NCBI GenBank assembly: GCA_023250995.1 | Contig: JAHEZO010000008.1 | Coordinates: 1 to 37,194 of the forward strand | Direction: 5' to 3' | Source of the DNA: Flavobacteriales bacterium | Lineage (GTDB): Bacteria > Bacteroidota > Bacteroidia > Flavobacteriales_H > JAHEZO01 | DNA: 37,194 bases | In this document: positions 1-37,194 of the stretch, piece by piece | How positions within the stretch are numbered: the first letter of the stretch is position 1 | Layout of the letters: every line of letters starts with the position of its first letter | Made by a program: the position numbers and the translations under genes | The notes under the pieces: model-generated | Told to the model about the DNA's origin: nothing | Database searches by the model: none | The model's input: only the letters and a program-made list of their open reading frames with translations

Positions 1-2
1 TG

Positions 3-443
3 GATGGGGTACAGTTAATTTGCCGGCTTATTGAAGGAAAATATCCTAATTACGAAGCGGTAATTCCTAAAAAAAATCCAAATAAATTAACCATAGACCG
101 GCTGGCTTTCTTAAACTCAATCAGGCGGGTTTCCATATTTTCGAATAAAACAACTCATCAGGTAAGGCTAAAAATTGTTGGCAGCGAACTAAATATTTCG
201 GCTGAAGATTTGGATTTTGCAAATGAAGCAAATGAAAGATTAACTTGCCAGTTTGAAGGAGAAGATATGGAAATTGGTTTTAATTCCCGCTTTCTTGGTG
301 AAATGCTCAACAACCTGGAGTGTGAAAGTGTAAACCTTGAAATGAGCGCTTCCAATAGGGCAGGGATCCTTGTGCCGGGTGATTCTAGTGATAAAGGAGA
401 GGAAATCTTAATGCTTGTAATGCCGGTGATGCTTAATAATTAA
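3..443 (+). CDS. dnaN: DNA polymerase III subunit beta (sliding clamp), C-terminal part; 5' end lies outside the window
   Basis: Open frame from the window edge: ...ICRLIEGKYPNYEAVIPKKNPNKLTIDRLAFLNSIRRVSIFSNKTTHQVRL...LMLVMPVMLNN, typical of the DnaN C-terminal domain; followed by a strong terminator. Confidence 0.93.
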   Translation, partial: DGVQLICRLIEGKYPNYEAVIPKKNPNKLTIDRLAFLNSIRRVSIFSNKTTHQVRLKIVGSELNISAEDLDFANEANERLTCQFEGEDMEIGFNSRFLGEMLNNLECESVNLEMSASNRAGILVPGDSSDKGEEILMLVMPVMLNN

Positions 444-487
444 AATTATCTGCCCAAAAAACCGGAATAGTTTTTTTTAAAATATTG

Positions 488-519
488 GGTATAAGTAAAA
501 GGCTTATACCTTTTTTTTT
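488..519 (+). terminator. Rho-independent terminator downstream of dnaN
   Basis: Perfect 8-bp stem GGTATAAG (488-495) / CTTATACC (503-510), 7-nt loop, immediately followed by a run of T. Confidence 0.88.
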
Positions 520-576
520 GTCAATCCTTTAACATTTTTTTAACAACGTATTAAAACTGTCAATTGAAAACAATTT

Positions 577-584
577 TATTTTTG
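577..584 (+). promoter_or_regulatory. Candidate Bacteroidota -7 box (TATTTTTG) for the thioredoxin-like gene
   Basis: Matches TAnnTTTG, 21 nt before the ATG at 606; no well-spaced -33 TTG seen. Confidence 0.4.
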
Positions 585-605
585 CTTATCAAAAAAATAT
601 AAAAT

Positions 606-2084
606 ATGAGGATTAAATTTTTTTTACTTTTTCTTGTTTTTGCTGTTTCACTTCCTTCATTTTCGCAGAAACTCCCTCCAAAATTTCAAGGCCACAACTT
701 AAAATTTAAAATCAATGGTTTAAAAGATACCGTTGCTTATCTTGCCGGCTATTATGGGCCGAAACAATATTTTAAAGATACCGCAGATGTTGACTCCCAG
801 GGAAATTTGGTTTTTAAAGGGAAAGATTCCCTGCCCGGGGGAATTTATTCTGTTGTAATGCCCGATAAGGGCACTTATTTCGAATTTATTATTAATGAAC
901 AAAATTTTTCGATGGAAACCGATACGGGAAATTTTGTAAAAGCAATGAAGGTAAAAGGATCGGTTGAAAATGATTTGTTTTATAAAAGGCTGAATTATCT
1001 TGAGGGGAAGCAAAAAGAAATTAACCCTTTTAAAGCTATAGCAGAGGATTCAACAAAATCGGAGGAAGCAAAGAAGCCCTCCCGTGATAAACTTTCGGCC
1101 ATTGATAAAGAAATAAAGGAGTATACACTTAAAGTGGTTCAGGAAAATCCTTCCACATTCCTGGCTAAAGTTTTTAAAGCAATGGAAGAACCTGAGGTGC
1201 CCGAAACCCCACTTCTCCCAAACGGAGCCAAGGATTCTCTTTTCCCTTTTAGGTATTATAAAGATCATTTTTTCGATAATGTTGATTTCAGGGATGACAG
1301 GCTTCTCCGGACTCCCGTATTTCATAATAAAATGGAAAAGTATCTTAGCAAACTTACAGTGCAGCATCCCGATTCAATAAGTGCTGCGGCAGATTTTATG
1401 GCCGCAAAGGCAAAAGGAAATAAAGAAATGTTTAAATATATTGTGCACTACGTTACAAGTACCTATGAAAAGTCAAATATTATGGGCATGGATGCAGTTT
1501 TTGTTCACATGGCACAGAATTATTATATGAAAGGGGAGGCCTTTTGGATTGATACCGCACAACTTGCTAAAATTACTGAAAGGGCCAATAAACTAGCACC
1601 TTTGCTGGTGGGAAAAAAGGTTGTAAACGTTACTTTGCAGGACACCAGTTGCAAAAAATGGTATTCATTATATGATGTAAAGGCAAAATATACTGTTCTT
1701 ATTTTTTGGGACCCAAACTGTGGTCATTGCAAAAAAGTTATACCGAAACTTAAGGAATTGTTTGATAAATATTCCGACCGGAATTTTTTCGATGTATTTG
1801 CCGTTGGTACTGAGTTTGAGGATAAAGATTGGTCAAAATTCATTGTTGAACATAACCTCAATTGGACCAACGTTTCAGATAATCCCGAAATCAATAAAAA
1901 TTATGCAAAATATATTCATTTAACAAATATTGAAAGTTTAAATTTTCGTCAAACTTTCGACATTTATGCCACACCGGTTACCTTGCTCCTGAACGAAAAC
2001 AAGGAAATAATTGCAAAAAAAATTGATGTAGAGCAAATCGAAGAACTATTGGAGAGGTTTCAGAAAAAAGAAGACAAAAAGTAA
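606..2084 (+). CDS. Thioredoxin-like/TlpA-type protein with N-terminal DUF4369-like and DUF5106-like regions; exported
   Basis: Signal peptide MRIKFFLLFLVFAVSLPSFSQ; C-terminal thioredoxin fold with LIFWDPNCGHCKKVIPKL (CGHC active site). Confidence 0.85.
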   Translation: MRIKFFLLFLVFAVSLPSFSQKLPPKFQGHNLKFKINGLKDTVAYLAGYYGPKQYFKDTADVDSQGNLVFKGKDSLPGGIYSVVMPDKGTYFEFIINEQNFSMETDTGNFVKAMKVKGSVENDLFYKRLNYLEGKQKEINPFKAIAEDSTKSEEAKKPSRDKLSAIDKEIKEYTLKVVQENPSTFLAKVFKAMEEPEVPETPLLPNGAKDSLFPFRYYKDHFFDNVDFRDDRLLRTPVFHNKMEKYLSKLTVQHPDSISAAADFMAAKAKGNKEMFKYIVHYVTSTYEKSNIMGMDAVFVHMAQNYYMKGEAFWIDTAQLAKITERANKLAPLLVGKKVVNVTLQDTSCKKWYSLYDVKAKYTVLIFWDPNCGHCKKVIPKLKELFDKYSDRNFFDVFAVGTEFEDKDWSKFIVEHNLNWTNVSDNPEINKNYAKYIHLTNIESLNFRQTFDIYATPVTLLLNENKEIIAKKIDVEQIEELLERFQKKEDKK

Positions 2085-2110
2085 AATAGACCACTTTGAA
2101 ATTATTAGGT

Positions 2111-2902
2111 TTAGGGGACTTTAACATTAAATTCTTCTGCCAGAATAGTTCTCAGCTCCTCATAATTCAGCCGGGTATTTATTTGTCCCCCTTTTGCAAA
2201 AGCAATTTCCCCCGTTTGTTCCGAAACCACCACGGCAATAGCATCTGAGCGTTCTGTTATTCCGAGAGCTGCCCTGTGACGCATCCCAAGTCTTGATGGA
2301 AAATCTTCCTTTTCAGTTACAGGTAGAACACAACGGGCCATTTTTATTTTATCTCCTTCAATTAAAACCGCTCCGTCATGCAACGGGTTGTTTTTAAAAA
2401 ATATGCTTTCAATAATCCTGGAAGAATAAAAACATTCCATCAATTCACCTGAGGTGATATGAAATTGAAGGTCAGATGTTTTAGTTAGTATAATTAATGC
2501 CCCTGTTTTAGTTCCGGCCATATTCCTGCAAGCCTTTGAAATGCTTGAAATGTTTACATTAAAATTTGCCTGATTTCTGATATTGAAAATTTTCCTGAAA
2601 ACCGGCATTTCTTTAACACCTGTTGTGCCGATTAAAATTAAAAATTTTCTTATTTCCTGCTGAAAAACAATAATTATTGCCAATACCCCAACCCCGATAA
2701 ATTGTCCTAAAATTTCTTTCAGCAGTTCCATCTTTAAAACTGCTACAATTTTCCAGAAAATGTAAATTACCAGAATTCCAATAAAAATTCTGATGGCTGC
2801 GGTACCTTTTACAATATTATAAAACTGGAACATTAAAAGGGCCACCAGGATGATGTCAATCAAATCTAGCCATCTGAAATTTATGAAACTAATGATAGTC
2901 AT
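2111..2902 (-). CDS. cdaA: Diadenylate cyclase (c-di-AMP synthase), CdaA type with N-terminal TM helices
   Basis: DGAVLIEGDKI and GMRHRAALGITERSDAIAVVVSEQTGEIAFAKGG (DAC domain DGA and RHR motifs); hydrophobic N-terminus. Confidence 0.93.
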   Translation of the reverse strand: MTIISFINFRWLDLIDIILVALLMFQFYNIVKGTAAIRIFIGILVIYIFWKIVAVLKMELLKEILGQFIGVGVLAIIIVFQQEIRKFLILIGTTGVKEMPVFRKIFNIRNQANFNVNISSISKACRNMAGTKTGALIILTKTSDLQFHITSGELMECFYSSRIIESIFFKNNPLHDGAVLIEGDKIKMARCVLPVTEKEDFPSRLGMRHRAALGITERSDAIAVVVSEQTGEIAFAKGGQINTRLNYEELRTILAEEFNVKVP

Positions 2903-4020
2903 TTAAAATTTTTTTCCTTTTTGTTTATTCTAACAGCTTGGTTGAGTAACTGTAGAAAAATATTTTTCTGCGATTCTACCGAATACTTTTCAATTACGGT
3001 TTTTCTTGCCTCTTTTCCAATTTTATTTCGCAAATCCCCAGAATCAATCAGACGGCCTATTTTTTCACACCAATCATCTTCTGTTGCAGCAAGAAATCCG
3101 TTAACCCCTTCTTTAATAATTTCATTGTTAACTCCAACTGGTGACATAACGGTAGGAATTTCAAGGGCCATATATTGCAACCCTTTAAATCCACACTTTC
3201 CTCTCGACCAGTCATTATCCGGTAAAGGCATAATCCCAATATCGATTTCAATTAAGTCCTTAATCTCCGTTTCTTTTCTCCACTGGGTTGTTTTGATTTC
3301 AAGCAATGAATTTGAAAAAAATTTATCTGCTATTACTTTGAATTCAATTTTATCTCCGTATTTTTCTTTGATTTTAACCAGGGCCGGAATGATAAGCTGA
3401 AAATGTTTTAAAGTGGTTGATGTGCCGGTCCATCCAATACATACTCTTCCGGTTTCTTTTTTTTCATTTTGTTTTTCTGTTTTTTTTATATGATAATCTG
3501 TATCAATGGTAGTTGGAATAATTTTAACATTTGGATTAAAATTAAATGCATAATCAGCAAGATACTTGTTTCCTGCAATAATTAAATCACTCAATTGAAT
3601 TATTTTACCTGTTTTTGAATAATCCTTAAGCCATTCGAGATTCTTATTTCCATCTGAAACATTGGAAAGCCAGATGGAATCATCAAAATCAAAAATTATT
3701 CTCGCTTTTGATTTATGGAACCTTTTTTCGAAAAAGGTAGTTCCGGTCATAAATGCTTCTCTTTGAATAAAAATCAAATCGTAATTGTTTGCAATAAAAA
3801 TATCCTTTATCCTTATTAAAAAACTTTTTAGTAAAACCAGGAACTTTGTTAAATAATTTCCCTCGCCATAAAATTTACTATCGTCCTTATCCGAAATTAA
3901 ATACGAAAAATCAATTTCAAACCCATGCCTTATTATAAATTCAAAATATTGCTCAAACCGGAATCTCTGACTTGGAGAACGTCCGGGCCGGTGGGCAGCA
4001 ATAAACAGAATTTTTGGCAT
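2899..4020 (-). CDS. Glycosyltransferase, GT4/group-1-like
   Basis: N-terminal Rossmann-like MPKILFIAAHRPGRSPSQRFRFEQY; GRVCIGWTGTSTTLKHFQ; C-terminal GLQYMALEIPTVMSPVGVNNEIIKEGVNGFLA; ATGA overlap with cdaA. Confidence 0.85.
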   Translation of the reverse strand: MPKILFIAAHRPGRSPSQRFRFEQYFEFIIRHGFEIDFSYLISDKDDSKFYGEGNYLTKFLVLLKSFLIRIKDIFIANNYDLIFIQREAFMTGTTFFEKRFHKSKARIIFDFDDSIWLSNVSDGNKNLEWLKDYSKTGKIIQLSDLIIAGNKYLADYAFNFNPNVKIIPTTIDTDYHIKKTEKQNEKKETGRVCIGWTGTSTTLKHFQLIIPALVKIKEKYGDKIEFKVIADKFFSNSLLEIKTTQWRKETEIKDLIEIDIGIMPLPDNDWSRGKCGFKGLQYMALEIPTVMSPVGVNNEIIKEGVNGFLAATEDDWCEKIGRLIDSGDLRNKIGKEARKTVIEKYSVESQKNIFLQLLNQAVRINKKEKNFK

Positions 4021-4075
4021 ATTAATTTATTTTCTTGATTCGGTTCCTTTTAAAGATTATTCTTTTAATTTTTGG

Positions 4076-4106
4076 CAAAGATAAAATTTGATAATGGCTG
4101 TCCAAA
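4076..4106 (-). promoter_or_regulatory. Bacteroidota-type promoter for the glycosyltransferase-cdaA unit
   Basis: Reading the minus strand: TTTG (4106-4103), 19-nt spacer, TATCTTTG (4083-4076), matching TTTG-N19-TAnnTTTG; start codon at 4020. Confidence 0.6.
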
Positions 4107-4119
4107 GTCAGTTTATTTT

Positions 4120-4127
4120 TAACTTTG
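4120..4127 (+). promoter_or_regulatory. Candidate -7 box (TAACTTTG) for the capD-like gene
   Basis: Matches TAnnTTTG, 43 nt before the start at 4171; no good -33 partner seen. Confidence 0.35.
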
Positions 4128-4170
4128 CCTTTGGGCAAAAATCTTTTTTTGCTCCTAAAAAACTTTTAAC

Positions 4171-6045
4171 TTGTGGATTCAGAAAAATAATGCCCCCAGG
4201 TGGTTGATTTTTACCATTGATGCGGGCATTTGCCTTGCTTCACTTTTTCTGGCCTTTTTACTCCGCTTTAATTTTTCCATTCCTCCTGAAGAAATCCGGG
4301 ATTTCGTTTTTGTTTTTCCTATTTTATTTATTGTAAGATCTTCAAGTTTTATTATCACAAAAACCTATTCAGGTATAATTCGATACACGGGCACAGAGGA
4401 TGCCAAAAGAATATTTTTGACTATTTCTTATGGCAGCGTGGTATTGGTTGTTCTCAACTGGGCCCGTTATTATTTTATTGATGAATCATTTATTCTTCCC
4501 TTTTCTGTTTTGATAATTGATTATCTCTCCACGGTTTTCTTTATGATTTCTCTTAGAATTGCCGTAAAAGTTTTATATGGTGAATTATATAACCGTACAA
4601 AGGAAAAATCTAAAGTAATCATTTTTGGTGCAGGCGAGTCAGGGATAATTACTAAACGGGCACTTGACAGGGATGCAGGAACCAAATATAAGGTGGTGGC
4701 TTTTATTGATGATAATGAAAAAAAAGAAAATAAGGAGATTGAAGGGGTAAAAATTTATTCTTTTGAAAAACTGGAAGAAATTCTCACCAATAATGAAGTT
4801 GCCCATGTTATTATATCCGTTCAGAATGTTCCTCCGTTGAGAAAACAGCTGATTATTGAAAAATGCCTTGCTCACAATGTTAGGGTACTTAATGTTCCTC
4901 CGGTTACTAACTGGATTAATGGGGAGCTTAGCTTTAAACAGATAAAAAAAATAAATATTGATGATTTGCTTGAAAGGGAACCGATTAAACTGGATGAAAA
5001 AAATGTGAATAAGGAAATAAGGGGAAAAGTAGCCCTTGTTACCGGTGCTGCCGGCTCTATTGGAAGTGAATTGGTTCGCCAGATTTCCAAATTCTCTCCC
5101 GGCCTAATTATTTTGCTCGACCAGGCAGAATCCCCATTGTATGAACTAGATTTTGAACTTTGTACTGAAGGGAAAAAAATAAAATATGAAATTGTGGTTG
5201 GAGACATCAGGGAGGAGGAAAGGATGGAAAATCTTTTCAGGGTCTTTAAACCCGAAATTGTTTTTCATGCTGCTGCCTATAAACATGTGCCCTTAATGGA
5301 AGAAAACCCCTCCGAATCCATTAGAACCAATGTAATGGGAACCAAAATCATGGCCGACCTTTCCGTAAAGTTCGGTGTAAAGAAATTTGTGATGATCTCC
5401 ACCGATAAAGCAGTTAACCCTACAAGTGTAATGGGTGCAACTAAGAGGATTGCTGAAATTTATGCCCAGTCATTAGGAACTGAAAGCACAACTGCTTTCA
5501 TCACTACAAGGTTTGGAAATGTCCTTGGTTCAAATGGTTCTGTTATTCCCGTTTTTAAAAAACAAATTGAAAACGGAGGGCCTTTAACTGTAACCCATCC
5601 GGAAGTAACCAGGTATTTCATGACCATACCCGAAGCCTGCCAGTTGGTACTTGAAGCAGGAGCAATGGGAATGGGAGGTGAAATTTTTATTTTTGATATG
5701 GGAAAATCCGTAAAGATTGTTGACCTCGCAAAAAAAATGATAAAACTTTCGCGGCTTGAACTTGGAAAAGATATTCAAATTAAGTTTACAGGGTTAAGGC
5801 CCGGTGAAAAACTTTATGAAGAACTACTTAATGACAAGGAAAATACAATGCAAACCCATCATCCAAGAATCATGGTGGCTAAAGTCCGCCAATATGATTT
5901 TCCTTCTGTTTCAAATAAAATCAATGATTTGATTCAGCTCTACCAAACGCAAAACAATGACTTGATTGTGGGGAAACTGAAAGAAATTATTCCCGAATAT
6001 ATAAGCCGGAATTCAGTTTTTGAAAAATTAGATGCGTCCGAATAG
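4171..6045 (+). CDS. Polysaccharide biosynthesis protein, membrane-anchored nucleotide-sugar 4,6-dehydratase/epimerase (CapD/WbpM/FlaA1-like)
   Basis: N-terminal TM region, VIIFGAGESGIITKRAL Rossmann motif, then GKVALVTGAAGSIGSELVRQISKF ... AAAYKHVPLMEENP ... STDKAVNPTSVMGATKR; starts with TTG. Confidence 0.93.
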   Translation: MWIQKNNAPRWLIFTIDAGICLASLFLAFLLRFNFSIPPEEIRDFVFVFPILFIVRSSSFIITKTYSGIIRYTGTEDAKRIFLTISYGSVVLVVLNWARYYFIDESFILPFSVLIIDYLSTVFFMISLRIAVKVLYGELYNRTKEKSKVIIFGAGESGIITKRALDRDAGTKYKVVAFIDDNEKKENKEIEGVKIYSFEKLEEILTNNEVAHVIISVQNVPPLRKQLIIEKCLAHNVRVLNVPPVTNWINGELSFKQIKKINIDDLLEREPIKLDEKNVNKEIRGKVALVTGAAGSIGSELVRQISKFSPGLIILLDQAESPLYELDFELCTEGKKIKYEIVVGDIREEERMENLFRVFKPEIVFHAAAYKHVPLMEENPSESIRTNVMGTKIMADLSVKFGVKKFVMISTDKAVNPTSVMGATKRIAEIYAQSLGTESTTAFITTRFGNVLGSNGSVIPVFKKQIENGGPLTVTHPEVTRYFMTIPEACQLVLEAGAMGMGGEIFIFDMGKSVKIVDLAKKMIKLSRLELGKDIQIKFTGLRPGEKLYEELLNDKENTMQTHHPRIMVAKVRQYDFPSVSNKINDLIQLYQTQNNDLIVGKLKEIIPEYISRNSVFEKLDASE

Positions 6046-6095
6046 ATTTTCTTTTAAAAACTCTTTAATAATAGCTTTATCATAAATTTTCATTA

Positions 6096-6497
6096 ATGGT
6101 ACATACCACCAAAATTTCAGTCAGGTTTGCAGATGTTGATGCATTTAACCATGTAAATAACGCCCATTATCTTACCTATATGGAGCATTCAAGAATGTAT
6201 TTTTTTGATGATGTAATTGGAAAAGTGGATTGGGAGAATAATGGATTTATTATTGCCCGTGCCGAGGTCAATTTTATTCTGCCCATTGTTTTACACGACC
6301 AGATTATTGTAGAAACAAAATGTTCGAAAATCGGCACAAAAAGTTTCGACCTTTCTTACAAAATTTTTAAAATTGAGGGTGGAACCAAAACTGAAATGGC
6401 AAACGGAATTACTGTACAGGTAGGTTTTAACTATAAAAATAATAAAACCATTCCTTTAACCGAAGATTGGAAAAAAAAATTGACTTCAAATAGTTAA
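6096..6497 (+). CDS. Acyl-CoA thioesterase, hotdog/4HBT (YbgC-like)
   Basis: ISVRFADVDAFNHVNNAHYLTYMEHSRMYFFDDV is the 4HBT motif; 133 aa. Confidence 0.88.
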   Translation: MVHTTKISVRFADVDAFNHVNNAHYLTYMEHSRMYFFDDVIGKVDWENNGFIIARAEVNFILPIVLHDQIIVETKCSKIGTKSFDLSYKIFKIEGGTKTEMANGITVQVGFNYKNNKTIPLTEDWKKKLTSNS

Positions 6498-6498
6498 T

Positions 6499-9354
6499 TT
6501 ACTCTTTAATAATCTTTTTGAACCGGAAGTTGTTTCCTTCAGAAATCTTTATTAAGTAAATTCCATTTCCGAGCATTGAAAGATCAAAGTTGTTTTTATT
6601 TGTCAAAAGAGGACTATTGAAAACTTTTTCTCCAAGCAGGTTATAAACTTCTAATCCTGCTTTAGATGGTTCATGTGTAAATTTTACAGTAAACTCTCCT
6701 GAATTGGGATTAGGGAATACATCAAAATCCAAATTTGTAATTGAATTCTGAATAATACCAACTGCACAACTGTCAATAGTAACAGTGTCAGAGTAAATGG
6801 CATTATTTCCGCAGGAGTTGGTAATTTTTACAGAAACAGGATAATCACCTGAATACAAATAAGCATGAAACGCATCAGTAATAGTTCCAAAGGTTGTGTC
6901 GGCCGGTGAGCCATCCCCGTAATTCCAAATGTAATTGGCACCTCCCAGTGCATTAAACTTTACTGAATCTCCCTGGCAAATCATTCCACCATTAGACCAG
7001 AAATCACCATCCACCGGAACATTTCCTCCTATGGTAACCATAAAGGAATCAGTAAAACTCTTATTACATTGATTTGTTAAGGTGAACAAAACTTTGAAAG
7101 TGCCATTTGTAGCGTAAACGTGTGGGGCAATATCAATGGAAAATCCTCCATCGGTAAATAAATAAGAGGTTGTAGTTGATGTACCATCTCCAAAATTCCA
7201 AAGATAAGTTCCGCTTCCTGCGGGTTGAATATAAAATAAAATGCTGTCACCCGAACAGGCGGTATCAACCGCAACTCCGTAGCCATAATCGCTGGGATTA
7301 GGAATCACATTATTATTAACATCCACCACAAATGAAATAACGGTATCATTTCCGCATTGATTTGTCATTGTAAGGGTAGCATTATAGCTTCCCACCGTTG
7401 GATATGAATGGCCTGCAGATTCAAAAGTTGAAGAATCCCCGTCACCGAAATTCCATAAAAATGTTTTTGCATCACTGCTCCATGCTTCAAAATAAATATT
7501 GCTTCCCGGACAGGCAGGCGATGGATTTACATTTAAATCAATCATCCCAGAAAAGGGAACATTATTATCAATGTTAATCATAGTAGAAAGTGTTGTGTCC
7601 TTTCCGCAATAATTGGTTATTGCAACCGAAACATTAAACATTCCTGCTCCCGAAAATGAATGGGTAACTTCATTCGCTGCTGTGGTATCCAAAGGCGTTC
7701 CGTCTCCGTAATTCCAAATATAGGAGGCCATGCCATTGGGGCCATTTATAAATATTTCAGTTCCGGGGCATGCTGTCTGTGGCCAGTTATAAAGGCCAAT
7801 TCCCTGCTGAAAGGGGGCATTTGCAGTTACAGAAACCATTCCACTGCCCGAACTGCTGTTCCCGCATGAATTGGTAACATTGCAGGTAATGGTGTAATTT
7901 CCAATGTTCGGGTAACCATGCATGGTATTTTGCCCGTTTCCTGAATTTCCATCTCCAAAATTCCATTGGTAGTTGTTCCCGACAGCAGAAGAATAAAGAT
8001 TTACCGGTTGGTTCGGACAAACCTCATTGGGCCAAATGCCGAAACCTGAATCGGGAACAACATTGGAGCCAACAAAAAGATTCTGATAAATTGTATCAAC
8101 CCCACAGGAAGTGGATACCACTAAAGACACGGTATAATTGCCAACATTGGTGTAAGTATGCTCTGCCCATTGCTGTCCACTTTCAGTAGAACCATCCCCA
8201 AAAGCCCAGTCATAATTAAATGCTCCGTCTTGTCCTTTGAAATTTACCTTATCTCCTGGGCAAACACTGTCGGAAGCCATTTCGAAAAATCCCGAGGACC
8301 CACCAACAAAAATTATTTCATAAGCATTTCCAACAAAATTAAAATTTGCATCATAAGCGGATAAACTTATCCAGTAGTTACCTCCAGCGTTAAATGTATG
8401 TGAGGTATCCAATCCAAAATAAGAGCCACCGTCACCAAAATTCCACTGGTAATAACTTGCCCCACTTGAATTGTTTGTAAATGTTACCGTTAATGGAGCA
8501 CAACCCGAGGTGGGGTTAGCCGAAAAGGAAATCTGTGCTTGAGCGGGTGTGGGTATCTGGTACGTTCCCTTTGTTACCATTCCGTTGCCATCTGCTTCAA
8601 TTTCAGCTAACGGAAATTCTTTGGTATCCGACCACCATCTGAAAGTAATGGTTGTGTCGGTGGTTGGGGAGCCTGCAGGATTCCAGGAACCAAACATATG
8701 AACAAAGGTGCTGTCAGTCTTATATTCGGTAACTTTTTGCCTCAGCGAACTTACATTTTGGAATGCAGGAGTGGTAATCATTCCCCACCCGTCAATTTCA
8801 CTGGAATAAACAATATTTGAAATCACTCTGATTGAGTCGATGGGAGGTTGTTGTGTATAAGGAAACTCAATCTTGTACATGGTGGTTCCGCTAAAAGTGG
8901 TTTGGTAAGTGCTGGGAAAGGAAATAAATTTTTCGGAAGGAGTAAATAATACAGGTGCGGGCCCTCCTCCGAAATCTCCATAAAATCCCAAAATATCAAG
9001 CGAATTTGAATTGTTGTTTAAAAAAAGATTTGCACCGCTTGTAATTAAACCAAGATTTGAATTTGGAAAAGAAGAAAATCCCTGCAGGTTCGAAGGATTA
9101 TCAAATGAATTGGTATCAGTTCCTTGGTTCAGCCAGCCTGAAAAGTCCCAGTTTTGGTTTGCCCCTGCTGTACCTGCCGAAGTTATGGTAGTGTCCTTGG
9201 CGGCATAATAGGTTTTCCCCTGCTGCGGCATGTTATTGGAATTAATAATTATCTGACCGGCAGAATTAAAAGGTGAATAAATAATTCCGGAAAATCCTGA
9301 TAGAAAAATTACCATTGCCGAAAATTTTGGAAGAAATATTTTTTTCATAATCAA
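6499..9354 (-). CDS. Secreted multi-PKD-domain protein with T9SS C-terminal sorting domain
   Basis: Seven PKD motifs (WNFGDGG, WAFGDGS, WNFGDGN, WNYGDGT, WNFGDGD, WNFGDGT, WNYGDGS); C-terminus NLDFDVFPNPNSGEFTVKF...LEVYNLLGEKVF...GNGIYLIKISEGNNFRFKKIIKE. Called ORF starts with TTG; ATG at 9348 is more likely. Confidence 0.92.
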   Translation of the reverse strand: MIMKKIFLPKFSAMVIFLSGFSGIIYSPFNSAGQIIINSNNMPQQGKTYYAAKDTTITSAGTAGANQNWDFSGWLNQGTDTNSFDNPSNLQGFSSFPNSNLGLITSGANLFLNNNSNSLDILGFYGDFGGGPAPVLFTPSEKFISFPSTYQTTFSGTTMYKIEFPYTQQPPIDSIRVISNIVYSSEIDGWGMITTPAFQNVSSLRQKVTEYKTDSTFVHMFGSWNPAGSPTTDTTITFRWWSDTKEFPLAEIEADGNGMVTKGTYQIPTPAQAQISFSANPTSGCAPLTVTFTNNSSGASYYQWNFGDGGSYFGLDTSHTFNAGGNYWISLSAYDANFNFVGNAYEIIFVGGSSGFFEMASDSVCPGDKVNFKGQDGAFNYDWAFGDGSTESGQQWAEHTYTNVGNYTVSLVVSTSCGVDTIYQNLFVGSNVVPDSGFGIWPNEVCPNQPVNLYSSAVGNNYQWNFGDGNSGNGQNTMHGYPNIGNYTITCNVTNSCGNSSSGSGMVSVTANAPFQQGIGLYNWPQTACPGTEIFINGPNGMASYIWNYGDGTPLDTTAANEVTHSFSGAGMFNVSVAITNYCGKDTTLSTMINIDNNVPFSGMIDLNVNPSPACPGSNIYFEAWSSDAKTFLWNFGDGDSSTFESAGHSYPTVGSYNATLTMTNQCGNDTVISFVVDVNNNVIPNPSDYGYGVAVDTACSGDSILFYIQPAGSGTYLWNFGDGTSTTTSYLFTDGGFSIDIAPHVYATNGTFKVLFTLTNQCNKSFTDSFMVTIGGNVPVDGDFWSNGGMICQGDSVKFNALGGANYIWNYGDGSPADTTFGTITDAFHAYLYSGDYPVSVKITNSCGNNAIYSDTVTIDSCAVGIIQNSITNLDFDVFPNPNSGEFTVKFTHEPSKAGLEVYNLLGEKVFNSPLLTNKNNFDLSMLGNGIYLIKISEGNNFRFKKIIKE
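6772..8535 (-). repeat. Seven tandem PKD repeats (protein-level; boundaries approximate)
   Basis: Recurring W(N/A)(F/Y)GDG spaced about 75-95 aa; six units carry a paired C(P/S/Q)G...C(G/N) signature. Confidence 0.85.
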
Positions 9355-9391
9355 TTAATTTAGTTAAGAGAGGAAGTTTTTATAAAAGGTT

Positions 9392-9399
9392 CAAATTTA
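9392..9399 (-). promoter_or_regulatory. Candidate -7 box (minus-strand TAAATTTG) for the PKD/T9SS gene
   Basis: CAAATTTA on the plus strand; 44-52 nt upstream of ATG 9348; no clear -33 element. Confidence 0.35.
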
Positions 9400-9422
9400 A
9401 GAAAAAAAAATGGGTTTGAAAT

Positions 9423-10298
9423 TTAATAAATTTCTTTCCGGTTTGCCTTTAATGTGTTCATCAGCAATGAGGCAATTGTCATGGGGCCAACCCCTCCAGG
9501 TACAGGAGTAATAAAAGAACATTTTTCAACCACTTCATCAAATTTCACATCTCCCAGGAGTTTAAAACCCGATTTTGAGTTTTGGGCCGGAACCCTCGTA
9601 ATTCCCACATCAATTACAACGGCACCATCTTTAACCATATTCGCATTTAAAAACTCCGGCTTCCCTAGGGCTGCAATAATTATGTCTGAAGATTTGCAAA
9701 TTTCATTCAGGTTTTTAGTTTTACTGTGGGCAAGAGTTACGGTACAATTGCCCGGATAAGAATTCCTTGCAAGCAATATGCTCATAGGGGTTCCTACAAT
9801 CTGGCTTCTTCCAATCACCACACAGGATTTTCCGGTGGTTTCAATGTTGTACCTTTTCATTAACTGAATTATTCCAAAAGGAGTGGCGGGTAAATAGGAG
9901 GGAAGATTCAAAACCATCCTGCCAACATTAACAGGATGAAAACCATCCACATCTTTTTCAGGTGAAATAGTTTCAATAACTTTTTGGGATGAAATATGAG
10001 AGGGCAATGGAAGCTGAACAATAAAACCGTCAATATTCGGGTCGTTATTTAGTTCAATAATTTTATTTAACAACTCGTTTTCGGTAATCGCAGCCGGCAT
10101 ACGGAAAAGAGAAGAATGGAATCCGGCTTTTTCACAGGCTTTAACCTTTGCCCCCACATAAGTTTCACTTGCTCCGTCATTTCCAACCAGAATTGCAGCA
10201 AGGTGAGGAATTTTTTTCCCGGATGATTTTATTTTTAAAACTTCTGCCGCAATTTCATCCTGAATTTCAAGAGATATTTTTTTTCCGTCAAGAATCAT
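9423..10298 (-). CDS. folD: Bifunctional methylenetetrahydrofolate dehydrogenase/methenyltetrahydrofolate cyclohydrolase
   Basis: [69 protein letters not shown]. Confidence 0.97.
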
Positions 10299-10303
10299 CC
10301 TGA

Positions 10304-11632
10304 TTATTTTTTTGGCATGTTGCGCATTAATTTTGATAACTGGTCCTTGTTGGAAAACATTTTCATCATTTTTCGGGTTTCTTCAAATTGTTTCAGCAGC
10401 TTGTTTACTTCCTCAACGGTGGTTCCGCTTCCTGAAGAAATTCTTTTTCTCCGGCTACCATTTATTATTTCTGCATTTTCTCTTTCAGCTGGTGTCATGG
10501 ATTTGATAATGGCTTCAATACCCTTAAATGCATTTTCATCAATATCAACATCTTTTATGGCCTTTCCAACCCCTGGAATCATCCCCAGAAGATCTTTCAT
10601 ATTGCCCATTTTTTTTATCTGTTGCATTTGGGTTAAAAAATCATTAAAATTAAATTGGTTTTTTGCAATTTTCTTCTGAAGTTTCCTTGCTTCTTCCTCG
10701 CTGAACTGCTCCTGAGCCCGCTCAACAAAAGAAACAATGTCGCCCATCCCAAGGATTCTTGTTGCCATCCTTTCGGGATAAAAAACTTCCATGGCATCCA
10801 TTTTTTCCCCCGTGCCAACAAATTTTATTGGCTTATTTACTACGGAACGGATTGAAAGCGCGGCTCCACCTCTGGCATCACCATCTAATTTTGTTAAAAT
10901 TACTCCATCAAAATCGAGTTGTTGGTTAAATTCTTTTGCAGTGTTTACTGCATCCTGACCCGTCATGGCATCAACCACAAAAAGGGTCTCTGATGGATTC
11001 AAAGCTTTTTTAAGCGATGAAATTTCCTTCATCATCATTTCATCAATGGCAAGCCTGCCGGCCGTGTCCACTATCACCACTGAATGGTTTTTTTCTTTTG
11101 CAAATGCAATGGCGTTTTTTGCAATGGAAACTGCATTTTTATTTTCTCTCTCTGAAAAAACAGGAATTCCCAACTGCTCCCCCAAAACATGCAATTGATC
11201 AATGGCAGCAGGCCGGTATATATCACAAGCAACCAGTAAAGGATTTTTTCCTTTTTTATTTTTAAGATAATTAGCAAGCTTGGCTGAAAAAGTGGTTTTG
11301 CCCGATCCCTGCAATCCACTCATTAAAATTATTGCCGGGTTCCCCGCTAATTTTATTTCTGTTTGGCTTCCTCCCATTAACTTGGCCAGCTCGTCATGAG
11401 TAATTTTAATTAAAAGCTGACCGGGAGAGATTGCTGTTAAAACATTTTGACCAAGGGCAATTTGTTTTATTTCATCGGTAAATTGTTTGGCAACTTTATA
11501 ATTTACGTCAGCATCCAATAGCCCTTTTCTGACTTCCTTCAGGGTTTCGGCAACATTTATCTCCGAAATTTGCCCCTGCCCTTTGAGAACTTTAAAGGCT
11601 CTTTCTAGTTTTTCTGTGAGTGATTCAAACAT
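10304..11632 (-). CDS. ffh: Signal recognition particle protein (SRP54/Ffh GTPase)
   Basis: [52 protein letters not shown]-terminal M domain [26 protein letters not shown]. Confidence 0.97.
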
Positions 11633-11646
11633 TTTTTAAGCGGGAA

Positions 11647-12339
11647 TTATTCAATATTATCGGTATCGGCCTGAAACTTGAACCCAAGCCGTTTACCGGT
11701 GGTAAAAACCAGGTTTTTTGTCAACTCCTGAATTTCATGAACAGAAACCTCTTTCATGGCATCATAGGTTGGGGTAAGCAAATCGAAATCCAGGCAATAT
11801 ATTATGGCTGATTCAACAATGGATCGAATGGTGCTTTTTGTCATTATTGCATGCGGAAAATTATTGTAAAGAAAACCAAGCTGCCTCTTTCCTTCCACAA
11901 AAAAATGTTTTTCCCGGTTGATGAAAATTCTTCCTACCAAATAACCTAAATCGTTTTCGCGGTTATATTTAATTGAATCTGAAAGAAAATTGTAAATGTT
12001 AATCATTCCGCAATAAGTCCGGGTTTGATCCTCTTTAACGTAGGATGAATTCCAGATATGATGGCTCTTGTCAAAATGAAAAACATTGGTATGGGCCTGA
12101 AAAATCATAGTATCCCCTCCAATTTTAATTTCAGCATTAAATTCATTTTTTGTTTTATATTCAAAAATAATCCTTGAATCAATTTTATCTTTTTCAGAAG
12201 ATAATTCCTTTACCACTTCTTTGAGGGTTATTTTGAAATCATTAAAGGTATCCATGGTTATTTTAAAAACATCCTGTTTCATTGCGGACTTTTCCCTCAA
12301 AGTATCAAGGATTAATTCATAAGGCGATTTTTTTTCCAT
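11647..12339 (-). CDS. Conserved hypothetical protein (230 aa), apparent operon partner of ffh-folD
   Basis: Long ORF with no recognised domain; 14 nt upstream of ffh on the same strand. Confidence 0.75.
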   Translation of the reverse strand: MEKKSPYELILDTLREKSAMKQDVFKITMDTFNDFKITLKEVVKELSSEKDKIDSRIIFEYKTKNEFNAEIKIGGDTMIFQAHTNVFHFDKSHHIWNSSYVKEDQTRTYCGMINIYNFLSDSIKYNRENDLGYLVGRIFINREKHFFVEGKRQLGFLYNNFPHAIMTKSTIRSIVESAIIYCLDFDLLTPTYDAMKEVSVHEIQELTKNLVFTTGKRLGFKFQADTDNIE

Positions 12340-12442
12340 CTCCAGGGGATTATTAATATATCGTTGAGTTGAATTGATTCAAAATTAATTCCTTTTAAGG
12401 AAATGTCAGAATCCTAAATATTAAAATTAATTATAGAAAAAT

Positions 12443-13918
12443 CTAATAGGCCTTTGCAAATACTACCCTTTGTTTCGATGGTTTTCCCGAATAAATACAA
12501 TGGCCATTTTCCTGAACAATATTTAAAGGAATACATCTTATGGTGGCCTTGGTTTCTTCTTTTATTTTCTCCTCGGTTTCTTTTGTTCCATCCCAATGGG
12601 CATAAATAAATCCACCTTTATTTTCAATTAATTCCTTGAATTCCACAAATGAATCAGTTTGATGGGTATTTTCTTGTCTGAATTTTATAGCTTTATTAAA
12701 AAGGCTTGATTGAATGTCTGTTAATAAATTTTCAATTTTTGTATCAATATTTTCCTGGCTCGTAATTTCTTTGGTAAGCAGGTCCCTTCGGGCAATTTCA
12801 AGAGTGTTGTTTTCAAGATCTCTTGGGCCAATTGCAATTCTTACCGGAACTCCTTTAAATTCATATTCATTAAATTTCCATCCGGGTTTATGTGTTGTAC
12901 GGTCATCATATTTAACGGAAATTCCCTTCTTTTCAAGTAACTTTTTTATTTGCTGGACTTTTTCTGAAATTTTTTCCAGCTGTTCTTCATTCTTATAAAT
13001 TGGAATAATAACCGTTTGAACAGGTGCCAATTTAGGAGGCAAAACCAATCCTTTGTCATCAGAATGGGACATAATTAACGCTCCTATCAACCGGGTTGAT
13101 ACACCCCAGGAAGTGGCCCACACAAATTCCGATTTATTTTCTTTTGTTACAAATTGGACATCAAAGGCTTTGGCAAAATTTTGACCCAGAAAGTGCGATG
13201 TTCCTGCCTGAAGGGCTTTTCCATCCTGCATTAAAGCTTCTATGCAATAAGTGTCAATGGCTCCTGCAAACCTTTCGTTTTCGGTTTTTGTCCCCCTTAG
13301 CACAGGCATGGCCATAAATTTTTCGGCAAAATCAGAGTAAACCCCAAGCATTTTTTCGGTCTCTTCCACAGCTTCTTCCTTGGTAGCATGAGCGGTATGG
13401 CCTTCCTGCCAAAGAAATTCCGATGTTCTCAAAAAAAGACGGGTTCGCATCTCCCACCTGACTACATTAGCCCATTGGTTAATTAATAAAGGCAAATCAC
13501 GGTAAGATTGAATCCATTTTCTATAAGTGTTCCAAATGATTGTTTCCGAAGTTGGACGAACAATCAGTTCTTCATCCAGTTTTGCTTCAGGGTCAACAAT
13601 AAGTCCGTTTCCGTCAGGTGATTTTTTTAATCTGTAATGAGTGATAACAGCACATTCTTTTGCAAAACCCTCCACATGTGCTGCTTCCTTATTTAAATAT
13701 GACTTTGGAATAAAAAGCGGAAAATAAGCATTGCTGTGTCCGGTGTCCTTAAACATTTTATCCAGCGTATCCCTTATTTTTTCCCAAATGGCAAAACCAT
13801 AGGGCTTAATAACCATGCAACCTCTGACTTCAGAATGTTCTGCCAATTCCGCCTTTTCTACAATTTCATTGTACCATTGGGAGTAATCCTTTGCACGTGA
13901 AGTAAAATTTTCTGCCAT
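12443..13918 (-). CDS. proS: Prolyl-tRNA synthetase
   Basis: Class II aa[98 protein letters not shown]. Confidence 0.97.
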
Positions 13919-13943
13919 ATTTTTTTCTTCTGATTTTGGAGGA

Positions 13944-13951
13944 CAAATTTA
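13944..13951 (-). promoter_or_regulatory. Candidate -7 box (minus-strand TAAATTTG) for proS
   Basis: CAAATTTA on the plus strand, 26 nt upstream of the proS ATG. Confidence 0.4.
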
Positions 13952-14040
13952 AAAATTATTCTCATGGCCCATTTTTCGAATTAAGGGGAAAATGGAATTA
14001 GCAATATTTTTTTTTGAATATAATAATTTCATGATATAAT

Positions 14041-14070
14041 TTTGTGTGGCATTATTATTGGTTAAATTTG
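14041..14070 (+). promoter_or_regulatory. Bacteroidota-type promoter for the aromatic-rich lipoprotein gene
   Basis: TTTG (14041-14044), 18-nt spacer, TAAATTTG (14063-14070); ATG at 14112. Confidence 0.6.
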
Positions 14071-14111
14071 GTGTCCCTTTCTTTTAAATTTTAATTTTTA
14101 AATTTCATACT

Positions 14112-15596
14112 ATGAAAAACCTTCTGAAATCCTTTCTCTGGATAACCCTCACCGGTTTGACTGCCTGCACCTCCGCCAGGTTTGCGGCAAAACAAAATAC
14201 TGACGATGTGTATTATTCTCCTTCAGATGATGCATATTCCGAAAACCAGACCCCACCTTCCACCCCTCCCGAAGATTACACTTCCACCGAACAAAATTCC
14301 ACCCCCACTCCCGAAAATTATAAACAAAGCGAAAACACCAACAATTCTGGCGGAAATGTTACCAATAATTATTATGGCGACTATAATGATTATAACCCGG
14401 ACGATTACTATGATTATGCATATTCATCCAGAATTAAAAGATTTCATAATCCGGTTTATTCCTGCAGTTATTATGACCCCTGGTACACCAATGTTTACTG
14501 GTATGATTATAATCCGGTTTATTACGGTTCAAGCATTTATTTAGGATATTCATGGTGGTACCCAAGTCCGCTGAGTTGGAATTTTGGCTGGAATTCATAT
14601 AATGGTTGGAATGTGGGTTGGAATTTGGGCTATTATCCTTATGGCCATTGCGGAAATGGATATTACGGAATTTATAATTATTATCCCTTTTATGGCTATT
14701 CAAACCCTTATTGGAATGGCTATAATAATGGTTATTATAATGGCTATAACGATGGTTTGATTGCAAGTAATAATTATTATAATAGTTATGATCCCAATAG
14801 TTATTATCACGGCCACAGAGGTTCAATATCATCCGATGGGGGAAGGGAAAGAAGAACTCTTGCCGAAAATTACCAAAATGCCGTTGGTTCGGAGAAAGCT
14901 TTCAACTCTAAATTTTCAGATTCTCCAAGGAGTTCTGATTTAAAGGTTGACCCAAATAGGAATCCCGGCATTTCGGTTGGCTCAAAGCGAGAAGACGAGA
15001 AATTTTCTCCTAAAAATAATCCGGTAGTTGCTCCAAAAAGAAATTCAGATGAATTTAATACTTACACTTCTCCGAAAGGGCTTAATCAAAAAGGCGGAAA
15101 TGATTATTCGATTCCCAAATCCGATCAAACGACAAACGACAATAATTATAAGGGTTATTCAACTCCCAAAGGGGAACCGGGGAGAATACCCGGGAATGGG
15201 AATAATGGGAATTATAATGACAAAACTTTAAAAAATTCCAATAATGAAAATATTCAGCCAACAAGAAATAATGTAGAAACGGAAAAATTGCAACCAGGTA
15301 TTAATTACCCTGGAAATTATTCCAGACCAAAAGAAAGCCGGCCTCATTTTTTCGAACCAAAAGATAATTCCAAAAGAAATAATAATGAGGAGTTTAAAAG
15401 AATTGAACCTGCAGCGCCAAGAGGTGCCACCCCTGGAAATCAAAGCAGTTCTCCTTCCAGAACTCAGAGCTTTGAAAGAAATGCAAACGTTTCCCCTAAG
15501 TTTAATAATTCTGCACCGCTGGGTGCTCCTTCCAATGGGAATATTGGAAGAAATGATTCCAGGCCAGCCCCTTCGGGAGGAAAAAATCATAGATAA
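14112..15596 (+). CDS. Putative lipoprotein with extreme Tyr/Asn/Gly/Trp-rich low-complexity region and disordered Pro/Asn/Arg-rich tail
   Basis: MKNLLKSFLWITLTGLTAC lipobox-like signal; NNYYGDYNDYNPDDYYDYAYSS...WNGYNNGYYNGYNDG; good promoter upstream. Confidence 0.8.
   Translation: MKNLLKSFLWITLTGLTACTSARFAAKQNTDDVYYSPSDDAYSENQTPPSTPPEDYTSTEQNSTPTPENYKQSENTNNSGGNVTNNYYGDYNDYNPDDYYDYAYSSRIKRFHNPVYSCSYYDPWYTNVYWYDYNPVYYGSSIYLGYSWWYPSPLSWNFGWNSYNGWNVGWNLGYYPYGHCGNGYYGIYNYYPFYGYSNPYWNGYNNGYYNGYNDGLIASNNYYNSYDPNSYYHGHRGSISSDGGRERRTLAENYQNAVGSEKAFNSKFSDSPRSSDLKVDPNRNPGISVGSKREDEKFSPKNNPVVAPKRNSDEFNTYTSPKGLNQKGGNDYSIPKSDQTTNDNNYKGYSTPKGEPGRIPGNGNNGNYNDKTLKNSNNENIQPTRNNVETEKLQPGINYPGNYSRPKESRPHFFEPKDNSKRNNNEEFKRIEPAAPRGATPGNQSSSPSRTQSFERNANVSPKFNNSAPLGAPSNGNIGRNDSRPAPSGGKNHR
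14361..14823 (+). repeat. Low-complexity aromatic/Gly/Asn-rich tract, with degenerate TATAATGG-like DNA units near 14711-14758
   Basis: GYNNGYYNGYNDG encoded by ggctataataatggttattataatggctataacgatggt. Confidence 0.75.
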
Positions 15597-15608
15597 ATTA
15601 TTAATCCA

Positions 15609-17072
15609 TTGATTAAATACTCAACGGAAATGAAAAAAAAAATAATAATTCTTCTCTCGGTAATTTTAAATTTCATCTTCTTTTTTGGATTTTCACAAAA
15701 TGAAACCGATGCACTCCGTTATTCTCAAAATTTTGCCACGGGTTCTTCAAGATTTACCTCCATGGGTGGTGCTTTCGGAGCACTTGGCGGAGATTTTTCT
15801 TCCTTAAGCAGTAATCCTGCAGGAATTGGAATTTTCAGAAAATCCGAATTTAGTTTTTCTCCCTCCGTGTTTGTTAGTTCTACAAATACGAATCATTATG
15901 GTAATGTTTCCTTCGGGAACAAATCAAATTTTAATTTTGGAAACTGCGGCCTTGTGCTAACTCTAAATAATGGAAAAAATTCAGGTTGGGTAACAACCAG
16001 TCTTGGTTTTGGATATAATCGGTTAAATAATTTTACAACCAGAATTTCTGTTGAAGGCGCTAACAATGGTAGTTCCCTGCTTGATTTGTTTAAAGGGCAA
16101 ATTGAAAAAAATGATTTTTCTCTTTTTGGAACTCAACTGGCCTGGAAAGCTTACTTAATTGATTTCGATTCAGCCGGGAATAAATATTTTACTGTTTTTC
16201 CGACTTATGGTGAAACCCAAAAAAAATCAATTTCAAAATCAGGGTCCATTGGGGAAACAGTATTTTCATTGGGTGGGAATTATAACAATAAACTTTATCT
16301 TGGCGGAACTGTGGGGCTTTCAAAAGTAAGGTATTCTGAAATTTCAAAATATTCAGAAATTTCAAATCCCAAAGACACAAACATTATTTTAAATTCTTTT
16401 TCTCTTAATGAAAACCTAAGCACCTCCGGTTCGGGAATAAATTTTAAAATCGGAATGATATACCGTTTGATGGAATTTATTAGGATAGGAGGAGCATTCC
16501 ATTCACCCACATTTTATGATTTATCTGATAAATGGGATGCCAATCTAAAATCAGATTTTAAGGATTCATCATCCGAATACAGTTCAGATCCCGGACAAAT
16601 AAACTATTCACTTTCTACTCCATTTAAGGCCATAGGGAGTTTAGCCTTAGTTTTTGGAAAAATTGGTTTGATAAGTTGTGATTATGAGTTTGTGGATTAT
16701 TCAGGATCTCGATTATCTCCCAGCGGAGCCAGCGATTACAGTTTTTCAAAAGAAAATAACCTTATTGCTGAAAAATATGTTCCTGCAGGAAATATTAAAT
16801 TAGGAACAGAATGGAAAATTAATCCTTTCAGCCTAAGGGCGGGGTTTGCCAGTTACGGTAACCCGTTTTCCTCAGCAATTGGAAACCAAAGTAAAAATAA
16901 CTGCTATTCTTTGGGGCTTGGAATTCGCGAAGAAGGGTATTTTCTGGATTTTGCCTATGTAATTTCAAATACTTCTGAAAAATACTTCCTTTACAGCTCT
17001 GCTCTAATAAACGGAACAAAAATAAATCAAACCTCCCAAAGTTTTCTGGTTACCCTGGGGTTCAGGTTTTAA
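15609..17072 (+). CDS. Outer-membrane beta-barrel protein, OmpP1/FadL/TodX-like
   Basis: ALRYSQNFATGSSRFTSMGGAFGALGGDFSSLSSNPAGIGIFRKSEFSFSPS is the N-terminal signature; C-terminal barrel strand SFLVTLGFRF; likely start ATG at 15630. Confidence 0.85.
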   Translation: MIKYSTEMKKKIIILLSVILNFIFFFGFSQNETDALRYSQNFATGSSRFTSMGGAFGALGGDFSSLSSNPAGIGIFRKSEFSFSPSVFVSSTNTNHYGNVSFGNKSNFNFGNCGLVLTLNNGKNSGWVTTSLGFGYNRLNNFTTRISVEGANNGSSLLDLFKGQIEKNDFSLFGTQLAWKAYLIDFDSAGNKYFTVFPTYGETQKKSISKSGSIGETVFSLGGNYNNKLYLGGTVGLSKVRYSEISKYSEISNPKDTNIILNSFSLNENLSTSGSGINFKIGMIYRLMEFIRIGGAFHSPTFYDLSDKWDANLKSDFKDSSSEYSSDPGQINYSLSTPFKAIGSLALVFGKIGLISCDYEFVDYSGSRLSPSGASDYSFSKENNLIAEKYVPAGNIKLGTEWKINPFSLRAGFASYGNPFSSAIGNQSKNNCYSLGLGIREEGYFLDFAYVISNTSEKYFLYSSALINGTKINQTSQSFLVTLGFRF

Positions 17073-17833
17073 TTTGCATCAATATCTGTATCCACTAAAA
17101 TTCTTCCGCAATGTTCGCAAACGATAATTTTTTTCCGGGTACGGATATCTAATTGTCGCTGGGGAGGGATTTTATTAAAACAACCCCCGCAGGCATCTCT
17201 TTCAATTTTTACCACTGCCAAACCGTTAATGGCATTTTTTCTTATTTTTTTATAAGCGGTAAGCAGCCGGTCTTCAATAACCTTTTCGGCCTTACCTGAA
17301 GATTTCATTAAATCTTTTTCGTCTATTTCTGTTTCAGAAATAATATCATCCAATTCAGATTTTTTATGCTTTAAATCTTTTTTCCTGTCATTGTGGGTTT
17401 TTTGAACCTCCTCAATAATTTCAGTTTTCTGGGCAATACTGGCTTTGTATTCCTTTATTCTTTTTTCTGCCAATTGTATTTCAAGATTTTGATATTCAAT
17501 TTCCTTGGTCAGAGCATCGAATTCCCGGTTGTTTCTTACCTTGTTCTGTTGGCCTTCGTATTTTTTTATTAAAACCGTTGCCTCTTTGATAAGGTTTTTC
17601 TTTTCGTTGATAGAGTCATTAAGGACCTTCAATTCTTCTTCATAATTTTTTACCCTTGTTTCAAGCCCTTCCACTTCATCTTCCAAATCACGTACTTCCA
17701 AAGGAAGTTCTCCCCGAACCGTTCTTATTTTATCCACTTTTGAATCAATTTGCTGAAGGTTAAATAATGCTTTCAGTTTTTCTTCAACATGCAGATCGGG
17801 TTTGGAGTCTTTTGACATTGTTTTTGCAGCCAT
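17069..17833 (-). CDS. Coiled-coil protein with C-terminal C4 zinc ribbon (CT398/DUF164-like)
   Basis: Long charged coiled coil then CGGCFNKIPPQRQLDIRTRKKIIVCEHCGRIL. Confidence 0.88.
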   Translation of the reverse strand: MAAKTMSKDSKPDLHVEEKLKALFNLQQIDSKVDKIRTVRGELPLEVRDLEDEVEGLETRVKNYEEELKVLNDSINEKKNLIKEATVLIKKYEGQQNKVRNNREFDALTKEIEYQNLEIQLAEKRIKEYKASIAQKTEIIEEVQKTHNDRKKDLKHKKSELDDIISETEIDEKDLMKSSGKAEKVIEDRLLTAYKKIRKNAINGLAVVKIERDACGGCFNKIPPQRQLDIRTRKKIIVCEHCGRILVDTDIDAN

Positions 17834-17872
17834 AATTTTATTGTATGTTTAATTTTGAGATTAAAATAATAT

Positions 17873-18967
17873 TTAATAATAATTAACAGGATTGGTATTT
17901 ACTTTAGAAAATCGGACGGCAAATGTAGGAAAATTTTGTTTGAGGAATTTTCCGATTAATTCTATGGTAAACTGTTCGCTTTCATAATGACCAATATCTG
18001 CAATAAGAATTTTGCCCTCCGCATCGAAAAACTGGTGGTATTTAAAATCAGAAGTTATGAATAAGTCAGCGCCTTCCACCATGGCATTTTTCAACAATGA
18101 GCTTCCGCTTCCTCCGCAAACAGCTACTTTTTGAATTTTTTTTCTTATCAAACTTGTGTGACGAATACATTTTGTATTCATTACTCTTTTTAAATTTTTA
18201 AGGAAATTAATTTCGGTTTCGGGTTTTTCAAGATAACCAATCATCCCACCGCCAACTCCGGGGATGCTATTATTAAGCAAAATAATGTCATAAGCAACTT
18301 CTTCATATGGGTGAGAGGAAATGAGAGCATCCAAAATTTTTTTTTCCAAATAGGACGGAAAAACCATTTCAATTTTGATTTCCTTTTCAATATGTTGTTT
18401 CCCTTTTCTTCCCACGTAAGGATTCGTACTTTCCAGAGGACGAAAAGTTCCATCACCTACTGAATTAAAACTGCATTCGTCATAATTGCCAATATGACCC
18501 CCGCCTGCTGAAAACATGGCTTGCCTTACTATATTTGCCTTCCCGGCAGGGCAAAAAGTAAAAATTTTTTTAAGGATTTCTTTTTTTGGGGATAAAATTT
18601 TGCAATTCTTTAGCGAGAGTTTCCTGCAAATTTGTGCATTAACCCCATTGTAAACATTATCCAGATTTGTATGAATGGCATAAATGGCGATATTATTCCT
18701 AATTGCTTTAAGCAATGCCCTCTGAATGTAATCAGTTCCTGTAAATTTTTTAATTCCTGAAAAAACTATGGGATGGTGGGCAATTACGAGATTGCATTTA
18801 TTTTTTATTGCTTCCTCAATAACATCTTCTGTGCTGTCAATGCAAATTAAGGCTGATTCAATTATCATTTCGGGGTCGCCCGAAATAAGCCCGGAATTAT
18901 CATAACTTTCCTGAAAAGCCAGGGGGGCAATGGTTTCAAGAAATCCGGTTATTTCCTTTAATTTCAA
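17873..18967 (-). CDS. Nif3-like dinuclear metal-centre protein (YqfO type, with central insert)
   Basis: SYDNSGLISGDPE, NLVIAHHPIVFSGIKKFTG, AIHTNLDNVYNGVNAQIC, DIGHYESEQFTIELI; central SSHPYEEVAYDI insert. Confidence 0.92.
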   Translation of the reverse strand: MKLKEITGFLETIAPLAFQESYDNSGLISGDPEMIIESALICIDSTEDVIEEAIKNKCNLVIAHHPIVFSGIKKFTGTDYIQRALLKAIRNNIAIYAIHTNLDNVYNGVNAQICRKLSLKNCKILSPKKEILKKIFTFCPAGKANIVRQAMFSAGGGHIGNYDECSFNSVGDGTFRPLESTNPYVGRKGKQHIEKEIKIEMVFPSYLEKKILDALISSHPYEEVAYDIILLNNSIPGVGGGMIGYLEKPETEINFLKNLKRVMNTKCIRHTSLIRKKIQKVAVCGGSGSSLLKNAMVEGADLFITSDFKYHQFFDAEGKILIADIGHYESEQFTIELIGKFLKQNFPTFAVRFSKVNTNPVNYY

Positions 18968-18984
18968 TTTTACACCTTTTGCTG

Positions 18985-18992
18985 CAAATTTA
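18985..18992 (-). promoter_or_regulatory. Candidate -7 box (minus-strand TAAATTTG) for the nif3-like/zinc-ribbon unit
   Basis: CAAATTTA on the plus strand, 18 nt upstream of the start at 18967. Confidence 0.35.
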
Positions 18993-19013
18993 TAAAATGT
19001 TAATGAACAAAAA

Positions 19014-20123
19014 TTGCAAATTCAGGATTTGTATATTCGCAAAAAACCACGAATGAAAATTTTCAGGATCTTATTATTTCCGTTTTCAATTATTTATGGA
19101 CTGGGGGTCTTTTTCAGGAATTTGGCTTATGATTTTAAAATAGTAAAAACTGAATCATTTAAAAACGGGATTATTTCAGTGGGAAATTTATCCTCCGGAG
19201 GTACGGGAAAAAGCCCCCTCATTGAATATTTAATACGATTATTGATTAGTGAAAAAAAAATTGCAACACTCAGTAGGGGATATGGAAGGAAAACCAAAGG
19301 TTATGTGGAAGTAAAAACAATTTCAAAGCCTATTGAGGTTGGTGATGAGCCCCTGCAATTTAAAATTAAGTTCCCCGAAATAGAAGTTGCAGTAGATACC
19401 GACAGGGTAAATGGGGTGAAAAAATTACTTCAGTTAACCACCCCGCCTGACATTATTTTACTTGACGATGCTTTCCAGCACCGAAAAATAAATCCGGGGA
19501 TATCCATTCTCCTAACCGATTATAATGCAATTTATACAGGAGATTTATTATTGCCGGCCGGAAATCTCCGCGAAATGAAAAGCGGTGCAAAACGAGCAGA
19601 TATTATTGTTGTGACAAAAGTTCCGCAGCCTTTCTCACCAATGGAAAAGAGGGTGATGGTGGAACGAGTTAGCCCATTAAAACATCAGAGCATATTTTTT
19701 TCCTTCATTAATTACGGCAACTTTACCCCATTGTACTCAAAAGAAAATATCGCAATGAAAAGCAAAGAATATTATTTGGAAAATAAATTTGTGATTTTGC
19801 TTTTTACAGGAATTGCCAGTTCGGTAAATTTGGTGGATTATTTAAAAGCCGGTGGAGCTCTAGTCAAACACATCCGGTTCAGAGATCATCATAAATATTC
19901 TTCTTCAGATATTAGGAGGATAAAACAATTATTTAATAATATTGCTACGGAAAAAAAACTTATACTTACCACTGAGAAGGATGCTGTAAAATTAAAAAAC
20001 AAAGATTTTGAGAATTCTTTAAAAGATTTTCCAATTTTTTATATACCCATTTTTGCCGATTTCCTAAATGAAGATAAAAGAGATTTTAATGAAAAAATAT
20101 TAGATTATGCTAAAAAACATTAA
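19014..20123 (+). CDS. lpxK: Tetraacyldisaccharide 4'-kinase
   Basis: ISVGNLSSGGTGKSPLIEYLIRLL (Walker A), TLSRGYGRKTKGYVEV, VGDEPLQFKIKFP, ILLDDAFQHRKI; likely start ATG at 19053 rather than TTG 19014. Confidence 0.95.
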   Translation: MQIQDLYIRKKPRMKIFRILLFPFSIIYGLGVFFRNLAYDFKIVKTESFKNGIISVGNLSSGGTGKSPLIEYLIRLLISEKKIATLSRGYGRKTKGYVEVKTISKPIEVGDEPLQFKIKFPEIEVAVDTDRVNGVKKLLQLTTPPDIILLDDAFQHRKINPGISILLTDYNAIYTGDLLLPAGNLREMKSGAKRADIIVVTKVPQPFSPMEKRVMVERVSPLKHQSIFFSFINYGNFTPLYSKENIAMKSKEYYLENKFVILLFTGIASSVNLVDYLKAGGALVKHIRFRDHHKYSSSDIRRIKQLFNNIATEKKLILTTEKDAVKLKNKDFENSLKDFPIFYIPIFADFLNEDKRDFNEKILDYAKKH

Positions 20124-20919
20124 ATCAACTGCGAATTTTATTTTAAATAAAGTAAAATTGAAGCCCGACTTCGGAATTATTTTGGGAACCGGTCTGGGAG
20201 GGTTGGTGAAGGAAATAAAATCTACCCACGTTTTACCTTATGAGTCAATCCCCGATTTTCCGGTTTCAACGGTTGAAGGACATTCGGGGAAATTAATTTT
20301 TGGCAAACTGGGAGGCAGAAATGTTGTTGCAATGCAGGGAAGATTTCATTATTATGAAGGATATAATATGAACCAGGTGGTTTTTCCGGTAAGGGTTATG
20401 AAATACCTTGGAATAAAAAAATTATTTGTTTCGAATGCAAGTGGTGGAGTAAATCCCGGTTTTGAAATTGGAGATTTAATGATTCTGAATGATCACATTA
20501 ATCTTTTCCCCACCAACCCGTTAATTGGAAAAAATGAACCTGAATTAGGAGTGAGGTTCCCGGATATGAGCGAGGCCTATGACCGAAAGGCAATTATTTT
20601 GGCAAAAAGTATTGCAAAAAAGAATAAAATTAAAATCCGCCAGGGGGTTTATGTTGGATTAAGCGGCCCCTGCCTTGAAACCCCGGCTGAGTATAAATAT
20701 GCGAGGATTATTGGGGGAGATGCGGTGGGAATGTCAACCGTACCTGAGATAATTGCTGCAAGGCAAATGGGAATTCCATGCTTTGCAATATCAATTATTA
20801 CGGACCTCGGAGTTCCAGGAAAAATTGTTAAGGTTACCCATCAGGATGTTCAGAAAGTTGCAGAATCATCAGAGCCCAAAATGACTCTGATAATAAAAGA
20901 GCTTATTAAGCAAAGTTGA
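20107..20919 (+). CDS. punA: Purine nucleoside phosphorylase (PNP family, trimeric type)
   Basis: GIILGTGLGGLV, TVEGHSGKLIFG, AMQGRFHYYEGY, VSNASGGVNPGFEIGDLMILNDHINL, GPCLETPAEYKYARIIGGDAVGMSTVPEIIAARQMG. Confidence 0.96.
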   Translation: MLKNIKSTANFILNKVKLKPDFGIILGTGLGGLVKEIKSTHVLPYESIPDFPVSTVEGHSGKLIFGKLGGRNVVAMQGRFHYYEGYNMNQVVFPVRVMKYLGIKKLFVSNASGGVNPGFEIGDLMILNDHINLFPTNPLIGKNEPELGVRFPDMSEAYDRKAIILAKSIAKKNKIKIRQGVYVGLSGPCLETPAEYKYARIIGGDAVGMSTVPEIIAARQMGIPCFAISIITDLGVPGKIVKVTHQDVQKVAESSEPKMTLIIKELIKQS

Positions 20920-20932
20920 CTAATCAAAATTT

Positions 20933-22414
20933 ATGAAAAATTCCATCCAGGGTCACAAAAAGGCTCTAATAATGACCCTAATATTATTTTCCTTTTTAAT
21001 GATTATTGGAAATTTTAACAAGGCAAAAGCCCAAAATTTTCCTGCCCAAAATGTTTCCCTCCTTGGGCGTTGGTTCGATTCAACAGTGGTTTCAGAGCCC
21101 CAGCATGGAATAAAATATAACGGAGTTTTTGGCTGGACAAATCCCGGAGATGGAAGGGAATATGCTATTATCGGGTCCACTGCCGGAACATATTTTATTG
21201 AAGTCACCAACCCATCACTTCCTGTTGTTCGTGATTTTGTTGGAGGAAGAAGGGATTCCTGCGTTTGGAGGGAAATACATACATACCAAAATTTTTGTTA
21301 TATGGTGAGTGATGATGGTTTGCCCAACAGTTTTCAGATTGTTGATTTATCTCCTTTGCCCGATTCGGTTCATGTTGTTCACGACAGCACAAACATTATG
21401 AGCCGGTGCCATACAATTTTTGTGGATGGCGATAAGCTTTATGCCGGAATACCCAAGGGCCCTTTCGGACAATCATCCATGGCAGTTTTTAGTTTGAAAA
21501 ATAATCCGGCCAGTCCGTTTTTATTGAGGCGGCTGGAAGAAGATTACACGGGGATTGATGCCACGCATGACATGTTTGTACGTCACGATACTATTTACGC
21601 ATCAATGAGCAATTCGGGGTATTTTGTTTACCGGTTCGACACTTTATTGAATAAATTTTTATTGCTCGGATCCCTTACTTCATATCCTTTTAAAGGATAT
21701 AACCACAGCTCTTCAGTTACCGAAAGCGGAATATCAATTATGTGTGATGAGGTTCCTTCAGGGTTGCAGGTAAAAGCGGTTGACGTGAACGATTTATCAG
21801 ATATTACTGTTACCGATACATTCAAATCAAACACAGGGGCCACTCCGCACAATCCATATGTAGTTGGAAACAACAGAGTAGTTATTGCATATTACCAGGA
21901 TGGTGTTCAGATTTTTGATATTTCGGACCCAAGCAATATAACAAGAAGCGGATATTTTGATACCAGGCCCGAAATTGGGGATAATAACGGATATCCCGGG
22001 GATCCTTATCAAGGTTGCTGGGGCGCATTTACCGGATTGCCGAGCGGAAATTTGCTGGCAAGTGATATGCAAAACGGACTTTTTATCCTGAATATTAACG
22101 CAGCTCTTGGCATGGACGAAAATATTCAAACAAAATCTTTTTCATTTATTTATCCAAATCCTAATACAGGAAAATTTTCCATTCTGTGGAAAAAGGAGAG
22201 AGAAATATCAAGCCTAAAAATTATTTCGGTTCTTGGTTCGATAGTGTTTTCTAAATCTATGATAGAAAATAATTGTGATTTGAGTGGAGATTCCATTTCC
22301 GGAAATTTCCAATACTCCGTTGATGTTTCTGATTTTCCGGAAGGAATTTACTTTGTACTATTAAGCGGGATGAATTTTACTGAAGTAAAAAAGTTGGTAA
22401 AAACCAATGGTTGA
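20933..22414 (+). CDS. Choice-of-anchor B family secreted protein with LVIVD-like repeats and T9SS C-terminal sorting domain
   Basis: Signal region, YAIIGSTAGTYFIEVTNPSLPVVRDFVGGRRDSCVWREIHTYQNFCYMVSD, YYQDGVQIFDISDPSNITRSGYFDT; C-terminus FSFIYPNPNTGKFSILW...VDVSDFPEGIYFVLLSGMNFTEVKKLVKTNG. Confidence 0.88.
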   Translation: MKNSIQGHKKALIMTLILFSFLMIIGNFNKAKAQNFPAQNVSLLGRWFDSTVVSEPQHGIKYNGVFGWTNPGDGREYAIIGSTAGTYFIEVTNPSLPVVRDFVGGRRDSCVWREIHTYQNFCYMVSDDGLPNSFQIVDLSPLPDSVHVVHDSTNIMSRCHTIFVDGDKLYAGIPKGPFGQSSMAVFSLKNNPASPFLLRRLEEDYTGIDATHDMFVRHDTIYASMSNSGYFVYRFDTLLNKFLLLGSLTSYPFKGYNHSSSVTESGISIMCDEVPSGLQVKAVDVNDLSDITVTDTFKSNTGATPHNPYVVGNNRVVIAYYQDGVQIFDISDPSNITRSGYFDTRPEIGDNNGYPGDPYQGCWGAFTGLPSGNLLASDMQNGLFILNINAALGMDENIQTKSFSFIYPNPNTGKFSILWKKEREISSLKIISVLGSIVFSKSMIENNCDLSGDSISGNFQYSVDVSDFPEGIYFVLLSGMNFTEVKKLVKTNG

Positions 22415-22417
22415 ATC

Positions 22418-22906
22418 TTACCCGGGCATTTTTTCCATGGCTATCATTTTTAAAGCAGTAACGGCCGCTTCCACCCCTTTATTTCCGTGTTTACCACCTG
22501 CCCGTGCTTTTGCCTGATTGAGGTTTTCAGGAGTAAGCACTCCGAAAATCACCGGAATTTCATATTTAAGGTTAAGTTTCATTATTCCCCAGGCAACGGC
22601 CTGACAAATAAAATCAAAATGCCGGGTTTCGCCCTGAATAACGCATCCCAGGCATATTACAGCATCCAAACCTTGCTGGCAAAATATCTGAGCACCTCTT
22701 GGCAATTCAAAACTCCCGGGAACTCTTTTTATCAGGATGTTTTTTTCGGGAACCCCGTTTTCAATCAAAGTTTTTATTGTACCTGCCAGCAGGGATGAGG
22801 TAATTTCATCATTCCACTCAGACACAACAATTCCTAAACGAAGTTTTTTACTCCCTGTAAAATTAAGCTTATTATTAGAGGAAAGATTTTTGAGAATGGA
22901 GGACAT
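22418..22906 (-). CDS. ribH: 6,7-dimethyl-8-ribityllumazine synthase
   Basis: LGIVVSEWNDEITSSLLAGTIKTLIENG, VPGSFELPRGAQIF, AVICLGCVIQGETRHFDFICQAVAWGIM, IPVIFGVLTPENLNQAKARAGGKHGNKGVEAA. Confidence 0.96.
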   Translation of the reverse strand: MSSILKNLSSNNKLNFTGSKKLRLGIVVSEWNDEITSSLLAGTIKTLIENGVPEKNILIKRVPGSFELPRGAQIFCQQGLDAVICLGCVIQGETRHFDFICQAVAWGIMKLNLKYEIPVIFGVLTPENLNQAKARAGGKHGNKGVEAAVTALKMIAMEKMPG

Positions 22907-22927
22907 TTTAAGGGTTAAAATGGGGTC

Positions 22928-23617
22928 CTATTTCACATAAGATTCTGCACGGGCAAGGTACTTATCAACATTTTTGCCTTCCATTGTTTCCGGGTAATCT
23001 TTTTTTATTTTTTGATACACTTTTTTTGCACCGGAGAAATCATTTTGTAATTCAAAAGCCAGGCCTGCTTTCATAAGATAAACCGGGGCAGTAAACTGAT
23101 TGTCCTCCATTTCGGCTGCAGAAACATAATGAGAAACGGCTTCATCCGTTTTTCCTAATTCCATATAGGCATCTCCAATGGCACCGGCCGCAATTGGTGC
23201 AAGCATCTCATCATCCGAATCAAAATCTTCAAGATATTCAATGGCATTTTCGAATTCGCCTTTCCTGAGATAACATATCCCCGAATAATACTGAGCAAGG
23301 TTTGCAGTTTTGGAAAGACCATAATCACTTATTATCTGAAGAAATCCGAAATAATTGCCATCACCGTTCAAGGCCAGGTCAAAAGAATCTTTTTCAAAAT
23401 ATTGTTCTGCCTTCCACATTTGTTTCTGTGCCTCTTCATCCATGGGCTGAATATAAAGGTATTTGTAGGCAAAATATCCTCCGAAAAGAACAGTTAAAAT
23501 GATTGCAACCAAAGCCAGCCTGTTTTTATTATCTTCAATAAACTGTTCAGTTTTTGAATAAGCCACTTCAACATCAATTATTGGCTCATTGGTTTTTTCG
23601 GATTCCTGTAAACTCAT
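22928..23617 (-). CDS. Membrane-anchored TPR protein (YfgM-like architecture)
   Basis: Single N-terminal TM (LALVAIILTVLFGGYFAYKYL) followed by TPR-like units. Confidence 0.8.
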   Translation of the reverse strand: MSLQESEKTNEPIIDVEVAYSKTEQFIEDNKNRLALVAIILTVLFGGYFAYKYLYIQPMDEEAQKQMWKAEQYFEKDSFDLALNGDGNYFGFLQIISDYGLSKTANLAQYYSGICYLRKGEFENAIEYLEDFDSDDEMLAPIAAGAIGDAYMELGKTDEAVSHYVSAAEMEDNQFTAPVYLMKAGLAFELQNDFSGAKKVYQKIKKDYPETMEGKNVDKYLARAESYVK

Positions 23618-23649
23618 AAATTATTAATTGGTTTTTTATAAATGCGTGG

Positions 23650-23657
23650 CAAAAGTA
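23650..23657 (-). promoter_or_regulatory. Candidate -7 box (minus-strand TACTTTTG) for the TPR-ribH unit
   Basis: CAAAAGTA on the plus strand, 33 nt upstream of start 23617; no well-spaced -33 partner. Confidence 0.35.
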
Positions 23658-23684
23658 AAAAAAATGTAAAGCAAAAAATGAGGA

Positions 23685-24485
23685 TTATTTTTTCCGGTTT
23701 TTTATTTCTGAAAGAACTTTTTTGGTGTAAAGGGGGAAATCTCCCTGCATCATCCAGGCATAATAGGAGGGTTCTTTTTGCAAAACAACTTCTACCGGAA
23801 TTCCTTTATGTTTCCCAAAATTGAAAACTTCTTTACCGTTTTTATCAAAAATAATTCTTCCTGCAAAATCTGCATTATTACTCCTGGAAGAAAATTCATG
23901 TAAAAAGCCAACATCATTTTTAAGATTTTCATATTTTTCAATCTGAGCTAGCAAAATTTCATAAGTTGCTTTAATATCAGCTTCGGCACTATGGGCATTT
24001 TCCAGATTTTTAAAACAATAAAATTTATAGGCAGCAGAAAGGGTTCTTTCCTCCATTTTGTGAAAAATATTCTGAACATCAATCAGATTTCTTCCTTTAA
24101 TTTCAAACTCAATATCTGCCCTTAGGAATTCTTCCACCAAAAGGGGAATATCAAATTTATTTGAATTATAACCTGCCAGGTCACAATTTTCCAGAAATGT
24201 TTTTAATTCATTAGCCACCTCTTTAAAGGTGGGTTTCCCTGCCACATCCTTATCGAAAATTCCATGAATATCTGATGAGGCCGGGGGAATAGGAATGGTT
24301 GGATTAATAAGGGAAGTTTTAATTTCTTCACCCATCTTTCCGGATGTAAACAAATCAGTTTTTGGTGCAGAATCTTCAGGAAATAATTTAAGAAAGGAAA
24401 ATTCTACAATCCGATCGGTTCCAATATTTACACCGGTGGTTTCAAGATCGAAAAAAACCAGAGGTCTGTTTAAAATAAGTTTCAT
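23685..24485 (-). CDS. 3'-5' exonuclease (DnaQ/DEDD) with a C-terminal DUF3820-like region
   Basis: LVFFDLETTGVNIGTDRIVEFSFLKL (ExoI), LAGYNSNKFDIPLLVEEFLRA (ExoII), NAHSAEADIKATYEILL (ExoIII); C-terminal FNFGKHKGIPVEVVLQKEPSYYAWMMQGDFP. Confidence 0.9.
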   Translation of the reverse strand: MKLILNRPLVFFDLETTGVNIGTDRIVEFSFLKLFPEDSAPKTDLFTSGKMGEEIKTSLINPTIPIPPASSDIHGIFDKDVAGKPTFKEVANELKTFLENCDLAGYNSNKFDIPLLVEEFLRADIEFEIKGRNLIDVQNIFHKMEERTLSAAYKFYCFKNLENAHSAEADIKATYEILLAQIEKYENLKNDVGFLHEFSSRSNNADFAGRIIFDKNGKEVFNFGKHKGIPVEVVLQKEPSYYAWMMQGDFPLYTKKVLSEIKNRKK

Positions 24486-24510
24486 AGAAAATTAAATGTT
24501 TATTGATTTA

Positions 24511-26133
24511 TTATTTTGGTAATAATAGTATATCCTTTCTTATAGGCCCTTTTTTAATATCCGATTCTGAAATTGAAATATTTGTTTTTACAGGCTGATA
24601 TCGGGAAGATTCAATACTTAAAGTATATTTTCCCTGGGCAAGGATGGTGGTATAAACCCCATTGTTAGGGTTTGGCTGGTAAGTTCCTACCAAATCCATT
24701 GTTTCGTCAAAAAGCAAAACCTTAGCATCAAGGGTTAAAAAACTTTCAAATTTATCTTTTAATTTAAATTGATAGGCCAGCAAAGGCACATTGGCATTGT
24801 TGAAAAAAACCTTGTAAATATCGAGGTCACCAAATCCGCCTTTACGAAAAGCCGAAACATAGGCTGTATTTTTATTTTCGGAAAATGAAATTACCCTTTC
24901 ATCGTCAGGGGTATTTAGAGGATAACCGACATTTTGTGGAGGTATCCAAAAATTATCCTCATCATCAAATACTGAAACAAAAATATCAAACCCTCCCATG
25001 CTTGAATGCCCCTCGGAGCAAAAGTACAGGGTATGCCCGTCAGCCGAAAGAGTAGGAAAATCCTCGTTATATTTTGTGTTTATCTGAGGGCCCAGGTTTT
25101 GGGGAAGTGCCCATTCTCCATCAGGCAATTTTTTGCACATATATAAATCCAGTCCGCCCTGCCCGCCATCCATTGCACTTGAAAAAAAAAGTGAATAACC
25201 ATCGGCCGAAATAGAAGCTGCTGTTTCTAAGCTGGAAGAATTAACATTTGTGCCAAGTTTAATTGCCTTCTGAAAGGCTTTTGATTTCCTTTCGGCCATA
25301 AAAATATCGCCAAACTTATCAATCTGGTCGAGATAAATAAACATTGATTTTCCATCATCGGAAAGTCCAACCGCCTCTTCATCGTAAGATGAATTAATTA
25401 TTCCTCCGGCATTTTTGGCTTTCCCCAGGGAACCACCTGTTTTTTCAGCAATCCATATATCGGATGGAAACAAACCGTCAAATTCCTCCTCTCCGCCCAC
25501 GTTGCCTTTTCTGCGGGAGGTAAAAACGATAAAAGATTCATCCTTGGCAGCAAAGGGATAGTAATCTGCAAATTCAGAGTTAATTTCTTTCCCGAGATTT
25601 TGAAACGTAACCTCCACAGGATGTTTCATCAGTTCCCTGGCAGTGATACAGGTTTCAATCTGCCGATCGGCTTTAGATGCTTTTGCAATATCACTTTCAA
25701 GAGGTTTGTACTTTTTATACATTTTTATGGCATCGTCAAATTTGTAATTTAACTGGTATGCCCATCCGAGGTCAAAATATGTTTCGGGTTCGGCATTTGC
25801 AAATTTTACGGCTCTTTCCAAAGGTTGAATCGCCTTGCTTTTATCAATATTTGTTTGTAAAAAACAAATCCCGAGATGATGATAATTTTCTGGATCATCC
25901 GGCTCCTGTTTGATTAATTTTTCAAATTCGGGGATTGCTGCCCGGTAATTTTTGTGCTTAAAATAATCTTTTGCAACCCGGGGATCAGTAAAGGCTTGAG
26001 AAAAAGAAAAATAAGAGGTAAAAAATAGGATGAAGGAAATAAAATAGGAAAGGGCCTCAAAAATTGGCGGTTTTATCATCAACATTAAATTTGTGTAAAA
26101 ATAATTTATTTTATCCAATGAAATAAAAACCAA
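24511..26133 (-). CDS. TPR + PD40/WD40-like beta-propeller envelope protein, no OmpA domain (paralogue of 27662..30955)
   Basis: TPR near N-terminus; repeated SADGHTLYFCSEGHSSMGGFDIFVS-type PD40 units; C-terminal region resembles a carboxypeptidase-regulatory-like domain. Likely true start is an internal Met (MLMIKPP or MIKPP). Confidence 0.85.
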   Translation of the reverse strand: MVFISLDKINYFYTNLMLMIKPPIFEALSYFISFILFFTSYFSFSQAFTDPRVAKDYFKHKNYRAAIPEFEKLIKQEPDDPENYHHLGICFLQTNIDKSKAIQPLERAVKFANAEPETYFDLGWAYQLNYKFDDAIKMYKKYKPLESDIAKASKADRQIETCITARELMKHPVEVTFQNLGKEINSEFADYYPFAAKDESFIVFTSRRKGNVGGEEEFDGLFPSDIWIAEKTGGSLGKAKNAGGIINSSYDEEAVGLSDDGKSMFIYLDQIDKFGDIFMAERKSKAFQKAIKLGTNVNSSSLETAASISADGYSLFFSSAMDGGQGGLDLYMCKKLPDGEWALPQNLGPQINTKYNEDFPTLSADGHTLYFCSEGHSSMGGFDIFVSVFDDEDNFWIPPQNVGYPLNTPDDERVISFSENKNTAYVSAFRKGGFGDLDIYKVFFNNANVPLLAYQFKLKDKFESFLTLDAKVLLFDETMDLVGTYQPNPNNGVYTTILAQGKYTLSIESSRYQPVKTNISISESDIKKGPIRKDILLLPK

Positions 26134-26154
26134 CCCTAAAGAAAATTAAATTTT

Positions 26155-26162
26155 TATATTCG
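26155..26162 (+). promoter_or_regulatory. Candidate -7-like box (TATATTCG) for the E2 gene
   Basis: One mismatch from TAnnTTTG; 22 nt before ATG 26185; the same octamer lies before lpxK at 19032-19039. Confidence 0.25.
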
Positions 26163-26184
26163 CCTCCTAAATTAAATTTCAGCT

Positions 26185-27576
26185 ATGGAAGACCTCCAGG
26201 TTTTGCTGCCAAAAATGGGAGAAAGTGTTGCCGAGGCCACTATTACCAAGTGGTTAAAAGCAGTGGGTGATAAAGTGGAAGCCGAAGAATCTTTAGTTGA
26301 AATTGCTACTGATAAAGTGGACAGTGAAGTCCCATCCCCTGGCAGCGGAGTTTTAACCAAAATTCTTTATAAAGTTGGGGATGTTGTAAAAGTAGGGGAA
26401 ACCATAGCAGTATTAAATGTTGCTCCTGTTTCCGGAAAACCAATCGAAAAAACCTCCTCCACCTCTTCGGTTTCATTGAGGGAAAACCAAGATGATTTAA
26501 TAAAAACAAAAAAAGAAGATTCTCCTCTGATAATTAGCACAAATGCCTCAAACCAATTTTTAGGTGAAAAGAATTTAAAATACGGTGAAACGGATCAAAA
26601 AAAGGAAGAAAGTTATCAGTTTGACAGCAAAAGATTTTATTCCCCCCTGGTGCGAAATATTGCCAAGCAGGAGGGAATTTCATTTACCGAACTGGAAGCC
26701 CTTAGCGGAAGTGGAAAGGAAGGCAGGGTTACAAAAATGGATTTATTGAATTATCTTCCTCAGAAAAGGGAGAAAGAGATAAAATTGAAGGAGGGGGAGA
26801 AGGTTACAAATGGTATAGAAATAAAACAAGAAATTATTAAGGGTGAAATTGAAAGGCGGAATGATGATTTGTTTGAAATAATTGAAATGGACCGGATGAG
26901 AAAGCTTATTGCCGATCACATGGTGATGAGCAAACAAACTTCTCCGCATGTTACTTCTTATGTAGAGGCAGATGTCACAAACCTGGTTGTATGGCGTGAA
27001 AAGGCAAAAAAAATATTTGAAAAAAGGGATGGTGAAAAAATAACTTTTACCCCCCTTTTTGTGGAAGCGGTAGTAAAGGCCCTAAAAGATTTTCCGATGG
27101 TAAATGTTTCGGTAGAAGGATATAAAATCATTCGTAAGAAATTTATTAATATTGGAATGGCCACTGCCCTTCCTTCGGGTAATTTAATTGTTCCTGTAAT
27201 TAAAAATGCGGATCACTTAAACCTTCTTGGATTAACCAAAATGGTAAATGACCTGTCGAACAGGGCCCGGACGAATAAATTAAAACCCGATGAAATTCAA
27301 AACGGAACCTTTACCATATCCAATGTTGGTACCTTCGGCAATGTAATGGGAGCCCCAATCATAAACCAGCCCCAGGTTGCAATAATGGCTCTTGGGGCAA
27401 TAAGAAAAAAACCAGCAGTAATTGAAACTCCAATGGGTGATACCATTGGAATCAGACATCAGATGTTTCTTTCTTTATCCTATGACCACAGGGTAGTAGA
27501 TGGAGTTCTGGGAGGTAGTTTTTTAAGGAGAGTTGCCGATTACCTTGAAAAATTCGATGTAAAAAGAGAAATATAA
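26185..27576 (+). CDS. Dihydrolipoamide acyltransferase (E2 of a 2-oxoacid dehydrogenase complex, branched-chain-type likely)
   Basis: Lipoyl domain EIATDKVDSEVPSP; peripheral subunit-binding domain YSPLVRNIAKQEGISFTELEALSGSGKEGRVTKMDLLNYL; catalytic LSYDHRVVDGVLGGSFLRRV. Confidence 0.94.
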   Translation: MEDLQVLLPKMGESVAEATITKWLKAVGDKVEAEESLVEIATDKVDSEVPSPGSGVLTKILYKVGDVVKVGETIAVLNVAPVSGKPIEKTSSTSSVSLRENQDDLIKTKKEDSPLIISTNASNQFLGEKNLKYGETDQKKEESYQFDSKRFYSPLVRNIAKQEGISFTELEALSGSGKEGRVTKMDLLNYLPQKREKEIKLKEGEKVTNGIEIKQEIIKGEIERRNDDLFEIIEMDRMRKLIADHMVMSKQTSPHVTSYVEADVTNLVVWREKAKKIFEKRDGEKITFTPLFVEAVVKALKDFPMVNVSVEGYKIIRKKFINIGMATALPSGNLIVPVIKNADHLNLLGLTKMVNDLSNRARTNKLKPDEIQNGTFTISNVGTFGNVMGAPIINQPQVAIMALGAIRKKPAVIETPMGDTIGIRHQMFLSLSYDHRVVDGVLGGSFLRRVADYLEKFDVKREI

Positions 27577-27589
27577 ATTAATTTTTTCC

Positions 27590-27618
27590 TTGTCATTTAA
27601 TTGGATTTTTTAACTTTG
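27590..27618 (+). promoter_or_regulatory. Bacteroidota-type promoter for the OmpA/PD40 gene
   Basis: TTG (27590-27592), 18-nt spacer, TAACTTTG (27611-27618); start ATG at 27668. Confidence 0.6.
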
Positions 27619-27661
27619 AAAAATTTTTGTTTCGAAATCTGATAATCCGGCCCCAACTACC

Positions 27662-30600
27662 GTGCTAATGAAATATTTCCGTCTGGTTTTAGTTTTTTCC
27701 CTTTATTGCATTTTTAACAAAGGATTTTCTCAGGATACCCTGGTTCATTTTTCGTTTAACGACAAGTTTAACGATGCCAACTTATTAATGGAGGAAAAAC
27801 TTTACCCCATTGCCCTTCCCGTTTGGCTGGAGGTTCTTCAAACTGATACAGGCAATTCAAATTGGAACTATAAAGTTGGAATTTGTTATTTAAATTCCAG
27901 CAATGAAAGAACCCGTTCACTTTCATATCTTGAAAAAGCAATTTTAAATACTTCCAAGAATTATAATCCATTTTCATCTTCAGAAAAAAGATCACCTAAT
28001 GATGCTTATTATTATCTTGCAAAATCATACCACCTTAATAACCAAATTGATAAAGCCATTGAGTATTTTAATAAATTTAAAGATGTGGCAGGAAAAAAAC
28101 ATTACATGATTCCCGATGTAGAAAGGAGTTTGGAAATGTGCCTCAACGCAAAGGATATGCTCGGCAAACCCATTACAGTGAAAATTACAAATCTTGGCGA
28201 TAAAATAAATTCACCCTCCCCTGAATACGGAGCCGTTTTATCTCTGGATGAAAAGGCCCTTTATTTTACCTCCAGAAGGTTATGGAAAGACAGCTCAAAT
28301 TCAGATATGAAAGAAAGAAGCGATGGGGATTATTTTGAAGATATTTATGTTTCGTTTAAAGGGAGTGACGGAAACTGGCTGGAACCCGAGTTACTTAATT
28401 TTAATCGCCCGGATGACCATGAGGCAACTATTTCTCTGTCGGCTGATGGCCATACTCTTTATTTATACCGTGACGAAGACGGGAATGGAAATTTGTATCA
28501 AAGCTTTTTTATTGATACATCCTGGTCCGGCCCGGTTCCAATGGGATCAGATATTAACAGCAAATCTCACGAAACGCATCTTACCGTAACAATGGATGGC
28601 AAAACTCTATATTTTGTAAGTAACCGGAAAGGTGGTTTTGGTGAAAAGGATATTTATAAATGCACTAAACTTCCCAATGGGCAATGGTCGCTTGCTCAGA
28701 ATTTAGGGCCAATAATTAACTCGAAATTTGATGAGGATGGTCCATTTATTCATCCTGACGGGAAAACAATGTTTTTCAGTTCAAAAGGACATAAGAGCAT
28801 GGGAGGATTTGATATTTTCATGACTACCTTAAAAGACGATGGAACCTGGTCTGAACCTGAAAATCTTGGTTACCCGATAAACACCACGGATGATGATATC
28901 TTTTTTGTTTTAAGTCCGGATGGCAAAAGGGCTTATTATTCTTCCTTCAGAGAAGGGGGGCATGGTAGCAAAGACATTTATATTATTCAGCAACCAGATG
29001 CCATTGAGCATTCGCTTACTTTAATTAAAGGTACTATTACCGTTCCGGAAGGGATGGAAATACCGGATGATTTAAATATTGTAATTACCAATAATGAAAC
29101 GGGAGAGTATGTTACCGAGGTTAAGCCTCTGAAGAGGAACGGGAGTTTTGTATTTATTATTCCTCCGGGTAAAAATTATAATATTTCATATAATATTGGT
29201 GAAACAGAATTTTACAATGAAAATGTGTATGTGCCGGTTGGAAAAGATTATAATGAAGTGGATAAGCTGATTGCACTTAATCCTCAAAAGTTAGGTACCC
29301 CTGAAGCCGTTAAAGTGGATATAATAAGTTCAAGAGAAAAGCCCAAGCCACAGTGGCAGATTCGTTTCAGAGAACCCGGCAAAATGATTCCGGATAGTTC
29401 CTACATTCAATATTTGAATGCTGAGGGTGCAGTAATTTATGAAGAGTTGATTTCAAAATCAGGGTTTTTTAATTATTATGAACTTGAAAAAACACAACCC
29501 TATTTATTTACTCTGAAATCCAAGGATAGTCCGCTTTGTAGCCAAGCCGAAATTGTTTTAATCAATGGTGAAAAAGACGCCAGATACCTTGCGGATGAAA
29601 AATGTATTTTTAAAGAAGAGGAAATAATTAATCCTAAATTTATTTTTAACAGCCTAGGATTTACCATACCGGATAATGTTTCTTTGCAATATCTAGACAA
29701 TAATGAAAATGTACTATTTGAAGAGGTCCTTAAAAAGAGTGGTGACCTTGTTTTTCACCAAATGCCTTCCGACTCCAGTTATATTTTAAGAGTTGGGTTG
29801 GATGCCTCCTTTTGCAAAGAAGCCAAAATTGAAATTCCAAAAAAGGATGGCGGCAGCTTAACGTTATTGCCGGATGCTAAATGTATTTTTCGGTTGAGAG
29901 AGCAAAAGCCAAAATTTTTATTCAGTTCTCTTGAGAAAGAATTTTCTGCAGGATTAGGTGTTCAGTACTTGGATGAAAAAGGGAAAATAATTTATGAAGA
30001 GAAAATTAATGAAAAAGGGGAGTTTAATTTTCATGTCCTCCCAATAGAAAAGCCTTATTTAATGAAGTTGAAAACTAAAAACACCAGTTTTTGCGATGAA
30101 GGGGAGATTACAATACCCGGACCCGGTGGAAGTGTTTATACCCTTATTGCCGATGAGAATTGCATTTTCAGGGTTAAGGATAAAAAATCAAAATTTGTTT
30201 ATGAATACCTTGATAAGGAAACTGCCGGTGGATTGCGGATTCAGATTATTGATGAAAACGGCAATGTTGTTTTAGAAGAAAAAATGAATGAGAAGGGAGA
30301 GTTCCCATATTATAAATTCCCAACCGATAAAAAATATTCTATTAAGATTTTACCCTACAGCCCGGAAAAATTTAGGAATACAGAAATTATTATTCCTTCT
30401 TTGGGAAAGAAGTTTTTTAAATATGTTCCGGATGAATCGGGGGTATTTCGTTTAAAAGATGTAAAAGAGGAGACCATTGTTGCAGGAGAAGAAAAGTCAA
30501 TAATGCCTGAAAAGGTAATTGAGGTTAATGAAAAGGAGCCTGTGATTGAAAATGAAAAAACGGTTGTTAAGGAAAAAGAAAAAACGGTGACTCAGTCCCC

Positions 30601-30955
30601 AGTGGCCATTGCAAAAACGATTTTGTTTGATTACAATAGTTTTGAAATTGGTTCTCAATATCTGCAAGAATTGGACGAGGTTGTAAAAACGCTAAAAGAA
30701 TATTCTTCAATGAAAGTTGAAATTTTTGGCCACACCGATTCAAAGGGTACCGATGATTTTAATCAAAACCTTTCGAAGAAAAGGGCAGAAAATTCTGCAA
30801 AATATTTAATTTCAAAAGGAATTTCACGAAAAAGAATTACCACCAAAGGATTTGGAGAAAGCCAACCTGTGGCTCCGAATATTTTACCTGATGGAAGTGA
30901 TAACCCCGAAGGAAGGCAGAAAAACAGGAGGATTGAATTGAAAGGAAAAAATTAA
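27662..30955 (+). CDS. Large envelope protein: TPR, PD40 propeller, regulatory-like beta domain, four ~93-aa tandem repeats, C-terminal OmpA peptidoglycan-binding domain
   Basis: SADGHTLYLYRDEDGNGN, TMDGKTLYFVSNRKGGFGEKDIYKC, HPDGKTMFFSSKGHKSMGGFDIF; C-terminal VEIFGHTDSKGTDDFNQNLSKKRAENSAKYLISKGISRKRITTKGFGESQP...EGRQKNRRIEL. Called start is GTG; ATG 27668 more likely. Confidence 0.93.
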   Translation: MLMKYFRLVLVFSLYCIFNKGFSQDTLVHFSFNDKFNDANLLMEEKLYPIALPVWLEVLQTDTGNSNWNYKVGICYLNSSNERTRSLSYLEKAILNTSKNYNPFSSSEKRSPNDAYYYLAKSYHLNNQIDKAIEYFNKFKDVAGKKHYMIPDVERSLEMCLNAKDMLGKPITVKITNLGDKINSPSPEYGAVLSLDEKALYFTSRRLWKDSSNSDMKERSDGDYFEDIYVSFKGSDGNWLEPELLNFNRPDDHEATISLSADGHTLYLYRDEDGNGNLYQSFFIDTSWSGPVPMGSDINSKSHETHLTVTMDGKTLYFVSNRKGGFGEKDIYKCTKLPNGQWSLAQNLGPIINSKFDEDGPFIHPDGKTMFFSSKGHKSMGGFDIFMTTLKDDGTWSEPENLGYPINTTDDDIFFVLSPDGKRAYYSSFREGGHGSKDIYIIQQPDAIEHSLTLIKGTITVPEGMEIPDDLNIVITNNETGEYVTEVKPLKRNGSFVFIIPPGKNYNISYNIGETEFYNENVYVPVGKDYNEVDKLIALNPQKLGTPEAVKVDIISSREKPKPQWQIRFREPGKMIPDSSYIQYLNAEGAVIYEELISKSGFFNYYELEKTQPYLFTLKSKDSPLCSQAEIVLINGEKDARYLADEKCIFKEEEIINPKFIFNSLGFTIPDNVSLQYLDNNENVLFEEVLKKSGDLVFHQMPSDSSYILRVGLDASFCKEAKIEIPKKDGGSLTLLPDAKCIFRLREQKPKFLFSSLEKEFSAGLGVQYLDEKGKIIYEEKINEKGEFNFHVLPIEKPYLMKLKTKNTSFCDEGEITIPGPGGSVYTLIADENCIFRVKDKKSKFVYEYLDKETAGGLRIQIIDENGNVVLEEKMNEKGEFPYYKFPTDKKYSIKILPYSPEKFRNTEIIIPSLGKKFFKYVPDESGVFRLKDVKEETIVAGEEKSIMPEKVIEVNEKEPVIENEKTVVKEKEKTVTQSPVAIAKTILFDYNSFEIGSQYLQELDEVVKTLKEYSSMKVEIFGHTDSKGTDDFNQNLSKKRAENSAKYLISKGISRKRITTKGFGESQPVAPNILPDGSDNPEGRQKNRRIELKGKN
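29339..30465 (+). repeat. Four tandem ~93-aa repeats within the OmpA/PD40 protein (approx. 29339-29629, 29630-29905, 29906-30184, 30185-30465)
   Basis: Recurring (N/K)xKFxFxxL...xxQYLDExGxxxxEExxxKxGxFxxxxxPxxxxYxxxLxxxxxxFCxEAxIxIPxxxGxxxxLxxDexCIFRxxxx. Confidence 0.85.
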
Positions 30956-32328
30956 TATTTTGAAATTTTTTTCTGCAGCATTCCCACCAATAATCCGATA
31001 ATGCTTGCCGATAGCCCGAATATTAAAGGGTTCACCGAAGTATCAGCCAAAGTAGAAAAGGACCAACCGGAAATCCCAAAAAGAATTGAATATAAGGCCG
31101 AAACCGGAGAAGTTCCTTTCAGGAAAAGTCCTGCAACAAGCGGAATAAATAACGAAACCAGACTTATTGCTGATGACTGACCAACCAATTCATAGATATT
31201 TCCTTTCGAAAATGCGAAAAAAACAGATACCAGCGAAACAAATAAAACCGAAAGACGGGAAACCATTAGAAATTTTTTATCGCTTAAATCTTTAAACAAG
31301 GGTTTGATAATATTTTCACTTAAAATGGCCGAGGGAGCCAAAATTGCCCCACTTGCCGTACTCATAATTGCCGAGATAAGGGCTCCGAAAAACAAAACAT
31401 TTACAAATAATCCGGAGTGCTTCATTACAATAAGGGGAATGGTTAATTGGGAATCTGAAGCTGAAATTCCGGGATAAAGAAAATTTCCGTATGCTACAAT
31501 TATTATTGGCAAAAACGCTATTGAAATGTATAAAAGGGAGGAAAACAAAGAAGAAGACACGGCAACTTTTTCCGATTTTGAGGCCATTACTCTCTGAAAA
31601 ACATCCTGCCCTGCAATAGAGCCCAGTCCTATGGTCATCCACATTGCAAAATAGTTTAGCCAGGAAGAAATGGTATTATGAGTTGGAGAAAATTGAAAAT
31701 GTTCAGCTGGAATTTTTTCCAGCACTTGTGAAAATTGAGCTTTGGAAGTTATTTCAATTGTAACAATTACCAGCCCGGCAATAATTACAATCATTTGAAA
31801 AAAGTCGGTAATGGAAACGCTCCACATTCCTCCAAAAAAAGTATAAAAAACAACTACCGCAGTTCCGATTATAATTCCATAATTAACCGGTATTCCTGCC
31901 ACCACGTTAAACAAAACCCCCAGTGCCACCATTTGTCCTGCAATCCACCCAAAGTATGAAACGATGAGTAAAATGCTGGCTACAATTTCAACTTGCCGGT
32001 TAAACTTTACCCTGTAAAAATCACCAAAGGTTATGAGGTTCATCCGGTATAAAGGTTTGGCAAAAAATAAACCTATTAAAACCAAACAAAGCGCTGCACC
32101 AAAAGGATCTTCAATAATTCCAAGGAAACCTTTTTCACTGAATTGAGAACTTGCCCCAAGCAAAGTTTCTGAGCCAAACCAGGTGGCGAACACGGTAGCA
32201 GTGGCAAGGTAAAACGGAAGCTTTTTTCCGGCAACCAAAAAATCGGAACTGGTTTTTACCTTTCGTGAAGCAACATACCCAATAATAATAGTGAGCAGCA
32301 GGTAAACAACTATAAAAATAATCAGCAT
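30952..32328 (-). CDS. Sodium:solute symporter family (SSS) transporter
   Basis: Multi-TM; GYVASRKVKTSSDFLVAGKKLPFYLATATVFATWFGSETLLGASSQFSEKGFLGIIEDPFGAALCLVLIGLFF; FQRVMASKSEKVAVSSS. Confidence 0.92.
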   Translation of the reverse strand: MLIIFIVVYLLLTIIIGYVASRKVKTSSDFLVAGKKLPFYLATATVFATWFGSETLLGASSQFSEKGFLGIIEDPFGAALCLVLIGLFFAKPLYRMNLITFGDFYRVKFNRQVEIVASILLIVSYFGWIAGQMVALGVLFNVVAGIPVNYGIIIGTAVVVFYTFFGGMWSVSITDFFQMIVIIAGLVIVTIEITSKAQFSQVLEKIPAEHFQFSPTHNTISSWLNYFAMWMTIGLGSIAGQDVFQRVMASKSEKVAVSSSLFSSLLYISIAFLPIIIVAYGNFLYPGISASDSQLTIPLIVMKHSGLFVNVLFFGALISAIMSTASGAILAPSAILSENIIKPLFKDLSDKKFLMVSRLSVLFVSLVSVFFAFSKGNIYELVGQSSAISLVSLFIPLVAGLFLKGTSPVSALYSILFGISGWSFSTLADTSVNPLIFGLSASIIGLLVGMLQKKISKY

Positions 32329-32330
32329 CC

Positions 32331-33317
32331 TTAATCACAAACTTTGCCGATGGGTTTTCCTTTCTGAAATTCCTCTTCCAGCTTCTTTTCCTCCTCCTTA
32401 TCCTCCGGGTTAAGGCTTGTATCAAATTTTGCAAGGTCAGGTTTGCCGGCATTTACCCATGCCGTGTACCAAAGGCTTCCAATGGTAATGATGGCTTCAC
32501 GCATCCTTCGTTCAACCATTCCGTTTAACATTTTATCATAGGCCAATGTGTAATCCTGCGAATAAGTTTTCACCGTTACATTACCTCTTGTTTCAAAGCT
32601 ATATTTATCATCAGTTGGAAATCGTCCGTTTAATTCTTTTTCAAAAAGGAGAACCGAGTCAACAGCGGCATGGCTGTCTTCCACAATATCCCAAATCCGG
32701 TTTAAAGGGTTCTCAATGTATTTTGCCCTACCTACAAAATAATCATATCCTTCGGCTTTCATTTCAGGAATGCGTGACTCCCAAAAACCGTGTATCCCCT
32801 TTTGATTGGTAAGCTGCCCGTTATAATTTTCAGTGGTATGAAGTGGAACATGTGAATCGCCTATATAGTGGCCCAGGTCGGCCGACAAATGTAAAATTCT
32901 TTCAAAATTTTCTTCCTTAAAAGCTTTAGTAAGCCGTGAAACCATCAGGTTTACGTGCCAGGGTACAATTCCGTAAGCATTTAATGTATCTTCCGAATAT
33001 TTTGCAACGGCATCATCCCATTTACGAGGAACTATTTTAAATGCACTTACACCGGTGGAGTCGTAATGGTCAATGTCAATATAATGTCTTTCCGCTTCTC
33101 CCTTTACTGCATATCTTCTTTTATCGGGATCAACCGCATGTTCAGTTATAAACTCAATATTTTTTTTATAAAACCCAATCATTTGTGAGGGCAGGGTTAA
33201 TACGGCCATCCGGTTTATTCGCTTGTGGGCATAAAAACCCCAGGAAAAAATTTCGGGAGAGGAAATAATTAAGATTAAAAAGGAAAAAATTAAAATAAAA
33301 AGAATTTTTTTTGTCAT
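32331..33317 (-). CDS. Secreted zinc-dependent phospholipase C / S1-P1 nuclease-fold protein
   Basis: Signal peptide; WGFYAHKRINRMAVLTLP, ERHYIDIDHYD, HLSADLGHYIGDSHVPLHTTENYNGQLTNQKGIHGFWESRIPE metal-ligand pattern. Confidence 0.82.
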   Translation of the reverse strand: MTKKILFILIFSFLILIISSPEIFSWGFYAHKRINRMAVLTLPSQMIGFYKKNIEFITEHAVDPDKRRYAVKGEAERHYIDIDHYDSTGVSAFKIVPRKWDDAVAKYSEDTLNAYGIVPWHVNLMVSRLTKAFKEENFERILHLSADLGHYIGDSHVPLHTTENYNGQLTNQKGIHGFWESRIPEMKAEGYDYFVGRAKYIENPLNRIWDIVEDSHAAVDSVLLFEKELNGRFPTDDKYSFETRGNVTVKTYSQDYTLAYDKMLNGMVERRMREAIITIGSLWYTAWVNAGKPDLAKFDTSLNPEDKEEEKKLEEEFQKGKPIGKVCD

Positions 33318-33362
33318 ACTACATTTTTAAAAATCAAAAATGATATCAACGTTATGTACCAA

Positions 33363-34613
33363 TTAGTGGATATTATTCGTCTTTATTTGAGGCGTAAAAC
33401 GAATTGGAAAAAGATACTCAACATTTACTGCACGACCATTTAAAAGGGCAGGAATCCAACTGTTTGGTAATTCTTTTATTGCTTTTAAGGCTTCCTCGTC
33501 ACAACCCCCTCCAATCCCTTTTAAAATATTATAATTTTTCGCTTTTCCTGTACTATCAACCATAAATGTTAAATAAACTGTGCCATAAATATTTTCATCC
33601 ATTGCCAATTTAGGGTACCTGATTTTATTAGAAATTAATTCATTCATAATAGTTGTACCTCCAATGAATAAGGGTGGTCGGTTAAGTTTTGTTTTAAAGG
33701 TATCCTTTAAATTAATTACATTAAAAAGAATTTCTTTTTGTTCGTCATCAATCCTAAAGAAAGATAACTCCTCTTTGGAAAAATCATATTTTTGTTCAAT
33801 AACCCCTTTCTTGTCGTAGAACTCCCAAATTCCAATTCTCTTGTCATCCTGATATTCACCATGCGAAATTTTTTTTTTGCCATCGGCCCGATATTCTGTC
33901 CAAATGCCGTCTTTAAGTCCATTTTTGGAAAAACTATTTGTAACAATTGTTTTTGACAAAAGTTGTCCCATATCGTATTCCTCGATAACTAATTTCCCAG
34001 TTTTATGATTGTATTTCTTGCAAATTCCATGCTTTTTAAATATTATTTTGGGTCTCAAAATTCTTTTTCGAGAAATTATCTTAAATGAGCTTTTGTCGGA
34101 ACCTAAATAGTAAATAATTAATTGTGAATTCGGCAGGAAATAATAGGTCCTCAATCTTTCTGATTTGAATAAATTGGTATATAACACACTATCTGAAAAT
34201 ATTTTTGGATAAATTTCCATGGATTTTAATCGTCCATCTCCATAATATGAAAACGAAGTATCTTGGTAAACACAATTTTTTATATTTATATTACCCGTTC
34301 CTTTGATTTTACCATTTTCATAAAAGGCAGCTCGGGGGCCAACTTCCCAGTTTTTATTTTGATTATCTGAAAAGTATTTAACTAGTAAATGTAAAAATTT
34401 GCTATTGCCATTTTTATATTTTTCATGGATTAAGTTAACTTCTTTAAAATTTTCATTTTTTTTCAATTCACACCTAATGCTGTCAAGCTTTTTTAAAAAA
34501 ATTTCCACTGATGTAGAATCAGAAGACTGTCCAAAAATTTTCATTAAAATCAAAAGAAATATTGAAATAATTATTGTCCTTTTAATTGACATTTTTTTAA
34601 TATTATAGCCCAA
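33363..34613 (-). CDS. Exported protein with MORN/YwqK-like repeats and C-terminal TonB-C domain
   Basis: Signal peptide after MSIKRTIIISIFLLILMKIFGQ (ATG 34592 likely start); KDGIWTEYRADGKKKISHGEYQDDKRIGIWEFYDKKG; RYPKLAMDENIYGTVYLTFMVDSTGKAKNYNILKGIGGGCDEEALKAIKELP. Confidence 0.85.
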   Translation of the reverse strand: MGYNIKKMSIKRTIIISIFLLILMKIFGQSSDSTSVEIFLKKLDSIRCELKKNENFKEVNLIHEKYKNGNSKFLHLLVKYFSDNQNKNWEVGPRAAFYENGKIKGTGNINIKNCVYQDTSFSYYGDGRLKSMEIYPKIFSDSVLYTNLFKSERLRTYYFLPNSQLIIYYLGSDKSSFKIISRKRILRPKIIFKKHGICKKYNHKTGKLVIEEYDMGQLLSKTIVTNSFSKNGLKDGIWTEYRADGKKKISHGEYQDDKRIGIWEFYDKKGVIEQKYDFSKEELSFFRIDDEQKEILFNVINLKDTFKTKLNRPPLFIGGTTIMNELISNKIRYPKLAMDENIYGTVYLTFMVDSTGKAKNYNILKGIGGGCDEEALKAIKELPNSWIPALLNGRAVNVEYLFPIRFTPQIKTNNIH

Positions 34614-34703
34614 ATAGTAAATCCCAAAATTAATGCTGCGGTTGTATTCCTTCGTTTTGAACTACGTGCGTGTTGAAGTTAAGTCCCTCTTTTTGAAACG
34701 TAA

Positions 34704-35420
34704 TTAATCCAACCTTACAAGGCAATCCCCCTTCAAAACCGGAATAATTTTAGTTTTATCGAGAGAAAAGCAATATTTTATGTCTTTTTTTAAATTAAGC
34801 CTTGCAAGTCTTTTACTATGTGAAGCATTTTTAAAAAACCTGAATCTGTTTTGAATATTTGCTTCATAAAGATAGCGGCAGGCCCAGGCCGAATCGGCCA
34901 CCTGTTCGCTGAAATCGGGGTGTTTTGCAATTTCAATAGTTACCGCTCCGGCAAATAGAGCATCTTCCAAATTATATTTATCTTTCCATCCGGCACAAAG
35001 AAGAAGCACATCCCGTTTTTGCAAAACAAGCCAGTTGCACAAGGCAGTAAAATTGGTAAAGGCCCCTATTACCACTTTATGGGCGTTTCTGGCTGCGTGA
35101 ATGGCCTGTGTGCCGTTGGTGGTGGTAAGGGCTATTGCCCTTCCTTTAATTTTCTCATCCATATAGCTGAAAGGAGAATTCCCAAAATCAAATCCTTCTA
35201 TAGTAACAGCATCTCTTTCTGCTCCTGCCAGGTAACCTTTTTGTTTATAAGCCCGGGCCTCTTCTATGGTAGCAACGGGAATAATTTTATCAGCACCAAA
35301 CTCAAGGGCAGTACAAATGGCACTCGTGGCACGCAAAATATCAATTACCACAACAATACTCTCCGTGTTTTCATAAACAGGGTAGAGGGCAGGGGAGTGG
35401 CATACCTCAATTTTAGGCAT
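34704..35420 (-). CDS. comB: 2-phosphosulfolactate phosphatase family (ComB)
   Basis: VVIDILRATSAICTALEFGADKIIPVATIEEA, LAGERDAVTIEGFDFGNSPFSY, ALTTTNGTQAIHAA, VLLLCAGWKDKYNLEDALFAGAV. Confidence 0.9.
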   Translation of the reverse strand: MPKIEVCHSPALYPVYENTESIVVVIDILRATSAICTALEFGADKIIPVATIEEARAYKQKGYLAGAERDAVTIEGFDFGNSPFSYMDEKIKGRAIALTTTNGTQAIHAARNAHKVVIGAFTNFTALCNWLVLQKRDVLLLCAGWKDKYNLEDALFAGAVTIEIAKHPDFSEQVADSAWACRYLYEANIQNRFRFFKNASHSKRLARLNLKKDIKYCFSLDKTKIIPVLKGDCLVRLD

Positions 35421-35452
35421 AATTCAAAGTCAATTTTTTTTGTTCAATCCGG

Positions 35453-36541
35453 TTAATTATTTTTTTTTAAAAAAGGCAACTTCACAACCTTAGCCTTCAG
35501 ATTTTTTTCTCTTATTTTAATGAAAATTTCGGTCCCTTCCTTTGAAAATCGGGTTTTAACATAACCCATTCCTATTGGCAATTTGAGCGTAGGGGACATA
35601 GTTCCCGAAGTTACTTTTCCTATAATATTATTTTCCCCATCCCAAATTTCGTAATCATGCCTGGGAATTCCTTTGTCAATCATTTCGAAACCAATCAATT
35701 TTTTTTCCACTCCCGCATCCTTTTGTTTTAAAAGGAAATCGGATGAAATAAATTTTTTCGAAAATTTAGTAATCCATCCAAGGCCTGCTTCCAGAGGTGA
35801 TGTATGGTCATCAATATCATTTCCATACAGGCAAAATCCCATTTCGAGGCGAAGTGTATCCCTTGCAGCAAGGCCAATGGGTTTAATGCCAAACTCTTTT
35901 CCGGAATTAAAAATTGCTTCCCAGATTTTTTCTGCAAACTGATTTTTAAAATAAATTTCGAATCCTCCCGCACCTGTATATCCGGTGTTTGAAAGAATAA
36001 TATTTTCGAAACCGCAAAAGCTTCCTTTTTTAAAAGTGTAATAAGGAATTTCATTGAGATTAACCTCTGTTAGTTTTTGTAAAACCTGCAAAGCTTTGGG
36101 TCCCTGCACTGCCAGTAGAGAAGTTTGGTCGGAAATGTTTTCCATTTGTACTCCAAAAGAATTATGTTTCGAAATCCAATCCCAGTCCTTTTCAATGTTC
36201 GAAGCATTTACCACAAGCATAAATTCATTCCCACTAATCCGATAAACAAGTAAATCGTCCACAATTCCTCCGGCCTCATTGGGAAGACAGGAATACTGAA
36301 TTTTTCCGTCCTCCAGTTTAGAAACATCATTTGAAGTTACCAGTTGTAACAGCTCAAGAGCCTTTTCGCCCGAAATAATAAACTCTCCCATGTGCGAAAC
36401 ATCAAAAACCCCAACTGAGGTCCTTACTGAAAAGTGCTCTTCATTAACTCCTGCATATTGAACCGGCATCAGATAACCTGCAAAAGGAACCATTTTTGCC
36501 CCCAGGGAACCGTGTATTTTTGACAATGCTGTCTCTTTCAT
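35453..36541 (-). CDS. gcvT: Glycine cleavage system T protein (aminomethyltransferase)
   Basis: [89 protein letters not shown]. Confidence 0.97.
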
Positions 36542-36616
36542 AATCTATACTTTAAATTCTTTTTAACTTTGGGTGGTAAAGATTGAAAAATAATTTTAAA
36601 CTTTAGTGATTTCAAT

Positions 36617-37194
36617 TCAGGTGAAGCATTCTTGCCTGCCTGCCAATTGAAAAATTTTCACTGCATCCACCGCCTCCTTAACATCATGAACGCGGAGTAT
36701 TTTTGCCCCTTTTACAAGTGCCATGGTATTTAACACTGAAGTGCCGTAAATGGTTTCCTCCGGAGTGTTACCGGTAATTTTACTTATCATTGATTTTCTG
36801 GAAAAGCCAACCATAAGAGGTAAATTAAACATATTGAAATGCTCAAGGTTTTTCACTATCTCATAATTTTGACTTAATGTTTTCCCGAACCCAAACCCAG
36901 GGTCAATAATTATGTCGGTGACTCCTTTGGCCTTAAGCAGTTTAATTTTTTTTGAAAAATACGTAAAAAGTTCGGTCATTAAATCGGCATACATGGGATT
37001 TTTTTGCATATTCCGGGGAGTTCCCTTCATGTGCATAATAATATATGGAACACCCAAATCAGCCGCAACATTCATCATTTCAGCATCAAAGGTACCACCT
37101 GAAATATCATTGATGATGGAAGCTCCTTTTTTAATGGCCTCCTTAGCAACTTTACTTCTGAATGTATCGGCAGAAATTATGCAAGCTGGAAATT
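36617..37194 (-). CDS. folP: Dihydropteroate synthase, C-terminal part; 5' end lies outside the window
   Basis: Frame open to window edge: ISADTFRSKVAKEAIKKGASIINDISGGTFDAEMMNVAADLGVPYIIMHMKGTPRNMQ...DIIIDPGFGFGKTLSQNYEI...MVGFSRKSMISKI...RVHDVKEAVDAVKI. Confidence 0.95.
   Translation of the reverse strand, partial: FPACIISADTFRSKVAKEAIKKGASIINDISGGTFDAEMMNVAADLGVPYIIMHMKGTPRNMQKNPMYADLMTELFTYFSKKIKLLKAKGVTDIIIDPGFGFGKTLSQNYEIVKNLEHFNMFNLPLMVGFSRKSMISKITGNTPEETIYGTSVLNTMALVKGAKILRVHDVKEAVDAVKIFQLAGRQECFT

Follow-up and report, generated by a model that had tools for sequence, protein, structure and literature searches.

A cysteine-paired array of CRD-like repeats in a PorE/CHU_0125-type protein of an uncultured Bacteroidota bacterium

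The locus and its gene products

The DNA that we analyzed is a 37,194-nucleotide stretch of a Bacteroidota genome (contig JAHEZO010000008.1; this whole stretch is called the window), and the gene of interest lies on its forward strand. The open reading frame begins with a GTG at position 27662 or an ATG at position 27668 and ends at position 30955, giving a protein of 1,097 or 1,095 aa. Pfam searches with this protein recovered strong matches to PD40 (E = 1.7e-31) and OmpA (PF00691; E = 4.1e-19, 69.2 bits against a cut-off of 27.2) and a weak match to TPR. The features of the gene and of its neighbors are as follows (window coordinates, strand, description, and basis).

23685..24485, minus strand: 3'-5' exonuclease (RNase_T, ExoX-like_C), second syntenic marker (domain match, synteny)
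24511..26133, minus strand: TPR and PD40 protein lacking OmpA, a divergent neighbor and paralog (ORF, Pfam)
26185..27576, plus strand: 2-oxo-acid dehydrogenase E2 (lipoyl) gene, syntenic marker (sequence motif PKMGESVAEATITKWLK)
27668..30955, plus strand: whole gene, encoding TPR, PD40 propeller, CRD-like domain, four-repeat array, linker, and OmpA (ORF, Pfam, NCBIfam)
27668..27733, plus strand: signal peptide of the signal-peptidase-I type, MKYFRLVLVFSLYCIFNKGFSQ (by eye from the sequence)
29009..29310, plus strand: R0, a single CRD-like domain (aa ~450 to 550; aligned in 55 homologs)
29339..29626, plus strand: R1 (aa 560 to 655), Cys626/Cys648 (Smith-Waterman, tree, alignment)
29627..29902, plus strand: R2 (aa 656 to 747), Cys718/Cys741 (Smith-Waterman, tree, alignment)
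29903..30181, plus strand: R3 (aa 748 to 840), Cys811/Cys834 (Smith-Waterman, tree, alignment; AF2 model, pLDDT 75)
30182..30466, plus strand: R4 (aa 841 to 935), Phe904/Gly927 in place of Cys (Smith-Waterman, tree, alignment)
30467..30589, plus strand: charged linker rich in Glu, Lys, and Val (sequence)
30590..30955, plus strand: OmpA-like peptidoglycan-binding domain with an intact Asp...Asn...Arg motif, HTDSKGTDDFNQNLSKKRA (Pfam OmpA; alignment with orthologs and with the PorE candidate of the same genome)

The protein encoded at 24511 to 26133 (minus strand) lies across the E2 gene from the array gene, and the otherwise conserved locus appears to be rearranged in the window. Elsewhere in the window, two proteins (6499 to 9354, minus strand; 20933 to 22414, plus strand) carry at their C termini the sorting domains of type IX secretion (Por_Secre_tail), and the host therefore probably uses this secretion route. 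In a further product (33363 to 34613, minus strand), a repeat-like region with no Pfam match is followed by a TonB C-terminal domain (PF03544).

The repeat array and the family to which it belongs

Pairwise Smith-Waterman comparisons of R1 to R4 yielded z scores between 10.4 and 31.1 (1,000 shuffles), every observed score exceeding that of the best shuffle, and the other repeats of the window are 35 to 39% identical to R3. The four tandem repeats of ~93 aa that an initial annotation had recognized in this OmpA/PD40 protein are thus present where it placed them. Its description of the array as lying between the propeller and the OmpA domain is right as to position but left out R0, the CRD-like domain upstream of the array, which is present in this protein family with or without the repeats. 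R0 resembles the repeats weakly (z up to 5.2 in Smith-Waterman comparisons), and the direct comparison with R1 to R4 is such that a few shuffles reach the same score. With hhalign, the repeats matched R0 at 92.6% when bridging Cys-free repeats were included in the profile and at 40.3% with the R0 rows alone. Given these two values and the nonsignificant Foldseek matches described below, remote homology is probable rather than proven, and we call the unit CRD-like (transthyretin/carboxypeptidase-regulatory-like) in this sense.

The unit can be placed in a widespread family of repeats, probably CRD-like beta-sandwiches and for the most part without Cys, that occur in PorE/CHU_0125-type proteins, with Cys-free relatives in 91 of 395 genomes of the class matching the repeat profile at an E value of ≤1e-6. 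At ≤1e-13, only the host's own genome matched among 396 genomes drawn from the phylum, from which we conclude that the Cys version of the repeat is rare. The Cys-free relatives include "KLPGD" repeats (e.g., those of a 1,122-aa protein on contig C235 of G000), which the repeat profile recovers as homologous units at E values of about 1e-9 to 1e-11 and which likewise lie between a propeller and an OmpA domain; they differ in having no Cys pair and in forming a separate clade (support 100/99). On the same contig (L007), a putative PorP/SprF-like gene, so named from its sequence (496 to 1452), precedes this TPR/PD40/OmpA paralog (1526 to 4894), whose four repeats are of the Cys-free KLPGD type.

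The earlier remark that the unit was not recognized as a named domain holds insofar as it has no solved structure and no confident specific Pfam match, but it is recognizable as a CRD-like repeat. We rejected the only Pfam candidates, EMC7_beta-sandw (PF09430, by name a beta-sandwich domain) and SdrD_B (PF17210), both of which show weak sequence similarity to some of the repeats. R2 alone surpassed the PF09430 cut-off, and it did so only in the full-length scan (31.7 against 26.6 bits; 25.5 bits when the array was scanned alone); scanned repeat by repeat, the best Pfam E value was 0.0078. Profile searches against solved structures gave potempin A as the best match, at a nonsignificant E value of 0.022. 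An AF2 model from the four window repeats alone had a pLDDT of 66, and one with R0 domains added (from the window and related loci) had a pLDDT of 75 and showed a beta-sandwich with strands at positions 4 to 9, 19 to 23, 29 to 34, 40 to 42, 53 to 57, 67 to 72, and 78 to 82 and a short last strand at 88 to 89. Foldseek searches with the two AF2 models recovered no significant match (E ≥ 0.026); the leading matches, all nonsignificant, included CopC and the CnaB-like SpyCatcher/FbaB, with transthyretin lower down.

A jointly conserved pair of cysteines

R1, R2, and R3 each contain one Cys pair, with a spacing of 22 to 23 residues, and the aligned residues of R4 are Phe904 (codon TTT) and Gly927 (GGG), in line with the initial annotation, which had one pair in each of copies 1 to 3 and neither residue in copy 4. 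This pattern extends to the whole array clade, which comprises 21 repeats from the window and six other genomes, including the lone repeat of a second G001 protein (see below): both Cys are present in 20 repeats, a single one in none, and neither in one, namely R4 of the window. Orthologs with an unpaired Cys, which had been named beforehand as evidence that would speak against a disulfide, were looked for and are absent from these 21 repeats; the proposed alignment of orthologs for repeat number and Cys co-occurrence gave two, three, or four repeats per array together with the above-mentioned counts. Among all 191 distinct repeat matches, Cys occupies both aligned places in 20, and the sole match with one Cys (L128) is a remote paralog in which that Cys is displaced. 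In the 21-repeat alignment, conservation is highest in the columns of the two Cys, tied with one Phe.

In the phylogenetic tree, the Cys clade, R4 included, is split from the Cys-free paralogous repeats (support 100/99), and within it R4 is joined with R2 and R3 (87/83); R4 has therefore most likely lost both Cys. As this is a single known loss event, its statistical independence is limited, and the case for pairing rests mainly on conservation. In the AF2 model, Cys64 precedes the strand at 67 to 72 and Cys87 precedes the last strand, each immediately, so that both would sit at turns around the strand at 78 to 82, an arrangement compatible with a bond. The joint conservation of the two residues supports well an intra-repeat disulfide, which these repeats probably form. 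This bond had been suggested from the window alone, and the counts, as well as the lone repeat with both Cys, lend it substance; weighing against it, the host has no recognizable DsbB or VKOR and no convincing DsbA.

Two other uses of the cysteines have to be considered. They might bond neighboring repeats or two molecules and thus cross-link the array, as the tandem arrangement and exposed ends would permit. However, the solitary repeat keeps both Cys, unpaired Cys would remain at the ends of an array, and R4 has lost both residues while the adjacent R3 has both. The first two of these points favor pairing within the repeat, and we consider cross-linking highly improbable. Alternatively, the two Cys might bind a metal or form a redox-active thiol pair in place of a structural disulfide, which would accord with the lack of recognized disulfide-forming enzymes in the host genome and with the presence, in 16 of the 21 repeats, of an Asp close to the second Cys. 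Yet each repeat has just two Cys, no other His or Cys is invariant, R4 retains the Asp though both Cys are gone, and the spacing of 21 to 28 aa offers no CxxC redox motif; such a role is hence improbable, and an intra-repeat disulfide remains our preferred reading of the pair.

Orthologs and variation in array length

Array-bearing orthologs were recovered from G001, the only other genome of the same order among those searched, and from G151, G395, G396, G397, and G399, which belong to another order of the class. The E2 lipoyl gene and/or the 3'-5' exonuclease gene flanks the gene in all six, as well as at L017 and L018, two more distant syntenic homologs, and the E2 gene adjoins the array protein at the other loci for which a flank is available. 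At this one locus, the array comprises four repeats in the window and G001, three in G151 and G395, two in G396, G397, and G399, and none in L017 and L018, where a Gly/Pro-rich linker stands between the CRD-like and OmpA-like domains. To judge from this comparison, the repeat arrays look like spacers of variable length. The repeat also occurs outside such arrays in a second G001 protein (L149:5032-11022, contig C41; 1,996 aa), which has a propeller, very long coiled coils, and a canonical OmpA end; its single repeat, with both Cys kept, is embedded between the coiled coils.

Contacts are often made through CRD-like and TTR-like folds, and the array could instead be a module that binds a partner or ligand, be it an exported protein or a component of a secretion system, with the Cys pair merely stabilizing the domain. 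The positional identity of the repeats is indeed kept across genomes beyond what a pure spacer would need. R1 is of a first-position type and groups with the first repeats of other arrays, which cluster across genomes with one change on the tree (unlabeled rows being excluded from this count). A further group (94/90), outside which R4 falls, unites the last repeats of G001, G151, and G395. Against this, no motif stood out in the 21-repeat alignment beyond Gly, Tyr, and Phe residues of the fold type and the Cys, and there are syntenic homologs with no array at all. We regard a binding module as unlikely and continue to favor a spacer.

The wall-binding end and the relationship to PorE and CHU_0125

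In Bacteroidota, proteins of the PorE/CHU_0125 type are thought to connect the machinery of the outer membrane with the cell wall. The best NCBIfam match of the window protein is CHU_0125_OmpA (NF053607; 291.7 bits, under the cut-off of 620), followed by T9SS_PorE (NF052230; 248.6 bits, cut-off 600). CHU_0125 of Cytophaga hutchinsonii is likewise a TPR/PD40/OmpA protein, but its 656 aa are reported to contain these three domains only; without it, the integrity of the outer membrane is impaired and more vesicles are formed (PMC5891637). PorE of Porphyromonas gingivalis is a lipoprotein with TPR, a five-bladed propeller, a CRD, and an OmpA_C-like domain that binds a peptidoglycan fragment, the side chains of Asp576, Asn584, and Arg591 making the contact (PMC7192894). 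The window protein follows this domain order except for the four further repeats after its CRD-like domain, where PorE has one CRD, and it keeps all three peptidoglycan-binding residues (HTD...N...R). It differs from PorE at the N-terminus as well, where inspection by eye shows SLYC, which is no canonical lipobox, the small residue before the Cys being missing.

The likeness in domain order and the 248.6-bit match raise the possibility that the protein is nothing other than the type IX secretion component PorE carrying additional domains. This we hold to be very unlikely: the score is below the 600-bit cut-off, contig C195 of the same genome encodes a far better, full-length PorE candidate (520.5 bits, likewise under the cut-off), and the window protein, unlike the lipoprotein PorE (PMC7192894), shows no lipobox. 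The same genome contains 35 PorE-like stretches on >20 contigs (e.g., C195, C215, C22, C235, C30, and C114). With so many such loci and a better candidate at C195, we interpret the window protein as a paralog within an expanded family.

The wall-binding end is less uniform among the orthologs. In G001, G395, G396, G397, and G399, alignment shows that the Asn and Arg are kept but that a small residue replaces the Asp and a loop is longer, a count of five out of six orthologs that covers all those that are readable, as the G151 gene is truncated there by the contig edge. The Asp-less motif, ASRVPTxT...N..L...RA, was seen at L143:3576-7010, L145:4840-7875, L146, L147:5150-7768, L148:802-3390, and L017. 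Unlike the last repeats of these orthologs, R4 adjoins the linker to a canonical OmpA domain, and from the sequences it would seem that either the window lineage swapped its C-terminal domain or the other orthologs diverged. A peptidoglycan tether is plausible for the window protein, which is probably a link between the outer membrane and the cell wall in this uncultured bacterium; the absence of the Asp in five orthologs means that tethering is no demonstrated conserved feature of the array. Of the initial proposal of an extendable spacer tethering a propeller to peptidoglycan, the extendable part is thus well served by lengths of zero, two, three, and four repeats at one locus, and the tethering part applies less generally.

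Proposed architecture and its implications

Taken together, we think it somewhat probable that the window protein is a periplasmic PorE/CHU_0125-type protein in which a disulfide-stapled array of CRD-like repeats serves as a length-adjustable spacer. The array would keep apart the propeller, probably the partner-binding end, and the OmpA domain, the cell wall end. In a standard repeat, one internal disulfide would staple the Cys before the penultimate strand pair to the Cys before the last strand, making the possibly rod-shaped array a stable spacer whose length can be adjusted. R4, beside the OmpA linker and with both Cys lost, presumably folds unstapled like the Cys-free relatives. Of this picture, the array, its varying copy number, the joint conservation and loss of the Cys, and the complete wall-binding motif of the window protein are observed; the bond, the rod shape, the function as a spacer, and the binding partner of the propeller are inferred. 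What is new here is the addition of a Cys-paired repeat array to a known type of protein, not a new kind of system. The variant suggests that the distance from propeller to wall domain may change by gain or loss of CRD-like repeats, and the Cys pair is an easily tested feature of it.

Disulfide formation in the host

This architecture prompts one to ask how disulfides are made in lineages with no recognizable Dsb or VKOR enzymes. Searches that gave matches in control genomes recovered no VKOR in the host genome, G001, or G151 and no DsbB or Thioredoxin_4 in the host genome and the six array-bearing relatives. For DSBA, there was a single match over the cut-off, in G396, and a below-cut-off fragment of 16.9 bits in the host genome. 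At 92% completeness, absence from the host genome is unproven, but the more complete G001 (97%) and G151 (98%) genomes agree with it on the missing enzymes. Predicted exported proteins showed no bias toward even numbers of Cys (31 even against 27 odd) in a 545-kb contig sample classified by a crude heuristic signal-peptide rule, and a literature search yielded nothing directly relevant on the disulfide machinery of Bacteroidota or on PD40/CRD repeat arrays. Hence, either an unrecognized oxidant acts or the Cys pair forms no disulfide. The full combination, a disulfide-stapled periplasmic CRD-like spacer of variable copy number made with neither DsbB nor VKOR and with no convincing DsbA, strikes us as improbable; if true, it would imply an unrecognized oxidative folding route in these Bacteroidota.

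Cys residues outside the conserved pair are scarce, with just 4 in about 2,000 residues of the 21-repeat clade. An extra Cys falls in one shared column in repeat 1 of both G397 and G399, and repeat 3 of G151 (L144) contains four Cys, of which the two additional ones may possibly form a second disulfide.
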